Source of the DNA: Acidobacteriaceae bacterium | GTDB taxonomy: Bacteria > Acidobacteriota > Terriglobia > Terriglobales > Acidobacteriaceae | DNA length: 64,000 bases | Direction: 5' to 3' | NCBI GenBank assembly: GCA_035944135.1 | Contig: DASZBM010000002.1 | Location: 1,550,001-1,614,000 of the forward strand | Shown: one piece after another, positions 1 to 64,000 of the stretch | Position numbering within the stretch: position 1 is the first letter of the stretch | Layout: each line of letters starts with the position of its first letter | Position numbers and translations under genes: made by a program | Notes under the pieces: generated by a model | Seen by the model: the letters and a program-made list of their open reading frames with translations, nothing else | What the model was told of the DNA's origin: nothing | Databases searched by the model: none

Positions 1-369
1 GTCTTCGGCGGCTACCTTCCCATCGTGGTCCTTGCGATCGCCGCCGCAGGTTTTGCGATCGCTCCGCTCCTACTTGCGTGGCTCTGGTCAAAGAGCTTCT
101 CTCCGCGCAAACCAGGACCGTACAAAAACTCCACGTATGAATGCGGTCTGGAGGCAAAGGACACCACCTGGATACCCTTCAGCCCGGAATATTACCTTTA
201 CGCGATCATCTTTCTGATCTTCGATGTAGAAGCGATCTTCCTTCTGCCGTTCGCCGTATCATTCAGCGGTCTAAGCGTGGGGGCCTCCATCGCCATGGTG
301 GTCTTCTTGCTCCTGCTGGTCGAAGGACTCGTATGGGCATGGCAGAAGGGCGTATTGACCTGGGTATGA
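1..369 (+). CDS. nuoA: NADH-quinone oxidoreductase subunit A (5' end outside window)
   Basis: Small membrane subunit of respiratory complex I that helps form the quinone-site junction between the peripheral and membrane arms. The reading frame is open from base 1; the residues before the first possible internal start (GTG at 25) read VFGGYLPI, which is typical NuoA N-terminal sequence, so the true start lies upstream of the window. Three hydrophobic segments are visible, and the family signature YECGLE sits in the first loop. The C-terminus ([11 protein letters not shown]) is also family-typical. It is the first visible gene of the nuo operon, 52 bp before the preferred nuoB start. Confidence 0.95.
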
Positions 370-421
370 CGATCAGGCAGAAGTGCGGAACGTCGAAGAA
401 ACAGGACGGCACAGGATCGCG

Positions 422-1066
422 ATGGACCAGAAACTCAGAATCGAATTGAGCAAACAAGGGATCGTCACAACGACTCTCGAAGAGCTCTACAACTGGGGCC
501 GGAAGAACTCCGTGTGGCCGATGACGTTTGGTCTCGCGTGCTGCGCCATCGAAATGATTGCAACAAGCATGGCGCGTTACGACCTGGCGCGATTTGGCGC
601 CGAAGTGTTCAGAGCCTCTCCTCGTCAGGCTGACCTGATCATTGTCTCCGGCACCGTGACCAAAAAGATGGCCCCTCAGGTGGTGCGCCTCTATAACCAG
701 ATGGCAGAGCCAAAATACGTGATCGCCATGGGCGCATGCGCCATCTCAGGTGGCCCATTCAAGCAGGGGTACAACGTTTTGAAGGGCATCGACCGCTACA
801 TTCCCGTCGATGTACATATTCCCGGATGCCCTCCCCGTCCCGAAGCCCTCATTGATGCGTTCATGACCTTGCAGAAAAAGATCGCAGGTCAAACACTGAC
901 AGGCGAAGGCAGACCGCGGCATCTGGATCCGGAAGCGCCCAGCGAATTTGTCGTGCCGCGGTTCGGCGCGCATGATCTGGAGCCGCCGAACAACCCTGAC
1001 GTCTTTCGCATTCTCAACAATGTCGATTCATGCGGGGCAGGAGACGTTAATGCTCGAGGAGATTAA
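422..1066 (+). CDS. nuoB: NADH-quinone oxidoreductase subunit B
   Basis: Peripheral-arm subunit (PSST) that holds the terminal [4Fe-4S] cluster N2 and forms part of the quinone pocket. Using the ATG at 422 the protein has 214 residues. The cluster ligands are visible as the adjacent pair C40-C41 in [11 protein letters not shown]106 in GACAISGG and C136 in [14 protein letters not shown] at 383 would add 13 non-conserved residues; the ATG is preferred because it follows AGGAT and matches the family start. The gene overlaps nuoC by 17 bp, which suggests translational coupling. Confidence 0.96.
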
Positions 1067-1604
1067 GGCCAGGCTCGAAGCCTCTGTGCCCGGTTGCCAC
1101 CCGGAGATCATCCTCGACAGCAGCCCCTCAGGACAGCATTCCCTGCTCCTCGATTCTGCCCACGCGGTGGAGGCAGCCACGTTTCTGCGCGACGATGCAG
1201 AGCTGCGGCTCGATTACTGCTCCAATGTCACCGGTGTGGACTGGCTTGAAACAGAGCACTCTCGCGGATATCTCGAAGCTGTCTATCACCTGTATTCCAT
1301 GGAGAGGAAGCACGGCCCTGTCGTGCTTCGGCTGCGCACAGAGAACCGCACGGACAGAGTCCATTTGCCCTCGCTTACCCCAGTTTGGCGAAGCGCCGAG
1401 TTCCAGGAGCGCGAAATCTTCGACCTCTATGGAATCATCTTCGACGGCCACCCTGATCTGCGCCGCATCCTGATGTGGGATGAATTCGAAGATCATCCCA
1501 TGCGCAGGGATTACGTCGAACCCGACGATTACGAATATGAACCAACAGCACACGATAAGGTTTTGACCAAGGCGAAGCAGCATGCCATGGGGCAGCCTGA
1601 GTAA
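1050..1604 (+). CDS. nuoC: NADH-quinone oxidoreductase subunit C (30 kDa)
   Basis: Peripheral-arm subunit of complex I, separate from NuoD here rather than fused as in E. coli. It has 184 residues. The 30-kDa signature is seen around [12 protein letters not shown] followed by HPDLRRILM, and the C-terminus carries the usual acidic Asp/Glu/Tyr-rich stretch. The ATG at 1050 follows AGGAG with normal spacing; upstream in-frame codons lie inside nuoB and are not family-like. The stop is three bases before nuoD. Confidence 0.95.
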
Positions 1605-1607
1605 ACC

Positions 1608-2774
1608 ATGATGAGCATGACCACAGCGCGGGTAGAGGAAGAGATGCACGACGATCCTGCCGCTCGCGGCGGTCAGGATGAACTGCTGGAAATTGCTCTG
1701 GGACCGCATCATCCATCAACGCATGGCGTCTTCCGCATGGATGTGGTGCTCGACGGAGAACAGGTCGTGAAGCTGAAGCCCGTCTTCGGCTACCTGCATC
1801 GCAACCACGAGAAGATCGCCGAGTCAGTCAGCTATCTTGCCTCGATGCCGTATACCGATCGGCTCGACTACATCTGTTCGCTTACCAACAACTGGGCCTA
1901 CGCGCTCGCCGTCGAAAAGCTCGCCGGGTTACAAGTTCCAGAACGCGCCGAGTACATCCGCATTATCACTGCGGAACTTACACGTCTGGTGAATCACACC
2001 GCCACGATCGGGTTTCTGACGCAGGAGATGGGCGCCAGCGGTACGCCGCTGATGTACGCTTTCCGCGAACGCGAAAAGATACTCGACCTTTTCGAATCGC
2101 TCACCGGCTCAAGAATGATGTGCAACTACATGCGTTTTGGCGGCTGTCGTGTCGAGTTGCCCGCTGGTTGGCTTGCACAGACGAAGAAGGTTGTTGAAGA
2201 GTTTCCACGCTTCCTGGATGAGTATGAGCAGTTGTTGACCGGAAATGAAATCTTCATGGCACGCGCTCAGGGTGTCGGCGTGCTTAAAAGAGACCTGGCA
2301 ATCAATGCCGGCGTGACCGGTCCGATGCTTCGCGCGTCAGGAGTGAACTATGACATCCGTAAAGTGGACAAATACGGGATCTATGACCGCTTCGACTTCA
2401 AAATTCCGTTGGGTGAGCACGGCGATGTCTACGATCGCTATATGGTCCGCATGCTGGAGATGCGCGAATCGCTGAAGATTCTCAATCAAGCTCTGCGCGA
2501 CCTTCCAGAAGGCCCCATCATGGACCCCAAGGCAAAGATCCGCGGCTTCCGTCCTAAACCCGGCGAAGCTTATGGACGGATCGAAGCGCCTAAGGGCGAG
2601 CTCGGCTTCTATCTCATCAGCGATGGCTCGGCCAATCCATACCGCTACCGCGTTCGCCCACCAAGTTTGATCAACCTGACTGTCCTTGAAGATATGTGCC
2701 GCGGTTACAGTGTCGCGGACACCATTGTGATCTTTGGCACCGTAGATATTGTGTTGGGGGAGGTGGACCGTTAG
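1608..2774 (+). CDS. nuoD: NADH-quinone oxidoreductase subunit D (49 kDa)
   Basis: Peripheral-arm subunit related to the large subunit of NiFe hydrogenases; with NuoB it builds the quinone-binding cavity. The 388 residues include [12 protein letters not shown] near residue 33, the GYLHRNHEK motif, [13 protein letters not shown] and the C-terminal VLGEVDR, all diagnostic. The hydrogenase metal-binding cysteines are absent, as expected. The upstream gap to nuoC is three bases. The next gene is nuoI rather than nuoE, so the NADH-oxidising module genes E, F and G are missing from this position. Confidence 0.97.
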
Positions 2775-2827
2775 AACAACCCATCCATATGTGACAAGTC
2801 ACACAGCCTGTGCGGGAGACATAAGCC

Positions 2828-3421
2828 ATGCTGGGTGAAGGCATCCTGAAAGGACTGGTGGAGACCGCCCGGAACTTCTTCGGCAGCTTCATCAGCAAGG
2901 ACCGGCTGACCACCATCCAGTTTCCTGAAGAGCGCCTGCCTCAGCCTGAGGCTGCGCGCAATTTTCCCTTCCTCGTCTACGACGGCGACAACTGGCAGGC
3001 AGGGATGCGCTGTGTTGCCTGCCAGATATGCGAAAAAGAATGTCCGCCTCAATGCATCTTCATCGAAAAAAGCAGCGACAAGAAACCCGATCACACAGGC
3101 AAGCCACAGTTTTACCCTGCGGTCTTCAACATCGACATCTCGGTTTGCATGAGTTGCCAGATCTGCGTTGAGGTCTGCCCGTTCGATGCCATCGAGATGG
3201 ACACCGCGTTCGAGCTAAGCACGACCGATCGTTTTGGCGGACTGCTCTGGGACAAAGAACAACTGGCGAAGCCCAACAGCTACTTTCACAAGATCCATCC
3301 AGTTACAGCAACTGAAGTAGATGAACGACTGGATGCTGCCAAGGCCAAGGCTAAGGCAAAGCCCCCCGCGAATGCCGCCGTTTCAACAGCTCAACCCGAT
3401 TCTTCGCCTACGACAAGCTGA
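2828..3421 (+). CDS. nuoI: NADH-quinone oxidoreductase subunit I, 2x[4Fe-4S] ferredoxin
   Basis: Electron-relay subunit carrying clusters N6a and N6b between the upstream iron-sulfur chain and NuoB. It has 197 residues with two CxxCxxCxxxCP motifs: CVACQICEKECP near residue 62 and CMSCQICVEVCP near residue 109. The C-terminal tail is rich in Ala and Lys and looks disordered. It lies between nuoD and nuoH, with only five bases to nuoH, and replaces the nuoE-F-G-H-I order seen in many bacteria. Confidence 0.96.
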   Translation: MLGEGILKGLVETARNFFGSFISKDRLTTIQFPEERLPQPEAARNFPFLVYDGDNWQAGMRCVACQICEKECPPQCIFIEKSSDKKPDHTGKPQFYPAVFNIDISVCMSCQICVEVCPFDAIEMDTAFELSTTDRFGGLLWDKEQLAKPNSYFHKIHPVTATEVDERLDAAKAKAKAKPPANAAVSTAQPDSSPTTS

Positions 3422-3426
3422 CAGCT

Positions 3427-4602
3427 ATGACTGAAACGACGGACCAAATCTTCGTGCTTCTCAAACACTGGATACTGGCACATTCGCCTGTTTGGGTGCA
3501 GCCGCTTTTCTCTGCTGTGCTGTCAGCCGTCGCAATTCTTGCTGTGTTCGCTTCTCTGTTCGCCTTAACAACGATTCTTGAGCGCAAAGGGCTGGGCCGA
3601 TTCCAAAACCGATACGGTCCGAATCGAGTCGGCCCCTTCGGCCTGTTGCAACCGCTCGCAGATGGGCTGAAATCATTGACCAAAGAAGATATCGTTCCGC
3701 ACTCAGCGGATGCTGTCGTTCACATGCTGGCGCCAATCGCGCTTGTCGCCGCAGCGTTTCTTGGCTATGCCGTTCTGCCCTTGGGCCGTAACATGACTGC
3801 GATCAACCTGGACGCCGGCCTCCTTTATTTCTTTGCCGCCGGCTCGGCGATCGAACTCACTATCTTTATGGCCGGCTGGTCCAGCCGCAACAAGTACTCG
3901 CTGCTCGGCGCGATGCGCGCTATCGCACAGATGATCAGCTACGAAATTCCGTTGATTCTTTCTACGATCACCGTCGTCATGGCGGCGGGTACTCTATCAA
4001 CCGTCGCGATCGTGGAAAGTCAGTCCGGTTATTACGGAATTCTGCCGCATTGGTTTGTCTTCACGCCATGGGGGTTCGCCGGCTTCGTGCTCTTTATGAT
4101 CGCGGGCATTGCGGAATCCAATCGCTCGCCGTTCGATCTGCCCGAAGGCGAATCCGAAATTATTGCCGGCTATCTGGTCGAATACTCCGGCTTCAAGTTC
4201 GCTTTGTTTTTCCTCGGCGAATACATCGGGATGTTCGCGATCTGCGGGCTGGCCATCACGCTCTTTCTCGGGGGCTGGACCGCACCATTTTCTTTTCTCA
4301 CCTGGGTCCCATCCTACTTCTGGTTCTTCGCTAAACTCGTCGTGCTGATTGCCATGCTTATCTGGATCCGCAGTACACTCCCTCGCCTTCGCATGGACCA
4401 GCTTATGAACTTTGCGTGGAAATTCATGCTGCCGATGGCACTGATCAACCTGTTTGCCGCGGCCATCTGGCATTTCACGCCTTCCGGCGTTATTCGATGG
4501 CTTGTTGCTGCAATCCTGCTTGCTGTCTCTTATTTCCTGCTTGGACGCGGCCTCATGCAGTCGAAGAAGCTGCAAAGGCGAACCTACCAGTTCGCCGATT
4601 AG
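3427..4602 (+). CDS. nuoH: NADH-quinone oxidoreductase subunit H
   Basis: Membrane subunit that contacts the quinone cavity and couples redox chemistry to the proton channels. It has 391 residues and about eight to nine membrane segments. The signatures ERKGLGRFQNRYGPNRVGP, LADGLKSLTKED and ESNRSPFDLPEGESE (the acidic loop of the E-channel) are all present. The N-terminal first helix is slightly extended. A 148-base gap separates it from the preferred nuoJ start; that gap holds only a short palindrome (4610-4620) and no convincing gene. Confidence 0.97.
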   Translation: MTETTDQIFVLLKHWILAHSPVWVQPLFSAVLSAVAILAVFASLFALTTILERKGLGRFQNRYGPNRVGPFGLLQPLADGLKSLTKEDIVPHSADAVVHMLAPIALVAAAFLGYAVLPLGRNMTAINLDAGLLYFFAAGSAIELTIFMAGWSSRNKYSLLGAMRAIAQMISYEIPLILSTITVVMAAGTLSTVAIVESQSGYYGILPHWFVFTPWGFAGFVLFMIAGIAESNRSPFDLPEGESEIIAGYLVEYSGFKFALFFLGEYIGMFAICGLAITLFLGGWTAPFSFLTWVPSYFWFFAKLVVLIAMLIWIRSTLPRLRMDQLMNFAWKFMLPMALINLFAAAIWHFTPSGVIRWLVAAILLAVSYFLLGRGLMQSKKLQRRTYQFAD

Positions 4603-4750
4603 GAGTGCGATGCATTGCATGTCATGGTGCAATTTGGCGCGGTCAAGAACTTTTTGTTGCTGGAGACGCGCTGATTAACGAGAATGTCAGCGATGTAACA
4701 AACGTAGAACGAAGGCCGATGAAAATGGAGACGTGCCGGGAGAGGTGAGC

Positions 4751-5245
4751 TTGTCATTTGCCATCGCCGCTGTGTTCACGGTTGCCGGAGCGCTCGCCGC
4801 AATGACTCTGCGCAACCTCGTCCACTGCGCTCTGGCACTTGTGCTGGCCTTTACGGGATTGGCCTGTTTATATCTCCAGCTTGGCGCTCAATTCGTTGGT
4901 TTCGCCCAGATTCTGATCTACGTCGGCGCGGTAGCAATCCTCATTGTTTTCGCAATCCTTCTTACCCGGAACCACGAGGGGATGACACGGCTGGCTGTTT
5001 CGCCTGGATGGGCCACAAGCATCCTCGTCGCCGCCGCTGTATTTGGAATCCTGGCCTGGGTGATTCGTTCAAGCGCGGTATCAGCACTTCCGCTCCGACC
5101 CCGCCCCGAAGTTACTGTCAGGCAGATCGGTGACGCGTTGATGTCGCAGTTTGTGCTTCCGCTTGAGGTGATTGGCCTGCTGCTGACCGCCGCGCTTGTA
5201 GGAGCGGTGACCATTGCCATGCGTGAACAGAGGAGGGAGAAATGA
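4751..5245 (+). CDS. nuoJ: NADH-quinone oxidoreductase subunit J
   Basis: Membrane subunit of complex I with the pi-bulge-containing TM3. About 164 residues, five hydrophobic segments, with NLVHCALALVL and the GAVAILIVFAILLT stretch typical of NuoJ. The start is uncertain: TTG at 4751 is preferred because GGGAGAGG lies five bases upstream and the protein then begins right before TM1. In-frame GTG codons at 4733 and 4745 are alternatives with poorer ribosome-site spacing. It overlaps nuoK by four bases (ATGA). Confidence 0.92.
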   Translation: MSFAIAAVFTVAGALAAMTLRNLVHCALALVLAFTGLACLYLQLGAQFVGFAQILIYVGAVAILIVFAILLTRNHEGMTRLAVSPGWATSILVAAAVFGILAWVIRSSAVSALPLRPRPEVTVRQIGDALMSQFVLPLEVIGLLLTAALVGAVTIAMREQRREK

Positions 5246-5553
5246 CAGCACCAGTCGATTACCTTCTTCTTTCCGCAGTCATCTTCGCCATCGGCCTGGC
5301 TGGCGCCCTCGTCCGCCGCAACGCCATACTCGTTCTCATCGGGATCGAACTTATGCTCAACGCCGCGAATCTGAACTTCATCACATTCTGGCGATACAGC
5401 GCGAATCCCGAAGCGCTGACAGGCGTCATGTTTGCTCTCTTCTCAATCGGTATCGCAGCGGCCGAAGCCGCCGTTGGTTTGGCTCTGATCATCGCTGTGC
5501 ATCGACATTTCAAGACGACAAATCTCGACCGGATCGATTCGATGAGGGGATGA
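5242..5553 (+). CDS. nuoK: NADH-quinone oxidoreductase subunit K
   Basis: Small membrane subunit (103 residues, three TM helices) of the complex I proton path, related to MrpC. The family motif GIELMLNAANLNF carries the conserved intramembrane Glu of TM2, and a second Glu sits in TM3 within AAEAAVGLALI. It is coupled to nuoJ through an ATGA overlap and lies seven bases before nuoL. Confidence 0.97.
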   Translation: MTAPVDYLLLSAVIFAIGLAGALVRRNAILVLIGIELMLNAANLNFITFWRYSANPEALTGVMFALFSIGIAAAEAAVGLALIIAVHRHFKTTNLDRIDSMRG

Positions 5554-5560
5554 GCAAACA

Positions 5561-7621
5561 GTGACCTGGATCGCACATAACCTCTGGCTCATTCCCTCGA
5601 TGCCTGTCATAGCGGCTGGACTGAGCGCAATCGCCCACCGCAAACACCGCCTGTTTGCAGCATCCGTTGCGATTGGCTCCATATCTCTCTCGTTGTTGCT
5701 GTCTCTGATTGCATTTGCAGAGACTCTTCGGTTCGGTAATCAAGGGAACGCAGCGAGGCAGATCTGCGATTTCGGTTGGTTCCAAGTGGGAAGTGAGTGG
5801 CTCAAGGTGGGATGGGTCCTCGATCCACTTACAGCCGTAATGTTGGTGATGGTCACCTTCGTCGGTCTGCTGATCTTCATCTATAGCGTCGGCTATATGG
5901 CGCACGACGAGAATTTCGCGCGCTTCTTCTGTTTCCTCTCACTCTTTGCCGGGGCAATGCTGGGCCTCGTCATCGCGAACAGTCTCCTCTTGCTCTTTAT
6001 CTGCTGGGAGATCGTTGGCCTCACATCATATTTGCTCATCGGCTTCTGGTATCAAAAGCCAAGCGCAGCAGCCGCGGCAAAGAAAGCATTCATCACCACG
6101 CGGATCGGCGATCTCGCGTTCCTGCTGGGAATGGTCTGGCTGTATTCCCAGGCAGGTACGTTGCTTTTCTACGACAATGGCGCTGGCTGCCTTGAACACA
6201 CCGCGCTTATCAAGCTTGTCACACACACGACGATCTTCGGCATGGCCGCTTCCACGGGGATAGCACTGCTGATCTTTTGCGGAGCAATCGGAAAGTCCGG
6301 TCAGGTGCCGCTGCATGTCTGGCTGCCGGATGCGATGGAGGGCCCAACGCCAGTGAGCGCGTTGATTCACGCGGCTACTATGGTTGCTGCCGGCGTCTTC
6401 CTGGTTGCGCGTGTGTATCCACTGATGAGTGGCCATGCCGGGCTCGATTTGTCGCCCGAAGCAGCACCCGCGCTAAAAGTTGTCACCTGGGTTGGCGCCA
6501 TCACTGCTGTCTTCGCTGCGAGTATTGCCGTCGCTCAGGATGACATCAAGCGCATCCTTGCCTACTCTACCGTTTCCCAGCTCGGTTACATGATGCTCGG
6601 TCTTGGCGTTGGTGGCGTTGCTGTGGGAATGTTTCATCTGATCACACACGCTTTTTTCAAGGCCCTGCTCTTCCTGGGCGCGGGATCGGTCATCCATGGC
6701 TGCCATGAGGAACAGAACATCCGTCGCATGGGCGGATTGCGCAAGCTCATGCCAATCACATTCGCCACATACGCCATCGGGATGCTGGCACTATGCGGCT
6801 TTCCGCTCCTCTTCTCAGGCTTCTGGAGCAAAGATGCGATCCTTCACGCAGCATCCGGTTGGAGTGGATCGCGAACGCCCTTCTATCTGGCAGCTTTTGG
6901 TGTCTTGCTAACTGCCTTTTACATGACGAGGCAGGTCGTCTACGTCTTCTTCGGGGAATCGCCACGATTCGATCGGCCTGTAAAAACTCCACACGAAAGC
7001 CCTGTCATCATGACGTTTCCGCTCGTCATTCTCGCAGGTTTTTCTATGCTGCTGGGACTGATCGGCACACCCGCATGGCCATGGTTTAGCAGGTTTCTCG
7101 ATGGCCAGCAGGTACGGTTCGATCTTCGAGGATTTGCAGAGAGTGGTGTCCTCGCGGTGATGCTTTCGTCGACAGCGCTCGTCTTGATAGGCCTGGGCGT
7201 AGGTTGGTTGCTTTACGGTAGTAAACCGGCGCCGGAGCCCGCAGCCCCCGATGCCCTCGAACGATTTACTCCGCAAATCTTTCGCGTGTTGCGTAACGGC
7301 TGGTTTGTTGACGCCTTTTATCAGGCTACCTTCGTTCGCTTCACTACATGGTTCTCCCGCGTATGTGACTGGCTCGATCGATCAGTCTTCAATGGCGCGG
7401 TTCAGTTCATATCGTCGCTTACACTCGGAGCTTCCCGGCTGAGCCGATCAACGGATGTTTCCGTGGTAAACCGCATCTTTGATCAAAGCTGTCAGGAAGC
7501 AGTCCTCAGCGGCCGGCTTCTTTCGCGCCTTCAGGATGGCCGCGTGCAAAGCTATCTCCGCGTCATCGGAATCGCCTTTGCAGGATTCGTCCTATTCCTC
7601 ATCTGGGGTCACCACGGATGA
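5561..7621 (+). CDS. nuoL: NADH-quinone oxidoreductase subunit L, long form
   Basis: Distal antiporter-like proton-pumping subunit with the lateral amphipathic helix that runs along the membrane arm. The GTG-started protein has 686 residues, longer than the roughly 610 residues of the E. coli protein. Conserved residues are present: Glu in CWEIVGLTSY, Lys in GKSGQVPLHVWLP, His in LIHAATMVAAG, Lys in THAFFKALLFL and Lys in GFWSKDAIL. Between the DRSVFNG and LQDGRVQSY motifs at the C-terminus there are about 26 more residues than in standard NuoL, which suggests a lengthened lateral helix. It overlaps the next gene by four bases (ATGA). Confidence 0.96.
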   Translation: MTWIAHNLWLIPSMPVIAAGLSAIAHRKHRLFAASVAIGSISLSLLLSLIAFAETLRFGNQGNAARQICDFGWFQVGSEWLKVGWVLDPLTAVMLVMVTFVGLLIFIYSVGYMAHDENFARFFCFLSLFAGAMLGLVIANSLLLLFICWEIVGLTSYLLIGFWYQKPSAAAAAKKAFITTRIGDLAFLLGMVWLYSQAGTLLFYDNGAGCLEHTALIKLVTHTTIFGMAASTGIALLIFCGAIGKSGQVPLHVWLPDAMEGPTPVSALIHAATMVAAGVFLVARVYPLMSGHAGLDLSPEAAPALKVVTWVGAITAVFAASIAVAQDDIKRILAYSTVSQLGYMMLGLGVGGVAVGMFHLITHAFFKALLFLGAGSVIHGCHEEQNIRRMGGLRKLMPITFATYAIGMLALCGFPLLFSGFWSKDAILHAASGWSGSRTPFYLAAFGVLLTAFYMTRQVVYVFFGESPRFDRPVKTPHESPVIMTFPLVILAGFSMLLGLIGTPAWPWFSRFLDGQQVRFDLRGFAESGVLAVMLSSTALVLIGLGVGWLLYGSKPAPEPAAPDALERFTPQIFRVLRNGWFVDAFYQATFVRFTTWFSRVCDWLDRSVFNGAVQFISSLTLGASRLSRSTDVSVVNRIFDQSCQEAVLSGRLLSRLQDGRVQSYLRVIGIAFAGFVLFLIWGHHG

Positions 7622-9174
7622 AGGTATTTCCATTCCTTTCAGTGCTGACTGCTGTGCCCCTGATCGGCGCCATCACAATTCTTGGCCTTGGTGACAAGCA
7701 GAAGAACCGTGCTCGGATCCTCGCACTGGTTTTCAGCTTCATTGCACTCGCTCTGATACTTATCCTGTCTCACGGCTTTGACTCGGCTTCTGGACAGCTT
7801 CAGTTCCAGGAGTTGCACGCATGGATACCCTCGCTTGGCGCGGAGTATCACCTGGGCATCGATGGGCTTGGGCTCGTGATGCTGCTGCTTTCGGCTCTTG
7901 TCGTGACCATGTCGATTGCCGCGTCCTCGCAGATTCGCGAGCGAGAAAGTCTTTATTTCTCTCTCGTCCTGTTCCTTCAAGCTGGCCTGTTCGGAACGTT
8001 CACAGCTCTAAACTTTTTTCACTGGTTCATCTTCTGGGAGCTAAGCCTCATCCCCGCTTTCTTCCTCATCCAACTGTGGGGTGGGCCTCGACGCGCAGCC
8101 GCAGCGACTCAATTTTTTGTTTACACGATGGTCGGCAGCGTCGCATTGCTGCTCTCGTTTCTTGCCTTATTCCATTGCACAGGAACATTCGACTTTCTTC
8201 GCCTGTCTGAACTGGCACGAGAGGGCCAGCTTGTCCCGGCCATGGCTACACATCTCGCGTGGCACAGGTTTACGCCGGAACATATTGCACTCTTGATCTT
8301 TGGCGGTGTATTTCTCGGCTTCGCGGTTAAGGTCCCTCTCGTTCCACTTCATACATGGCTGCCTTCGACATACGCCGAAGCGCCAACCGGCACGACAATG
8401 CTGCTCACCGGCGCAATGTCAAAAATGGGTGTCTACGGGTTCCTTAGAATCGTTCTTCCAATCTTTGCCCCGCAGCTTCGATCTACGCTGACGGTGCTCT
8501 TGTGGCTCGCTGTATCCACAGTTGTTCTCTCCGCGTTTGCGGCCCTCGCGCAAAAAGACTTGAAGCGTATCTTCGCCTATTCCTCTATCAATCACCTTGG
8601 CTATTGCATGCTGGGAATCTTTGCAGTTGCCAGTTTCACCGGCAATTCCGTCGCTCTAACAACAGCTAAGATCGCGGCTCTCGATGGTGTGATCCTGCAG
8701 GTTTTCAACCACGCCCTGATTGCCTCGGCGCTATTTTGGTTCGTGGCGTTGCTGGAAACGCGCACTGGAGGATTGCGTGGCCTAAACGATTTCGGTGGTC
8801 TCCGCAGGGTCGTTCCCGTCTTCACCGGGCTGATGGGCATCGCCCTGTTTGCCTCTCTCGGCTTGCCTGGGCTGAACGGCTTCATCGGAGAATTCCTCAT
8901 CTTTCGAGGCGTCTTCCCGCTCGCGGCATGGGCTGCTGCGCTCTCCCTCCTCGGCCTGCTTGTCACTGCAATCTTCATCCTGACAATACTGCAGCGTGTC
9001 TTCTCTGGTCCCCTCAATGAGCGGTGGTCGAACATGCCGGACCTGACAGTCACCGAACGGCTCGCGCTGTTTTCCCCAATCGCCCTCATGTTTGCATTGG
9101 GCGTCTTTCCGCAACTCATTCTCGGCATCATCAACAGCACCGTCATGACCCTGGTGCAGCAGGTGAGGTACTAG
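7618..9174 (+). CDS. nuoM: NADH-quinone oxidoreductase subunit M, first copy
   Basis: Antiporter-like proton-pumping subunit of complex I (518 residues, about 14 TM). All expected charged residues are present: Glu in FIFWELSLIPAF (TM5), Lys in FAVKVPLVPLHTWLP (TM7), Lys in AMSKMGVYGF (TM8) and Glu in LNGFIGEFLIF (TM12). It is therefore a complete, probably active NuoM. A second, divergent nuoM follows after three bases. Confidence 0.96.
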   Translation: MKVFPFLSVLTAVPLIGAITILGLGDKQKNRARILALVFSFIALALILILSHGFDSASGQLQFQELHAWIPSLGAEYHLGIDGLGLVMLLLSALVVTMSIAASSQIRERESLYFSLVLFLQAGLFGTFTALNFFHWFIFWELSLIPAFFLIQLWGGPRRAAAATQFFVYTMVGSVALLLSFLALFHCTGTFDFLRLSELAREGQLVPAMATHLAWHRFTPEHIALLIFGGVFLGFAVKVPLVPLHTWLPSTYAEAPTGTTMLLTGAMSKMGVYGFLRIVLPIFAPQLRSTLTVLLWLAVSTVVLSAFAALAQKDLKRIFAYSSINHLGYCMLGIFAVASFTGNSVALTTAKIAALDGVILQVFNHALIASALFWFVALLETRTGGLRGLNDFGGLRRVVPVFTGLMGIALFASLGLPGLNGFIGEFLIFRGVFPLAAWAAALSLLGLLVTAIFILTILQRVFSGPLNERWSNMPDLTVTERLALFSPIALMFALGVFPQLILGIINSTVMTLVQQVRY

Positions 9175-9177
9175 CTC

Positions 9178-10677
9178 TTGCTCGCCTGGACAATCTACAT
9201 ATCGTTTCTGGGGGCACTGGTCCTGATGTTGCCCGGCGTGCCGGCAAAGGCTGCGCGCGGCATCGCATTGTTGGCGGCCATTGCGGGATTTACGGTCACA
9301 ATCTCCGCGTTGCTGCGGCCGGCAAATGGCGCCATTGCCACCATCGTTCATCGATCATGGGTTCCGTCGCTCGGTATTGAATACCATCTTGCCGCTGATG
9401 GCATCAGCCTCGTGCTGGTCCTGCTCACCGGAATCGTCGCCATTGCTGGCGTCCTTTTCTCCTGGAACATCGAACATCGCTCAAAAGAGTTCTTCGCGCT
9501 TTATCTCGCCCTTATCGGAGGAGTCTACGGCGTATTCCTCAGCGCCGATTTATTCCTGCTCTTCGTCTTCTACGAGATCGCTATCATTCCGAAGTATTTC
9601 CTCATTGCCATCTGGGGTTCGACACAGCGCGAATATGCCGCGATGAAGCTTGCCCTCTACTCGTTGGTGGGCAGTGCAATGGTGCTTCTCGTTCTGATCG
9701 CGGCATATGTAGTCGCCGGCGCGAAGACGATGAACCTGCTGGCACTGTCACAATTCCCCTTCCCTCTTCACTTTCAAATGTGGGCGTTTCCAGTCGCGTT
9801 TATCGGCTTCGGAATTCTGGCCGGCCTCTGGCCATTCCATACCTGGGCTCCCACAGGCCATGTCGCCGCGCCGACAGCAGCTTCGATGCTCCTTGCCGGA
9901 GTTGTCATGAAACTGGGCGCATACGGCTGCTTGCGTGTCGCCATGGCGCTGTTTCCCCACGGGCTCGATCCCTGGGGATTCGCTGTGCTCGGCCTTGCTT
10001 CATGGCGCGATGTCTTTAGCCTGCTTGCGGTGATTGGCATCGTCTATGGCGCACTGGTCGCGCTCGTGCAACAGGATTTCAAATTCGTCATCGGCTATTC
10101 CAGTGTGAGCCACATGGGTTTCGTGCTGTTAGGCCTCATGACTCTCAGCCGTATCGGCCTCACCGGAGCGGTAGTGCAGATGTTTTCTCATGGTGTCCTG
10201 GCAGCGCTGCTGTTCGCTGTCGTGGGACGCATGGTCTATGACCGCACGCACACTCGCGATCTGACCGCACTAAGCAAAATGCACCTCAGCAAAGCCATCC
10301 CTTTCGCGGCATTCACCTTCGTCATTGCAGCGGTCGCTTCTATCGGAATGCCCGGGTTCAGCGGCTTCGTCGCCGAACTCCAGATTCTCATCGGGGCTTG
10401 GAGCGCGTTTCCAAGGTATGTGATCGTCGCAGGCATCGGAATTGCAATCTCGGTTGCCTACGCCTGGCGCGCCTTGCAGAAGGCATTTTTCTCTGACACC
10501 GATCCCGAGAGCACGACGCCCACACTCGCTGCCATTTCGATGCCTGAACGCATCGGGGCTCTCATGCTAATCCTCGCTAGCGTGACGATTGGACTCTATC
10601 CGCAATTTCTATTGAACCTGATAATTCCAGCCCTGAACTCACCGCTCTTTGACGGCCTGCGGAAAGGACACTGGTAA
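9178..10677 (+). CDS. nuoM2: NADH-quinone oxidoreductase subunit M, second divergent copy
   Basis: Second NuoM-type antiporter-like subunit (499 residues) directly after the first. It starts at TTG 9178, preceded by AGGTGAGG. It keeps the TM5 Glu (FVFYEIAIIPKYF), the TM8 Lys (VVMKLGAYGCL) and the TM12 Glu (FSGFVAELQIL). Where NuoM has Lys in the TM7 motif KVPLVPLHTWLP, this protein reads LAGLWPFHTWAP with Leu214. It is clearly diverged from copy one, so this is an old duplication rather than a recent one. The stop overlaps the nuoN start by one base. Confidence 0.93.
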   Translation: MLAWTIYISFLGALVLMLPGVPAKAARGIALLAAIAGFTVTISALLRPANGAIATIVHRSWVPSLGIEYHLAADGISLVLVLLTGIVAIAGVLFSWNIEHRSKEFFALYLALIGGVYGVFLSADLFLLFVFYEIAIIPKYFLIAIWGSTQREYAAMKLALYSLVGSAMVLLVLIAAYVVAGAKTMNLLALSQFPFPLHFQMWAFPVAFIGFGILAGLWPFHTWAPTGHVAAPTAASMLLAGVVMKLGAYGCLRVAMALFPHGLDPWGFAVLGLASWRDVFSLLAVIGIVYGALVALVQQDFKFVIGYSSVSHMGFVLLGLMTLSRIGLTGAVVQMFSHGVLAALLFAVVGRMVYDRTHTRDLTALSKMHLSKAIPFAAFTFVIAAVASIGMPGFSGFVAELQILIGAWSAFPRYVIVAGIGIAISVAYAWRALQKAFFSDTDPESTTPTLAAISMPERIGALMLILASVTIGLYPQFLLNLIIPALNSPLFDGLRKGHW

Positions 10678-12173
10678 TGATCGCAGTCTCCTATACCGCG
10701 CTCCTTCATCTCCTCCTGCCGGAGGTGATTGTGGTTGTCACGGCCCTGCTCGCGCTTGCCGCAGATCTCCTGATCTCCCGAACCGCTCCGATGCGCACTC
10801 GGTTCACGACCGGAGCTGTAATCTCTGCTATCGGCTGCCTTGGCGCAATCACACAAATCGTGCGCGATCCGCAGCACGCGAACGTCTTCAATGGAACCCT
10901 CGTTATTAACCCAGGATCGCAACTGGTTCAAATCGCCATACTCATCCTGACAGCCCTTATCGCCGTCCTGTCGATCGAATCATCTTTCACCTCGCACGTT
11001 GGCGAATACTTTGCTGTCACCCTCTTTGCAACCACGGGCATGATGCTGCTCGTGAGCTCAGAAAATGTTCTCCTGATCTTCCTCTCCCTGGAATTGCTAA
11101 GCCTCTCTCTTTATGTTCTCGCAGCGTTTAACAAGCGCAGCTCTCACTCGGCAGAAGCCGCCCTGAAATATTTTCTCTTCGGCGGAATGTCGGCGGCATT
11201 CCTGTTGTTCGGACTCAGCCTTCTGTACGGTCTGTCTAACTCAACAAATCTCCTGCAAATTGCGCGCGCAATTAAAAGCCCGCCTCTGGACCCACTCTGG
11301 GCTGCAGCAATCGTGATGATCGTCCTCGGGCTTGGCTTCAAGGTCGCGGCAGTCCCATTTCACTTCTGGGCCCCTGACGTCTATGAAGGAGCGCCATCCA
11401 GCAGCGCTGCACTCATTGCCTCCAGCGCCAAGGTAGCGGGCTTCGTCATCTTCTATCAGGTGATGGTTATCGGCTTCGCCGGAGCGGGAGGCAGCGGCGA
11501 CTGGAAAAACTACACACCCGGCTGGGTTCCAATCGTTGCAGTCGTGGCGGCTATGTCGATGGTGCTTGGGAATCTAGTGGCCATCACGCAGACCAGCGTC
11601 CGCAGGCTTCTCGCCTATTCGGCAATCGCGCAAGCAGGATACATTTTGCTGGGACTGGTATCGCACACCGAACAGAGCTTCGACGCCCTGCTCTACTATG
11701 CGGTCACCTATGCTTTGACCGTGATTGGTGCGTTTGGAGCCGTAGCTATCGTTGAAGAGCAGCTTGGCGGTGAAAAGCTCTCTGACTTTGCCGGGCTCAG
11801 CCGTCGTGCGCCTCTGCTCTCCTTCTGCATGCTGATTTTTATGCTCTCGCTTGCAGGAATCCCGCCCCTGGCCGGGTTCTTCGGCAAATTCTTTCTCTTT
11901 GCTTCGGCGCTGGCCGCTGGACAACATCCACTCGGTCTGCTCTGGCTCGTGGTTCTGGCGATTGCCATGAGCACCGTTTCTCTCTACTACTACCTGCAGG
12001 TGCTGAAGCGTATCTATATCGCGGAACCGCCTTCAGAGGCGAACCGCATCCACGTACCGATCGTGAGCCAGCTTGCTCTTTGCGCGATTGCGTTGAGCAT
12101 CCTGCTGCTTGGTTGCGCGCCAAACCTCTTCTTGGCTTGGCTGCACCAACCAATTCGCATCGCTCAGTTTTGA
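10677..12173 (+). CDS. nuoN: NADH-quinone oxidoreductase subunit N
   Basis: Antiporter-like subunit of complex I (498 residues, about 14 TM) that sits next to the NuoH/J/K part. Key residues are present: Glu in LSLELLSLSLY, Lys in GFKVAAVPFHFWAPDVYEG, Lys in SSAKVAGFV and Lys in LAGFFGKFFLF. It is the last gene of the operon; a convergent tRNA-Pro gene follows after about 20 bases. No strong terminator hairpin was found between them. Confidence 0.96.
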   Translation: MIAVSYTALLHLLLPEVIVVVTALLALAADLLISRTAPMRTRFTTGAVISAIGCLGAITQIVRDPQHANVFNGTLVINPGSQLVQIAILILTALIAVLSIESSFTSHVGEYFAVTLFATTGMMLLVSSENVLLIFLSLELLSLSLYVLAAFNKRSSHSAEAALKYFLFGGMSAAFLLFGLSLLYGLSNSTNLLQIARAIKSPPLDPLWAAAIVMIVLGLGFKVAAVPFHFWAPDVYEGAPSSSAALIASSAKVAGFVIFYQVMVIGFAGAGGSGDWKNYTPGWVPIVAVVAAMSMVLGNLVAITQTSVRRLLAYSAIAQAGYILLGLVSHTEQSFDALLYYAVTYALTVIGAFGAVAIVEEQLGGEKLSDFAGLSRRAPLLSFCMLIFMLSLAGIPPLAGFFGKFFLFASALAAGQHPLGLLWLVVLAIAMSTVSLYYYLQVLKRIYIAEPPSEANRIHVPIVSQLALCAIALSILLLGCAPNLFLAWLHQPIRIAQF

Positions 12174-12192
12174 CGGAACTTGTTGATTTTAC

Positions 12193-12269
12193 TGGTCGGG
12201 GCGGAGGGATTCGAACCCCCGACCCTCTGCTCCCAAAGCAGATGCGCTACCAGACTGCGCTACGCCCCG
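12193..12269 (-). tRNA. tRNA-Pro (anticodon TGG)
   Basis: On the minus strand the sequence folds as a full cloverleaf. The acceptor arms CGGGGCG (12269-12263) and CGCCCCG are complementary. The anticodon loop TTTGGGA sits between TCTGC and GCAGA, giving anticodon TGG, and the T arm carries GGTTCGAATCC. The 3' CCA is encoded (12193-12195). It converges on nuoN. Confidence 0.96.
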
Positions 12270-12331
12270 ACACACTCATTTTCCCATAACCGCGTTGAGA
12301 ACAACCAGCGCTACATCATCGCGCCTCACCA

Positions 12332-12889
12332 TCAACGCCAGCCCGGAGCCCCCGTGTGGTGCAGCAGCGCTCCGCCGATCCACAGCAGCAGGAAGAACGG
12401 CACCATCGCCAGCGCCATCAGGCCCACACCGAGCAGCAGCATGAACACCCAGTCCTTCCACGTATCCCGTCGACCGACCGCAAGACTCCGCTCCAGCAGG
12501 TGGTAGTTGCGACGATTCGCACGCCACGCGATGTCGAACAGATTGCCCGCAAACGGAATCGCTCCAATGCCGACCTCAATCGCGAGGTTCACAACCATCC
12601 TCGCGACCGTGACCAGCGGCACGCCGCGGAAGAACGCCGCGATAACGATGATGCAGCTCGCCAGCCCGCCAAGAAAATCGCCGATACCCGGAATGAAGCC
12701 GATGATTCCATCCAGCCCAAACCGGATCGACGTCCCCGGTACGCGAAACCACGTATCCAGCACACGCGAGAGCAGATCGAGGTTCTCATCGCGAAACGCT
12801 CCGCCCGCCCCGCGAAACCGTGGCTTCAAAGCTCCTGTATTCACAACACCAGGCGGCAGCACCTCACCATATTCGGCCTTCGTTCCCAT
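12332..12889 (-). CDS. DUF4112 domain-containing membrane protein
   Basis: Conserved protein of unknown function, about 185 residues. The DUF4112 core is visible: [23 protein letters not shown], then a hydrophobic stretch, [20 protein letters not shown] and [16 protein letters not shown]. Two C-terminal hydrophobic segments suggest membrane anchoring. The start at 12889 is preferred; an upstream ATG at 12922 would run into the probable promoter of the divergent tRNA-His gene. No function can be given beyond membrane location. Confidence 0.85.
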
Positions 12890-12929
12890 AGCTTCGCCTG
12901 GCTCCCTTCGTGTCTTACGCATTGGATGC

Positions 12930-12935
12930 TACAAT
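12930..12935 (+). promoter_or_regulatory. -10 element of the tRNA-His gene
   Basis: TACAAT, one mismatch from TATAAT, lies 12 bases before the first tRNA-His base. The best -35 match, TTCGTG at 12908-12913, is weak (spacing 16). Position supports it more than sequence does. Confidence 0.4.
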
Positions 12936-12947
12936 CGATAGCGGTAC

Positions 12948-13023
12948 GGCGGCTATAGTTCAGTGGCAGAACGCCGCTCTGTGGCAGCGGATGTCGTGGG
13001 TTCGAACCCCACTAGCCGCCCCA
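12948..13023 (+). tRNA. tRNA-His (anticodon GTG)
   Basis: Cloverleaf with an eight-pair acceptor typical of tRNA-His. G-1 is at 12948, GCGGCTA pairs with TAGCCGC, C73 is at 13020 and CCA is encoded at 13021-13023. The anticodon loop CTGTGGC between CCGCT and AGCGG gives anticodon GTG. The T arm has GGGTTCGAACCCC. Confidence 0.96.
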
Positions 13024-13100
13024 AAAACTTCGTCTGCACAGGGCATCCTCCCCAGCCGCTGCGCTCCATTTTCGCGCGTTCGCAACACTGCGCGTCAGTT

Positions 13101-13913
13101 GTGAGATCGACCTTGCCGCGCGCCTCCAAGAGTCCCGAGCCAATCTCCGCTCCGCCGTCAGCCCCGAATCTTTTCGTCGGCACGTCCGGCTGGGCGTATC
13201 CCACCTGGAAGCCGGCTTTCTATCCCGCGAAGCTTCCCGCGCGCGCATTCCTCAACTTCTACGGTTCGCAACTCACCGCCGTCGAAGTCAACTACACCTT
13301 CCGCACGCTTCCCACGAACACCCAGCTTGAAAACTGGCAGGCCGCCGTTCCCGCCGGCTTCCGCTTCAGCTTCAAGGCCCCGCAGCGCATCACGCACTTC
13401 GCTCGCCTGCGCGACTGCGAACCGCTCGTCCAAAGTTTCCTCGGCGCGCTCGCGCCCATGCGATCCGGCGCCCTCGGCCCGCTGCTCTTTCAGCTTCCTC
13501 CGAACCTTCACGCGAATCGCGAACTCCTCGCGCACTTCCTTGATCTTCCGGCGTTCCATCATTCGCACGCTCAGCTCGCATTCGAGTTCCGCCACAACAG
13601 TTGGTTCACCGACGAGATCTTCTCGCTCATGCGTCAACACAACTCAGCCCTCTGCGTGGCTGAAAGCGATGACCTCTCCACGCCGGACGTTCAGACTGCA
13701 TCGACGCGCTGCTACCGCCTGCGCCGTTCCGGCGGCTACACCGAGCCGGAGCTCGACGCGCTCGCCGAGCGCTTCGTCTCTCTCGCGCAGAACGGCGAAG
13801 TCTACGTCTTTCTCAAGCACGAGGACGAGCCGACCGGCGCTCTCAATGCAGCGCATCTCCAGCAGCGCGCCGCGCAACTCGCGACCCCAGCACTGCGAGG
13901 CGGCAACGGATGA
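13101..13913 (+). CDS. DUF72 (YecE-like) protein
   Basis: Member of the DUF72 family, a TIM-barrel-like protein of unknown biochemical role. About 270 residues from GTG 13101; the start must lie downstream of the tRNA-His gene, so longer in-frame versions are excluded, and TTG 13113 is an alternative. Family signatures include LFVGTSGWAYPTWK near the N-terminus, the VEVNYTFRTLP motif, FRFSFKAPQRITH, LAFEFRHNSWF and a C-terminal VYVFLKHEDE. It overlaps the next gene by four bases (ATGA), so the two are probably co-transcribed. Confidence 0.88.
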   Translation: MRSTLPRASKSPEPISAPPSAPNLFVGTSGWAYPTWKPAFYPAKLPARAFLNFYGSQLTAVEVNYTFRTLPTNTQLENWQAAVPAGFRFSFKAPQRITHFARLRDCEPLVQSFLGALAPMRSGALGPLLFQLPPNLHANRELLAHFLDLPAFHHSHAQLAFEFRHNSWFTDEIFSLMRQHNSALCVAESDDLSTPDVQTASTRCYRLRRSGGYTEPELDALAERFVSLAQNGEVYVFLKHEDEPTGALNAAHLQQRAAQLATPALRGGNG

Positions 13914-15016
13914 GCGGCTCCCGCAACGGTAGCACCCGGCCCCCTCAGTTCCCTCCGTTTCACCCGCGCCGCTGGCTCGCCAACGGTCATCTGCAGACCA
14001 TCGCCGGAAACTTCCTGCCGCGCCCGAACCATCTGCCCCCACCCACCGCGGAGTTCGTCGAGGTCTGCCCCGCGCGCGGCACGCAAATCTGCAGTCAGGT
14101 TCTCTGCGAGTGCCACTGGCAACCGGACGCAGTGCGCGGCGACCGCCCCACCGTGCTGATCCTCCATGGCCTCGAAGGTTCTTCGAACTCGCAGTACGTT
14201 GTCGGCAACGCCAACAAGTTTTGGAAGGCCGGCTGCAACATCATCCGCATGAACATGCGTAACTGCGGCGGCACCAAGTACGAAACCGCAAAGCTCACGC
14301 CGACTCTCTACCACTCCGGTCTGTCGAACGACGTCAAGCAGGTCATGGAGTTCTTTCTCGACCGCGAGCGCCTGGGCTCCATCTCGCTCATCGGCTACTC
14401 CATGGGCGGCAACCTCGTTCTCAAACTCGCCGGCGAATTCGGCAGCGACGCTCCGCCTCAGCTCAGAGCCGTCGTCGGCGTCTCGCCCGTCGTCGACATC
14501 GCAGCTTCCGCCGACGCGCTGCACGAGCCCATGAATCGCCTCTACGAGCGCAAATTCCTTCGCGAACTACTCAAGCGTTTCCGCCGCAAGGCCACACTCT
14601 TCCCCCGCGCCTACGATCCCCAGGTCGCCACCAGCATCGGCTCGCTCCGCGACTTCGACAACCGCATCACTGCCCTGTACTCTGGCTTCCAATCCGCCGA
14701 CGACTATTATTTCCGGGCCGCCTCGGCCCGCGTGCTCGACCGCATCGCCGTTCCCACGCTTCTCATCCACGCCTGCGACGATCCGTTCATCCGCCTGCTG
14801 CCGGAGACCCGCGCCGTCATCGCCGAGAACCCGCACATCACGCTCCTCGAAACCGAGCACGGCGGCCACTGCGCATTCCTCGCCACGCCCGAACCCGCCA
14901 ATGGAAACGACGGTTATTGGGCCGAGCACACCGCACTCCGATTCGTTCTCTCCCACGCACAGGGAACCCTGAACGATGCTCCCGCGCATTCAATTGCGAT
15001 AAACCCTGTATCCTGA
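13910..15016 (+). CDS. YheT-family alpha/beta hydrolase
   Basis: Alpha/beta-fold hydrolase of the COG0429/YheT type, a family of predicted esterases; the substrate is unknown. 368 residues. Motifs in order: the family N-terminus FHPRRWLANGHLQTI, the strand-turn LILHGLEGSSNS, the nucleophile elbow GYSMGG (Ser), the acid region HACDDPF (Asp) and the catalytic His in EHGGHCAF. It starts with ATGA overlapping the stop of the DUF72 gene, and a gene of unknown function follows six bases after its stop, which suggests a three-gene unit. Confidence 0.88.
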   Translation: MSGSRNGSTRPPQFPPFHPRRWLANGHLQTIAGNFLPRPNHLPPPTAEFVEVCPARGTQICSQVLCECHWQPDAVRGDRPTVLILHGLEGSSNSQYVVGNANKFWKAGCNIIRMNMRNCGGTKYETAKLTPTLYHSGLSNDVKQVMEFFLDRERLGSISLIGYSMGGNLVLKLAGEFGSDAPPQLRAVVGVSPVVDIAASADALHEPMNRLYERKFLRELLKRFRRKATLFPRAYDPQVATSIGSLRDFDNRITALYSGFQSADDYYFRAASARVLDRIAVPTLLIHACDDPFIRLLPETRAVIAENPHITLLETEHGGHCAFLATPEPANGNDGYWAEHTALRFVLSHAQGTLNDAPAHSIAINPVS

Positions 15017-15022
15017 ACCTGA

Positions 15023-15649
15023 ATGCACGCAGAGTGGAGTGCCGAGTGTTCGGCTGAGGCTGCCGTACTTGTGGTTCCGTGGTCTGACGCGGACGGAGGC
15101 GCGCACTTCGTCAATCTGCGCACCGAACCCTACTCGATCGCCGAAATCCCTGAAGCCGAGCGCTTCCCTGATCTCGCCCGCGCGCTGCGCGCCCTCAACG
15201 CCAATCGCTCGCCCTTCCTTACCGCCAAATGCGACGCGTGGCCGCTCTCGGTCCGCGATAGCGCCGACGACCTCGAACTCATGCGCAAGGAACTGCTGAT
15301 TGAAGCAGATGAGGCCACCTACGCCTTCACCAGCTACATCGATCTGCTCTGGCGCGAGCGAACCGTCTTTGCCTCGGCCCACCAGCAGCAGGACCGTATC
15401 GATCGCATCGTCCGCCGCGCCGGCAAGCTCCAGCACACGGAGTCCATGCTGCAGTGCGTCCTCCGCCCGGCGATCGTTGACCTCGGCGCGCCGCTCGAAG
15501 GCTTCGCAACCACGCTCTACGTCACCTCACTCGCACCCGACGCCGAACTCGCGAATCGCCGCTGGGCCAGCGCGCTTGAAGACGTCGTTGATCTCCTTCG
15601 CAGCCGCGAGTTCGAGATCAATCGCCTGTCCGTTACAATCGACCTGTAG
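15023..15649 (+). CDS. Conserved hypothetical protein
   Basis: I do not recognise this 208-residue protein. It is rich in Glu, Asp and Arg and mostly alpha-helical by composition, with no signal peptide or membrane segment. The middle (DLELMRKELLIEADEAT) and the C-terminal half look amphipathic. It starts six bases after the hydrolase gene and is probably translated from the same mRNA. Codon use matches its neighbours. Confidence 0.7.
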   Translation: MHAEWSAECSAEAAVLVVPWSDADGGAHFVNLRTEPYSIAEIPEAERFPDLARALRALNANRSPFLTAKCDAWPLSVRDSADDLELMRKELLIEADEATYAFTSYIDLLWRERTVFASAHQQQDRIDRIVRRAGKLQHTESMLQCVLRPAIVDLGAPLEGFATTLYVTSLAPDAELANRRWASALEDVVDLLRSREFEINRLSVTIDL

Positions 15650-15679
15650 TGCCTTCGACTGAATGCTTTTGTGGAACAC

Positions 15680-15701
15680 GAATGTTCCATGTGGAACATT
15701 C
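15680..15701. promoter_or_regulatory. parS-like perfect palindrome
   Basis: GAATGTTCCA and TGGAACATTC form perfect 10-base arms around a TG centre. The inner part TGTTCCATGTGGAACA is close to the ParB target parS (consensus TGTTNCACGTGAAACA), with a CATGTG instead of CACGTG core. A half-site GTGGAACA occurs at 15671-15678. It lies between a hypothetical gene and tRNA-Arg. An unrelated repressor operator is the alternative. Confidence 0.45.
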
Positions 15702-15771
15702 ATATTTCCGGAATAATGGATGTGGGAAACGCATTTTTCTGTGGAATAGCCGCATCGTCGAGTCGATAAAC

Positions 15772-15848
15772 GGGCGCGTAGCTCAATCGGATAGAGCACC
15801 GACCTTCTAAGTCGGGGGTTGCAGGTTCGATTCCTGCCGCGCCTACCA
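15772..15848 (+). tRNA. tRNA-Arg (anticodon TCT)
   Basis: Cloverleaf with acceptor GGGCGCG pairing with CGCGCCT (first pair G-U) and anticodon loop CTTCTAA between CCGAC and GTCGG, giving anticodon TCT. The T arm holds GGTTCGATTCC and CCA is encoded at 15846-15848. Confidence 0.96.
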
Positions 15849-15884
15849 CTTCCCCCCGACCTGCACTGCACAGAATCCAAGCCC

Positions 15885-18800
15885 TCAGAACTTCACCTTG
15901 AGCGCAAGCTGGCCGGTCCGCGGCTGCTGCGCCGCAGTGATCACGCCAAACGTTCCCGAGCCAAACGTAGTTCCCGGGTTGTTCGGGTTAGTGTGATTGA
16001 AGACGTTGAAATATTCAGCGCGGAACTGCACCGTGACTCGCTCGCGAATATCAAAGTCCTTGTACAGGGCCATGTTCGAAACTTCGATTCCCGGACCCCG
16101 TAGCACTCCGGCGCCGGCGTTTCCGTAGAAGCCATTTGCCGGACGGGCAAACACTGGGGCCGCCGTCGTTCCCGGGTTGAACCAGAACGCGTTCGATCCG
16201 TACACCGTCGGCTTCCACGTCTTCGGATAGGTAATCGTTCCGACGATGTTCGGGCGCGTAATGGGACCGAGGTTCGAGCCCGTGATGCCAAGGTTCAGCG
16301 ACGATCCGCTCTGGAGCGTCGTCATGTCCGACACCTTCCATCCACCCAGCAGCGTATGCGTCAATCCCTTCCCGCCAAAAAGCGGAACGCTGTAAATCAC
16401 GCTTGCTGTGAAGACCTGGGGTACATTCAGCGTCGAGTTGCCGTACGCGCTGTGCAGGTTGTAGGAATTCTGGAAGCCGCCGCCATTGTCCAGATTGTGC
16501 GACCACGTGTACGCAACGGTCGCATAAATATGGTGAACTTCAGGATGCTTGAGACTCACCTCCAGCGCCGTCCAGTTATCAACGCCGATCGGATTATTCC
16601 AGCTGATCGTCCCGTAACCCTGATAAGGCGCATAGTAGGCCGAGGAATAGCCCGCGACGTTCAGATTTGGATTGAAGTCGTAGACGCCGGTTGGTCCGGG
16701 CTGGTTGAGGTTGTAGCTGGTGGAAAGATGGTTGGCGAAGTCTCCCGCTCCAGCGAGCGTCATCAGGAATGATCCCGGCAACTGCTGCTGCGCGCTCAGG
16801 CTGAACGTCTTGATCATTGCTACCTGGTAGTCATTCGGCATCCCCGTGACGGAAGGTGCCGTCGGCGCCGGTGCCGTACCGCCTGTCACGTTAGGAAATG
16901 TCGGGTCGGTAAGGTTTGTCTGATTGAGTATGGGAAAACTGACGCAGTTTTGCGAGCAGGCCGCACCCATGCCGCCATTGCGGTTATAGACGATCGAGAA
17001 GCCGCCGCGAAGTGAGGTCTTTCCATCTCCAAAGACATCCAAAGCGAACCCGCCCATCGGCCCGAAGTAGTAGTTGTGCTGATTCGTAATGTTGAGCGGA
17101 ACACCATTCTTGCCATTCAGCTCGATGCCATTCTGATAACCAGCCGCATACGGTCCTGAAAGAACGCCGCCAATCGATACGGTGGGCACCGTCGCAGGAT
17201 TGAAGAGCGAAGGAAGGAAGTTGGCCGAGTAGCCGGCCTGCGATCCAGGAAACGGCATCCGGTAAAAACGTATGCCAAGGCTGAGAGTCAGGCGCTTGCT
17301 CGCAGTCCAGCGATCCTCAACGTACGGGCTGGTAATTGTGTAGTGAATGTATTTGCGAACTCCATCCTGCCCCTGAGCGAACGTGTTCGGCAAACCGAGC
17401 AGATAATCCGCGATCGGGTTACCAGTGGCGTAACCGTTGAAATTGACATCACCGGTGGTATTCGAAACCGTCGACCATTGCCGCTTCGTTCCGAACACGA
17501 TCTCGCCGCCCGCCTGCAGGAAGTGATGCCCGCGCAACCAGCTCCAGTTATCGGAAACCGTATCCTCCAGATCCGTCGCATCGGGAATCGTGTTGTTGGC
17601 GCTGGTGCCGAACTGCGACCATCCATTCGAGAAGGTGACGTGCGGCAGGCGGTTTTCGAGATAACCGCCGCTGTACGGGAACGCCTGAGAGTATCCGGAG
17701 ATCTGCGAGCCAGAGATGATGCCGGCAAAATCATGCGTGATGACGTAGTTGTTCATCGCAATCGACGTATCGTTTGCCATGTTCGCTGAATACGTTTGCG
17801 TCAGCTGCACCTGCGCGAGCTTGTTATCCGAGATGAAAACGTCATAGTTTGTCGTGAACGGAGATCCCATGCGCGAAGCGTTCGGATTGTAGGCATCCTG
17901 CGTCTCCCAGAAGAGCTCGCCCATCAGGTGCAGCTTCGGCGTAATGTAGTGGTCGACCTTGCCTTCTTCATCCTTCTGGCCGGTGATCGCCGACTTCGTG
18001 TTGATGTAGTTCGTTGCGTTCGTCGTCGTGTAATTGGGCAGCACGGCCATCGCATTCAGCAGTGCAAGCTCAGACGAGTTGATGCGATTCGCCGGGATGA
18101 CCCAGTTCCCGTTGCCATCCGTACCGAAGCACGCCGTCTTGGACGATGCATTGCAACTGCCCGTCAGCGTCGGATCTTTGAGGAACGCGGTCCCGTACAC
18201 GCCCGTCATCGGGAACAGCGCCTCGTTGCCCGGCGTTCCGATGCCGCGCATCGTGGCCAGTGGTGTCTGGCCTGTCACAACTCCCTGCTGCTTCTCGTGC
18301 AGGAACTGCTGGTTGAAGTAAAAGAACGTGCGTTGCCGATTTGTGTTGTAGACGTGAGGGATAAAGACCGGGCCGCCCACGTGATAGCCGTAGATGTTCC
18401 ACTCTTCGGGCGAGATGCCGGTGCTGACCGGAACGAAGTAGTTGCGCGCGTCGAGGAACGTGTTGCGCAGAAACTCCCATGCGCCGCCGTGGAACTGGCT
18501 GGTGCCGCTCTTGGTCTGCACGACCATCACGCTCGCGCCCATCAGGCTGTACTTCGCGTCGTAGTTGTTCTGCAGAACTTTGACTTCCTCGATCTCGTCC
18601 GGAACCGGCGTGATCGTGGTCTGCGTCATGTTGCCCGTGTTTTCGTTCCAGATGCCATCCAGCGTGTAAAACGTTCCGCTGGAGCCGCCGCCATTGATGT
18701 TGAGATAGTTCGAGGTCGCAAATCCGCCAGGCCCCATCGAATTGACCGGCGACGTATTCACGACTCCGGGCATCAGTTGCCCGAGACCCTCATAGTTCCG

Positions 18801-19349
18801 GCCGTCCAGCGGAAGCGCCTCCGCCTCCTCGCCGGAGACGGTGTTCGATATCTCCGGTGTGACGGTCTGCACGGCCACCGGGCTCGCCTCGACGGTCACC
18901 GAGGTGTCCACCGAGCCCGCCTTCAACGTGGCGTTCACCTGGAACACCGCCAGCGGCTCGAGATCGATGCCGGTTTCACTGAAGGTCGCAAACCCAGGTG
19001 CCGTGATGTTGACGTTGTACTTTCCGTTCGGCAGACCGGTCTGCGTGAACGAGCCATCGGAGTTTGTCTTCGTCTTTGCAACCAACCTCGTGTCCAAATT
19101 GGTGAGCGTGACGATGGCTCCGGGAACCACGGCGCCCTGCGAGTCCTGGGCAATGCCGCTGATCGTGCCTGTCGTCGTGATCTGGCAGATGGACGGTCGC
19201 ACCCAGGCGATGACCAGCGCGAGGCAGACGAGCAGACCGCTGACGCGTGCCAGCAACGAGCTTTGCCCGCGGCGCAGACCTTTCGATGATTTCGCGGCGT
19301 TGCGCTTCGGCGTGGTCTCGTCTTGTGATACCGGTCTCTCGAATTTCAT
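15885..19349 (-). CDS. Oar-like TonB-dependent receptor with carboxypeptidase-regulatory-like domain
   Basis: Very large outer-membrane protein (1154 residues) of the class expanded in Acidobacteria, thought to take up carbohydrates or other large nutrients. A positively charged N-region precedes a hydrophobic signal segment (LLVCLALVIAWV). The carboxypeptidase-regulatory-like domain follows at about 55-140 (TGTISGIAQDSQGAVVPGA), then a plug domain beginning near residue 165 (LPLDGRNYEGLGQL). The long beta-barrel is rich in Asn, Tyr and Gly and ends LALKVKF with a C-terminal Phe. AAGGAGAA lies seven bases before the ATG. A good sigma70 promoter is found about 150 bases upstream. No TonB or regulator gene is adjacent. 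Confidence 0.93.
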   Translation of the reverse strand: MKFERPVSQDETTPKRNAAKSSKGLRRGQSSLLARVSGLLVCLALVIAWVRPSICQITTTGTISGIAQDSQGAVVPGAIVTLTNLDTRLVAKTKTNSDGSFTQTGLPNGKYNVNITAPGFATFSETGIDLEPLAVFQVNATLKAGSVDTSVTVEASPVAVQTVTPEISNTVSGEEAEALPLDGRNYEGLGQLMPGVVNTSPVNSMGPGGFATSNYLNINGGGSSGTFYTLDGIWNENTGNMTQTTITPVPDEIEEVKVLQNNYDAKYSLMGASVMVVQTKSGTSQFHGGAWEFLRNTFLDARNYFVPVSTGISPEEWNIYGYHVGGPVFIPHVYNTNRQRTFFYFNQQFLHEKQQGVVTGQTPLATMRGIGTPGNEALFPMTGVYGTAFLKDPTLTGSCNASSKTACFGTDGNGNWVIPANRINSSELALLNAMAVLPNYTTTNATNYINTKSAITGQKDEEGKVDHYITPKLHLMGELFWETQDAYNPNASRMGSPFTTNYDVFISDNKLAQVQLTQTYSANMANDTSIAMNNYVITHDFAGIISGSQISGYSQAFPYSGGYLENRLPHVTFSNGWSQFGTSANNTIPDATDLEDTVSDNWSWLRGHHFLQAGGEIVFGTKRQWSTVSNTTGDVNFNGYATGNPIADYLLGLPNTFAQGQDGVRKYIHYTITSPYVEDRWTASKRLTLSLGIRFYRMPFPGSQAGYSANFLPSLFNPATVPTVSIGGVLSGPYAAGYQNGIELNGKNGVPLNITNQHNYYFGPMGGFALDVFGDGKTSLRGGFSIVYNRNGGMGAACSQNCVSFPILNQTNLTDPTFPNVTGGTAPAPTAPSVTGMPNDYQVAMIKTFSLSAQQQLPGSFLMTLAGAGDFANHLSTSYNLNQPGPTGVYDFNPNLNVAGYSSAYYAPYQGYGTISWNNPIGVDNWTALEVSLKHPEVHHIYATVAYTWSHNLDNGGGFQNSYNLHSAYGNSTLNVPQVFTASVIYSVPLFGGKGLTHTLLGGWKVSDMTTLQSGSSLNLGITGSNLGPITRPNIVGTITYPKTWKPTVYGSNAFWFNPGTTAAPVFARPANGFYGNAGAGVLRGPGIEVSNMALYKDFDIRERVTVQFRAEYFNVFNHTNPNNPGTTFGSGTFGVITAAQQPRTGQLALKVKF

Positions 19350-19496
19350 CTCGCGATTCTCCTTGAAGTTTGGCTCCGGAACTCTTCGTGTCAGATTGTG
19401 CCCAGGAAGGCGCGAATGCTTGCCGGATAGACCCTCACCGTCCGCTGCTATTCAAAGTTCACAGCGGCAGAGAGGCTCATACCCCACCGGCTGGGC

Positions 19497-19526
19497 ACTA
19501 TAGATATCCAGAAATGCGATTGTCAA
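19497..19526 (-). promoter_or_regulatory. Sigma70 promoter of the Oar-like receptor
   Basis: On the minus strand a perfect TTGACA (19526-19521) is followed after 18 bases by TATAGT (19502-19497). Transcription would start near 19490, giving a leader of about 140 bases before the receptor start codon. The stretch 19350-19643 holds no gene. Confidence 0.65.
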
Positions 19527-19643
19527 GAGAGCGGTTTCTTAATCATGCCCAGACCGGATCGCGGCTTCTCTGCCGCGCCTACGATGACTCCCTGTCATCT
19601 CCTGTTGCGGTTCGTTTCGCAGCCTGCCTGAAGCTCTAGCGCC

Positions 19644-20888
19644 TCACGCAGGTTCGCTCTCGCTCGCCGGCATATGCACTATCGGTTGCGGATGCCGCCT
19701 GCTGAATCCGGTCATGTGCCGCACACCCGCCGCTGCAATGAACGTCAGTTCCAGCGCACAGACACCATCCCACTGCCAGCGCGACCACGCCAGTGACGCG
19801 AGCGCCGAACCCAGCGCTCCGCCAACGAAATAAATCGTCATGTAAATCGTGTTCAAGCGGCTGCGCGCCTGCGCTCCCAAACCAAAGATCCGTGTCTGGT
19901 TCGCAACCTGCATCATCTGCGCCCCGACATCGAGCGCCACCACCCCAATCACCAGCCCCGCCATGTGCATCGCCACGGTGGTCGATGCGCGCTCGGAAAG
20001 CCACAACCAGACATACGATCCGGTTAGCGTCGCGCCTGCAGCCGACACCACATATCGCGTTCCGCGCCGGTCCGAGAGCTTTCCGGCAAACGGCGCAACC
20101 ATCGCTCCCGCTGCGCCCACCACGCCGAACGTCCCCGCGACTCCCGGCCCCATGCCGTAGTGCGACTGCAAGAGGAACGCCAGCGTCGTCCAGAAGCAAC
20201 TGAACGACGCAAACACCAACGCGCCCAGGACACCGGCCTCGCGCAGCAACGGTTCGGTGCGGAACAGCGTCCACAACGACCGCATCGTCTCTGCGTAGGT
20301 CAGCGATTCACGCGCCTTCATCCGCGGCATCACGCGGTAGATGAACGGAACGAAGCACGCGTTCATCACCGCCGCCACGATGAACACGGTGCGCCAGCCA
20401 TTCAACCGGCTCAGCCATCCGGCAAAGGTTCGCGCCAGCAAAATGCCCAGCAGCAGCCCCGTCATGACCGTGCCGATCGCCCGTCCTCGTTGCTCGTGCG
20501 GCACAAGGTCCGGCGCTATCGGCAACGCGACATGAGTCACCGACGCCATCAGGCCAATCAGCACGCTCGCGGCAATCAGCCACGCCAGGTTCTGCGCGAA
20601 CGCCGCCAGCACCAACGCCACAGACACACCCGCGTACATCCGCAACATCAGCTTGCGACGTTCTGCGACATCTCCCAGCGGAACGAAGAACAGCAGGCCC
20701 GCGGCATAGCCTACCTGAGTCGCCACGGCCACAAAACCGATATGGCGCGCATCCTGCCCCAGGCTCTGGCCCATGACAGACAGCAGCGGCTGGTTGTAAT
20801 ACATGGACGCAACGCCGACCGCGCACGCCACCCCCAAAAAGGGCAACGCCCACCGTCCACTCAGCGCTGCATTTGTGCCTTCAGCCAT
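19644..20888 (-). CDS. MFS transporter, probable drug or sugar exporter
   Basis: Twelve-TM major facilitator superfamily protein of 414 residues, nearest to the arabinose-efflux/YnfM-like exporters. Motif A-like residues appear in VPLGDVAERRKLMLRM after TM2, and DRRGTRYVV occupies the corresponding loop of the second half. The start at 20888 follows TTGGAG with five-base spacing; a GTG at 20924 would add 12 residues. Substrate cannot be told. It is transcribed away from mnmA and has no obvious regulator beside it. Confidence 0.88.
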   Translation of the reverse strand: MAEGTNAALSGRWALPFLGVACAVGVASMYYNQPLLSVMGQSLGQDARHIGFVAVATQVGYAAGLLFFVPLGDVAERRKLMLRMYAGVSVALVLAAFAQNLAWLIAASVLIGLMASVTHVALPIAPDLVPHEQRGRAIGTVMTGLLLGILLARTFAGWLSRLNGWRTVFIVAAVMNACFVPFIYRVMPRMKARESLTYAETMRSLWTLFRTEPLLREAGVLGALVFASFSCFWTTLAFLLQSHYGMGPGVAGTFGVVGAAGAMVAPFAGKLSDRRGTRYVVSAAGATLTGSYVWLWLSERASTTVAMHMAGLVIGVVALDVGAQMMQVANQTRIFGLGAQARSRLNTIYMTIYFVGGALGSALASLAWSRWQWDGVCALELTFIAAAGVRHMTGFSRRHPQPIVHMPASESEPA

Positions 20889-20973
20889 TGGTCTCCAACT
20901 ATTTGAGTCTACACAGACTTCCACCCCAACTCTTCCACCGCGAGCCCAATCCTGTCTAACCGCTTTAGAACCT

Positions 20974-21007
20974 TCGCGAAACAGCTATCATCGCGGAACA
21001 GCTATCA
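20974..21007. repeat. Tandem 17-bp repeat before mnmA
   Basis: Two head-to-tail copies of TCGCGAAACAGCTATCA (20974-20990 and 20991-21007) differ at one base. Each ends in a TATCAT that resembles a -10 hexamer. Confidence 0.8.
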
Positions 21008-21047
21008 TTAAGAGTTGAGCCTTATGCAGGCCCGGAGCCAGACTGAG

Positions 21048-22157
21048 ATGGAGAACCAGACCATCGCGATTGCCATGTCCGGCGGCGTCGACTCCTCGAC
21101 CGTCGCCGCGATGCTGCACGCCCAGGGACATACCGTCGTCGGCCTCACCCTGCAGCTCTGGAACCAGCGCCGCCTCGCAGGCCGCGAGGGCATGCCCGAG
21201 TCCGTCCAGGGCCGCTGCTGTTCCATCGATGACGTATACGACGCCCGCCGAGTCGCCGAGCACCTCGGCATCCCCTACTACCTCGTCAACGCGCAGGACC
21301 GATTCGAGGCCGAGGTCGTTCGCCCCTTCGTCTCCGAGTACCTCGCCGGCCGCACGCCCATCCCCTGCACACTCTGCAACAACCACCTCAAGTTCGACCA
21401 GCTCCTGGCCACCGCACGCTCCATCGGCGCCGATAAGATCGCCACCGGACACTATGCGCGCAATCAATTCGACCCCGCTCGCAATCGCTGGGTGCTCTCC
21501 CGACCCGCCGACCGATCGAAGGACCAGACCTACTTTCTCTTCGGCCTCACGCAGGAGCAGCTCTCGCGCACGCTCTTTCCTCTCGGCGATCTGCACAAGC
21601 CCGCCGTTCGCGAGATGGCCGCCGACGCCGGACTCGCGCTCGCCGCCAAGCCTGACTCGCAGGAGATCTGCTTCATCCCCGGCGGCAGCTACTCGCAGTT
21701 CCTCAAGGCGTATCTCGATGAGCAGGGCCGCGAGCTCCCTGACTCCTCCGGCGAGCTCGTCTCGACTACCGGCGAAACACTCGGCCACCACGAAGGCATC
21801 CACGCCTTCACCGTCGGACAGCGCAAGGGCCTCGGCCTCAGCTCGCCCGACCCGCTCTACGTCCTCAAGATTCATCCCGACTCTCACCGCGTCGAAGTCG
21901 GGCCGGACACCGACCTCTACACGCGCACACTGCGCGCCGATCGCCTGAACTGGGTCTCCATCGCCGCGCCCGCCGAGCCCATCCGCGTCAGCATCAAGAT
22001 CCGCCACCGCCACGAGCCCGCGCCTGCCACGCTCCGCGTCATCAGCGACGACACAATCGAGGCCACGTTCGACGAGCCGCAGCGCGCCATCACGCCTGGC
22101 CAGTCCGCAGTCTTTTACCAGGAGGACGAGGTCGCCGGCGGCGGCTGGATCTTCTAG
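21048..22157 (+). CDS. mnmA: tRNA-specific 2-thiouridylase
   Basis: Catalyses ATP-dependent 2-thiolation of wobble uridine 34 in tRNA-Lys, -Glu and -Gln using sulfur relayed from a cysteine desulfurase. 369 residues from ATG 21048. The PP-loop SGGVDSS is at residues 11-17. The first catalytic Cys lies in IPCTLCNNHLKFDQL and the second in DSQEICFIPGG, with the KDQTYFLFGL tRNA-binding motif between. Starts at 21015 (TTG) or 21024 (ATG) would add up to 11 residues not typical of the family. Confidence 0.95.
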   Translation: MENQTIAIAMSGGVDSSTVAAMLHAQGHTVVGLTLQLWNQRRLAGREGMPESVQGRCCSIDDVYDARRVAEHLGIPYYLVNAQDRFEAEVVRPFVSEYLAGRTPIPCTLCNNHLKFDQLLATARSIGADKIATGHYARNQFDPARNRWVLSRPADRSKDQTYFLFGLTQEQLSRTLFPLGDLHKPAVREMAADAGLALAAKPDSQEICFIPGGSYSQFLKAYLDEQGRELPDSSGELVSTTGETLGHHEGIHAFTVGQRKGLGLSSPDPLYVLKIHPDSHRVEVGPDTDLYTRTLRADRLNWVSIAAPAEPIRVSIKIRHRHEPAPATLRVISDDTIEATFDEPQRAITPGQSAVFYQEDEVAGGGWIF

Positions 22158-22166
22158 CCCACCGTC

Positions 22167-22715
22167 TCAGTCCTCTCCCGTCAGCCCCCAGGGATAGACC
22201 ACCTTCCCGTCTTCCCGAACCACCGCACCCTGCGTCAGCCGCGCACGCTCAAAGCGACCCAGCCCCATAATGTGGAACACAGTCTCTCCGCTGGCGATCA
22301 GATAGTCCGTAACAATGCGGCGATGGCATCGCCACCACACCGCTTCCGAGCACATGGTCGCGCAACGCCGTTCGTGCCCCATGTCGAGCAGGTGACGCAG
22401 GCCGGCGCTGAACTCCGCAGACAGCGCATAATCCGCGTAGTTGTGGAAGCTCACATTTCGCCACAGACCGTTAACGTCCGGCGGTACAGACTTCACTGTC
22501 CCGCGACGCCCACCCAGCACGCCCATCAGCTCATACGAAATCCCGCAACGCGGCAGCTCCTCTGCTAGAGTCTCCTGGTTGAACTGCGGGTTCGTTCGCG
22601 ATCTCGGAAACTTCCTGATATCCGCGAGCAGTTCAATCTCAGCACTGCGTAACAACTCGACAAATTCTTCCAGGCTGCGATTGGAATGCCCTACCGTGAA
22701 GAATGGCAGCCTCAC
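22167..22715 (-). CDS. DUF488 domain-containing protein
   Basis: Small protein (182 residues) of the DUF488 family, of unknown biochemical function. Recognised by FFTVGHSNRSLEEFVELL at the N-terminus, DIRKFPRSRTNPQFN, YELMGVLGGRR and the Cys/His-rich CSEAVWWRCHRRIVTDYL, a possible metal site. It converges on mnmA with nine bases between stop codons. The DUF2945 gene lies two bases upstream on the same strand, so they are likely co-transcribed. Confidence 0.88.
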   Translation of the reverse strand: MRLPFFTVGHSNRSLEEFVELLRSAEIELLADIRKFPRSRTNPQFNQETLAEELPRCGISYELMGVLGGRRGTVKSVPPDVNGLWRNVSFHNYADYALSAEFSAGLRHLLDMGHERRCATMCSEAVWWRCHRRIVTDYLIASGETVFHIMGLGRFERARLTQGAVVREDGKVVYPWGLTGED

Positions 22716-22717
22716 GC

Positions 22718-22951
22718 TCAGCCCTTGCCGCGGTTCAGCGCGCTCTTGAGTGTTAGAGCGCCGCCCTTATGAGCAGCGACATGATCGGTCTTGTCGCTCT
22801 TGATCTCATACTGCGGATCGCTCTCCGAGGCATGGTGCGTATGCCCCTTGTAGTCGAAATCCCTGGTGTGCACAGCGATAACCGTCCCCGACACGTGACC
22901 TGCTTCAGAGTTCCAGCTCACGTGGTCGCCGATCTTGAACCTCTTCGTCAT
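22718..22951 (-). CDS. DUF2945 (Tudor-like) small protein
   Basis: 77-residue protein matching the DUF2945 / hypervirulence-associated Tudor family: KIGDHVSWNSEAGHVSGTV at the start, a middle with HASESDPQYEIKSDKT and the C-terminal HKGGALTL. The fold is predicted to be a small SH3/Tudor barrel; function unknown, often found in stress-related gene groups. It sits between DUF488 and the DUF948-like gene, all on the minus strand. Confidence 0.88.
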   Translation of the reverse strand: MTKRFKIGDHVSWNSEAGHVSGTVIAVHTRDFDYKGHTHHASESDPQYEIKSDKTDHVAAHKGGALTLKSALNRGKG

Positions 22952-22964
22952 CGCACGTTCGCGT

Positions 22965-23666
22965 CTAGCCGTACGGCGTCACCCGCTTCGTCTCACTCGC
23001 AGCGGTTGGTGTCGTGGTCTCGCGCACCGTCGTATACCGCGCTGCAACAGGCGTGCCAGCCGCCGTCGTGCCATAGGTGGTCCGCTCATCCACCTCGACC
23101 ACCGTCTCCACGTTCCGCTTGAAGGGCGACCGGTTCACCAGGGTCTCGGCACCGCGCTTCACCGCCTCAATAATCCCGGCAAGCTGCTGCACCGGCTTCC
23201 GCACGCTGTCCTGAACGGTGCGCGAGACATGATGCGCGGTGTTCAGCGCCTCGTTCACCATTCCGTCCACGCGCGCCACCTTCTCCTGCGTGCGCTTGTT
23301 CGCGTCCTTTACCGTCCGATTGATTTCGTCGGCCGTTGCGCTGTATTCATCCACCTTGGTCCGAACCGTGTAAGTGATCTGCTCCACGTTCGTGCTGATG
23401 GTGCGCACCTTCGGGCCCACATCCTCAATCAACAGGCGCGTCTTCTCGACCATCGGCGAGACCTTGGCCTCAGCCCGCTCGGCCATCCCTTCGAACTTGC
23501 GGATCAGCCTCAATCCCGTGAGACCCGCGATACAAACACCGAGAAACCCCGCGATAACCGCGATCGCGATGATCCCCATGAAGATCATCATCCAGTGGAC
23601 GTCGTGCTGAATCGATCCCGCGTCCTCCTGAAAAAAAGCCAGCGCCAGGCAGCTAACTGCGTGCAT
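22965..23666 (-). CDS. DUF948-like membrane-anchored coiled-coil protein
   Basis: About 233 residues. One strong membrane segment near residues 25-50 (FMGIIAIAVIAGFLGVCIAG) is followed by a long amphipathic helical region (about 60-170) with heptad patterning and many Lys, Glu, Val and Thr. A Thr-rich disordered tail follows. The layout resembles DUF948 proteins, which commonly occur beside YtxH-type genes as here. The start at 23666 follows a GAAGAGG; ATG codons further in would remove the first residues only. Function unknown, inferred envelope-associated. Confidence 0.72.
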   Translation of the reverse strand: MHAVSCLALAFFQEDAGSIQHDVHWMMIFMGIIAIAVIAGFLGVCIAGLTGLRLIRKFEGMAERAEAKVSPMVEKTRLLIEDVGPKVRTISTNVEQITYTVRTKVDEYSATADEINRTVKDANKRTQEKVARVDGMVNEALNTAHHVSRTVQDSVRKPVQQLAGIIEAVKRGAETLVNRSPFKRNVETVVEVDERTTYGTTAAGTPVAARYTTVRETTTPTAASETKRVTPYG

Positions 23667-23742
23667 CTCTTCACCTCTTCGAAACTTAATTGTGATGCCT
23701 TGCATCGAGCTGTCGCAATATCACCGCCAACCCGCCAAACAG

Positions 23743-23770
23743 AAGGGCCGGTCGCGACGAACCGGCCCTT
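23743..23770 (-). terminator. Hairpin terminator after the YtxH gene
   Basis: AAGGGCCGGT and ACCGGCCCTT form a perfect 10-base stem around an 8-base loop, 20 bases after the stop of the minus-strand YtxH gene. The T-tract on that strand is short, so it may act partly or in both directions. Confidence 0.65.
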
Positions 23771-23790
23771 CGCGTCCTTCCGAAGAACCT

Positions 23791-24183
23791 TTACGCCTGC
23801 GGCGTCTCCGAGGTCTTCGACATGTAAGCCTGTTTTCCAGCGTCCACAGCCGCCGTCACCGCGTCCGCCTGGCTCTGAACAAGGTCCTTGCCCTTGTCCA
23901 CGTACTGCGACCATTGGGTGCGGCCCTTGTCGTAGTACTCCTTGCCCTTGTCGACATACTGGCCGAGCGCATCGCGGCCCTGCTGCACATACTGGCCGGC
24001 CTGTTCCCTGCCCTGGTTGTAAATCTGGTTCGCCTTGTCACGGGCCTCCATCGCGCTCTGCATCAGTTCGTCGCGCGTCTCCTTGCCGGACTTCGGCGCA
24101 TAGAGAACACCCACAAGAGCCCCAATCCCGAGACCCGCCAGAAACCATCCAAACCCGCTTACGCTGCTGTCGTTATCCGCCAT
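23791..24183 (-). CDS. YtxH domain-containing protein
   Basis: 130-residue protein. The N-terminal glycine-rich membrane segment (GFGWFLAGLGIGALVGVLYAPKSG) is the YtxH signature. The rest is a charged helical region in which QYV recurs at near-regular spacing (QYVQQG, QYVDKG, QYVDKG). YtxH proteins are linked to general stress in Firmicutes; here the role is inferred only. AGGAG precedes the ATG. It is first in the minus-strand group leading to the DUF948-like gene, although a terminator hairpin separates them. Confidence 0.85.
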   Translation of the reverse strand: MADNDSSVSGFGWFLAGLGIGALVGVLYAPKSGKETRDELMQSAMEARDKANQIYNQGREQAGQYVQQGRDALGQYVDKGKEYYDKGRTQWSQYVDKGKDLVQSQADAVTAAVDAGKQAYMSKTSETPQA

Positions 24184-24217
24184 AGTCTTCTCCTAATCCT
24201 TCGAATTCACCACACTC

Positions 24218-24234
24218 CTCGAACCATGTTCGAG
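24218..24234. promoter_or_regulatory. Operator-like palindrome upstream of YtxH gene
   Basis: CTCGAAC and GTTCGAG form perfect 7-base arms around CAT, 35 bases before the YtxH start. It looks like a dimeric repressor site. It resembles the Gram-positive LexA box but has a 3-base rather than 4-base centre, so LexA is doubtful. Confidence 0.35.
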
Positions 24235-24602
24235 AGCGTCTTGTTGGGTCAAAACCGGTGTTGTTGTTCCCGGTCAATACCTTGGCGCATTGCCAGGCGC
24301 AAAGCCTCGCGTAAGGTACCCGTCCATGCGGGTAGATGCCTGCCGGGGCAGCTTCGGTTGCGTTCTCCCGATGCTTCTCCGGTGCAGTGGAGAGTAGCAC
24401 AAAGATCTGCTCCGTGCACCGCGTCACCCGCATCCTACTGCCGAAGAATGTTTATGATCCGCGCTGGAGTGCAGCCTTGCCCTTCTCCACATTTATGTCC
24501 TTTGGCCGACACTTCGCCACGGGAGTACACTGCCCTCAGGAGCTATCCCGCTCCCCCCACCTGCGCGCCCCCCGGCCGGGCGCACCCAGAGATTGAGATC
24601 CT
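24235..24602. other. Intergenic region without a supported gene
   Basis: Between the divergent YtxH and GH57 genes I see no coding frame with family-like sequence and no strong promoter pair. There is a weak inverted repeat (TGGC and GCCA around 24280) and a GC-rich run just before the GH57 start. It presumably carries the promoters of both genes. Confidence 0.6.
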
Positions 24603-26507
24603 GTGAGTCAACCAGCGTCCAAGCCGCGTGGATATCTAAACCTCACGTTGCACGCCCATCTGCCCTATGTCGTTAACCACGGCAGTTGGCCCCACGGCAT
24701 CGAGTGGCTTCTCGAGGCTGCCGCGGAAACCTATCTTCCGCTGCTCCGCACGCTCGATCGCCTCGACCGCGACAACATCCCGCTCAACTGCAATCTGAAT
24801 CTTTCCCCCATTCTGCTCGAGCAGCTCGCGCATCCTGTCTTCCGCGCCGAGTTCCCCCGCTATCTCGAACGCAAGATCCTCGCCGCGCGAGAAGACGAGT
24901 CCTTCTTCCTCTCCATCGGCGAACACACCTACGCCGAGACCGCCCGTTTCTGGCAAAGCTTCTTCACCGAAGCCTCCCAGCAGTTCGCCGCGCTCAACCA
25001 GGACATCGTCGCCGGCTTCCGCAGCTACGCCGACCGCGGCATCATCGAGGTCATCACCTGCACCGCCACGCACGGCTACATGCCGCTGCTCGGCACAGAC
25101 GAGAGCCTCCGCGCGCAGGTCCGCGTCGCCGTCGCCACGCACGAGAAGCATCTCGGCCGCCGCCCCCGTGGGATCTGGGCGCCCGAGTGCGGCTATCGGC
25201 CGTCCGGCCTCTGGTCCTATCCCGTCGCCCCTGAAGGCACCACCGAACCACCAAGCTTCCCGCGCATCGGCATCGAGCAGGCGCTGAGCGAATCCTCGCT
25301 GGAGTTCTTCTTCGTCGATACCCACCTTGTCCAGGAATCCGCGCGCGTTCACTCGCCCTACGAATTTCTTCGCCGCACGACAGCCAACGCAGGCCAGCCC
25401 AACGCCGGCTTCAACGCGCCAGACGATCGCCGCATCTATCATCCCTTCTACGTCGAGGGCCCCTACAAGAAGAGCGAAGCCGTCACCATCTTCCCGCGCG
25501 ATCCCCGCACCGGCCTGCAGGTCTGGTCCGGCGACTCCGGCTACCCTGGCGACGAGAACTATCTCGACTTCCACAAAAAGCGCTGGCCCGGCGGCCATCG
25601 CTACTGGCGCGTCACCGGCCCGCGCGTCGACATCGGCGACAAGCAGCCCTACATCCCCTCCGTCGCCGCACAGCGCATCCGCGAGCACGCCGACCATTTC
25701 GTTCATCTCGTCTACCAGGCCCTCGAGCGCGGCTTCAACGACCCCGTGCCACCCATCCTCTGCTCGCCCTTCGACGCGGAGCTCTTTGGCCATTGGTGGT
25801 TCGAAGGCGTTGCGTGGCTCGAAGCTGTCGCCCGCATCCTGCATGACTACGACACTGGGATCGTCCTCACCACCTGCTCGTCCTATCTCGACAACTTCCC
25901 GCGCGGCGGCTTCCTCGCTTTGCATGAAGGCTCCTGGGGCGCCGAGGGCAACAACCAGGTCTGGCTGAACAACGAAACCACCTGGACCTACCGGCAGATC
26001 TACGCCGCCGAGCTCGCCTGCCGCGAAATCTGCACGTCATCCAAATGGCGCGACGGTGGCCTCGGCGAACGCATCGTCAAGCAGCTCTGCCGCGAGCTCC
26101 TGCTCCTGGAATCCTCTGACTGGCAGTTCCTCATCACCACCGGCGCCGCCCGCGACTACGCCGAGCTCCGCTTCAACACCCACCGCGATCAGTTCAACGA
26201 AATCCGCGCGCTCTACGAAACTCTCCATGGCGACGATGCCGCGCAACTCTCCGAAGACCAGCTCAATCGTCTCGCTTTCATCGAAGACCGGGACAACATC
26301 TTCGCCGACATCGACCCCTCCTTCTGGGCGATCGGCGCACATGCCACCCGCCCGTCAACCCGGCCCAACGGTTCGCCGAAGATCATCGATGAAGCCCTGC
26401 CCACTGATCCCCTTGACACCCCCATCGACGATGGCACCGTAAGCGAAGTCCACAAGTTCCTTCTCCCGCTCGACTCCAGCACCAAGGACGCGGATGACCC
26501 CGTCTAG
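24603..26507 (+). CDS. Glycoside hydrolase family 57, probable alpha-glucan branching enzyme
   Basis: Cytoplasmic alpha-glucan enzyme of family GH57 (634 residues, GTG start). The N-terminal barrel begins NLTLHAHLPYVV. The nucleophile Glu is near residue 195 in IWAPECGYRP, and the acid/base Asp is near residue 391 in FDAELFGHWWFEG. The C-terminal helical region (DWQFLITTGAARDYAELRF) matches the DUF1957-type domain of 1,4-alpha-glucan branching enzymes. Amylase or 4-alpha-glucanotransferase activity cannot be excluded. There is no signal peptide. The ribosome site is weak. The last 50 residues are polar and probably disordered. Confidence 0.88.
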   Translation: MSQPASKPRGYLNLTLHAHLPYVVNHGSWPHGIEWLLEAAAETYLPLLRTLDRLDRDNIPLNCNLNLSPILLEQLAHPVFRAEFPRYLERKILAAREDESFFLSIGEHTYAETARFWQSFFTEASQQFAALNQDIVAGFRSYADRGIIEVITCTATHGYMPLLGTDESLRAQVRVAVATHEKHLGRRPRGIWAPECGYRPSGLWSYPVAPEGTTEPPSFPRIGIEQALSESSLEFFFVDTHLVQESARVHSPYEFLRRTTANAGQPNAGFNAPDDRRIYHPFYVEGPYKKSEAVTIFPRDPRTGLQVWSGDSGYPGDENYLDFHKKRWPGGHRYWRVTGPRVDIGDKQPYIPSVAAQRIREHADHFVHLVYQALERGFNDPVPPILCSPFDAELFGHWWFEGVAWLEAVARILHDYDTGIVLTTCSSYLDNFPRGGFLALHEGSWGAEGNNQVWLNNETTWTYRQIYAAELACREICTSSKWRDGGLGERIVKQLCRELLLLESSDWQFLITTGAARDYAELRFNTHRDQFNEIRALYETLHGDDAAQLSEDQLNRLAFIEDRDNIFADIDPSFWAIGAHATRPSTRPNGSPKIIDEALPTDPLDTPIDDGTVSEVHKFLLPLDSSTKDADDPV

Positions 26508-26550
26508 CTACCGGTTCGTCGAGCTCCCAGGTCGTCGAGCTTCCAGGTAC

Positions 26551-26626
26551 CCCGAGGCTTTAGCCTCGGGTCTCTTAGCAGCAGAAAATAGAAGGGGGCT
26601 TTAGCCCCTGAGGCATGTCTTTTTTT
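26551..26626. repeat. Two REP-like hairpins with T-run
   Basis: CCCGAGGCTTTAGCCTCGGG (26551-26570) and GGGGCTTTAGCCCC (26595-26608) are two palindromes sharing a GGCTTTAGCC core, followed by a run of T at 26620-26626. They resemble small repeats scattered between genes in Acidobacteria and may also end GH57 transcription. Confidence 0.7.
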
Positions 26627-26630
26627 ACCA

Positions 26631-27560
26631 ATGCAATCTGCTCATAAAAAGAACACATCAACAGCAATCCGCGCACAGCTAACTCTCGTCCCACGCGCCC
26701 CACGAGAGCACACGCAGCGCCGCAGTCCGCTCGCACTCTGGCACCTTCTCTCACTCGACGCACCCTCCGTCGCCTGCGTCTGGACCATCGCCGTTGCGTC
26801 CGCCGTCGGCCTGCATCTTCCCTGGACATCACCCGCCGCGATGTTCGTCGCCGTCTGGATTCTCTATGTCGCCGACCGGCTCCTGGACGCCCGCTCGCTC
26901 GACACACATCACGCTCCGCACGATCTAGAAGCTCGCCACATCTTCCACCATCGTCATCGCCGTGCCTTCCTCGCCGGCATCCTCATCTCCGCCTGCCTGC
27001 TCTCTGCGCTTCTGCGCACGCTTGACACGCACGCACTCCGCCTCTACGTGCTCCTCGCCACGCTGCTCGCCGCATACTTTCTTCTCATCCACGCGCGCCC
27101 TGACACCGCCCATCGCCTCCCCAAAGAGCTCGCCGTCGGCATCTTCTTCCCTGCCGCCGTCTTCATCCCCACCGTCGCGCGTCTGCCGCAACTGCGGCTC
27201 GATCTCCTGCCCATCGCGATTCTCCTCGCCGCCACATGCTCCCTCAACTGCCTCTTCCTCTACGCTTGGGAGCATCCCGGTCCGCGCACACACGCACACA
27301 GCTCCACGCGCTGGGCCACACGTCACCTCGTCCCTCTCACCTGCACCATCGCCGCGCTCTCGCTCGTCTACTGTCTCCGGTCGAGTGCTCTACTGTCTGC
27401 ACCGCGCAGCCTCATCGCATGCATTCTCGCGAGCTCGCTCCTGCTCCTCGCACTTCATTACCTGCGCCGACGCCTTCAACCCATCCATCTCCGCGCGCTC
27501 GCAGACCTCGTGCTCCTTACGCCACTCATCCCGCTCGCACTCTCCCATCTCAAACGGTGA
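26631..27560 (+). CDS. Hypothetical polytopic membrane protein
   Basis: I cannot name this 309-residue protein. It has about seven to eight hydrophobic segments after a charged N-terminus of roughly 40 residues, and His-rich loops (HHAPHDLEARHIFHHRHRR). The layout recalls UbiA-like prenyltransferases, but no Asp-rich motif pair is clear, so I do not assign it. It overlaps the methyltransferase gene by four bases (GTGA), so both are probably translated from one mRNA. Confidence 0.7.
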   Translation: MQSAHKKNTSTAIRAQLTLVPRAPREHTQRRSPLALWHLLSLDAPSVACVWTIAVASAVGLHLPWTSPAAMFVAVWILYVADRLLDARSLDTHHAPHDLEARHIFHHRHRRAFLAGILISACLLSALLRTLDTHALRLYVLLATLLAAYFLLIHARPDTAHRLPKELAVGIFFPAAVFIPTVARLPQLRLDLLPIAILLAATCSLNCLFLYAWEHPGPRTHAHSSTRWATRHLVPLTCTIAALSLVYCLRSSALLSAPRSLIACILASSLLLLALHYLRRRLQPIHLRALADLVLLTPLIPLALSHLKR

Positions 27561-28198
27561 GCGACACGCAACCCAACTTCGACCGCGTCGCGGCCATCTA
27601 CCGCTGGGCGGAATACATCTCCCTCGGCCCGCTCCTGCAGCGCACCCGCACGCACTTCCTCAACCAGCTCAACAACCCTAGCCGCGCACTCATCCTCGGC
27701 GACGGCGACGGCCGCTTCCTCGAGCAACTCCTCCGCCGCTACCCCGACTGCACCGCCATCGCCGCCGACACCAGCGCCGCCATGCTCTCGAAACTCCGCA
27801 ACCGCTGCGCCTTCGCCACAACACGCCTCACGACCCTCCATCGCTCCGCACTCGAGATCGACACCCCACCCGCCACCGACCTCATCGTCACGCACTTCCT
27901 TCTCGACTGCTTCACCCAACCCGAGGTCGACGCGCTCACCACCCGCCTCGCCTCGCCACTCCCGCCCGGCGCGCTCTGGCTCGTCAGCGACTTCGCCCTT
28001 CCCACCAGCCGCCTGCTCCGCCCGATCGCTCGCCTCTACATCATGTCGCTCTACGCCACATTTCGCCTGCTCACCGGCCTTCGCGTGCGTCACCTACCCG
28101 ACCCGCAGTTCGCTCTCGCCCGCGCCGGACTTCGCCGCATCGCCCGAATATCTTTCCTCTTCGGCCTGCTCTACACAGAGCTCTGGCAGCACGAGTAG
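27557..28198 (+). CDS. Class I SAM-dependent methyltransferase
   Basis: 213 residues from GTG 27557. Motif I is ALILGDGDGRFLEQLL near residue 36, with a GDGDG version of the usual GxGxG. The acidic residue of the next strand lies in AIAADTSAAML, and DLIVTHFLLDCF is the post-I/II region. The substrate is unknown; it could act on a quinone- or lipid-type molecule given the upstream membrane protein, but that is inference. It overlaps that gene by four bases. Confidence 0.82.
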   Translation: MSDTQPNFDRVAAIYRWAEYISLGPLLQRTRTHFLNQLNNPSRALILGDGDGRFLEQLLRRYPDCTAIAADTSAAMLSKLRNRCAFATTRLTTLHRSALEIDTPPATDLIVTHFLLDCFTQPEVDALTTRLASPLPPGALWLVSDFALPTSRLLRPIARLYIMSLYATFRLLTGLRVRHLPDPQFALARAGLRRIARISFLFGLLYTELWQHE

Positions 28199-28247
28199 AC
28201 TTGTCCTAGCGCGCAACCCACACGGTTTCGCCAACATCCACCCTCGT

Positions 28248-28433
28248 ATGAGCTCCTCAACGCAGCCATCGCGGACGCCCTTCAACGCCCCCGAACGAGA
28301 CCCCGTCTCCGACCCCGAGCCGCCCGTTCCGCCGCTGCCCGAACCCGACCCCGGCGTCTTCCACCACGAACCCAAATCGGCCCCCATCAAGTCAGAACCG
28401 GCCCCCGCCAGGAACGAAAAAGCCCACGCATGA
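28248..28433 (+). CDS. Small proline-rich hypothetical protein
   Basis: 61 residues, one quarter Pro, with repeated acidic/proline segments (PVSDPEPPVPPLPEPDPG). Probably disordered. Support comes from its four-base ATGA overlap with the sixA start and the matching codon bias. It could instead be leader sequence of sixA. Confidence 0.5.
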   Translation: MSSSTQPSRTPFNAPERDPVSDPEPPVPPLPEPDPGVFHHEPKSAPIKSEPAPARNEKAHA

Positions 28434-28975
28434 ATCTGTTCATCCTTCGCCACGCCAGTGCCGGTACGCGCCGCACCAATCCAGTCGTAGACGTCAAACG
28501 CCCTCTCGACAAAGACGGCAAGCGCCACTGCATCCACCTCGCGCAAGTCCTCAACGCGCTCAAGACCAACTTCGATCTCATCGTCTCCAGCCCGCTCAAG
28601 CGCAGCCTGCAGACCGCCCAACTCGTCGGCACAGAGACCGGCTACGAGTCGCCCATCCTCATCTCAAAGGCGCTCGCGCCGGACGCCACCTGGGCGCAGT
28701 TCCAGCGCCTCCTGCACGAGTGCTCCAACTACGAAAACGTGATGGTCGTCGGTCACAATCCGAACATCACTTCGTTCCTTGTCCATCTGCTCAGCTCGAA
28801 CGGTCATGACGGAATGCATCAGCGGCCGCGCATCCGGCTCCGCAAAGGTGCAATAGCCCGGCTCAACATGCAGCGCGGTCCGGCCACGCTGCAATGGCTG
28901 CTTGCCCCGCCAGTCGTCAAAGCGCTCTACGCCACTTCCACAAAGAGCTCCCGCCGGAAGACTTCGCGGAAGTAA
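28430..28975 (+). CDS. sixA: SixA-type phosphohistidine phosphatase
   Basis: Histidine-phosphatase-superfamily protein (181 residues). The phosphate pocket RHASAG carries the catalytic His8, followed by SSPLKRSLQTA (conserved Arg) and the second His in VVGHNPNI. SixA proteins dephosphorylate phosphohistidine of HPt domains or PTS proteins. Its 3' end overlaps the opposite-strand ppx gene by 49 bases. The C-terminal tail beyond ALYAT is Lys/Arg/Ser-rich and not family-like, and most of it lies in that overlap. Confidence 0.87.
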   Translation: MNLFILRHASAGTRRTNPVVDVKRPLDKDGKRHCIHLAQVLNALKTNFDLIVSSPLKRSLQTAQLVGTETGYESPILISKALAPDATWAQFQRLLHECSNYENVMVVGHNPNITSFLVHLLSSNGHDGMHQRPRIRLRKGAIARLNMQRGPATLQWLLAPPVVKALYATSTKSSRRKTSRK

Positions 28976-30510
28976 GGCGCCTCTTTCTTCAGCGACCACA
29001 GCTCCAGCTCCGCTCCTCCGCGCGACGGAATCAGCTCCATGATCACGCGCTTCGGAAACACACGCGTGCGCACCCGCACCGCCGTCGTGGTCCCGCGATC
29101 CTGGTTCAGCGTCTGCGCCAGCCGCAGCAGCACCACCGCGCGAATCACGTGCGTATGTTCCTCCAGCGGCACCGTGCGCATAATGCGGTCCATCGGATCC
29201 GGCCGCGTCTTGCCCAGGTAACGCGCAATCGCCCCTACAATCGCCCGCTGCTGCGGCGAGAACCCGAAGATCTCGGAGTTCGCAATGATGTATTGCGTGT
29301 GCCGGTATCTCCCCTGGTGGTTCATGTACTTGCCCACGCCCTGCATCATCGCCGCCGCGCGCAGCCACAGCCTGTACTCTTCCGGCAGCTCGTGCACGCG
29401 CTCCAGTTGATCGAAGATCTGCCCTGCCTGCTCGCTGTGCGCAGTCGCCTTCTTCAGATCGATGCCATAGTGCTTACATAGATGAACCACCCCGCGCCAC
29501 CGCTCCGCTTCCATCGTGCGATGCACAGTGGCACGCGTGTCCGTCTCTGCCAGCATCTGCGCCAGCATGCCATCGCGCAGCCCTAGCCGCGAGTAGCGGA
29601 ATCCCTTCAGCTCCATCCGCTCCAGCAGCGTCGCGTACACCTGCGCTCCGCCGCAGATAATCTCTGACCTCCGCGGCCCGATTCCCGGCATCGCCGCGCG
29701 CTGCGCGTTGGTCATCTTCAGCAGACGATCGGCAATTCTTCGCACCGCCGCCGCGCTCGTCGCCAGCGTCGCGTCACGCATCACACGCGCGCGTTTGCCG
29801 CGCGCCTGCTTCGTCGGCGCACGTTCGATAACGTCCTCTGCCGGAAGCGAGTGTGAAGCCTCGGCCAATGCCGCCGCCGTTCCTGACGTCGCAATCACCA
29901 GCCCTACGCGCGGGTGACCAAGCTTCCGCTCTCCACGACGCAGCTCACGATCGATAAACTTTCGCAGCCTCGCTACATCGACCTTGCTCGGCGGGTCGCT
30001 CCTCAAAAACTCCTGCTGCAAACGCACGGCTCCCAGCGGCAGACTCACCATGCTCTGAATGCGTCCCTGGTCCGATAGCGTCACCTCGCAGCTTCCGCCG
30101 CCGAGATCAATCAGCAGGCACTTGCCGCGCGCTCCCGCCTCGTGCGTCACCACTCCCAGGTGAATCAACCGGCCCTCTTCGAGCCCCGAGATGATCTCGA
30201 CATTCCACCCGGTCGTCGACTTCACCCACGCGCGAAATGCCTCCGAGTTCCGCGCATCGCGCATCGCGCTCGTCGCCACCACACGCACGCGGTCCGCGAC
30301 ATGCATCTGCGTTGCACGATGAAATCTCTTCAGGGCCTTGATGGTGTTCGCCATCGCCTCCGGCGAGATAACCCCAGTCTCGAAAACACTTTCGCCGAGC
30401 CTTGTTACCTCCCGGTCTTCGTACAACGTCTTAAGCTTGTGCTGCTGCACCGACGCGATCGCGAGCCGACAGGAGTTGGAGCCGATATCGATGGCTGCGA
30501 ACGTTGGCAT
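28927..30510 (-). CDS. ppx: Ppx/GppA exopolyphosphatase / pppGpp phosphatase
   Basis: 527-residue protein of the ASKHA fold that cleaves polyphosphate or pppGpp from the end. The N-terminal phosphate loop AAIDIGSNSCRL is at residues 5-16, VVATSAMRDARN and LLIDLGGGSCEV follow, and the C-terminal half is the helical HD-like domain of long Ppx proteins (ERWRGVVHLCKHYGID onwards). The upstream neighbour, a GT39 gene, is divergent. Ppx and SixA often share a neighbourhood with polyphosphate kinase, which is not in the window. Confidence 0.92.
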   Translation of the reverse strand: MPTFAAIDIGSNSCRLAIASVQQHKLKTLYEDREVTRLGESVFETGVISPEAMANTIKALKRFHRATQMHVADRVRVVATSAMRDARNSEAFRAWVKSTTGWNVEIISGLEEGRLIHLGVVTHEAGARGKCLLIDLGGGSCEVTLSDQGRIQSMVSLPLGAVRLQQEFLRSDPPSKVDVARLRKFIDRELRRGERKLGHPRVGLVIATSGTAAALAEASHSLPAEDVIERAPTKQARGKRARVMRDATLATSAAAVRRIADRLLKMTNAQRAAMPGIGPRRSEIICGGAQVYATLLERMELKGFRYSRLGLRDGMLAQMLAETDTRATVHRTMEAERWRGVVHLCKHYGIDLKKATAHSEQAGQIFDQLERVHELPEEYRLWLRAAAMMQGVGKYMNHQGRYRHTQYIIANSEIFGFSPQQRAIVGAIARYLGKTRPDPMDRIMRTVPLEEHTHVIRAVVLLRLAQTLNQDRGTTTAVRVRTRVFPKRVIMELIPSRGGAELELWSLKKEAPYFREVFRRELFVEVA

Positions 30511-30584
30511 TAAATGTTGAATCCTTCGTCGAGTTGAGTTCGTCCTTCTCTAGCAAGATACATTGGCGGCTACATCCCCCACGC

Positions 30585-32639
30585 ATGAGACGACCATCAA
30601 TTCCTGTCTTTACCGCGCATTCCCTCACAACAAATCCACAACTGCGCGCAATTGTTGCCGAGCCATCTCCCGCTCGTCCCGTTCTCTACGTTGAGAGCAC
30701 GCCTCGCGCCTCACCGCATCCCGAGCCCTGGTCCCGCCGCAGCGTACTCGTTCTTCTCGCGCTCTGGGCCGCAATGTTCCTCGCCGCCGCAGCCACACCC
30801 TCTCTGCTTGACGACGCCGACGCCACACACTCGCAAGCCGCGCAGGCCATGCTCCACACCGGCGACTGGGTCACGCTTCACGTCAACGGCATTCGCTATC
30901 TCGAAAAGCCGCCCCTGCCCTACTGGATCGCTGCATCCAGCCTCCGCATCTTCGGCGAGAACACCTTCGCCATCCATCTCCCGCTCGCACTAACCGTCCT
31001 CGGCCTCGCTCTGCTCGCGTATGCCTGGGGCCGCCGCGCTTTTTCTGAACGTGCCGGCTTCTACGCCGCGCTCTTCACCCTCACCTCCGTCGGCGTCTTC
31101 CTCTTCACACGCATCTTCATCCCCGACGCGCTGCTCTCTCTTCTTCTCGCACTCTCCATCTATGCCGCCCTCCGCGCCCTCGACATCCACGCGCAACGTC
31201 CGCGCCTCTGGGCCTTCCTCATGTGGAGCACCCTCGCCTGCGCCGTGCTCACCAAGGGCCTCGTCGCCATCGTCTTCCTCTTCGCCTCCGTCGGTCTCTT
31301 CCTGATCCTCACCGGCGAATGGCGTCGCTGGCGCCTGCTCCACCCCTTTACCGGCCTCGCCCTCTTCCTCGCGATTGCCGCGCCGTGGCACATCCTCGCC
31401 GCGCTGCGCAATCCAGCCGTGCCCATGCCCGCTGGCTCGGGCTTCCCATCGCACGCCGGCTGGACCTGGTTCTACCTCTACAACGAGCACATCGCGCGCT
31501 TCCTCGGCACCCGCGTCCCACGCGACTACAACAAGCTCCCCGCTGCGCTCTACTGGCTCCTTCACATCGTCTGGCTCTTCCCCTGGAGCCTATTCGCTCC
31601 CGCTGCCATCGCCGTCGCCTGGCGAGAACGAGGTTCACCGTCAGCTCGCTGGCTGGGGCTGGAACGTCACCGCCTCCGCGAGTCCCGTTGGCACAGTTTC
31701 CCGCGCCGTTCGTTCGCCGCCCGCACCATTCTCCTGCTCACCATCTTTTCGGCCATCATCCTCGCCTTCTTCTCGCTCTCCACCAACCAGGAGTACTACA
31801 CCTTCCCCGTCTACCTCCCGCTGCTCCTGCTCACCGCAGCCGCCCTCGCCCATCTCGAATCCGAGCCACTCACCTCCACTCGCACGCCGGGGTCCCTCAC
31901 CTTCGCGCACGCCGCGCTCACCGTCCTCGGCCTCATCATCGCCTCCGCGCTCACCTACGGCCTCTGGACCTCCCGCCACCTCGCCTTCGTTCCCGACATC
32001 GGCAGCCTGCTCGCACATCGCGGCGTCGGCGACTACACGCTCTCGATGTCCCACTTCTTCGACCTCACCGGCCCTTCCTTCGCCGCCCTTCGACTCCCCG
32101 CCGCGCTCGCCGCCATCGCCTTCGCCATCGGCCCGCTCGCCGCCTGGATCCTCCGCGCACGCCGCCACGCATTCGCGTCAACCCTCACCATCGCCCTCAC
32201 CGCGGCCACGTTCCTCATCGCCGCACACATCGCCCTCGTCCGCTTCGCGCCCATGCTCTCTTCGCGCGACTTCGCCTCCACCATCCAGAACCTCGAAGGT
32301 TCACACGCCATCGCCCCCGACAGCCAGGTCTTCCTCTACGGCGACCAGGCCTACGGCTCCTCCATCCCCTTCTACCTCGGCCAGCACGTTCAGCTCGTCG
32401 ACGGCCGCAGCACCTCCATGCTCTTCGGCAGCCTCTTCCCCGACGCACCGCACATCTTCCTCACACCCGCCGACCTGCTCGCTCAATGGGGCCGCGGCCC
32501 GCGTAAAATCCTCTTCGTCCCGCTCGAAAAGCGCGACATCGTCGACCACCTCCTCGGCCCGCACCAGATCCTCCTCAAAGAGACCTCCGGCAAAGCCCTC
32601 CTCACCGACCGCCCACTCGACCATCCTTCCGGGCAGTGA
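30585..32639 (+). CDS. GT39/ArnT-like glycosyltransferase, copy 1
   Basis: Membrane glycosyltransferase using polyprenyl-phosphate sugars (PMT/ArnT superfamily), 684 residues, about 11-12 TM. The first external loop holds the Asp pair of the family in SLLDDADATHSQAAQAML, followed by RYLEKPPLPYWIAA. The motif VLTKGLVAIVFLFA and FYLYNEHIARFLG are shared with the next gene, its tandem paralog. The ATG at 30585 is chosen; a start at 30504 overlaps ppx and lacks family-like sequence. It probably modifies a cell-envelope lipid or glycan. Confidence 0.88.
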   Translation: MRRPSIPVFTAHSLTTNPQLRAIVAEPSPARPVLYVESTPRASPHPEPWSRRSVLVLLALWAAMFLAAAATPSLLDDADATHSQAAQAMLHTGDWVTLHVNGIRYLEKPPLPYWIAASSLRIFGENTFAIHLPLALTVLGLALLAYAWGRRAFSERAGFYAALFTLTSVGVFLFTRIFIPDALLSLLLALSIYAALRALDIHAQRPRLWAFLMWSTLACAVLTKGLVAIVFLFASVGLFLILTGEWRRWRLLHPFTGLALFLAIAAPWHILAALRNPAVPMPAGSGFPSHAGWTWFYLYNEHIARFLGTRVPRDYNKLPAALYWLLHIVWLFPWSLFAPAAIAVAWRERGSPSARWLGLERHRLRESRWHSFPRRSFAARTILLLTIFSAIILAFFSLSTNQEYYTFPVYLPLLLLTAAALAHLESEPLTSTRTPGSLTFAHAALTVLGLIIASALTYGLWTSRHLAFVPDIGSLLAHRGVGDYTLSMSHFFDLTGPSFAALRLPAALAAIAFAIGPLAAWILRARRHAFASTLTIALTAATFLIAAHIALVRFAPMLSSRDFASTIQNLEGSHAIAPDSQVFLYGDQAYGSSIPFYLGQHVQLVDGRSTSMLFGSLFPDAPHIFLTPADLLAQWGRGPRKILFVPLEKRDIVDHLLGPHQILLKETSGKALLTDRPLDHPSGQ

Positions 32640-32696
32640 GCACGATCAGCCACGCCGCCATCTGACAACGTGAGACCATAGAAAAGACCCTCACGC

Positions 32697-34787
32697 GTGA
32701 TCTCAACCACCGCAGTTCCGTCCCCCTCAAGCCCCACACGAGGCACCCTCGCTGCGCCCCGTTCCTGGCGCTTCAGCTCCCTCGCGCTCATCACCCTCCC
32801 CTGGCTCATCCTCTATCTCGGCGGCATCTTCACCCCCGGCCTTCTCGACGACGTCGACTCGGTCTACATCGAAGTCGCCCGCGAGATGCTCCTCCGCCAC
32901 GACTACGTCACTCCCTTCGTCGACGGCATCCGCTTCTTCGACAAGCCGCCCCTCATGTACTGGCTCGCCGCCGGCTCCATGCACATCTTTGGCATCCACG
33001 ACTGGGCCGCACGCCTCCCACTCGCCCTCGGCGTCCTCGCTCTCCTCTTCGCCGTCTACGCGCTAGGCATCCGCCTCTTCGCCGCCGTCTCCCCCACGCA
33101 CGCGCCCGACCGCGGCGGCCTCTACGCCGCACTCGCGATGGCGCTCTCCATCGGCCCCTGGCTCTACACCCGCTTCTACATCCCGGACATCCTCATCGCC
33201 CTCTGGATGACCCTCGCCGTCCACCTCTTCCTCATGGCCCTCGACCGCACTCGAATCCCCACCAATCCGGGCGCCCCGCGGACCACCGTCCCCCCGGGTG
33301 CCCCATTCATGCGCAGTCTCATCGCGCATGAGTGGGTTCGCACGCTCTCACAATCCCCACTCCTGCCCATGCTCGGCTTCGCCGCCGTCGTCGCCCTCAG
33401 CGTCCTCACCAAGGGCCTCATCGGCCTCGTCTTCCCCATCCTCTTCGCGATCCTCTACCTCGCGATCACCCGCCAACTCAAACTCCTCACCAAGCTCTCG
33501 CTCCTCCCCGCCACTCTCGCCTTCCTCGCCATCGCTCTCCCCTGGCACATCCTCGCCGCGCTCTGTAACCCTGCCATCGCCATGCCCAGCGGCGTCGGCC
33601 TCCCACCACGCGCCGGCTGGGCCTGGTTCTACCTCTACAACGAGCACATCGCGCGCTTCCTCGGCCGCCGCATCCCCCACGACTACGGCCAGGTCCCCAT
33701 CCCGCTCTTCTGGCTCCTGCTCGTCCTCTGGCTCTTCCCCTGGGCGGCTTTCCTGCCCACCGCGGTCATCAGCGCCGTCAAACACCTTCGTGACCGCCAC
33801 GCGCGCAACCATCCTCCCACCATCCCCCGCCAGCGCACTTTCATCCCCTTCCGCCTCACCGAAGCCCTCACCGCCCTACTGCTCTGGGCCGGCATCATCC
33901 TCGGCTTCTTTACCATCTCCTCGCGGCAGGAGTACTACCACCTTCCCGCACTCCCCGCGCTCGCGCTCCTCGTCGGCGGCCTACTCGCCGCGGCCGACGA
34001 CCACTTCTTCACCAACTATCCCTTCTACGCCGACCCACTCCGCCGCACCCTCCGTGCCTCCCTTTGGTTCCTCGTTCCCATCGGCACTCTCCTCTTCCTC
34101 ATCTGCGGATACTTCGCCCTCTTCTCACCGCGCCCTGCCGCCGGCGTCACGCTCAACGACCTCCTCAGCTCCAATCCCGCGCTCTACAACCTCTCGCTCG
34201 GCCACATCTTCGATCTCACCGGCTCCGCCATGGGCTTCTTCCGCTGGCCCCTCTCCATCGTCGCTGTCTCTGCGCTCGTTCTCGGCCCCATCCAGCACCT
34301 CGTCCGCCGTAGCGCCGTCGGCAAGCCACCCCACCCGCTTGGCCCGCGGTCACGCACCTTCGCGGCCAACCTCGTGCTTGCCGCCGCCACCACGGGCATC
34401 CTCCTCGCCGCCCACCAGGGCTACGTCCGCTTCAATCCCATCCTCGGCTCCAAAGACATCGCCCTTGCCATCAACGCCCAAAAGCGTCCCGGCGACCTCA
34501 TCCTCATCGACGGCGAGCTGACCTCCGGCTCATCCCTGCTCTTCTACACATGCGAGCCCGCCTTCCTCGTCAACGGCCACGTCAACGGCCCATGGTTCGG
34601 CAGCTTCTGGCCCGACGCCCCCCAAATCTTCCTCACCGACGCCGACCTCACCCGCCTCTGGTCCGGCCCCCACCGCATCTTCCTGCTGACGTACCACCCC
34701 ACCGAGCGCGAACACTTCCTCGCCCCCCAAGGCCCCGTCCACGACCTCGCCGACTCAGGCGGCAAAACGCTGCTCTCGAATCGCTAG
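32697..34787 (+). CDS. GT39/ArnT-like glycosyltransferase, copy 2
   Basis: Tandem paralog of the preceding gene, 696 residues, GTG start. It shares the catalytic-loop signature LLDDVDSVYIEVAREML, FFDKPPLMYWLAA, the SVLTKGLIGLVF helix and FYLYNEHIARFLG. Compared with copy 1 it has about 30 extra residues just before SVLTKG; they are largely encoded by a palindromic repeat (33294-33336). The stop TAG begins the heptad array at 34785. Confidence 0.87.
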   Translation: MISTTAVPSPSSPTRGTLAAPRSWRFSSLALITLPWLILYLGGIFTPGLLDDVDSVYIEVAREMLLRHDYVTPFVDGIRFFDKPPLMYWLAAGSMHIFGIHDWAARLPLALGVLALLFAVYALGIRLFAAVSPTHAPDRGGLYAALAMALSIGPWLYTRFYIPDILIALWMTLAVHLFLMALDRTRIPTNPGAPRTTVPPGAPFMRSLIAHEWVRTLSQSPLLPMLGFAAVVALSVLTKGLIGLVFPILFAILYLAITRQLKLLTKLSLLPATLAFLAIALPWHILAALCNPAIAMPSGVGLPPRAGWAWFYLYNEHIARFLGRRIPHDYGQVPIPLFWLLLVLWLFPWAAFLPTAVISAVKHLRDRHARNHPPTIPRQRTFIPFRLTEALTALLLWAGIILGFFTISSRQEYYHLPALPALALLVGGLLAAADDHFFTNYPFYADPLRRTLRASLWFLVPIGTLLFLICGYFALFSPRPAAGVTLNDLLSSNPALYNLSLGHIFDLTGSAMGFFRWPLSIVAVSALVLGPIQHLVRRSAVGKPPHPLGPRSRTFAANLVLAAATTGILLAAHQGYVRFNPILGSKDIALAINAQKRPGDLILIDGELTSGSSLLFYTCEPAFLVNGHVNGPWFGSFWPDAPQIFLTDADLTRLWSGPHRIFLLTYHPTEREHFLAPQGPVHDLADSGGKTLLSNR
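33294..33336. repeat. Palindromic repeat inserted in frame in GT39 copy 2
   Basis: CCGGGTG followed by CCCATTCATGCGC (33302-33314), a 9-base loop and GCGCATGAGTGGG (33324-33336): 13-base arms with one G-T pair. The same left part and the ATGAGTGGG arm recur at 55244-55280 in a non-coding region. It is read through as coding sequence here. Confidence 0.75.
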
Positions 34788-34812
34788 TGGTTAGTGGTTA
34801 GTAGTTAGTGAG
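34785..34812. repeat. Heptad array, left copy
   Basis: Four tandem heptads with consensus TAGTGGT. The first TAG is the stop codon of GT39 copy 2. The array is inverted relative to the one at 35200-35230. Confidence 0.8.
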
Positions 34813-35210
34813 TTCTTGTCTGAGATACGATTTCGGATTGTGGCGATCGACGCATTCAGGATTGTGCCGACTTCCACCGCGAGTTGCTGCGTCAATTCCA
34901 GCTCGTCACGTTCGCCGAATCCGAGCGTCACTGCCAGCTCAAGCTGAGTTTCAACCTCCAGTGCCGAGCCTCTGGCAATTCCGAGGAAATGCAGAAATTC
35001 TCGTCGTGAAAGTCTCCCTCATCCCTCCGCAATATTGCTTGGCACCGAAACCGCGGCTCTCCGCAACTGATTCGTAAGCCCGAATCGCTCATCTGCCGGA
35101 AATGTTCGAGTGACCCTGTAAACCGCAGCAGTGAGCTCCATTGCCTTTTGCCACGCCACCGAACCCCGCAAAGAAGAAACCGCCAAACCAGCCCGCCTTT
35201 CACTAACCAC
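34791..35210 (-). pseudogene. Four-helix-bundle (S23-type) protein with in-frame TGA
   Basis: The first part (63 codons from GTG 35210) contains VAWQKAMELTAAVYRVTR, LRRAAVSVPSNIAEG, the signature of the four-helix-bundle family that includes 23S rRNA intervening-sequence proteins. A TGA at 35021-35019 follows EG. The same frame then continues with GRLSRREFLHFLGIARGS and LEVETQLELAVTLGF to a TAA at 34793-34791, which is the expected second half. So one in-frame nonsense codon interrupts an otherwise intact gene. Both its start and its end lie inside inverted heptad arrays. Start further downstream is possible. Confidence 0.8.
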
Positions 35211-35230
35211 TAACTACTAACCACTAACTA
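35200..35230. repeat. Heptad array, right copy
   Basis: Four TAGTGGT-like heptads read on the minus strand, mirror image of the left array; an 18-base stretch (35208-35225) is the exact reverse complement of 34793-34810. Its first TAG is the stop codon of the HpnI-like gene. Confidence 0.8.
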
Positions 35231-36415
35231 CTCGCCTTCCGGCGCTTCCACCCGTCCCCCCGGCTTCAACTTATAAATCTTCCCGCGGTAATAAAAATTC
35301 TCCCCACCATAGCTGCCGACCCACAAGACCCAACCCAGCAGATCACGCAGCGGATAAATCGCCGTATTCGAAAGCCACTCCGAATCCCCCAGCGCGGTCA
35401 GCACCGCGCCTGCCTGCAGCCACCGGTTCGCCACCATCGCCAGCAGCCAAAGCACGCCGATCACCGCATGCCCGCTCCACAAGCCCCACAGCAATCCCAG
35501 CAAACCAAACGGCATCGCGAACGTCAGCCCGCTCCCGAAATGCCCCCACGGCCGTGAACGCCGCGTGCTCTGCATCCACCGCAACTGATTCCGGAAGCTC
35601 AGCCCAAACGGCGAATCCTGCACCATCAGCCGGATCACATGCGTCGCCATCTTCACGCCCGTTCCCTGCGCTGCCAGCCGGTTTCCCAGCACAAAATCGT
35701 CGGCATAAAACTGCCCCAGCTCGTCGAAGCCGCCCACATCCTGGAAGCTCTTCCGCCGCACCGCCATCGTCGCGCCCAGGGCGAACTTCGTGCCCTCAAT
35801 CATGTCCGCGACCAGCACGCCGCTCGTCATCTCCACGCTCTTTCCCACCGCGTCCAGCTTCGACGCCAGCCCCGCGCCCTCATGCGGCGTCCCCAGATAA
35901 ACGCAGCTCGCCAGCCCCACATGCGGGTCCTTCAGCGTCTGAATCATCGCGCGCAGATAATTCGGCCGCACCCGCACATCCGCATCGCTCGTAATGAACA
36001 GATCATTTTCCGCGACGGAATCCAGCTTCGCCAGCGAGTACACCTTGGCGTTGTGAAACTTCGGCATAGGCTCGCCGCAGGTCACGAACTTCGCGTTCAC
36101 ATGCGGATACTTCGCTCCCACGCGCCGCGCCAGCCGCAGCCCCTCATCCGAATCATGCCGCGCGCAGAACAGCAGCTCATAGTCCGGATAGTCCTGCTCA
36201 AAAAACGTCTCGAAGTTTCGCTCCATGCCCTGTTCGGTCCCATGGACCGGCTTCAGCACGCTCAGCTTCGGCAGATAATCCGCTGGTATACGTTCCTCAC
36301 GCCGCCGCCGCAGCCCAAACCGGGCCGCCGCCGCCACTACCATACCGCAGTAAATCGAAGAGGTCACCGACCCCACGGCCGCAACCCAGAACAAAACGCG
36401 AAGTGCAATATGCAT
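35228..36415 (-). CDS. HpnI-like / ceramide-glucosyltransferase-like GT2 enzyme
   Basis: Membrane-associated glycosyltransferase (395 residues from ATG 36415; a start at 36451 adds 12). N-terminal TM, then a GT2 catalytic domain with LSVLKPVHGTE, the DXD-type TSDADVRVRPNYL, the acceptor-base region YADDFVLGNR and the QLRWMQSTRR motif (Q/RxxRW), then three C-terminal TMs. The closest families are HpnI, which adds N-acetylglucosamine to bacteriohopanetetrol, and ceramide glucosyltransferases. No other hopanoid gene is in view, so the acceptor is uncertain. Its stop TAG is part of the right heptad array. Confidence 0.83.
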   Translation of the reverse strand: MHIALRVLFWVAAVGSVTSSIYCGMVVAAAARFGLRRRREERIPADYLPKLSVLKPVHGTEQGMERNFETFFEQDYPDYELLFCARHDSDEGLRLARRVGAKYPHVNAKFVTCGEPMPKFHNAKVYSLAKLDSVAENDLFITSDADVRVRPNYLRAMIQTLKDPHVGLASCVYLGTPHEGAGLASKLDAVGKSVEMTSGVLVADMIEGTKFALGATMAVRRKSFQDVGGFDELGQFYADDFVLGNRLAAQGTGVKMATHVIRLMVQDSPFGLSFRNQLRWMQSTRRSRPWGHFGSGLTFAMPFGLLGLLWGLWSGHAVIGVLWLLAMVANRWLQAGAVLTALGDSEWLSNTAIYPLRDLLGWVLWVGSYGGENFYYRGKIYKLKPGGRVEAPEGE

Positions 36416-36697
36416 ATTTAGAAAAAACACGGGCTCATGAAGCCAAAACACGGGCTTCCCGATGGCGACTTCAGCCGCAAAACCCCGTCCTCCAGTGTAG
36501 TTCAGCTCGAACGGCGCGTTCTATACCGGCCTAAGGGGAAACCTTAGGTCAGCTCATTTTTTTGACTCCAAAGGGCTGAAGGCCCGACCTATACGCCGAG
36601 GGCGCCGCAACTAACTTGCGGCTCGAAGCTTCCAGCTCCATCGCATGATGCGAACCATCCAGCGGGGACCCGGTTCCTGAAGTTCAAACCGAAACAG
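36416..36697. other. Intergenic region with hairpins, no gene
   Basis: Between the HpnI-like gene and the catalase terminator I see no supported gene. It contains CCTAAGG-GGAAA-CCTTAGG (36530-36548), followed on the plus strand by a T-run, and GGGCTGAAGGCCC (36573-36585), a REP-like palindrome. The promoter of the HpnI-like gene should be here but is not obvious. Confidence 0.6.
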
Positions 36698-36723
36698 AAA
36701 GGCGGCCCGTGTGGGCCGCCTTT
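36698..36723 (-). terminator. Terminator after manganese catalase
   Basis: AAAGGCGGCCC and GGGCCGCCTTT form a perfect 11-base stem with a 4-base loop, about 30 bases after the catalase stop on the minus strand. The flanking A/T bases let it work in either direction. Confidence 0.75.
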
Positions 36724-36754
36724 CCATGCCTGCATACTCCGCTCAGGATCCTGT

Positions 36755-37669
36755 CTAAGCTTTGGGCTTCTTTCCCGACCCTCGATGAGAGCCGTTCCCA
36801 TTTGAACCACGAGACTTCTTTTCGCCGCCCTTGTTTGTGCTGGGATGCGTCTGACTGAGAGCCTCGCCAAAGACAGATGTCGTCGCCTTCTGTCCGGAGT
36901 CCTGGCGACCACGCTCTTCCTGGTCTTCCGTTCCCTTCACCTCACCGACCGAAAGCCCCTGTCCTCCGTTCATCTGCGACTCGACCGGCTCGAGCCCGAA
37001 CGATGTCTGCCACGGTCCGCGCATATCCGACTCGCCTTCGTCACCGTCCCCGGTCGAACCATTGAAATACTCATCCACCAGAACCGGCGTGGGCTTGAGG
37101 AAACCGATCGAGAACGGCGGCTTCTCCATACTTTCCAGCGCAGCGGTGAAGGCCTTCATGTGAGTAATCTCACGCGTCATGAGAAATTGCAGCGTGTCGA
37201 GCGTCCCCGGATCATCCGTGTGATCGATCAGCCGTTCGTACACAATCTTGGCCCGCGCTTCGGCTGCGATATTGCTGCGCAGGTCAACATCCAGTTCCCC
37301 TGTAATCTTCAGGTAATCCGCCGTCCAGGCATTGCCTTGCGAGTTGTAGAGGCTCACGCCGCCGCCTCCCGCAATGGTCACCAGCGGATCCGCATCGGCA
37401 GCTTCGCGATTGGTCTTAAGTTCTTTCAGGTGCATTCGGATTAGCGCGCCCACAACTTCCAGATGGCTGAGTTCTTCGGTGCCGATATCCAGAAGAAGGT
37501 CCCGGCGTGCCAGATCATCCACGCAATTCCAGCCCTGGATGGTGTACTGCATGGCAGCCGCAAGTTCACCGTTCGCCCCGCCGAACTGTTCCAGCAGGAG
37601 TTTGCCAAACTTCACATCGGGCGTTCCGACGTTCACGGTGTACATAAGCTTCTTGATGTGGTGATACAT
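36755..37669 (-). CDS. Manganese catalase
   Basis: Non-heme dimanganese catalase that dismutates hydrogen peroxide, 304 residues, cytoplasmic. The ligands fall where the family has them: Glu35 in GANGELAAAMQY, Glu66 and His69 in TEELSHLEV, then Glu in ARAKIVYERL and His in REITHMKAF. The start MYHHIKKL is the family N-terminus, preceded by GGGGA. The last 70 residues (after SFGLEPVES) are a polar Gly/Ser/Lys-rich tail. Codon choice is less GC3-biased than in nearby genes, which may point to transfer. Confidence 0.94.
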   Translation of the reverse strand: MYHHIKKLMYTVNVGTPDVKFGKLLLEQFGGANGELAAAMQYTIQGWNCVDDLARRDLLLDIGTEELSHLEVVGALIRMHLKELKTNREAADADPLVTIAGGGGVSLYNSQGNAWTADYLKITGELDVDLRSNIAAEARAKIVYERLIDHTDDPGTLDTLQFLMTREITHMKAFTAALESMEKPPFSIGFLKPTPVLVDEYFNGSTGDGDEGESDMRGPWQTSFGLEPVESQMNGGQGLSVGEVKGTEDQEERGRQDSGQKATTSVFGEALSQTHPSTNKGGEKKSRGSNGNGSHRGSGKKPKA

Positions 37670-37999
37670 TCAATCCCCATTTCGGTTTTCGGCGTGCGTG
37701 GGAGTCATCGCCCGTTAGGCAGGATGTCATTTGTCTCTAAGCGTAAGATGCGGCCCGTCTGCCGCGGCCAGCGGAGCGCCCAGGAAACGCGTTCACTAGC
37801 GTGTATTGTCTTGTAGCCGACTAAGCTCATAGGGCGCCGCGAGGACCCTAAAAGACCCTGTCTGTGCCAATTCCGCCAGCTATCCCTGTACGGGCCCCAA
37901 GCCTTTAGAATCAAGACTTTGCCAAAGGAGGTCCACCCATAACCCATTTGTTTTGAAGATTTTGCGCAAAAACCGGGGGAGGGGGGCTACCAAGGCGAT
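37670..37999. other. Intergenic region, no gene seen
   Basis: No family-like coding frame. It contains an isolated perfect Shine-Dalgarno-like AAAGGAGGT (37924-37932) with no start codon at the right distance, and a G-run near 37977-37986. The catalase promoter is presumably near 37700-37760 but I find no clear hexamers. Confidence 0.55.
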
Positions 38000-38416
38000 C
38001 TACCGCCGCTTCTTCCCCGCCGACTGCACCGCATCGCGCAGCGGCACCGCCACCGGCCGCCGCACCGGAACCAGCCCCGCCTGCTGCCCCTGCGCCTGCT
38101 GCATCCGGCTCAGCATCTCCGTCCGGACGTATTCAACAAATCCCTGCATCTGGCGGTTCATCTCCTCCATGCGCTCCCGCATCTGCAGAACAATCGCAAT
38201 TCCGGCGATGTTTACGCCCAGGTCGCGCGCCAGATTCAGGATGAACTCCAGCCGTTCCAGGTCCTCGTCCGTGTACAACCTCGTATTGCCCTCGGAACGC
38301 GACGGCCGCAACAGCCCCTCGCGCTCGTACAATCGCAGCGTCTGCGGGTGAATGTCATACATCTCGGCTACCGCCGAGATCATGTACGCTCCCTTGGACT
38401 TCCTCTTCGTCGCCAT
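38000..38416 (-). CDS. hspR: HspR-like MerR-family regulator
   Basis: 138-residue MerR-type DNA-binding protein. The helix-turn-helix region MISAVAEMYDIHPQTLRLYE followed by GLLRPSRSEGNTRLYTDEDLERL is nearly diagnostic for HspR, the heat-shock repressor that binds HAIR sites and uses DnaK as co-repressor. A helical dimerisation segment (residues about 70-105) and a basic Arg/Lys-rich tail follow. The start at 38416 gives a family-like N-terminus. It is divergent from an SDR gene; dnaK lies 3.4 kb away and dnaJ further on, which fits a heat-shock role. Confidence 0.85.
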   Translation of the reverse strand: MATKRKSKGAYMISAVAEMYDIHPQTLRLYEREGLLRPSRSEGNTRLYTDEDLERLEFILNLARDLGVNIAGIAIVLQMRERMEEMNRQMQGFVEYVRTEMLSRMQQAQGQQAGLVPVRRPVAVPLRDAVQSAGKKRR

Positions 38417-38486
38417 CGGCACAAGAATACCCCGAGGCTCGGTCGCATCGCATCCAACTAGGAACCAAACACCACAAGGAGCCCGC

Positions 38487-39443
38487 ATGGCCCGCTCGCT
38501 GAACCCGCTCTTCCTCGCCGGCCTCGGAGCCGGATTCGCCGCCGCCGCCATCGCCACCACCCGCGCTCTCCGGGCCGCTCCGCCACCCGACGGCGCCGTC
38601 GTCCTCGTCACCGGCGGTGGCCGCGGCCTCGGCTACGCCATTGCCTCACGCTTCGCACGCCGCCCCATCCGGCTGATCCTCGCCGCCCGCGACCTTGGCG
38701 AACTGCACGCAGCGCAGGCTGCTCTCATCGCCGAACACCCGCACCTGCGTCCCGAGGACTTTTACCTCTTCCAGGGCGACCTCGCCAACCCAATGGAATG
38801 CCATCGTCTCGTCGACGAGTCCTTCGCGCACTTCGGCCGCATCGACGTCCTCATCAACAACGCTGGCATCATCGAGGTCGGGCCCGCGGAGGTCCAGCCG
38901 CTCGACGCGTTCTACCGCGCCATGCACATCCACTTCTACGGACCCTTGCACATTCTCTGGGCGGCGCTGCCGCGCCTGCGCCAGCAGTACCCCATGCCAG
39001 GCTGGAACCGCCGCTGCGCCATCGTCAACATCGCATCGATCGGTGGCAAGGTGCCGGTCCCACACATGCTGCCCTACACCGCATCGAAATTCGCTCTCGT
39101 CGGATTCTCGGAAGGTCTGCACGCGGAACTCCGCAAGGCGAACATTCTCGTCACGACCGTCTGCCCCGGCCTGATGCGTACTGGCGGCGAGCACCACGCG
39201 CACTTCACCGGCGATGTGGAAGCGGAGAAGCGGTGGTTCATGTTCGGCGCCAAAACTCCCGGCATCGCCACCACGCCAGAGCATGCGGCCTGCCGCATCT
39301 ACTCCGCCGTCACGCATGGCTGCGCCGAGATCGTGATCACACCGCATGCGTGGCTCGCGGCACGCGTCCACGGCCACTGCCCAGGGACGAGCCAACTCAT
39401 TGCGGGCCTCGCGAACGAATACGTTCTCCCGGACGCGCCGTGA
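38487..39443 (+). CDS. Short-chain dehydrogenase/reductase with N-terminal anchor
   Basis: NAD(P)-dependent SDR, 318 residues. A hydrophobic N-terminus (LFLAGLGAGFAAAAIATT) precedes the Rossmann motif VTGGGRGLGYAI. NNAG is present, then the catalytic Ser in IVNIASIGGK and YTASK for Tyr/Lys. The C-terminal part is long and includes HFTGDVEAEKRWFM. AAGGAG sits six bases before the ATG. Substrate unknown. It is 13 bases before the MFS gene and probably forms an operon with it. Confidence 0.86.
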   Translation: MARSLNPLFLAGLGAGFAAAAIATTRALRAAPPPDGAVVLVTGGGRGLGYAIASRFARRPIRLILAARDLGELHAAQAALIAEHPHLRPEDFYLFQGDLANPMECHRLVDESFAHFGRIDVLINNAGIIEVGPAEVQPLDAFYRAMHIHFYGPLHILWAALPRLRQQYPMPGWNRRCAIVNIASIGGKVPVPHMLPYTASKFALVGFSEGLHAELRKANILVTTVCPGLMRTGGEHHAHFTGDVEAEKRWFMFGAKTPGIATTPEHAACRIYSAVTHGCAEIVITPHAWLAARVHGHCPGTSQLIAGLANEYVLPDAP

Positions 39444-39456
39444 TACCTTCCATTCG

Positions 39457-40734
39457 ATGAATGAGATTGAAGCCGTCGGCGCGGAGGCAGCTCTCACCGA
39501 AGGTCCGCTCGCCGATGCCACGACGCCTGACCGGCCGGAACGTCCGTGGATCTTCGGCTTCATCATTGCGCCCTCCGCCATCGTCGCCAACGGAGTCATC
39601 CAGGGCGGTGTGCTCGGCTTTCTGCTGAGCCAGCAAGGCATCGGCAGCAAGGTGCAGTCGCACCTCATCGGACTGCTAGCTCTTCCCACGAGCCTCTACT
39701 TTCTCTGGAGTCCGATCACCGACTTCTTCGTGCGCCGCCGGACTTGGTCGCTGGTCGGCGGTCTGCTCTCCGCGGTCCTGATGGCGGCGGCGTTTCACCA
39801 GAAAGACCTTAGCTCCACGCCAGCGCTCGCGCTGATGCTGCTGAGCGCGTGCCTGAGCCAGCTCGTGGTTTCAAGCTGCGGCGGCATGATGGGTGCTCTG
39901 CACTCCGAACGCAGCAAGCGCGTTGCGGGCAGCTTCTACCAGGCTGGATCGATGGGGCTCGGGGCGCTTTCCGTCAGTGTTCTGATCGGGCTCAGCTCGC
40001 GCGTCTCCCGCGACACGCTCTCTCTGGCGGCTGCTGCGCTCATTGGTCTGCCGACGCTCTTCGCGCTGGCCGCTCCAAAGCAGGACCAACTGGCGACCGG
40101 CTCGTTCGGCCACACCATGCAGCGTGTCTGGCTGGAGTTCAAGGGCACGTTCCTGAACTGGAGAGCGATTCCCTACACGCTCTGCATGCTCTTTCCAATC
40201 GCCACCGGTTCGGCCATTGGGCTGATTCCCGGCATCGCGAAGAGCTATGGCGTCAGCGGCGACAGCGTCGCCTGGGTCAATGGTCTGGTTGGCGGGCTGC
40301 TCACAGCGGGTGGATCGCTCGTCGGGGCAGCGATCCCCGCGCGCATCTCGGCACCAGTCGTCTATCTCTGCGTGGGTATCGTCAATGCCGCCACGATTGC
40401 GGTGCTCTGGCTTGGTCCGATGACGCCTGCGACCTATTACGTCGGTGTTCTGTTGTACTTGTTTACCGTCGGCACGGCCTACGCCCTGTTCACAGCCGTG
40501 GTGCTCGAATTTCTCGGCAACTCCGGCAAGAGCGGCAGCGGACGTTACTCCATCATCAACTCGATGGGCAACATTCCGGTTCTTTACATGATCGAGGTGG
40601 ACGGCTGGGGCGCCGACCGCTGGGGCACACGTGGTCTGCCCGGTATCGATTGCGTTGTCGGCGGATTAGGAGCGGCGCTGTTGTTGAGCTACTTTCTCCT
40701 CTGGCAAGGCAAAGGTAGGAAGTCAGCGAGTTAG
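39457..40734 (+). CDS. MFS transporter, AmpG/PAT-like
   Basis: Twelve-TM transporter of 425 residues. The N-terminal half has GGVLGFLLSQQGIG, SLYFLWSPITDFFVRRRTW, typical of the PAT/AmpG group that imports muropeptides or acetyl-CoA. The second half begins near VWLEFKGTFLNWRAI, and the conserved SGKSGSGRYSIINS loop is near the C-terminus. Substrate is not certain. The stop TAG lies in the palindrome GTTAGGAGCTCCTAAC (40730-40745). Confidence 0.82.
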   Translation: MNEIEAVGAEAALTEGPLADATTPDRPERPWIFGFIIAPSAIVANGVIQGGVLGFLLSQQGIGSKVQSHLIGLLALPTSLYFLWSPITDFFVRRRTWSLVGGLLSAVLMAAAFHQKDLSSTPALALMLLSACLSQLVVSSCGGMMGALHSERSKRVAGSFYQAGSMGLGALSVSVLIGLSSRVSRDTLSLAAAALIGLPTLFALAAPKQDQLATGSFGHTMQRVWLEFKGTFLNWRAIPYTLCMLFPIATGSAIGLIPGIAKSYGVSGDSVAWVNGLVGGLLTAGGSLVGAAIPARISAPVVYLCVGIVNAATIAVLWLGPMTPATYYVGVLLYLFTVGTAYALFTAVVLEFLGNSGKSGSGRYSIINSMGNIPVLYMIEVDGWGADRWGTRGLPGIDCVVGGLGAALLLSYFLLWQGKGRKSAS

Positions 40735-40769
40735 GAGCTCCTAACCCCTAACTTCTCACCTCCTAACTT
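40730..40769. repeat. Inverted TTAGGAG heptad repeat between convergent genes
   Basis: Perfect 16-base palindrome GTTAGGAGCTCCTAAC (40730-40745) followed by CCCTAACTT and a second CTCCTAACTT (40760-40769). The stop codons of both convergent genes (TAG at 40732-40734 and, on the minus strand, 40765-40763) lie in these repeats. Confidence 0.75.
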
Positions 40770-41572
40770 CCCGACTGCTTGCTCAGCGTTCCCGTTCCAG
40801 TGTCCGCTCCGCACGGCCCGGTCAGCGACCAGTTCGAAACAGTCAGCGTTGATCCGTCGGTGGAGAAGCTTCCGGTTGCGGTCACGCTGTTGCCGGTGGT
40901 GTTGTCCGTGTAGGTCAGGACAAAGGCTCCGCCCGTCACCTGCGAGTTCACAACCGTTACCGGGCTCACGAAGCAGGGATTCGTCCCCAGGTTGGCCGTC
41001 CCGCTCAGCGTAAAGTTGCCGTCCGTATCCCCATTCGCCGACTGCGTCAGGTTCGCCGTCACGTTCATCACCGGCTTCTGCGTGTCCGAGAAGGTTCCGA
41101 CGTACGTTCCCGTCACCGAGCTGTAGTTCTGCACCTGCGCCTTCACCGAGCTCACGAACGCGCACTGCCCGCCAGTTACATTCACGGTTGCGTTGGTCAG
41201 CGAGCGCCCGTCGGATGAAAGTCCGCCCGAGATCGTCAGCGTTCCTCCGGCAACCGGTCCGGTCAGCGTGATCAAGCCTGTGTCGTCGGTCGTGCCCGTG
41301 ATGGCGATCGGCTGGGCTGCCGTCGCGCACCCGGTTGTCGCATCCGCGTGCAGCACGCCTGTGAACGCTCCACTCGACGTCCCGACGAGCGCCCCCGACA
41401 TCATCGGCAGCGGCAGTCCACTGCCCGTGGCGCTCACCTGCCAGTTCCCGTTCACGAAGTTCTGGGTGTAGTCGTAGACGACACCGTCGTCCGCGCAGCC
41501 GGCCAGCGCCAGCATCAAAACAAGCGAGGAGACGGCAATCGTGCTCCGGTAACGAGGTCGGCGAAGGTGCAT
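40763..41572 (-). CDS. Putative lipoprotein, beta-rich
   Basis: 269 residues. The N-terminus has a signal with lipobox LALAGC (Cys26), so it is probably anchored to the outer membrane or exported. The mature part is rich in Thr, Gly, Ser, Val and Asn with alternating beta patterns, and motifs such as LTLTGPVAGGTLTISGGL recur loosely, suggesting a repeated beta fold. No family recognised. ATG 41572 is preferred over an upstream start because it gives a proper signal sequence. Confidence 0.75.
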   Translation of the reverse strand: MHLRRPRYRSTIAVSSLVLMLALAGCADDGVVYDYTQNFVNGNWQVSATGSGLPLPMMSGALVGTSSGAFTGVLHADATTGCATAAQPIAITGTTDDTGLITLTGPVAGGTLTISGGLSSDGRSLTNATVNVTGGQCAFVSSVKAQVQNYSSVTGTYVGTFSDTQKPVMNVTANLTQSANGDTDGNFTLSGTANLGTNPCFVSPVTVVNSQVTGGAFVLTYTDNTTGNSVTATGSFSTDGSTLTVSNWSLTGPCGADTGTGTLSKQSGS

Positions 41573-41751
41573 CTGGGGGACTCCAGCCTTAATGGCTGCC
41601 CGCAGTATGGCAACAGCGGGGTCCCGCCACAATTCCCCGGTATGGTTACCCCCCACCCCGGCGGGTGCCAGAACCAAGCCGCCCGAAGCGGTTTTTTCCG
41701 GAAAATCCTTCAGGAAACGGCATCCAATAGCGAACCGGAGCATCAGATAGG

Positions 41752-41783
41752 TTGACAATACTTCACTCACATGCGACAGTGAG
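41752..41783 (+). promoter_or_regulatory. Candidate heat-shock control region of dnaK
   Basis: A perfect -35-like TTGACA (41752-41757) is followed by an inverted repeat CTCAC-N8-GTGAG (41766-41783) where a repressor could block transcription. The -10 element is not clear. The repeat is not the classical HAIR sequence CTTGAGT-N7-ACTCAAG, so an HspR link is only a suggestion. Confidence 0.4.
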
Positions 41784-41860
41784 GGAGGTCAGACAGACCC
41801 GGCCGGGCCGGGCTAAACCCGATCAGGGCCGGAACTTTGGCCCGGTACAGGAGCAACAAC

Positions 41861-43780
<1,920 letters not shown>

Positions 43781-43834
43781 AACACTGGAATCCGAAGCCA
43801 GGTAACAGAACCGAATAGCTTCGTAGCGCGTATT

Positions 43835-43873
43835 ACAAGGAGGAGTGCTTCGAATCTGGAGCCTCCTCCTTGT
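43835..43873 (+). terminator. dnaK terminator
   Basis: ACAAGGAGGAG and CTCCTCCTTGT form a perfect 11-base stem over a 17-base loop, followed by TGTTGT, 55 bases after the dnaK stop. Confidence 0.8.
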
Positions 43874-44005
43874 TGTATCTACGTCGTCGACGCGACAAAG
43901 CGATGACGAAGAAACGACACGGAATTGACTCGGAAAACGAATCGAAAACGGGTGGATCGGGTTCTAATAATTAGCTGGAAATTGGGCTGGAAGGGTGGCG
44001 GAGGA

Positions 44006-44254
44006 ATGACAAACGAGAGAGCAAAGAACGACGGGGCTTGGCCCCAGGGAGTGCAGTGGAACCTCGGCTTCGGGCACGAGCATATGGGGGAAATTCTTTG
44101 GCGGTGTGATGCGCTTCGCGCCGGCCGCCTGTACCAGCGCAGTCTGTTTGCAACGCGCGAGGAGGCGGAGGAGTTCGTCGCGCGCATGCAGCAGGCGGAG
44201 CCCGATCAGGTTTTCAATGTGGAGGCAATCAAGGCCTCGACCGTCTGGAACTAA
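44006..44254 (+). CDS. Small hypothetical protein
   Basis: 82 residues from ATG 44006, with GGCGGAGGA immediately before the start. The sequence has a Trp/His/Gly-rich front (VQWNLGFGHEHMGEILWRC) and a helical Glu/Ala segment (REEAEEFVARMQQAE). No family recognised and no membrane segment. A terminator hairpin follows, which supports a separate transcript. A start at 43925 would add a basic leader. Confidence 0.6.
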   Translation: MTNERAKNDGAWPQGVQWNLGFGHEHMGEILWRCDALRAGRLYQRSLFATREEAEEFVARMQQAEPDQVFNVEAIKASTVWN

Positions 44255-44283
44255 TCGTCGATTAACACATTCGGGCATCCAAT

Positions 44284-44311
44284 AACCGCGGCTCAAAACA
44301 GGGCCGCGGTT
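44284..44311 (+). terminator. Terminator after the small hypothetical gene
   Basis: ACCGCGGC and GCCGCGGT form a GC-rich stem with an A-rich loop, followed by TGTTGT, about 30 bases after the stop. Confidence 0.75.
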
Positions 44312-44339
44312 GTTGTATGCGTAACATTTTGGAGACAAG

Positions 44340-44966
44340 ATGACCATCAACTGGGTGGCGGTACAGGCCATCGCCACCACTGCGCTCGTCATTACCAGCG
44401 GCGGAGCCATCGCCTACGCGGCGCTGCAGCTTCGGCACGAACGCGAGTATCGCTCGGTAAACAACCTCGAAAAGCAGCTTAGTTTTTTCCTCAGCGACTC
44501 CTTCGCTGCCGCGCGACGCCGTCTCGCCCAGGCGCGGGTCGGTGAGAACGGGCTCCTTCCCTGGAGCATCGATGAGCCACCGGTCGCGGCGTTTGAAGTC
44601 CTCGACTTCTATGAGCACCTTGGCCTGCTCGTCAAGAAGGTCCACCTGGACGTCTACGACGTCTGGCACACGTTCTACGAGTGGGCGCAACCTGTCTACG
44701 TCGACCTGCGGCCGCTGATCGAAAATGAAGACAGCCCGTACTCCGTGCAGTACAGCGATCTCCGCAAGCTCATGCGCGCCATGGACGAGATCCAGATCGA
44801 GCGCATGCACGCCAGGAATGCGAACCACTGGTCACTCTGGACACCGGAGCGCATCCTGGACCACTACCGCTACGAGCTCGAGACCTCGGAAGCGCCCGTA
44901 CAGCCGATGAGCCGCCGTGCACGCCGCAAGGCCGAGGCCGCCGCTCGGGAGCGTGACCTTGCCTGA
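44340..44966 (+). CDS. DUF4760-like membrane-anchored protein
   Basis: 208 residues. One N-terminal TM segment (AIATTALVITSGGAIAYAAL) leads into a soluble helical domain with LEVLDFYEHLG-like and WHTFYEWAQPVY stretches, a layout seen in DUF4760 proteins. Function unknown; some members accompany defence or stress genes, but nothing here proves it. The C-terminus is basic (SRRARRKAEAAARERD). GGAG lies six bases before the ATG. It overlaps the nei start by eight bases. Confidence 0.65.
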   Translation: MTINWVAVQAIATTALVITSGGAIAYAALQLRHEREYRSVNNLEKQLSFFLSDSFAAARRRLAQARVGENGLLPWSIDEPPVAAFEVLDFYEHLGLLVKKVHLDVYDVWHTFYEWAQPVYVDLRPLIENEDSPYSVQYSDLRKLMRAMDEIQIERMHARNANHWSLWTPERILDHYRYELETSEAPVQPMSRRARRKAEAAARERDLA

Positions 44967-45855
44967 AGGCAACGAGATTCATCGCTGGGCCGAGCGCCAC
45001 AGCGCCGCACTCACTGGTAAGAAGCTGCGCGTGGAGTCGCCGAACGGCCGCTTCCCCGACGCCGACGAGCTGGATAACCGCAAGCTCGAGCGCGTGCTCG
45101 CCAAAGGCAAGCACCTCGGCTACGTGTTCGGCAAAGATCGCATTCTGCACGTGCACCTGGGCCGCTATGGCGATTGGACCGAGGGGCAGATGCCGCTCGC
45201 TGAGCCGAAGGGCGCGCTGCGGTTGCGCATGTGGCCCGTCGGCGCGAAGCCGCGCAAGGACGCAGCCACACCAAACAAGCGCCACGGCTGGTACTCGTCG
45301 GATGATGGCACGAGCGCACTCATTCCGGAGCAGATCGACTGGCTGGAACTCCGCGGCGCGTCAGCCTGCCAGCTCTGGACCGACGCCAACTGGCAGGCGC
45401 TGCTCGCACGCCTCGGCCCCGATGCCCTCGATGGCGACGATCCGCAGCCCGCCTTCGATCGCATTCTCAGCGCGAAGACGCCGATTGCTGTGCTTCTGAT
45501 GGACCAGACCGTACTCTCGGGGATCGGAAACATCTACCGCGCGGAACTGCTCTATCGCGCGCGGCTGGACCCCTTCACGGAGGGCCGCGAGGTGCCTCTG
45601 CAGACGCTGAAAGCCATCTGGAAGGATTCCATTCCGCTGCTCCGCGCGGGCATGCTCGACCGCCGCATTGTCACCACGCGCGCCAAGGACAGGCCAACGA
45701 AGAAGACCGGTCAGCCGCCCAAGGAGGAGGTCCACTACGCCTACCGCCGGCACGGGAAGCCATGCTTCGTCTGTGGCACAAAGATTCAGCGCCGCGACAT
45801 CGCCGGCCGCACGCTCTATTGGTGCCCGGTGTGTCAGGCTGCTACACCTCGATGA
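44959..45855 (+). CDS. nei: Fpg/Nei-family DNA glycosylase (endonuclease VIII type)
   Basis: Base-excision repair glycosylase/AP lyase for oxidised bases, 298 residues. The start must be TTG 44959, because the family needs Pro at position 2 as the Schiff-base nucleophile; from there the protein begins MPEGNEIHRWAERH with Glu3. The helix-two-turn-helix appears in VLSGIGNIYRAELLYRA, and the C-terminal zinc finger has CFVCGTKIQRRDIAGRTLYWCPVC. The PEG-NEIHR start resembles Nei more than Fpg. It overlaps the upstream gene and lies 48 bases before dnaJ. Confidence 0.92.
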   Translation: MPEGNEIHRWAERHSAALTGKKLRVESPNGRFPDADELDNRKLERVLAKGKHLGYVFGKDRILHVHLGRYGDWTEGQMPLAEPKGALRLRMWPVGAKPRKDAATPNKRHGWYSSDDGTSALIPEQIDWLELRGASACQLWTDANWQALLARLGPDALDGDDPQPAFDRILSAKTPIAVLLMDQTVLSGIGNIYRAELLYRARLDPFTEGREVPLQTLKAIWKDSIPLLRAGMLDRRIVTTRAKDRPTKKTGQPPKEEVHYAYRRHGKPCFVCGTKIQRRDIAGRTLYWCPVCQAATPR

Positions 45856-45903
45856 TGCGTCTACCCTCTCGGCGCATCTGTAGAGTAAGTTGAGAACAAG
45901 ACT

Positions 45904-47151
45904 ATGGCAGGACCAAAGAGCAAGGACTACTACGGCGTACTCGGCGTCAAGAAGGCGGCCACGCAGGACGAGATCCGCAAGGCCTTTCGCAAGCTCGCGC
46001 GCAAGTACCACCCCGACGTGAACCCCGGGGATAAAAAAGCCGAGGAAAAATTCAAAGAAATCTCCGAGGCCAACGACGTTCTCTCCGACGAGAAGAAGCG
46101 GAAGGTCTACGACCAGCTCGGCTTCTACTCCGACAACATCGACCCCGCCGCGGCCGAAGCGTATGCTCGCGCGGGCGGCGGTGCAGGTGCCGCCGGCGGC
46201 TTCGGCGGGGGTCGCGGAGCAGCCGACCAGGGTGTTCCGTTCGACTTCTCCGGCTTTGACTTCTCCGGCTTCACACCTGAGGGCCGGCGCACACAGCAGA
46301 CAGAATCCACCGGCTTCGGCTCCAGCTTCCGCGACATCTTCGGCAGCATGTTCAGCGGCGGTGGTGGCGGCCGCCAACCTCGCGGTCCGCAACCCGGCAC
46401 CGATCTTGAATACCAGGTGGAGATCGACTTCTGGACCGCAATCCGTGGAGGCATCACGCGCCTGGAAATTCAGCGCCAGTCACCCTGCCCGACCTGCAAG
46501 GGCACGGGCGCCGTAGGTAAGCCCATGGAATGCCCGGAGTGCCACGGTACCGGGCAGGTGCAACAGACCGGCGGCCGCATGAAGTTCAACATTCAGTGCC
46601 CGCGCTGCGGAGGTTCGGGCAAGGTGCAGAACAATTGCCCGACCTGCGATGGCGCCGGCGTCATCACGCGCCATGAGCCGCTCGAGTTCCGCATCAAGCC
46701 GGGCACGCGTGACGGGCAGCGAATCCGCCTCCCCGGCAAGGGCAACGCCGGCACGGAAGGCGCGGCTGCGGGTGATCTGTTTCTCATCATCCGCGTTGGG
46801 CATCACAAGCTGTTTCGCCGGGTTGCCGATGACATCCACATCACTGTCCCGGTCACCGCGATGGAGGCTGCACTCGGCGCGCGGATCGAGGTGCCGACCA
46901 TCGATGGTGACGGCCATCATGCCGGACGCGCGCAGCTTAAGATTCCTCCCGGGACGCAGACGGGACAGAAGCTGCGGATGCGCGAGAAGGGCGTGCCCAG
47001 CGCCACACGAGAAGGCCAGCGCGGCGATGAGATCGTTGAGATCAAAATCGTCGTTCCGAAGATTCAGGATGAGCGCTCAAAAGAAATTCTGCGCGAGCTT
47101 CAGCGACTCAATCCGGAAGACCCGCGCGCCGATCTCTTCAACGAGCTCTAA
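45904..47151 (+). CDS. dnaJ: Chaperone DnaJ
   Basis: Hsp40 co-chaperone that stimulates DnaK ATPase, 415 residues. The J domain has HPD at residues 36-38. A long Gly/Phe linker follows (about 85-150), then four zinc-binding CxxCxGxG repeats ([32 protein letters not shown]) and the C-terminal peptide-binding domain with [17 protein letters not shown]. The linker between J domain and zinc fingers is longer than usual. dnaK lies about 2.1 kb upstream on the same strand. Confidence 0.95.
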
Positions 47152-47180
47152 CCGGCGCAGCGGGCCTTGATCCGCTTTAT

Positions 47181-47699
47181 CTAGGCGGCAGCCTCGCCCG
47201 CCAGAGCGGGCGCGGACGCACGCTGAGGACGCAGCAGCAGATAAAACGCAACGCCATGCGTAATCATGAGCACCGGCACGTAGAGAATCGGAATCCAGTA
47301 CGTCGCGCCTAGCTGCCCGGCCACGGCAGGAAGTCCCTCCATTGTGGCGTGATAGTAGTCGATGAGAATGTCGGCCGCTCCCGCCAAATTAAATGCGATT
47401 ACAAGCGCAGTGAAGAGCGGACGCACGCGCACTGCGAGCAGCGCCGCAATCGCCAGCAGTCCTGTCGCGAAGTCTCCGTAAGCAGCGAAGCGGGCAAAGG
47501 TCGCAGGCAGCGTGCCAACGACTCCCGGAAGGATGAACACAAGCCCGAAGAAGCGGAAGCTATGCAATGTAGCGATGGCGCGCTGCGTGTCGATCCAATT
47601 CATTGAGCGGAGCTTCGGCCGAATATATGTGCCGAAGAGGAGAAACCACGCTACATAACCTAAGACGAGTTGCGTCGGGAAAATAATTTCTGGCGACAT
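47181..47699 (-). CDS. Hypothetical four- to five-TM membrane protein
   Basis: 172 residues, starting MSPEIIFPTQLVLGYVAWFLLFG, with hydrophobic segments near 10-25, 48-68, 75-95, 95-115 and 130-155. No family recognised with confidence. GGAGGG precedes the ATG and a consensus TATAAT lies 25 bases upstream. It is divergent from a TetR regulator, 127 bases apart, so it is the likely target of that regulator. Confidence 0.75.
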   Translation of the reverse strand: MSPEIIFPTQLVLGYVAWFLLFGTYIRPKLRSMNWIDTQRAIATLHSFRFFGLVFILPGVVGTLPATFARFAAYGDFATGLLAIAALLAVRVRPLFTALVIAFNLAGAADILIDYYHATMEGLPAVAGQLGATYWIPILYVPVLMITHGVAFYLLLRPQRASAPALAGEAAA

Positions 47700-47723
47700 A
47701 TCGCCCTCCTATAGCGTGATGGG

Positions 47724-47729
47724 ATTATA
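47724..47729 (-). promoter_or_regulatory. -10 element of the membrane-protein gene
   Basis: Perfect TATAAT on the minus strand, 25 bases before the start codon. A TTGAGT at 47750-47745 is a possible but closely spaced -35 element. Confidence 0.6.
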
Positions 47730-47813
47730 GCCGTCATCCAATAGACTCAAATTTTTCTTTAGAGCCAACTCGAGATTTCTTATGTCGGTTCCATGAGATG
47801 ATCAAGGACATCC

Positions 47814-47819
47814 TATAAT
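47814..47819 (+). promoter_or_regulatory. -10 element of the TetR gene, leaderless layout
   Basis: Perfect TATAAT ending seven bases before the ATG at 47827, so transcription would start at or next to the start codon and the mRNA would have no leader. An ATGTC/GACAT inverted pair flanks the region just upstream and could be the regulator's own operator. Confidence 0.6.
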
Positions 47820-47826
47820 CAACGCG

Positions 47827-48402
47827 ATGCGCTACCAGCCTGAACACAAAGCCGAAGTCCGCCACAAGATCGTCAAAGACGCCTCCCGTCGTGTGCGCAA
47901 GCAGGGATTGTCCGGTGCCGCGGTCGCCACTGTAATGCACGACGCGGGTCTGACCCACGGCGGCTTCTACAAGCACTTCGAAAACAAGGATCAGCTGCTG
48001 TTGGAATCGCTCAGCGAAGGTTTTCGGCAGATCGCCGACATGCTCGTGCAGGCCACGGAGAAGTCCAAACCCGGGAGCGCCTGGAAGACGATCGTAAACA
48101 TCTACCTCAGCCCGGAGCACGCCGATCACCCGGAGCGTGGCTGCCCCCTGGCTGCACTCGCGCCCGAACTCGCGCGCGTCGACAAGGCGATGAAGCCGCG
48201 GATTCTCGAAGAACTGAGCAACTATAAGGCCCGAATGCTACCGTTTATGCCCGGGCGCCGCTCCGCAGAGAGAGAGCGCAACTTCATCTCCATTTTTTCA
48301 ACCATGCTCGGAGCAATAGCCATTGCACGAATACTGCCCGATCCCGCGGCACGAGCGAAGGTCCTCAAGAGCGCGCGAGACTTTCTTTCGCGTAGCTTCT
48401 GA
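47827..48402 (+). CDS. TetR/AcrR-family transcriptional regulator
   Basis: 191-residue repressor-type protein. The N-terminal helix-turn-helix is seen in GLSGAAVATVMHDAGLTHGGFYKHFENKDQLL (residues about 28-60). The C-terminal ligand domain has the short motif ERGCPLAALAPELAR, found in the TetR group near regulators of the AcuR/NemR kind. The ligand is unknown. It has no ribosome site, in line with a leaderless start. The divergent membrane gene is the probable target. Confidence 0.86.
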   Translation: MRYQPEHKAEVRHKIVKDASRRVRKQGLSGAAVATVMHDAGLTHGGFYKHFENKDQLLLESLSEGFRQIADMLVQATEKSKPGSAWKTIVNIYLSPEHADHPERGCPLAALAPELARVDKAMKPRILEELSNYKARMLPFMPGRRSAERERNFISIFSTMLGAIAIARILPDPAARAKVLKSARDFLSRSF

Positions 48403-48514
48403 TGGCCACATTCACCATCCCCACGCTCGATCAACGGCTTGCACGCGCGGCCCGCATCGAACGATGTAACCCCTTGCGTTGACTCCACCGCAACTCTCAC
48501 CTAGGCTGAGCGCA

Positions 48515-49693
48515 ATGCCCTCTGCGCGCTTTCGAGCGGCCACAGGCCGCCGCGACCCTGCACTCGACGGCCTGCGCGGAGTCGCCATCCTGCTCGTCTA
48601 CATCTTTCACTACGGTGGCGGCCTGCGCTCCACAAATCCGCTCGTGCGCGGTCTGGGATACTTCACCGAAACCGGTTGGACCGGCGTCATCCTCTTCTTC
48701 GCGCTCTCCGGGTTCCTCATCACCGGCAGCCTGTGGGACTCACGCGAGGAACGGGATGTTCTGCGCAATTTCTACGCGCGACGCGTGCTCCGAATTTTTC
48801 CGCTCTACTACGCCGTCGTGCTCATCGCACTCCTCGCCTCGGTCGCGCGCGGCACGCGCCTCGCCGAGCTCACGCCGGTTCTTCTCTACGCTGGCTTTCT
48901 GCAAAATCTTCCCGGCCTCGTCAGCACAGCGCTGCTGCCCATCTCGCCGCTTCCGCTCTTCCATCTCTGGAGCCTGGCAGTAGAGGAGCAGTTTTATATC
49001 GTCTGGCCGGCGCTGGTCCTGTTCTCCGGCACGCGCTCGCGGGCACTGAACCTCAGCCTCTGGATCGTGGCGCTTTCTGAGGTCTTTCGCATCCTCACCC
49101 ATCTGCCGATCGTCCCGCCCGATTTCGCCGCTACGCTCGATCCCTTCCTGCTGACGCACGCGGGCACGCTCGCGCTCGGCGCCGCTCTCGCACTCGCGCT
49201 ACGGGGCCCACAGTGGCCGCTGGTCGAGCGCTGGGCGGTTACTGCCTTCTGGTCCGGCATCGTGCTCTACCTGCTTGCCAGCTGGCGCTCCGGCAGCTTT
49301 TATCTCTCGCCTTATCCGCAGTTCACCGTCGGCCTGCTGGGTGTTGGAATCGCCTCTACCGCAATCATTCCCATCGCGATGCGAACCGGCCGCCTGCGCC
49401 TCATTTTGTCTTCGCCGCCTCTGCGTTTTCTCGGCCGCATCAGCTATGGCTTCTACGTGCTGCACATCTTCATCGAGCCGCTGATTGATGTCCTCGGCGG
49501 CCGCGCCGCACATGCAACCTCAGGCGCGACGTACCAGCTCGCGCGTTTTCTCATCGCCTTCCCCATCACCGTCGCGCTCGCGTCGCTCTCCTACTATTTC
49601 TTCGAGCTTCCCATTCTGCGTTACAAGCGCCGCTTCCCGATGCATTCACCGCTTCCGCCGCAGGCACACGTCTCTACGACACCAAATTCATAG
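48515..49693 (+). CDS. OafA/YrhL-type acyltransferase
   Basis: Integral-membrane acyltransferase (family acyltransferase 3), 392 residues and about ten TM segments, which acylates sugars of surface polymers or antibiotics. The N-terminal DPALDGLRGVAILLVYIFHYGG carries the conserved His, and FFALSGFLITGSLWD, FYARRVLRIFPLYY and WSLAVEEQFYIVWP are all family motifs. TTG 48479 is an alternative start. It stands alone, 110 bases before the DHA2 exporter. Confidence 0.9.
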   Translation: MPSARFRAATGRRDPALDGLRGVAILLVYIFHYGGGLRSTNPLVRGLGYFTETGWTGVILFFALSGFLITGSLWDSREERDVLRNFYARRVLRIFPLYYAVVLIALLASVARGTRLAELTPVLLYAGFLQNLPGLVSTALLPISPLPLFHLWSLAVEEQFYIVWPALVLFSGTRSRALNLSLWIVALSEVFRILTHLPIVPPDFAATLDPFLLTHAGTLALGAALALALRGPQWPLVERWAVTAFWSGIVLYLLASWRSGSFYLSPYPQFTVGLLGVGIASTAIIPIAMRTGRLRLILSSPPLRFLGRISYGFYVLHIFIEPLIDVLGGRAAHATSGATYQLARFLIAFPITVALASLSYYFFELPILRYKRRFPMHSPLPPQAHVSTTPNS

Positions 49694-49801
49694 TCGACCG
49701 AACATCGGCCACCCCGCATCCGATTTCCGCCTCAGGCATCCAAAGCAAGGTGGCGACTTTGCTCGCCCTATCCCCGCACGACGGAAGCAGGCACAGGACG
49801 C

Positions 49802-51403
49802 ATGGCAAGCGCTACCGCGACGCTCGACCAATCCACGGCCGCTGAGGCGCCGCAGGAGGTCACGCAGGGCGTAAACCCGTGGATCATCGCAGCGTCTGTC
49901 ATGCTTGCCACTTTCATGGAGGTGCTCGATACCGCGATCGCCTCCGTCGCGCTTCCCTACATCGCGGGCTCGCTCTCTGCGTCGACTGATCAAGCTACCT
50001 GGGTGCTCACCAGCTACCTCGTCGCGAACGCCATCATCCTTCCGGCGTCCAACTGGTTTTCGCTCCGCTTCGGCCGCAAACGCTTCCTCGTCACCTGCGT
50101 CATCATCTTCACCATCGCCAGCTTCGCCTGCGGTGCCGCGCCGACCCTTGGCTTCATCCTCTTTGCGCGCGTGATCCAGGGAGCAGGCGGCGGCGCACTG
50201 CAGCCACTCTCGCAGGCCATCCTGCTCGAGAGTTTCCCTCCGCGCAAGCGTGGTGCGGCAATGGCGGTTTTCGCCTTTGGTGTCGTCGTCGCTCCGGTGC
50301 TCGGCCCCACGCTCGGCGGCTGGCTCACAGACACCTACTCGTGGCGCTACGCCTTCTACATCAACATCCCCATCGGCGCGCTCGCGGTCTTCATGATCAG
50401 CCGCTTCGTCCACGACCCGCCGTACATCTCTAAAGCGAAGGTCGCGCGCTTCGATAAGATCGGCTTCGGCACGCTTGCCGTCTGGAGCGGCTGCCTGCAG
50501 ATCATCCTCGACAAGGGCCAGGAGGTCGACTGGTTCGGCGCCATCTGGCTGCGCTGGGCTTGCGTCTTCTTCGTCCTCTCGTTCTGCTGGTTCATCTATC
50601 AGTCCTGGTGGGGCAAAGATCCTCTTGTCGATCTCAAGGTACTCAAAGATCGCAACTTCCTCATCGGCTGCGCGCTCATCTTCCTCTTCGGGATCGCCAT
50701 CTACTCCACGGTCACCGTTCTTCCGCTCTTCTATCAGGAGCTGATGGGCTACACCGCCTTCACCGCGGGCCTCGTCGTCGCGCCGCGCGGTCTCGGCGCC
50801 ATCTGTGGCATGCCGGTTATCGGGTATTTGTCGAACAAAGCCGACCCGCGTTATTTGCTCACCTTCGGCTTCATCACCTTCGGTCTCACCACGCTCTACT
50901 TCGGCTCCATCACCACCCAGATCTCGCCGACGACCCTCTTCCTTCCGATCCTCATCACCGGCTTCGGCCTCAGCTTCGTCTTCGTGCCCATCAACACCGC
51001 GGCCTATGGCACGCTGCGCAACGACCAGATCGGCAACGCCAGCGGCCTCTTCAACCTGATGCGCAACGTCGGTGGTTCCATCGGCATCTCCATCGCCACC
51101 ACGCTGCTCGTGCGCCGCGCGGACGTCCACCAGAACGAGATCGTCAATCACGTTCCGCAGACCGGCATCGCCTTCCAGAACAGCGTGCAAGGCGCACAGC
51201 ATTTCCTCAACGGCCAATTCGGTCCCAGCAACGCCGCCGGAGCCGCACAGGCCAGCCTCTACGGCCAACTACTCCACCAGGCTTCCACCTGGGCCTTCGT
51301 CGACGTCTTCCGCTGGCTCTCGCTACTCAGCGCCGGCTGCGTCATCGTCGTGTGGTTGTTCAAGAAAGTGAAGCCCGGCCGCGGCCCCGCCGGAGCGCAC
51401 TAA
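49802..51403 (+). CDS. DHA2-family MFS efflux permease (EmrB/QacA type)
   Basis: Fourteen-TM drug-proton antiporter of 533 residues. Motif D1-like LATFMEVLDTAIASVALPYIA is in TM1, motif A in NWFSLRFGRKRFLVTC, and motif C near VVVAPVLGPTLGGWL in TM5. Most relatives act with an EmrA membrane-fusion protein and an outer-membrane channel; neither is next to it here. A strong terminator follows. Confidence 0.92.
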   Translation: MASATATLDQSTAAEAPQEVTQGVNPWIIAASVMLATFMEVLDTAIASVALPYIAGSLSASTDQATWVLTSYLVANAIILPASNWFSLRFGRKRFLVTCVIIFTIASFACGAAPTLGFILFARVIQGAGGGALQPLSQAILLESFPPRKRGAAMAVFAFGVVVAPVLGPTLGGWLTDTYSWRYAFYINIPIGALAVFMISRFVHDPPYISKAKVARFDKIGFGTLAVWSGCLQIILDKGQEVDWFGAIWLRWACVFFVLSFCWFIYQSWWGKDPLVDLKVLKDRNFLIGCALIFLFGIAIYSTVTVLPLFYQELMGYTAFTAGLVVAPRGLGAICGMPVIGYLSNKADPRYLLTFGFITFGLTTLYFGSITTQISPTTLFLPILITGFGLSFVFVPINTAAYGTLRNDQIGNASGLFNLMRNVGGSIGISIATTLLVRRADVHQNEIVNHVPQTGIAFQNSVQGAQHFLNGQFGPSNAAGAAQASLYGQLLHQASTWAFVDVFRWLSLLSAGCVIVVWLFKKVKPGRGPAGAH

Positions 51404-51433
51404 TCCGCACTCTCAAAGCAGCGGTGCACTCTA

Positions 51434-51470
51434 AGACCAAGGCCTGCCGAGTTGGCAGGCCTTGGTCTTT
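51434..51470. terminator. Bidirectional terminator between DHA2 exporter and GH3
   Basis: A 15-base perfect stem (arms 51434-51448 and 51454-51468, beginning AGACCAAGG) with a five-base loop, then TTGTTGTT on the plus strand. It separates two convergent genes. Confidence 0.85.
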
Positions 51471-51479
51471 GTTGTTGTA

Positions 51480-51504
51480 ATCCCCCTAAAGGGATCTGCT
51501 TTTG
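51480..51504. repeat. REP-like element, copy 1 (ATCTGCTTTTG family)
   Basis: ATCCCCCTAAAGGGATCTGC followed by TTTTG: a short hairpin plus an ATCTGCTTTTG tail. The same design occurs at 54640-54663. Confidence 0.7.
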
Positions 51505-51520
51505 TGTTTGAAGGCCGGCC

Positions 51521-53695
51521 TTACCGCGCCGTGAACGTCGCCTCCAGCGGCGTCTCCGCCGACGACGGCCCAGCCATCACGTGATACTCGCCGCTTGGCC
51601 GCGTCCAGCGCTTCGCGGCAACATCCCAGATCGACTCATAGATCGGATCGACATCCATCGTCACCGTTTTGCTCTCGCCCGCCGCCAACTCGACTTTCCT
51701 GTAGCCAATCAGCCGCTTCCACGGCTCGCCCGCGCTCTCCGGCAGGTGCACGTAAACTTCCGCAACCTCCGCCCCCGCACGCGCGCCCGTATTCGTCACG
51801 GTTAACGTCACCGACTCACCATCGTGCCCGACCTTCAAATCCGAATACTTGAATGTCGTGTACGACAGGCCGAAGCCGAACGGAAACAGCACCGGCTTCT
51901 TCTGCGACTCGTACCACTTGTATCCAACCGCCGCGCCCTCGATGTTGTAATCCACCTTGAAGCTCAGCACACCGTTTTTCACGGGTGGCGGAGGCTGCGC
52001 AATCTTCGTGCGCGGTAGCTCATCCTCGCTGCGCGGGAAGGTCATTGGCAGCTTGCCGCTCGGGTTCACCTGACCGAACAACAGCCGCGCGACGGCATCA
52101 GCTCCCTTCGATCCGCCGTACCAAGCCTCCAGTACCGCACTCGTGCTGTCCAGCCACGGCATCGTCACAGCCGTTCCAGTCTCCAGCACGACTACGGTGT
52201 GCGGATTCGCCTTCGCGACTGCCTCAATCAACTTGTCCTGGTTGCCAGGCAGCGAGAGATTCTCGAGATCGTTGCCCTCCGCCTCGAACTGCCAGGCGAA
52301 CACAATCGCCACATCCGCAGCCTTCGCTTTCGCAACCGCATCTTCGATCCGCTCACCCGAACTGAAGCTCACCTTCGCGTTCGGCGCCTGCGCCTGGATC
52401 GCCTTCAGAGGCGACGTTGGGAACCAGACGTGTTTGCGCCACGGCGTTCCGCCAACCTGTCCCGGAGCATCAACCTGCGCCGACCCGCCGCCCGAGATCA
52501 TCCCCATATCCGCATTGAACCCAATCACCGCAATCGACTGCGCCTTCGTCGCATCCAGCGGCAAGGTGCTGCGCTCGTTCCGCAGCAGCACGACGCTTCC
52601 CTCTTCGACCTTCTGCGACACCTCAAACCCATGCTCCGGATCAACCACCCCACGCACAACGGGATCGTCGATGATCCCGCTCGCGAACTCCGCCCAGAGC
52701 ACTCGCCGCACATGATCATTCAGCTCGTCCTGCGAAACTTCTCCGTTCTCCACCGCCTGCTTCAGCTTCGCGCCATAGAACAAATCCAGCGGCTGCTCCT
52801 GATCAAGCCCCGCATGCGACGCCTTCACCGTGCTGTGCGTCGCGTCCCAGTCCGACATCACAAATCCCGGAAACTTCCACTCCGTCTTCAGCACATCATG
52901 CAGAAGCCACGTGTTCTCGCACGCGTAGTCGCCGTTCACGCCGTTATAGCTGCACATTACCGCGTCTGGGTGGCCGGTCTTCACGCCAATCTCAAATGCC
53001 AGCAGATCGCTCTCACGTCCCGCGCGCTCGCCGATTTGCGCATCCACCTCCTGCCGCCCGCTCTCCTGATCGTTGAACGCATAGTGCTTGATGTCCGAGA
53101 TCACATGCTCGCCGCCTTCGCACCGAATGCGCGCGCCGACCATCGTCCCTGCCAGCACCGGGTCCTCGCCCATGTATTCGAACGTGCGCCCATTCCGCGG
53201 ATCACGCGTGATGTTCGTCCCTCCACCCAGCGTCGCGTTGTAGCCCTGCATCCGCAGTTCATCGCCGATCAGCTTGCCGTAAGCGCACGCCGCATCAGGG
53301 TCCCAGCTCGCAGCCGATCCGACATTCGACGGCAGCGCAGTTGAGTAGCGTCCGTTGTTCGCGCTCTGCCGCACACCATACGCCGCGTCACTCATCTGGA
53401 TCGTCGGAATACCCAGCCGCGGTACACCCAGCACAAATCCGGCGCCGCCATTCGACTGGTCCTGCACGGCCTCAACCTCGGGCGGAAGGTCAGTCTGCCG
53501 CGCCATACCTTCGCCGTGCAGCAGAGCAATCTTTTCGTCCAGCGTCATCTGCTGCAGCACCAGCTCTGCGCGGCGTTCCGGCGAGAGCTTTGCGTCCATC
53601 CACGGCCGGCTCCTGTTCGAGTTCTGTCCCGATACCGTCAACGCCGTCAGGCCAAGCACTCCACAAACAGCCACACAATGGGCTACCTTCATCAC
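51521..53695 (-). CDS. bglX: Glycoside hydrolase family 3, probable beta-glucosidase
   Basis: Secreted beta-glucosidase or related exo-glycosidase, 724 residues. Signal peptide 1-23 ends VSGQ. The N-terminal barrel holds MTLDEKIALLHGEG, DQESGRQEVDAQ and the nucleophile Asp282 in FVMSDWDATHS. The second domain has SVVLLRNERSTLPLD and SGGGSAQV, followed by the C-terminal fibronectin-III-like domain (TNTGARAGAEVAEVYVH). GTG at 53695 is directly followed by an ATG; AAGGAG is best spaced for the GTG. The symbol is by family only. It precedes the uronate cluster in the same direction. Confidence 0.9.
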   Translation of the reverse strand: MMKVAHCVAVCGVLGLTALTVSGQNSNRSRPWMDAKLSPERRAELVLQQMTLDEKIALLHGEGMARQTDLPPEVEAVQDQSNGGAGFVLGVPRLGIPTIQMSDAAYGVRQSANNGRYSTALPSNVGSAASWDPDAACAYGKLIGDELRMQGYNATLGGGTNITRDPRNGRTFEYMGEDPVLAGTMVGARIRCEGGEHVISDIKHYAFNDQESGRQEVDAQIGERAGRESDLLAFEIGVKTGHPDAVMCSYNGVNGDYACENTWLLHDVLKTEWKFPGFVMSDWDATHSTVKASHAGLDQEQPLDLFYGAKLKQAVENGEVSQDELNDHVRRVLWAEFASGIIDDPVVRGVVDPEHGFEVSQKVEEGSVVLLRNERSTLPLDATKAQSIAVIGFNADMGMISGGGSAQVDAPGQVGGTPWRKHVWFPTSPLKAIQAQAPNAKVSFSSGERIEDAVAKAKAADVAIVFAWQFEAEGNDLENLSLPGNQDKLIEAVAKANPHTVVVLETGTAVTMPWLDSTSAVLEAWYGGSKGADAVARLLFGQVNPSGKLPMTFPRSEDELPRTKIAQPPPPVKNGVLSFKVDYNIEGAAVGYKWYESQKKPVLFPFGFGLSYTTFKYSDLKVGHDGESVTLTVTNTGARAGAEVAEVYVHLPESAGEPWKRLIGYRKVELAAGESKTVTMDVDPIYESIWDVAAKRWTRPSGEYHVMAGPSSAETPLEATFTAR

Positions 53696-53812
53696 GCGTC
53701 TCGCTCCTTTGCAAACAAGGCAGCCAGTCTAGCATCTCCCATGCAAGACTGGCTGCCTCTGCGTCCACAGAAAAACGATTGTCTTTTGATTTAGGCCGCC
53801 TGCCCCTCGGAT

Positions 53813-54586
53813 CTACTGATTCACGCCGCTAGCCAGGAATCCGCCATCCACCACCAGGATTTCGCCGGTCACAAACCCCGCCGCATCCGACGCCAGGTAT
53901 ACCGCCGCGCCCACCAGCTCCTCTGTCTTGCCGAACCGGCCCATCGGCGTGCGCATCCGCAGCTCCTTGCCGCGCTCGCTCTTGTCCAGCAGCTCCGCAT
54001 TCAGCGCCGTGCGGAACACACCCGGCGCAATGCCATTCACCGTCACACCCTGCGCGGACCACTCCACCGCCAGCGACCGCGTCAGCGCCCCCACCGCAGC
54101 CTTCGAGCACGCATACGCCGTCACTTCCTTCAGCGACACAAACGTGTTCAGCGACGCGATATTAATGATCCGCCCATAACCCTTCTCCAGCATCTTCCTG
54201 CCGAAGATCTGGCACGCGCGCAGCGTCCCCGTCACGTTCGTCTCCATGATCGAGTTCCACTCGTCTTCAGGAAAATCCACCGTCGGCGCGCGCTTGATCT
54301 TACCCGCCGAGTTGATCAAAATGTCGACTTTGCCAAAGGCGCCAATCGTCGCATCGCACAGCGCCTGCAAACTCGCGCGGTCACCCACATCCGACGCCAC
54401 GCGCAAGCTCCGCCGCCCACGCTCCTCAATCTGCTTCGCCGCCTCGTCCACCTGCTCCTGCCGGCGCGAGCTCGCCACAACGTCCGCGCCTGCGTCCGCC
54501 AGCCCCAGCGCCATGGCCAGGCCAATGCCCGACGTTCCACCCACCACCACCGCCGTCTTCCCGCTCAAATCAAACAAGCCTGCCAT
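53813..54586 (-). CDS. SDR, gluconate 5-dehydrogenase / KduD-like
   Basis: NAD(P)-dependent short-chain dehydrogenase, 257 residues. VVVGGTSGIGLAMA is the cofactor motif, NSAG follows strand 4, and the catalytic residues are in INIASLNTF (Ser) and YACSKAAV (Tyr, Lys). The layout and ending EILVVDGGFLASG fit gluconate 5-dehydrogenase or 2-keto-3-deoxygluconate oxidoreductase. Its place after gluconokinase and the tagaturonate epimerase supports a role in sugar-acid catabolism; the exact substrate is inferred. Confidence 0.85.
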   Translation of the reverse strand: MAGLFDLSGKTAVVVGGTSGIGLAMALGLADAGADVVASSRRQEQVDEAAKQIEERGRRSLRVASDVGDRASLQALCDATIGAFGKVDILINSAGKIKRAPTVDFPEDEWNSIMETNVTGTLRACQIFGRKMLEKGYGRIINIASLNTFVSLKEVTAYACSKAAVGALTRSLAVEWSAQGVTVNGIAPGVFRTALNAELLDKSERGKELRMRTPMGRFGKTEELVGAAVYLASDAAGFVTGEILVVDGGFLASGVNQ

Positions 54587-54637
54587 CGCCTCTCCCTCAT
54601 CTTCCGCATCGGCGCAATGCCGTTGCCTTACTTTCTG

Positions 54638-55180
54638 TCATCCCCGCAGGGGATCTGCTTTTGCTTTTCCCGTCTCAGCCGCATCCTGCGTCAACGCAAC
54701 GTGCTGCAGAATCTCGTCAACCACTTGCTCCGGGGTCTTATCGTTCACAACCCGCAGCGCGTCCTTGGGCGGCTCCAGCGTCGCAAACTGGCTGTCCAGC
54801 AGCTTCGAATTCATGAACTCGTGATGCCGCGCCGCCAGCCGCTCACTTAACAGTTCCTTGTCCCCATCCAGCCATACAAACGTGATCGCATTCGACGGAA
54901 TCCCGTTCGCCAGCGTGTCCCGGTACTTCTGCTTCAGCGCAGAGCACGCGAGCACACCCCCCTCACCGCTCTTGTACCAGCTCCGCAGCACGCCGTTCAG
55001 AATCTCCAGCCAAGGCTGCCGGTCCTCATCGTTCAGCGGAATCCCCGCGTGCATCTTCTCTTTGTTCGCCGCCGGATGATAGTCATCGGCATCCGCGAAC
55101 ACCGTTCCCGTGCGCTTCGCCAGCAGTGTGCCGATGGTTGTCTTCCCCGACCCGCTCACTCCCATCAGCACCACGATCAT
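54638..55180 (-). CDS. gntK: Gluconokinase
   Basis: Phosphorylates D-gluconate with ATP to 6-phosphogluconate. 180 residues. P-loop GVSGSGKTT at residues 7-15, DADDYHPAANKEKMHAGIPL and LACSALKQKYRD are the GntK signatures, and HEFMNSKLLDSQFATLE is the conserved region near the end. The last nine residues KAKADPLRG are encoded by a dispersed repeat, not by family sequence. It lies between the epimerase and the SDR in one minus-strand group. Confidence 0.95.
   Translation of the reverse strand: MIVVLMGVSGSGKTTIGTLLAKRTGTVFADADDYHPAANKEKMHAGIPLNDEDRQPWLEILNGVLRSWYKSGEGGVLACSALKQKYRDTLANGIPSNAITFVWLDGDKELLSERLAARHHEFMNSKLLDSQFATLEPPKDALRVVNDKTPEQVVDEILQHVALTQDAAETGKAKADPLRG
54640..54667. repeat. 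REP-like element, copy 2, in the gntK 3' end
   Basis: ATCCCCGCAGGGGATCTGC followed by TTTTGC. It is a hairpin with the same ATCTGCTTTTG tail as 51480-51504. Read on the minus strand it codes the end of gntK and its stop codon. Confidence 0.7.
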
Positions 55181-55243
55181 TTCCGCGCATCTCCGAACAA
55201 AATCTCAGCTACTGTACCACCGGGTGCCAGGAACTGGCTCGAA

Positions 55244-55280
55244 CCGGGTGCCCCATTCATACGCGAAGCGGATGAGTGGG
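55244..55280. repeat. Palindromic repeat, second copy of the GT39 insert family
   Basis: CCGGGTG, then CCCATTCAT (55252-55260) and ATGAGTGGG (55272-55280) as hairpin arms, between gntK and uxaE. It shares the first 17 bases and the right arm with 33294-33336. Confidence 0.75.
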
Positions 55281-55293
55281 TCCCCTCGACAGC

Positions 55294-56562
55294 TTACGCG
55301 CTCTGCCCCAGAAACACCGGCCGAATATGCCGATCCCACAGGTTCGTCGTTACGTTCTTCGCGATAACATCCTCGTGCTCCACGAGCTCCTTCGTGTACC
55401 GGTCGCCCATCTTCGCCGCGACCTTGAAGCCCACGTGAAGCAACTGCCTGAAGCTCGGGTTATATGCCGGATTCTTATGATCGTGCCGCAGCGCCGAGGT
55501 GAACTGCTCGCTGGTCCACTTATCCACCTCCTCCGGCTTCGGCAGCTTCGCGCGGTCAATGTCGATCACCGTCGCATACGGCGCCATCAGCTCATCTGCA
55601 TGCGCATACGCCTCGCGGTAGACCTCCTTCGCCAGCTCCAGGCCCGACCCGCCGGCCTCTGCCAGTCCGATCAGCTCCTCCAGCCACGTGGTCCCCGCCG
55701 TCTTCAAATGCACGCCCGCGTCAAACTTCGTGATGGCCGCGTGAATCGGCGCATAGATCGAAAACTTATCCGAGCCCGAGTGCACGCTCAGCTTCAAATT
55801 CTTCGGCAGCCCATACCGCTCCACCGCAAACGCAATCGCCGCGATGTCCTCCTCGAACTCCTTCGCGAACTGCTTCACATCGCCCACATAATCCACGCCC
55901 TTGTTGAACCGCCCCGTGAACTTCGGCGCAATCGTCTGGATCGGAATCTTCTCGTCCGCGATCGCCGCCAGGATAATCAGCAGCTCCACCGGCGTCTGCG
56001 GCGAGTCTGTCTCGTCCATCGAGACCTCAGGCACAAACTTGCCCTCGCCCTTCTTCTCCACCAGGAACCGATAGATCCGCCCCGCATCCTGCACAGCCGC
56101 GAGAAACTTGTTTGCCACATCCTTCACAAATTTCACATCCGTCTTGAACGGCTGCGCGATCCGCGGAATCCGCACCTCGCCCACCAGCTCCGGATGCCGC
56201 GACACAAACCCTTCCACATCTTCGCGCTGCGCAGGCTTTCCAATCTCCTCGGCGACATCAATCGTGAAGAAGTCACACGGCTCCAAAAACCGCTCCACGT
56301 TCTTCAGGTTGATGTGGTCCGCATCCAGAAAGTACGGCAGCTTCCAACCAAGCTCCTTCACCGCTGCATCCGCCGCCTTACGCGTCTGCTTCGGGTCCGT
56401 CCCGATGATCGTGTGCTCGCGGTTGGACTTATTCCACACCGGCACAACCTCACACCCAGCTTCCTTGGCCTTTACACACGCCGCCAACTGGGCCTTCGCC
56501 TGGTGCGCGAACCGGTCGCCCACCCCCACGGAATACTTCGGCAAACGCATCTCACTCGCCAT
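55294..56562 (-). CDS. uxaE: Tagaturonate/fructuronate epimerase (UxaE family)
   Basis: 422-residue enzyme resembling UxaE, which interconverts D-tagaturonate and D-fructuronate so that galacturonate can enter the glucuronate route. Visible features: the start LPKYSVGVGDRFAHQAK, a metal-type FLDADHINL, KFTGRFNKGVDYVGD, LKLSVHSGSDKFSIY, and the end RHDHKNPAYNPSFRQLLHVGFKVA. A barrel enzyme needing a divalent metal is expected. ATG 56562 has GGAG seven bases upstream. Gluconokinase and an SDR follow; the same trio occurs near uxaE in Thermotoga as I recall it. Confidence 0.85.
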   Translation of the reverse strand: MASEMRLPKYSVGVGDRFAHQAKAQLAACVKAKEAGCEVVPVWNKSNREHTIIGTDPKQTRKAADAAVKELGWKLPYFLDADHINLKNVERFLEPCDFFTIDVAEEIGKPAQREDVEGFVSRHPELVGEVRIPRIAQPFKTDVKFVKDVANKFLAAVQDAGRIYRFLVEKKGEGKFVPEVSMDETDSPQTPVELLIILAAIADEKIPIQTIAPKFTGRFNKGVDYVGDVKQFAKEFEEDIAAIAFAVERYGLPKNLKLSVHSGSDKFSIYAPIHAAITKFDAGVHLKTAGTTWLEELIGLAEAGGSGLELAKEVYREAYAHADELMAPYATVIDIDRAKLPKPEEVDKWTSEQFTSALRHDHKNPAYNPSFRQLLHVGFKVAAKMGDRYTKELVEHEDVIAKNVTTNLWDRHIRPVFLGQSA

Positions 56563-56695
56563 CACAGCTCTCCAATCAAATCTCTACCAGGAATCTTCAG
56601 ACGCACGAATATTCCGCGGCATCTTCGCGCCCACCAGCATATCGACATCCGGTCAGACAGCGCAACAATTGAGTCAGACAGGCGCGAAATCTGGA

Positions 56696-57112
56696 TCAAA
56701 CTTCACTACCGCACAAATGCCCGACGACGGAAATGACTGCGAGCATCGCCCAGATATCTATTGTTACGACCGCAGTGCTAGTCACGGCAGGCACCCATTT
56801 CTTCGTCCACGGAATCAACAAAAGCATCGTCACGTGAAGCATTACCAGGACGGCTATCGTGCTCCAGAACCATGCATAAGCTCGTAGCCGCCACTTCACC
56901 GTAAGGATAAGAACGAAGACGAAAACGGTCGCCAGCACTGGCAGTGTAAGCTCCGGCCTTCCCATGTGATAGAAGAGCAACCCAAGGGCGATCGTGCTCA
57001 CTATGACACAAAGAATGCCCCACCACGGCAAGCGCATTCGCTTGAGTCTGGCCTTGTCTTCTTTGGGGATGGCCCATAGCCGATGGAGTTTCCGCCGCGT
57101 GAGAGTTGGCAT
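56696..57112 (-). CDS. Hypothetical four-TM membrane protein coupled to the LarA-like gene
   Basis: 138 residues with a basic N-terminus (LTRRKLHRLWAIPKEDKARLKR) and four TM segments. No family recognised. Its ATG (57112) overlaps the stop of the LarA-like gene by one base, so it is likely translated by re-initiation. Codon use is less GC-rich than its neighbours. Confidence 0.65.
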   Translation of the reverse strand: MPTLTRRKLHRLWAIPKEDKARLKRMRLPWWGILCVIVSTIALGLLFYHMGRPELTLPVLATVFVFVLILTVKWRLRAYAWFWSTIAVLVMLHVTMLLLIPWTKKWVPAVTSTAVVTIDIWAMLAVISVVGHLCGSEV

Positions 57113-58395
57113 CAGTTCACGAACCGCCCCTTGTACGCCCACAGCCCCAGCCCCGGGTTCGAGATGTAGAAGATCTCCTCACCATCCACCACATTCCATC
57201 CATCCTTTAGCTTCTCCGGGTCGTACTTCTTCTCGTACTCCTTCAGATCGCCGTACTCGTAGTGCACGCTTTCGATCTCCTCGCGCGTCAGCCCACCCGG
57301 ACAATACCGAATCGTGAACCGTCCCTCGCTCGACCCATGAATCAAGTGCGCCGCCGCGCTCAGATTCGCCGCCAACCCCGGATCTTCCTTCACATACTCC
57401 AGCGTCTTTGGCGTGCCGCAGTACCCAAACTTCCGTATCAGCTTGTCGATCGTCGCGTCCTCGCCGAACTCATGCACACCCGGCGCCAGCACAATCAGCT
57501 CCGCGTCATCCGCGAGCGCCATCCGCGTCCGATACACGCTCTTGTTCCCCAGCCACGTCGTCTTGAACTCATGCGGATCAAGAAACACCACCGCCTTCTT
57601 GATCTCGCGATCCAGCATCAGGAAGTTGCACTTCAAACTCAGCTCAGCAGCCTTCTCAAAGCAGTCATTGTCATCGCCGATGAACAAGCCGCGCATCACC
57701 AGTTCGCCCTTGTCGTTCTTGTTCACCACCGTCTGCACATACACAATCGGCAGGTCTTTCGCGAAGTGCTCGCTCGCATAGTTCAGCACTCTGCGAACCG
57801 GCGTATCCGCGCGCCCCATCATGCGCTCCATGCCATACACCGCACCTAGAAAGTGCGACCGATGAATCCCCATGACACCGCCCGTGCCCACAAAAATATT
57901 CTTGCTGCCGTTCGCCATGCCGACGACCTCATGCGGCACCACCTGCCCAATCGACAGAATCACATCATGCCCGCCATCCCGCAGCAGCTTGTTCACCTGC
58001 GCCGGCCACGTGTAGTCCAGCTTTCCCTCGCTCACCTCGCACATGAACTCGCTCGGCACCTCGCCCAGCGTCACAATGTCATTCCGCCAATCATGCACGC
58101 GAAAGAGATTCTTCGGCGTCTTCGGATACATCGTCGCCAGCTCGCTCTCGCTCATCGGCTTATGCGTTCCCAGCGCCGGCAACACATCGGTCAGCCGGTC
58201 GCCGTAGTATTCAAACGCCATGTCCGTCAGCTCACCGGCCTTCGAGTGAAAGCGCGTAAAGTCCGGCGGCACCGCCAGCACCTTCTTCCGCGGCTTCAAC
58301 TTCTCCAGCTTGTCCAGGGCCTCAAACAGCCCCGCGCGAAACTCCTCCGGAGACATCTCCGTCGTCGGCGATCCAGCAGCAAAAAACAGACTCAT
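57112..58395 (-). CDS. LarA-like (DUF2088) nickel-pincer racemase/epimerase family protein
   Basis: 427-residue member of the lactate-racemase (LarA) family, whose known members use a nickel-pincer nucleotide to epimerise hydroxy acids. N-terminal domain with KKVLAVPPDFTRFHS; possible metal/catalytic His residues in VVPHEVVGM and VMGIHRSHFLGA, and a conserved EFKTTW region later. In a uronate cluster it may epimerise a sugar acid rather than lactate; that is inference. The LarB, LarC and LarE genes needed for the cofactor are not in the window. Confidence 0.8.
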   Translation of the reverse strand: MSLFFAAGSPTTEMSPEEFRAGLFEALDKLEKLKPRKKVLAVPPDFTRFHSKAGELTDMAFEYYGDRLTDVLPALGTHKPMSESELATMYPKTPKNLFRVHDWRNDIVTLGEVPSEFMCEVSEGKLDYTWPAQVNKLLRDGGHDVILSIGQVVPHEVVGMANGSKNIFVGTGGVMGIHRSHFLGAVYGMERMMGRADTPVRRVLNYASEHFAKDLPIVYVQTVVNKNDKGELVMRGLFIGDDNDCFEKAAELSLKCNFLMLDREIKKAVVFLDPHEFKTTWLGNKSVYRTRMALADDAELIVLAPGVHEFGEDATIDKLIRKFGYCGTPKTLEYVKEDPGLAANLSAAAHLIHGSSEGRFTIRYCPGGLTREEIESVHYEYGDLKEYEKKYDPEKLKDGWNVVDGEEIFYISNPGLGLWAYKGRFVN

Positions 58396-58444
58396 AGGCC
58401 TTTATCTTAGCGCCGCTCGGAAAACGCGTTACACTCGTCTCGCG

Positions 58445-58942
58445 ATGAAGTCGCGCCTTAATCTAACGCCTGCGCAACTGCTCCTCGTCAGCCTCTCCGG
58501 CGTCGTCATCTCAGCCGCCAGTCTTTCCCTAACCCGCTTCGTCCGTACCAGTGACGCCTGCGGTTGCATCCGCTGGACGCCGTTTCTGTTCGTCTTCGGC
58601 CTCTGCATCCCCGGGATCCTCATCGCCTTCAGCGCCATCGGCTCGCTGAGGAAAGGCATCCAGAACCAGCGATGGTCCGAAGAGCAGATCGAGCCTCTGC
58701 GCTCCTGGCTCGAATCCTCCTACACCACCGCACTGCTGATCGTCTTCGCTCTCAGCTACCTCATCGGGTGGGCCCTCTTGGCCAGGTTCCGCACCGGCGG
58801 CTTCGTAGCCCTGGTTCTCGGGCAGCTCCTCTCGCAACTGCGATGGGCCGTCCGTCGCCCACCTGCCCCACGCTCCGGCCTCATCGCCAACTGGCGCGAC
58901 CAACTCGCCCCCATCCACTCCGAACACTGGGGCCGGCGATGA
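58445..58942 (+). CDS. Membrane protein of a tandem paralog pair, copy 1
   Basis: 165 residues with two pairs of hydrophobic segments (about 10-28, 40-58, 90-106 and 110-125), separated by a charged RKGIQNQRWSEEQIEPLRSW loop. Ends in LAPIHSEHWGRR. No family recognised. Overlaps copy 2 by four bases (ATGA) and is divergent from the LarA-like gene. The shared loop pattern (RWxExQxEPLRxxxxSxYxTAL) in both copies shows that they arose by duplication. Confidence 0.72.
   Translation: MKSRLNLTPAQLLLVSLSGVVISAASLSLTRFVRTSDACGCIRWTPFLFVFGLCIPGILIAFSAIGSLRKGIQNQRWSEEQIEPLRSWLESSYTTALLIVFALSYLIGWALLARFRTGGFVALVLGQLLSQLRWAVRRPPAPRSGLIANWRDQLAPIHSEHWGRR
58907..58934 (+). repeat. 28-base direct repeat in tandem paralogs, copy 1
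   Basis: Identical to 59389-59416 over 28 bases; codes the shared C-terminal motif PIHSEHWG. Confidence 0.85.
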
Positions 58943-59424
58943 AGCTGAGCCTGTCCGACTCGCCCGCAAGGCTCGCACTGCTTTCACTCCTCTGCATCTT
59001 GATCATGTGCTTGTTTTTTCTCATCCCAGGGTCGCGACTGGTTCACTCGCCCCTGTTCGGCGCCTACTTGCTTTTCGGCATTGTTGCAGGCTCCGTCTGC
59101 ACGATCCTTCCACTCAAATTCGTCTCCGACCTCCGGCACGGAGTTGAGGACGAGCGTTGGACAGAAGCACAGCTCGAACCCCTGCGCACACTCGTGCAAT
59201 CCCGTTACTACACAGCGCTCAGCGTCGGCCTGTTCGTCGCCTTCGTCATTTCTCAGTTCGCTCTGAAACAACGCTCCCTTGACTTGGGATGGGCCTGCCT
59301 TTTCATCCTTGAAATGATCCTCTCCCAGCTCCGCTTTGCCCTCAAGCGCTCACCCTCATCCACTCCGGCCAATCAATCGCGCGACTCTGCCCCCATCCAC
59401 TCCGAACACTGGGGCCAACGCTGA
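58939..59424 (+). CDS. Membrane protein of a tandem paralog pair, copy 2
   Basis: 161 residues, the same four-segment plan as copy 1 with the loop RHGVEDERWTEAQLEPLRTL, and ending in APIHSEHWGQR. Its stop lies inside the opposite-strand YqgE gene: the two overlap by 52 bases tail to tail. The near-identical C-terminal tail in an otherwise well-diverged pair suggests strong selection or gene conversion. Confidence 0.72.
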   Translation: MKLSLSDSPARLALLSLLCILIMCLFFLIPGSRLVHSPLFGAYLLFGIVAGSVCTILPLKFVSDLRHGVEDERWTEAQLEPLRTLVQSRYYTALSVGLFVAFVISQFALKQRSLDLGWACLFILEMILSQLRFALKRSPSSTPANQSRDSAPIHSEHWGQR

Positions 59425-60080
59425 GAGGGTTGTGCGAAGGGCTCAGTCTTCGCGAATTTCAATTGTGTCTTCTTAATCATCTCCGGCCACAAAGAACCCG
59501 GATCGGAACTGAAGACTGTGCCCGTGTCTGCCGGAAAAATAAACCACGCGCCTAATTGCACTTCCGCCCGCAACTGATCTTGTGTCCATCCGGCATATCC
59601 CAGGTAAACGTGAAAAACGCCAGGGTCCGGTCGCGCCGCAATTGTCTTTTCGAACAGTGCTTTATCGGAAACCAAATAAACCCCACCGAAGACGTTGTCA
59701 GCCTTTTCAACCTTGGCCGACGACGCAAACAATGCCAACACGTTCGTGGGTTCCACCGGTCCGCCAACATAGACCGGATCGGAGCGGTCTTTCGCGGCTT
59801 TGAGATCAAGCACTCGCGAAAGCGGCACATCCGTGCGCCGGTTGAGAATCAGTCCGACCGCGCCTTTTTCATCGTAGTGAACCAGCAGGATCACCGTTCC
59901 TGCAAAGCTCGGATCGCCGAGCTTGCTGGCTGCCACCAGCACCTTTCCAACACCCAAATCCTTCGGATTCTTGAATTGAATCGGGACAGATTCCGCCTCG
60001 TAAACGCTGCCCTTTCCGTCCGCCGTCAGGGCAACAATCGCAAACAACATTGCGAACAGAAACCGTTTGCGCAGGGACAT
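59373..60080 (-). CDS. YqgE/AlgH family protein with signal-like N-terminus
   Basis: 235 residues. Core family motifs: GKVLVAASKLGDPSFAGTVILLVHYDEKGAVGLILNR begins near residue 45, then VYVGGPVEP and FHVYLGYAGWTQDQLRAE. Typical YqgE proteins are cytosolic and about 190 residues; here a hydrophobic N-terminal stretch (FLFAMLFAIVALTADG) and an extra C-terminal tail are added. The tail (from roughly residue 220) is encoded over the end of the opposing gene. Function of the family is unclear (alginate regulation in Pseudomonas). Confidence 0.85.
   Translation of the reverse strand: MSLRKRFLFAMLFAIVALTADGKGSVYEAESVPIQFKNPKDLGVGKVLVAASKLGDPSFAGTVILLVHYDEKGAVGLILNRRTDVPLSRVLDLKAAKDRSDPVYVGGPVEPTNVLALFASSAKVEKADNVFGGVYLVSDKALFEKTIAARPDPGVFHVYLGYAGWTQDQLRAEVQLGAWFIFPADTGTVFSSDPGSLWPEMIKKTQLKFAKTEPFAQPSQRWPQCSEWMGAESRD
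59389..59416 (+). repeat. 28-base direct repeat in tandem paralogs, copy 2
   Basis: Second identical copy of 58907-58934; lies in the overlap with the YqgE gene, whose C-terminus it also encodes on the other strand. Confidence 0.85.
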
Positions 60081-60208
60081 GACCGATATCCCTCCCACAC
60101 GAACGAACTGCCGATCTACAGGCTACAACTTAGCGGCATTCATACGGGAACCGCGGCAGTGCGCCGCGCGTATCTATCTGCGGCACAACTCGCTCCGGAG
60201 AATCGACC

Positions 60209-61042
60209 ATGCACCGACTTGTCCTCGCAACCTCCGCTCTCCTGCTGCTCACGCCCATCCTTCACGCCCAGACGCTCACAACCGGCGCCTGCAACGGCGA
60301 TCAGGGCCAGACGAAGAACTACGGCCTTTTCGGATTGGCTCAGCAGCATGCCTGCGAGCTTCGCAAGACGATGCTGCCTCCCCGTTCCGAGCTAAAAATC
60401 TCCAACGGCAACGGTGGCATCGAGGTCATCGGTCAGGACCGTAACGACATCGCGTTCGAGGCTCGTATCATGGCCGCCGCCGGCAGCAAGGAAGACGCAG
60501 AATCCCTGTTGCACGAGGTGAAGATTGACCTCGGCGATACGATCCACGCCGACGGCCCCAGCACCATGCTCACCAGGCGCAGCTGGTATGTGAACTACCG
60601 TCTCCTCGTGCCACGCCATATCGCCGCACAGCTCCACACCGTCAATGGAGGCATCGAGCTCAGCGGCCTTGACGGGAACGCCACGGTCCAAACCACGAAC
60701 GGCGGCATCACTCTGCACGATCTTGCCGGCGAGGTGCACGCCCGGACCACCAACGGCGGCATCGAGGCAGCACTAAGCGGAGACCGCTGGAACGGCGCAG
60801 GACTCTACGCCGACACTACCAACGGGGGCATCAACGTCAGCGTGCCTGCGCAATACTCTGCCCACCTGGTCGCCGGGACCACCCATGGAGGCGTGTCGGT
60901 CGACCTTCCGCTCAGTGGCGGAGAGATCAGCCGGAGACACATCGACACCAATCTTGGCAGTGGCGGCGCGACCGTGCACTTCGTGACGACCAACGGCGGC
61001 GTAGGCATCAATCACAACGGCCCTCGACACCAGAGCGAGTGA
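60209..61042 (+). CDS. Secreted DUF4097 beta-strand-repeat protein
   Basis: 277 residues with signal peptide (cleavage near AHA-QT). The mature part has short repeats built on TTNGGI/TVNGGI at regular spacing (VNGGIELSG, TTNGGITLHD, TTNGGIEAAL, TTNGGINVSV, TTHGGVSVDL, TTNGGVGIN), the DUF4097 parallel-beta pattern. Predicted to be periplasmic or surface-exposed; function unknown. It has its own promoter region, divergent from YqgE. Confidence 0.85.
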   Translation: MHRLVLATSALLLLTPILHAQTLTTGACNGDQGQTKNYGLFGLAQQHACELRKTMLPPRSELKISNGNGGIEVIGQDRNDIAFEARIMAAAGSKEDAESLLHEVKIDLGDTIHADGPSTMLTRRSWYVNYRLLVPRHIAAQLHTVNGGIELSGLDGNATVQTTNGGITLHDLAGEVHARTTNGGIEAALSGDRWNGAGLYADTTNGGINVSVPAQYSAHLVAGTTHGGVSVDLPLSGGEISRRHIDTNLGSGGATVHFVTTNGGVGINHNGPRHQSE

Positions 61043-61231
61043 CCTGCGCTAAAGCAAGAGCCCCAACTCTCTTCACCGCACCCCCCACCACCATCCCATC
61101 CGACCCGATAATCTTTAGCCTTTACCGTGCGCGAGCCTCGTGAGTACATTCCGCGATGTGAGGCAAACGCGTCCTGCGGAATTACCCCCCGCGGCGAGAG
61201 TATTCTCGAGTCTCAGAAAAGAGACACCGGA

Positions 61232-62386
61232 ATGACGAAATTCAATCGATCGGCCTTGGCCGCCTTCTGCATCTGCATTCTCTCGGGCGTGGCCGGGATC
61301 GCCGCAGCCAGGCGGCAGCAATTCCGCACTATTACGATCAGCAATGTTCAACCGCGGCGGGACAGCTCGGGCGCGATCGTCGATGCGCACGATGGCGGCC
61401 TGCTCTTTGCAAACGGCCGATACTACCTCTACGGCACTGCCTACGACACGACGGCCGGCTACAGCATCAATAATCGTTTCCGCGTCTATAGCTCGGCCGA
61501 TCTGCAGCAGTGGACCTTCGAGGGCGAGCTGCTGAAGTCACCTCCCGATGGCGTTTACTACAACCCTTCGATGGCCTATAACGCCAGGACCCACAAGTAC
61601 GTTCTTCTGTACAACTGGTATCCCAAGCTATGGGATGGGCAGGTAGGCGTGGCGACCAGCGATACGCCGGTAGGCCCCTTCACGATCGCGAACACTCGCG
61701 TGAAATTGACTGAGGCGGATCAGCACCCAGGGGCTGGCACCATCTTTGTAGACGAAGATGGCACCGGTTACTACATCTATACCGCCATCTCGCAGGGTCA
61801 CGCTGTCCGTGTCGAGCGTTTGACGGCCGATTTTCTGGCATCGACCGGGGAGGTCAGCGATGTCCTTGCCCGCAACTGCGAGGCAACATCGATGTTCAAG
61901 CGCAACGGGCTCTATTACGTGCTGTTCGATACGGCCTGCTGCTTCTGCGCCCGAGGCAGCGGCGCGCGGGTCTACGTCGCGTCCTCTCCCCTGGGACCAT
62001 ATACGCTGCGGTCCAACATCAACCGCGATCCCGGCCAGAAGCCGATCGTGGCGGCCCAGCAAGCCTCGATCGCCCATATTCCAACGCCCGATGGTGAAGC
62101 GCTGATATGGATTGCGGATCGCTGGGGTTCGAGGCCGGACGGCATCAAGGGCCACGATTTCCAATTCTGGAGCGCTCCGCTGCGCTTCGACAGCGAAGGC
62201 AACATCGCACCGATCGCGAACGTTGCGCAATGGAGTCTCACCGTGCGCGTCGGGGGCGGCCACGATTCCCATAGCACCACGCCATACGTGTGGCCAAAGA
62301 AGAAGGATCCGCATCCGCTCACTATCGACCCCTGCACCGGCGCTCCTCTCGCGCCAGACCCTACCGAGCGCGAGGGGAAACTATGA
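61232..62386 (+). CDS. Secreted GH43-like five-bladed beta-propeller protein
   Basis: 384 residues. N-terminal signal (ALAAFCICILSGVAGIAA). The propeller begins IVDAHDGGLLFANGRYYLYGT, with later blades FRVYSSADLQQWTFEGELL, YNPSMAYNARTHKYVLLYNW and DQHPGAGTIFVDEDGTGYYIYT. This is the sequence style of GH43/GH117-type arabinanases and galactosidases. The catalytic Asp-Asp-Glu set cannot be placed with certainty. The start at 61232 gives the signal peptide; an upstream in-frame ATG would add a non-signal leader. Confidence 0.8.
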   Translation: MTKFNRSALAAFCICILSGVAGIAAARRQQFRTITISNVQPRRDSSGAIVDAHDGGLLFANGRYYLYGTAYDTTAGYSINNRFRVYSSADLQQWTFEGELLKSPPDGVYYNPSMAYNARTHKYVLLYNWYPKLWDGQVGVATSDTPVGPFTIANTRVKLTEADQHPGAGTIFVDEDGTGYYIYTAISQGHAVRVERLTADFLASTGEVSDVLARNCEATSMFKRNGLYYVLFDTACCFCARGSGARVYVASSPLGPYTLRSNINRDPGQKPIVAAQQASIAHIPTPDGEALIWIADRWGSRPDGIKGHDFQFWSAPLRFDSEGNIAPIANVAQWSLTVRVGGGHDSHSTTPYVWPKKKDPHPLTIDPCTGAPLAPDPTEREGKL

Positions 62387-62494
62387 GTCGGCACTTTTCG
62401 AGCAGAGCGAAGCACCGCAATAAGTAGTTCGAAGCCTCAGTGCACGTCGGCCAGTGTTGCCGATGCGCCTGCTCAACACGGGGAGCCGTGAAAA

Positions 62495-63196
62495 ATGTAC
62501 TGGAGTGTAACGATGTACGTTCCGAGCCGCAGGACGATGATCGTTGCGGCAATTTGCTTCGTTCTCCTGAGCACTGCGTTTGCCCAGGCAGCGGTGGAGG
62601 ACAACCCGAATGCGCTACGTCATTTGAAAGGCAGGACAATCGTATCGGAGAAGTTCCCTAAGGTGCAGCTGACCATTGGGAGAGGATTCCTATTCGTGGG
62701 TAAGCAACAAGTGAATCTCCATGGAAACGCCGAGGCCGAACAGTACGTTTTTGCCAGGCGGGACCGCGAGAACATTGCGAAGCAATTCTTCCTGATCCAG
62801 TTCGAACATTTCCTGCCGACCAACAACTTTACTTATGACTATGCTTCCATGCCTACGACCCAAATCGGCAATCTTCCCGTCAACTATGACGTGAAGAGCT
62901 TGCACGATCTTGGGGCCTTGATGCTGGGAGATAAAGGATCGGACGGCGCCGCCATGGTAGAGCTGCTTGCGAAACGGCACATTTCGTTGCCGCATAACAC
63001 TGCCATGGTCCGTATGTTTCATGTGCCCTCTGCGGATCGCCGGACGGAATTGATGATTATCTACGGCGAGGCTTTGCCGCAGAATTTCGCCGTTCCTGTT
63101 GAAAAGAGGGGAGACTCCCTGGATAAGGAATCCTCCAGTTCGGCACAGATGTTCCTTCAACACGCGCGCCAGGCACTTGTCGTTCAAGCGAGGTGA
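62495..63196 (+). CDS. Secreted hypothetical protein
   Basis: 233 residues, with a signal peptide (TMIVAAICFVLLSTAFAQA). The mature protein has no recognised domain; it contains LKGRTIVSEKFPKVQLTIG and a Tyr/Phe-rich middle (FFLIQFEHFLPTNNFTYDY). Single gene with GGGAG nine bases before the ATG. It has lower GC3 than the neighbouring sugar genes. Function unknown. Confidence 0.7.
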   Translation: MYWSVTMYVPSRRTMIVAAICFVLLSTAFAQAAVEDNPNALRHLKGRTIVSEKFPKVQLTIGRGFLFVGKQQVNLHGNAEAEQYVFARRDRENIAKQFFLIQFEHFLPTNNFTYDYASMPTTQIGNLPVNYDVKSLHDLGALMLGDKGSDGAAMVELLAKRHISLPHNTAMVRMFHVPSADRRTELMIIYGEALPQNFAVPVEKRGDSLDKESSSSAQMFLQHARQALVVQAR

Positions 63197-63547
63197 GAGT
63201 TCTGCCTCGCTCCCTCAGTTATCGGAATGGGCTCGGAACGTCTGGTGAGCGCCGAGTAAAGAAAGTCCTGTTCGGGGTTCTTAGATGGTGTGACGTATAA
63301 GTCTGGAGAAGACGGCTCAGCGATGCAATCGGTTCGGGTGTCAACTATCCATAACAGGGCAATGCGCTCATTGACTGCTTAGCGAGCGTCGTCGGCAATC
63401 CGGACATTTCAATCCGTTCCACGAACTTCCGGATTGCCGGCCACGCGGGAGGCGATCCGTTAGAGCAAAGCGCATTGCGGCCAGCTCACCGAATTGTGAC
63501 CGGAATACACCACCCTCTCGAACAATCGTGCGGATACCATCATCTCG
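63197..63547. other. Intergenic region with a long inverted repeat, no gene
   Basis: No supported gene in 350 bases. A 12-base perfect inverted repeat CGGCAATCCGGA / TCCGGATTGCCG (63393-63404 and 63428-63439) with a 23-base loop lies in the middle. It has no following T-run, so a terminator is unlikely; it may be a repeat remnant or operator. Confidence 0.6.
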
Positions 63548-64000
63548 ATGACACGAATGCACTCGCGGCTCCTCACTCTGGCCTTCACACTCTTCGCCGT
63601 CACATCCGCACACGCTCAAACCTGGCACCTCGTCTGGTCCGACGAGTTCAATGGTTCCGCCAACTCGCTTCCCTCCTCCGCCGATTGGAACTTCGTCCGC
63701 GGCTGGGGACCCAAGGGCAATCACGAGATCCAGTTCTACTGCCGCCCCGAAGACAACGACGGCCCCTGCGACAGCAAGACCCATCCCAACCTCTACGAAG
63801 ACGGCAACGGCCACCTCGTCCTCACCGCCATCCACACCGGCCAACTCTGGAGCTCCGCCCGCCTCAACACCCAGGACAAACGCTCGATCCTCTACGGTCG
63901 CGTCGAAGCACGCCTCCGCATGGAACCCGGCGCCGGCTTCTGGCCTGCCTTCTGGCTGCTCGGCGAAGACCACGAGAAGACTGGCTGGCCCGGTTGCGGC
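63548..64000 (+). CDS. Glycoside hydrolase family 16 (3' end outside window)
   Basis: Secreted endo-beta-glucanase/laminarinase-type enzyme, open to the last base (151 codons visible). Signal peptide ends near AHAQ. The GH16 start is clear: HLVWSDEFNGS, WNFVRGWG, NHEIQFYC, and YGRVEARLRMEPGAGFWPAFWLLGED leading into WPGCG, just before where the catalytic ExDxxE motif should occur. Preceded by the GH43-like gene and a secreted unknown, which suggests a polysaccharide-use region. The exact glucan is not determinable. Confidence 0.88.
   Translation, partial: MTRMHSRLLTLAFTLFAVTSAHAQTWHLVWSDEFNGSANSLPSSADWNFVRGWGPKGNHEIQFYCRPEDNDGPCDSKTHPNLYEDGNGHLVLTAIHTGQLWSSARLNTQDKRSILYGRVEARLRMEPGAGFWPAFWLLGEDHEKTGWPGCG

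Follow-up and report, generated by a model that had tools for sequence, protein, structure and literature searches.

An S23 gene between inverted heptad arrays in an Acidobacteriaceae genome: a candidate IVS-like mobile element

The S23 locus of the window

The window is the 64-kb stretch of Acidobacteriaceae DNA that was analysed here. It carries an interrupted gene of the S23 / 23S_rRNA_IVP family, which is flanked by two arrays of heptad repeats and lies between two genes for glycosyltransferases (Table 1). A further PMT_2-family glycosyltransferase gene (30504-32639, plus strand) adjoins the one at 32697-34787, and the two are probably paralogues.

Table 1. Features of the S23 locus, in window coordinates
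Feature	Position	Strand	Remarks
Upstream arm (relative to S23)	35200..35234		Heptad array; holds the stop codon of the minus-strand neighbour (35228-35230)
Downstream arm	34777..34811		Inverted heptad array; holds the stop codon of the plus-strand neighbour (34785-34787) and the S23 stop codon (34791-34793)
S23 / 23S_rRNA_IVP frame (PF05635)	34791..35210	minus	One interruption; start codon GTG or TTG, no ATG
In-frame TGA, directly after NIAEG	35019..35021	minus	S23 frame otherwise open
Neighbour 1, PMT_2 family membrane glycosyltransferase	32697..34787	plus	Convergent with the box
Neighbour 2, glycosyltransferase family 21 (GT21)	35228..36451	minus	Shares the strand of S23; immediately upstream of the box

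The first-pass annotation of this DNA had described inverted heptad arrays around the gene, and they are real. Tandem Repeats Finder reported 3.7 units of TAGTGGT at 34785-34810 and 4.6 units of CACTAAC at 35201-35232, a repeat search returned the two arms as an inverted pair of 35 nt (86% complementary, 388 nt spacing), and the arm match exceeded that in all 100 shuffles of the locus. The same annotation had placed the whole reading frame between the arrays. The arrays do flank the gene, but the end of the frame (SLTTNH and the stop codon) falls within the array at 34785-34811. Its description of a gene complete except for a single TGA was borne out: with the stop read as X, the frame matched PF05635 at 1.9e-36 (124.9 bits, gathering cut-off 33.8). 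The closest PDB relatives of the protein were 2gsc (XCC0516) and 2rld.

The unit, here called an S23 heptad box, runs from the stop codon of one neighbour (TAG) to that of the other, both of which lie in the arrays. Its only domain matches were to PF05635 and, weakly, to bAvd, without any transposase domain, and domain profile searches found no known catalytic domain in S23. A search with Rfam gave a single match, far below the Rfam cut-off. When folded as RNA, the box was predicted to pair its arms into a long closing stem (z -5.79). An array detector run on the entire window found the two box arrays and one 19-nt array at 30251, and no others.

Boxes and arrays in the home genome

The home genome (4.43 Mb) is of the same genus as G022, whose locus L022 matches L071 of Granulicella mallensis X5P3 without a difference over 3,118 nt, which places the host among the acidobacteria. 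It contains five PF05635 matches. The four other than the window copy lack an internal stop; the TGA is peculiar to this copy and does not define the element. Reading of the flanks showed that four of the five S23 loci are boxed, each with a different repeat word: TAGTGGT (window), TAGTGAA, TAGGTTC and the octad AGTCAGCG. At the remaining locus there is an upstream array alone.

Arrays also occur apart from S23 genes. The window word, searched as a doublet with at most one mismatch, matched the home genome 64 times, against once for the reversed pattern. Arrays with random neighbours, which the first-pass annotation had named as evidence against a gene-array unit, were found in part: 14 arrays lie in the 400 kb sampled from this genome, and one of these has an inverted partner no more than 700 bp away. 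Words of the genome's own five boxes recur in six of these arrays; when five boxes were drawn at random from elsewhere, the number of matching arrays averaged 0.74 and never exceeded 4. For this reason we regard the gene-less arrays as box derivatives and not as a refutation; their words fit a derivation from boxes. In the sampled stretches of the home genome (L238-L257), heptad or octad arrays number about 35 per Mb, a density far above that in the six other genomes sampled. Those contained 0 or 1 array in 120-140 kb each, with S23 matches in four of the six, and two genomes with three to four S23 genes each (G002 and G273) had no array in the 140 kb sampled per genome. The home genome is thus unusually array-rich, and therefore S23 does not always spread arrays.

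At GT21 orthologues from the same genus, an S23 match within 1.5 kb behind the gene was found in 0 of 21 cases and a PMT_2 gene in 14 of 21. Six of the 21 have adjacent heptad hairpins of other words, one of them closing a 7-nt loop with a perfect 33-bp stem, without an S23 gene, which again agrees in part with the objection about random neighbours. In G002, the window site has a gene-less heptad array or hairpin at a site that is boxed with S23 in other species.

Boxed anatomy among S23 loci

For each locus, the 300 nt following the S23 domain were reverse-complemented and compared with the 250 nt preceding it. One hundred dinucleotide shuffles per locus served as the null, and a locus that exceeded every shuffle was counted as armed. 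Boxed anatomy is general among S23 loci. The search for S23 genes beside inverted arrays that the first-pass annotation had proposed returned matching inverted flanks at 184 of 218 loci: 74 of 90 from the home phylum, 64 of 79 named loci (from the best 80 of 587 confirmed) and 46 of 49 from IMG/VR. The corresponding non-inverted comparison exceeded all shuffles at 25 of the 218 loci. S23 genes without arms, which had been listed beforehand as counter-evidence, do exist (34/218). The loci come from best matches, and the sets are therefore biased to typical S23 proteins; near-duplicates were retained in the 218-locus test.

The median arm score was 20 for 62 home-phylum loci, against 9 for mismatched pairs. 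For the 79 named loci (from the best 80 of 587) it was likewise 20, against 8.5 for mismatched pairs, 9.5 for direct and 9.0 for reversed comparisons. These named loci fall into 15 phylum- or class-level groups, labelled by us from record titles, with at least one armed locus in every group; armed loci numbered 11/17 in Bacteroidetes and 7/10 in Firmicutes. Of the 66 matches listed for Lysobacteraceae, 29 were used, and 26 of these had arms, as did 12 of 14 loci from six named genomes, a set that includes 5 loci already among the named ones, and 13 of 20 further relatives. In the relatives, 60 matches were listed, 33 of which were read first and 20 later, the remaining 7 lying outside the test. 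The phylum set consisted of 29 new loci drawn from 107 S23-positive genomes among 247, and G181 and G229 contributed 30 of their 33 matches, 28 of them new. For IMG/VR, 62 loci were available; 50 were run after omission of 12 that were evident near-duplicates, weak or partial, and 49 had sufficient flank, as did 79 of the best 80 named loci.

Controls were rarely armed: arms appeared at 5 of 400 random placements, at 2 of 199 small ORFs (from 60 stretches of seven genomes) and at 0 of 10 loci of bAvd homologues in the phylum. Together with the mismatched, direct and reversed comparisons and the shuffles, the random placements and small ORFs led us to reject chance or low complexity as the source of the arm match. 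The one high-scoring control ORF (L262) resembles, on reading, a repeat-protein gene rather than a box. A His signature did not separate arm-less from armed S23 proteins, since 13 of 19 loci with the signature and 142 of 167 without it were armed. A single S23 query had no match in 50,697 phage records, and matched 30 plasmid records, largely cyanobacterial.

Anatomy and placement of the boxes

Among the 184 arm pairs, the period was 7 nt in 141, 8 nt in 22 and 9 nt in 3, with no clear period in 18. The upstream arm had more G than C in 164 pairs and less in 16. The median box length was about 480 nt. Seven near-duplicates were removed for the analyses of neighbours, placement and mismatches. 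The upstream arm starts a median of 1 nt past the stop codon of the same-strand neighbour (n = 85), overlapping that stop in 39 of the 85, and the downstream arm ends a median of 12.5 nt ahead of the next same-strand start (n = 70); neighbour calls were ambiguous on the upstream side in 56 of 171 cases and on the downstream side in 57 of 172. Where both neighbours were called (n = 78), 50 boxes were co-directional with both, 12 lay between converging genes as in the window, 14 were antisense to both and 2 had other arrangements.

Mismatches between arms were evenly divided between G-U (178) and A-C (163; p = 0.45), with no excess of G-U, as in an earlier count of 129 and 107. RNA pairing as the sole cause of arm matching was therefore rejected, although this is a weak test with which a role of RNA is still compatible.

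Several individual boxes are of note. Two neighbouring boxes about 3 kb apart (L471 and L478; G039, C14) have the words AGTTCCG and AGTGCTG, each with perfect 31-nt arms. In a Terriglobia MAG (L099, S23 gene at 2501-2818), perfect AGTTCTC arrays of about 120 nt lie on both sides, the longest arms seen, and may be an effect of assembly. Two Lysobacteraceae boxes (L374 and L375) stand behind a putative carA; the upstream array of L375 seems to be in frame in that gene and may encode its C-terminus.

Filled and empty sites

The box occurs as a unit, arms included, at different sites. Two loci of one genome (L337 and L344) are 83.5% identical over 534 nt that include arms and gene, with unrelated flanks, and two loci from two genomes (L009 and L021) have word and gene in common at different sites. 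The names rpoA, rplQ, pheS, pheT, mutL, fabD, accB, accC, carA and carB are used for what we take these genes to be from their sequences, without database assignment.

The comparison of filled and empty sites that the first-pass annotation had suggested was possible at three addresses. Between pheS and pheT (22 loci), 2 sites are filled, 8 have a 4-nt gene overlap, 1 has a 6-nt spacer and 3 have longer other sequence; the other 8 loci showed no pheS upstream. At the gene overlap the nearest empty sister has TTGA, where the filled sites have TTGA, box, ATGA and leave both genes intact. The difference between them is the box plus a duplication of 3-4 nt. This is a single event, in which a viable insertion needed a stop and a start codon in any case. 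Between rpoA and rplQ, 6 of 25 sites are filled, with S23 orthologues in six species; by eye, the box replaces a GC-rich hairpin and part of the spacer, and a target duplication is unreadable. Of 21 sites upstream of mutL, 3 are filled, 1 has gene-less arrays (L445, in G018), 5 have a spacer of 45-65 nt, 10 have longer spacers and 2 are unreadable. There the box stands in place of the spacer, and a target duplication is again unreadable. Two genomes have 16 and 17 copies; among the 30 of these 33 that were read, a single pair is close, at 88% identity, and the next reaches 62%, so that movement is rare.

Word turnover and arm matching

Words turn over at common sites while the two arms of a box stay matched. 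Within a genome, words differ between boxes and arms match within each box, so independent copies do not have the same terminal sequence, as an insertion sequence or MITE with fixed inverted ends would. Arm-arm similarity averages 0.71 within a box, against 0.24 between boxes at 55-65% protein identity and a baseline of 0.17. Word similarity nevertheless tracks protein identity (Mantel r = 0.16, null sd 0.024, for pairs below 75%). The filled rpoA-rplQ sites show three word families, each common to both arms, with exceptions: the upstream arm of G019 fits the downstream arms of G015 and G022 (25 and 23) better than its own (15), and that of G017 fits the downstream arm of G024 (15.5) slightly better than its own (14). 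At the same address in G019, L311 carries a tandem duplication of the upstream arm together with the sequence that follows it. Two Pontibacter loci (L096 and L132) have the same site, 75% protein identity and different words. In L098, L105 and L128 the arm match extends into neighbouring non-repeat bases, which makes the arms look like inverted copies rather than two expansions that arose independently.

Interpretation

The reading that we favour, with a probability of roughly 0.55, is that the S23 locus of the window is a nonsense-interrupted copy of an IVS-like mobile element of about 480 nt, in which the S23 ORF sits in the loop of a long hairpin and which resides between genes rather than in 23S rRNA. 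The first-pass annotation had suggested a mobile or domesticated element; a recurring unit that behaves like an element agrees with the former, and nothing points to domestication. In the proposed mechanism, the arms would pair in the transcript into a long stem with the S23 ORF in its loop, and the stem would probably be cut by RNase III as in the 23S rRNA IVSs, which would let a box be tolerated inside an operon. The S23 protein may recognise the hairpin, as RNA or as single-stranded DNA, and may promote copying of the box and of its array-only relatives to new sites. The word would drift through slippage, and the pair may be kept alike by copying of one arm onto the other or by selection for a matched stem. 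Several observations weigh against this reading. Its support for movement comes from sequence comparison and includes one duplication event, and insertion alone leaves the replacement of the spacer at mutL, and of part of it at rpoA-rplQ, unexplained. The arm matching is imperfect (G019 and G017), the mismatches carry no signal of RNA pairing, and 34 of the 218 S23 loci are armless. Further points against it are the rarity of close pairs in the copy-rich genomes, the lack of a known catalytic domain in S23 and the absence of arrays from the samples of G002 and G273 despite their S23 genes.

Boxes might instead be operon devices inherited vertically, the arms forming an RNA stem that is cut or bound and sets the expression of neighbouring genes, with S23 binding its own stem. 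The tight fit of boxes between ORFs, the 50 of 78 that are co-directional with both neighbours, the predicted pairing of the arms in the window (z -5.79) and the retention of S23 orthologues at rpoA-rplQ in six species would all be expected of such a device. It sits badly with presence and absence at common sites (rpoA-rplQ, pheS-pheT and mutL), with the unit at unrelated sites, with the 14 of 78 boxes antisense to both neighbours and with the lack of a G-U excess over A-C, and we consider it unlikely. A little less probable again is an origin from the hairpins themselves, by slippage and template switching in spacers such as terminators, with S23 genes settling in the loops later. Gene-less heptad hairpins at 6 of 21 GT21 orthologues (including the perfect 33-bp stem with its 7-nt loop), the gene-less arrays upstream of mutL in G018 and the inverted (GGGAATC)n pairs of Xanthomonas (70 and 75 cases in the available text of PMC4692102) are what this origin would leave behind. 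Against it, arrays are rare outside the home genome (0 or 1 per 120-140 kb in six genomes, four with S23 matches), the copied unit carries its arms along, bAvd genes and random small ORFs are not found in such loops, and the word follows the S23 lineage (Mantel r = 0.16, null sd 0.024).

That an unrelated transposase mobilises the boxes in trans, as with MITEs, and that S23 is cargo, is very improbable. Inverted ends, a duplication of 3-4 nt and gene-less derivatives are indeed traits of trans-mobilised elements, but words are almost all peculiar to a single box, and a transposase that depends on fixed ends would not permit this; moreover, S23 is the cargo in 15 groups (named loci, best 80 of 587), while other small ORFs are boxed in 2 of 199 cases.

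Beyond the IVS-like mobile element, a broader scenario can be put forward tentatively, and we hold it to be possible but doubtful. S23 boxes would be a pan-bacterial mobile class of a new kind, with ends of drifting heptads in place of fixed sequences, kept alike by arm-to-arm copying. At both host junctions the G-rich 3' ends face into the box, which would suit priming of templated (telomerase-like) or snap-back synthesis at these points, with S23 guiding it. IVSs would then be the rRNA-resident members, the Avd of diversity-generating retroelements (DGRs) a relative that kept the protein and not the ends, and Xanthomonas-type repeats footprints.

Significance

Relatives boxed likewise across bacterial groups, each with its own word, suggest that a very small type of mobile element has been overlooked. 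The boxes join two questions, the function of the S23 / 23S_rRNA_IVP family and the origin of intergenic heptanucleotide arrays, for which the available text of PMC4692102 and PMC4679880 offers no mechanism, and both become testable. They also provide a natural example in which inverted repeats change their sequence and the arms nevertheless remain matched, which is useful for studies of concerted evolution. Annotators could spot boxes by their anatomy, and many genes annotated as "four helix bundle protein" are candidate element genes.

Comparison with known systems

REP/RAYT elements and MITEs offer the general plan of a gene between short inverted repeats with gene-less derivatives across the genome. 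S23 boxes differ from both by the absence of a transposase domain and by ends that vary from box to box.

The intervening sequences (IVSs) of 23S rRNA with an S23p ORF, known from Coxiella, Leptospira and others, likewise hold an S23 ORF in a stem loop formed by terminal arms (PMC4990558). The Coxiella IVS, as described in the accessible part of that paper, is closed by a 28-bp terminal stem, has tandem heptamers ahead of the ORF and is excised by RNase III; at 428 nt it is comparable with the median box of about 480 nt, and its heptamers stand in the 5' arm as the tandem heptads do in the box arms. The same text gives the function of the S23 / 23S_rRNA_IVP family as not known (PMC4990558). 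IVSs sit in helices of 23S rRNA, whereas boxes sit between protein genes, and cutting by RNase III is established for the IVSs only. The window box lies between two glycosyltransferase genes and not inside a 23S rRNA gene, so we call it IVS-like rather than an IVS. A scan for 11 rRNA motifs detected none at the S23 loci checked (L009-L212), which gives no rRNA-resident S23 copy among them, and the link to IVSs therefore rests on the literature.

The Avd (bAvd, PF22296) protein of DGRs is a homologous small four-helix protein, and this homology is discussed in the accessible text of PMC10053308. Four S23 proteins scored 19-30 bits against the bAvd profile and did not reach its gathering cut-off of 40. 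Unlike S23 boxes, bAvd loci lack arms (0/10 in the phylum); with 46 of 49 IMG/VR copies boxed, the possibility that these are DGR Avd genes was rejected.

The TAACTGA repeats of Beggiatoaceae are, like the boxes, intergenic tandem heptads, some of them over stop codons, and are suspected of horizontal spread, with no mechanism given in the part of the paper available (PMC4679880). They are almost exclusively direct repeats, in contrast to the inverted box arms, and the words S23 and four helix are absent from that text. Two Xanthomonas genomes have 186 and 183 (GGGAATC)n arrays, 70 and 75 of them in inverted pairs, and these repeats, together with GGGGA(C/T)T of Nostoc, are described in the available text as quadruplex-forming and unassociated with mobile elements (PMC4692102). 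In both genera, as in box arms, the G-rich strand is the coding strand just past a stop codon and the non-coding strand just before a start codon, and inverted pairs are frequent. The words S23 and four helix are absent from the same text (PMC4692102). In the open-licence PubMed Central literature, we found no paper linking S23 boxes with the Xanthomonas heptads, and no name for the pairing of an S23 gene with inverted heptads outside 23S rRNA, which agrees with the first-pass suggestion of an undescribed element type. Words of this family occur in Lysobacteraceae, where the upstream arm contains GGGAT or GGGAAT in 12 of 29 boxes, including one between a putative accB and accC (L382). The (GGGAATC)n repeats of Xanthomonas look like the ends of S23 boxes.
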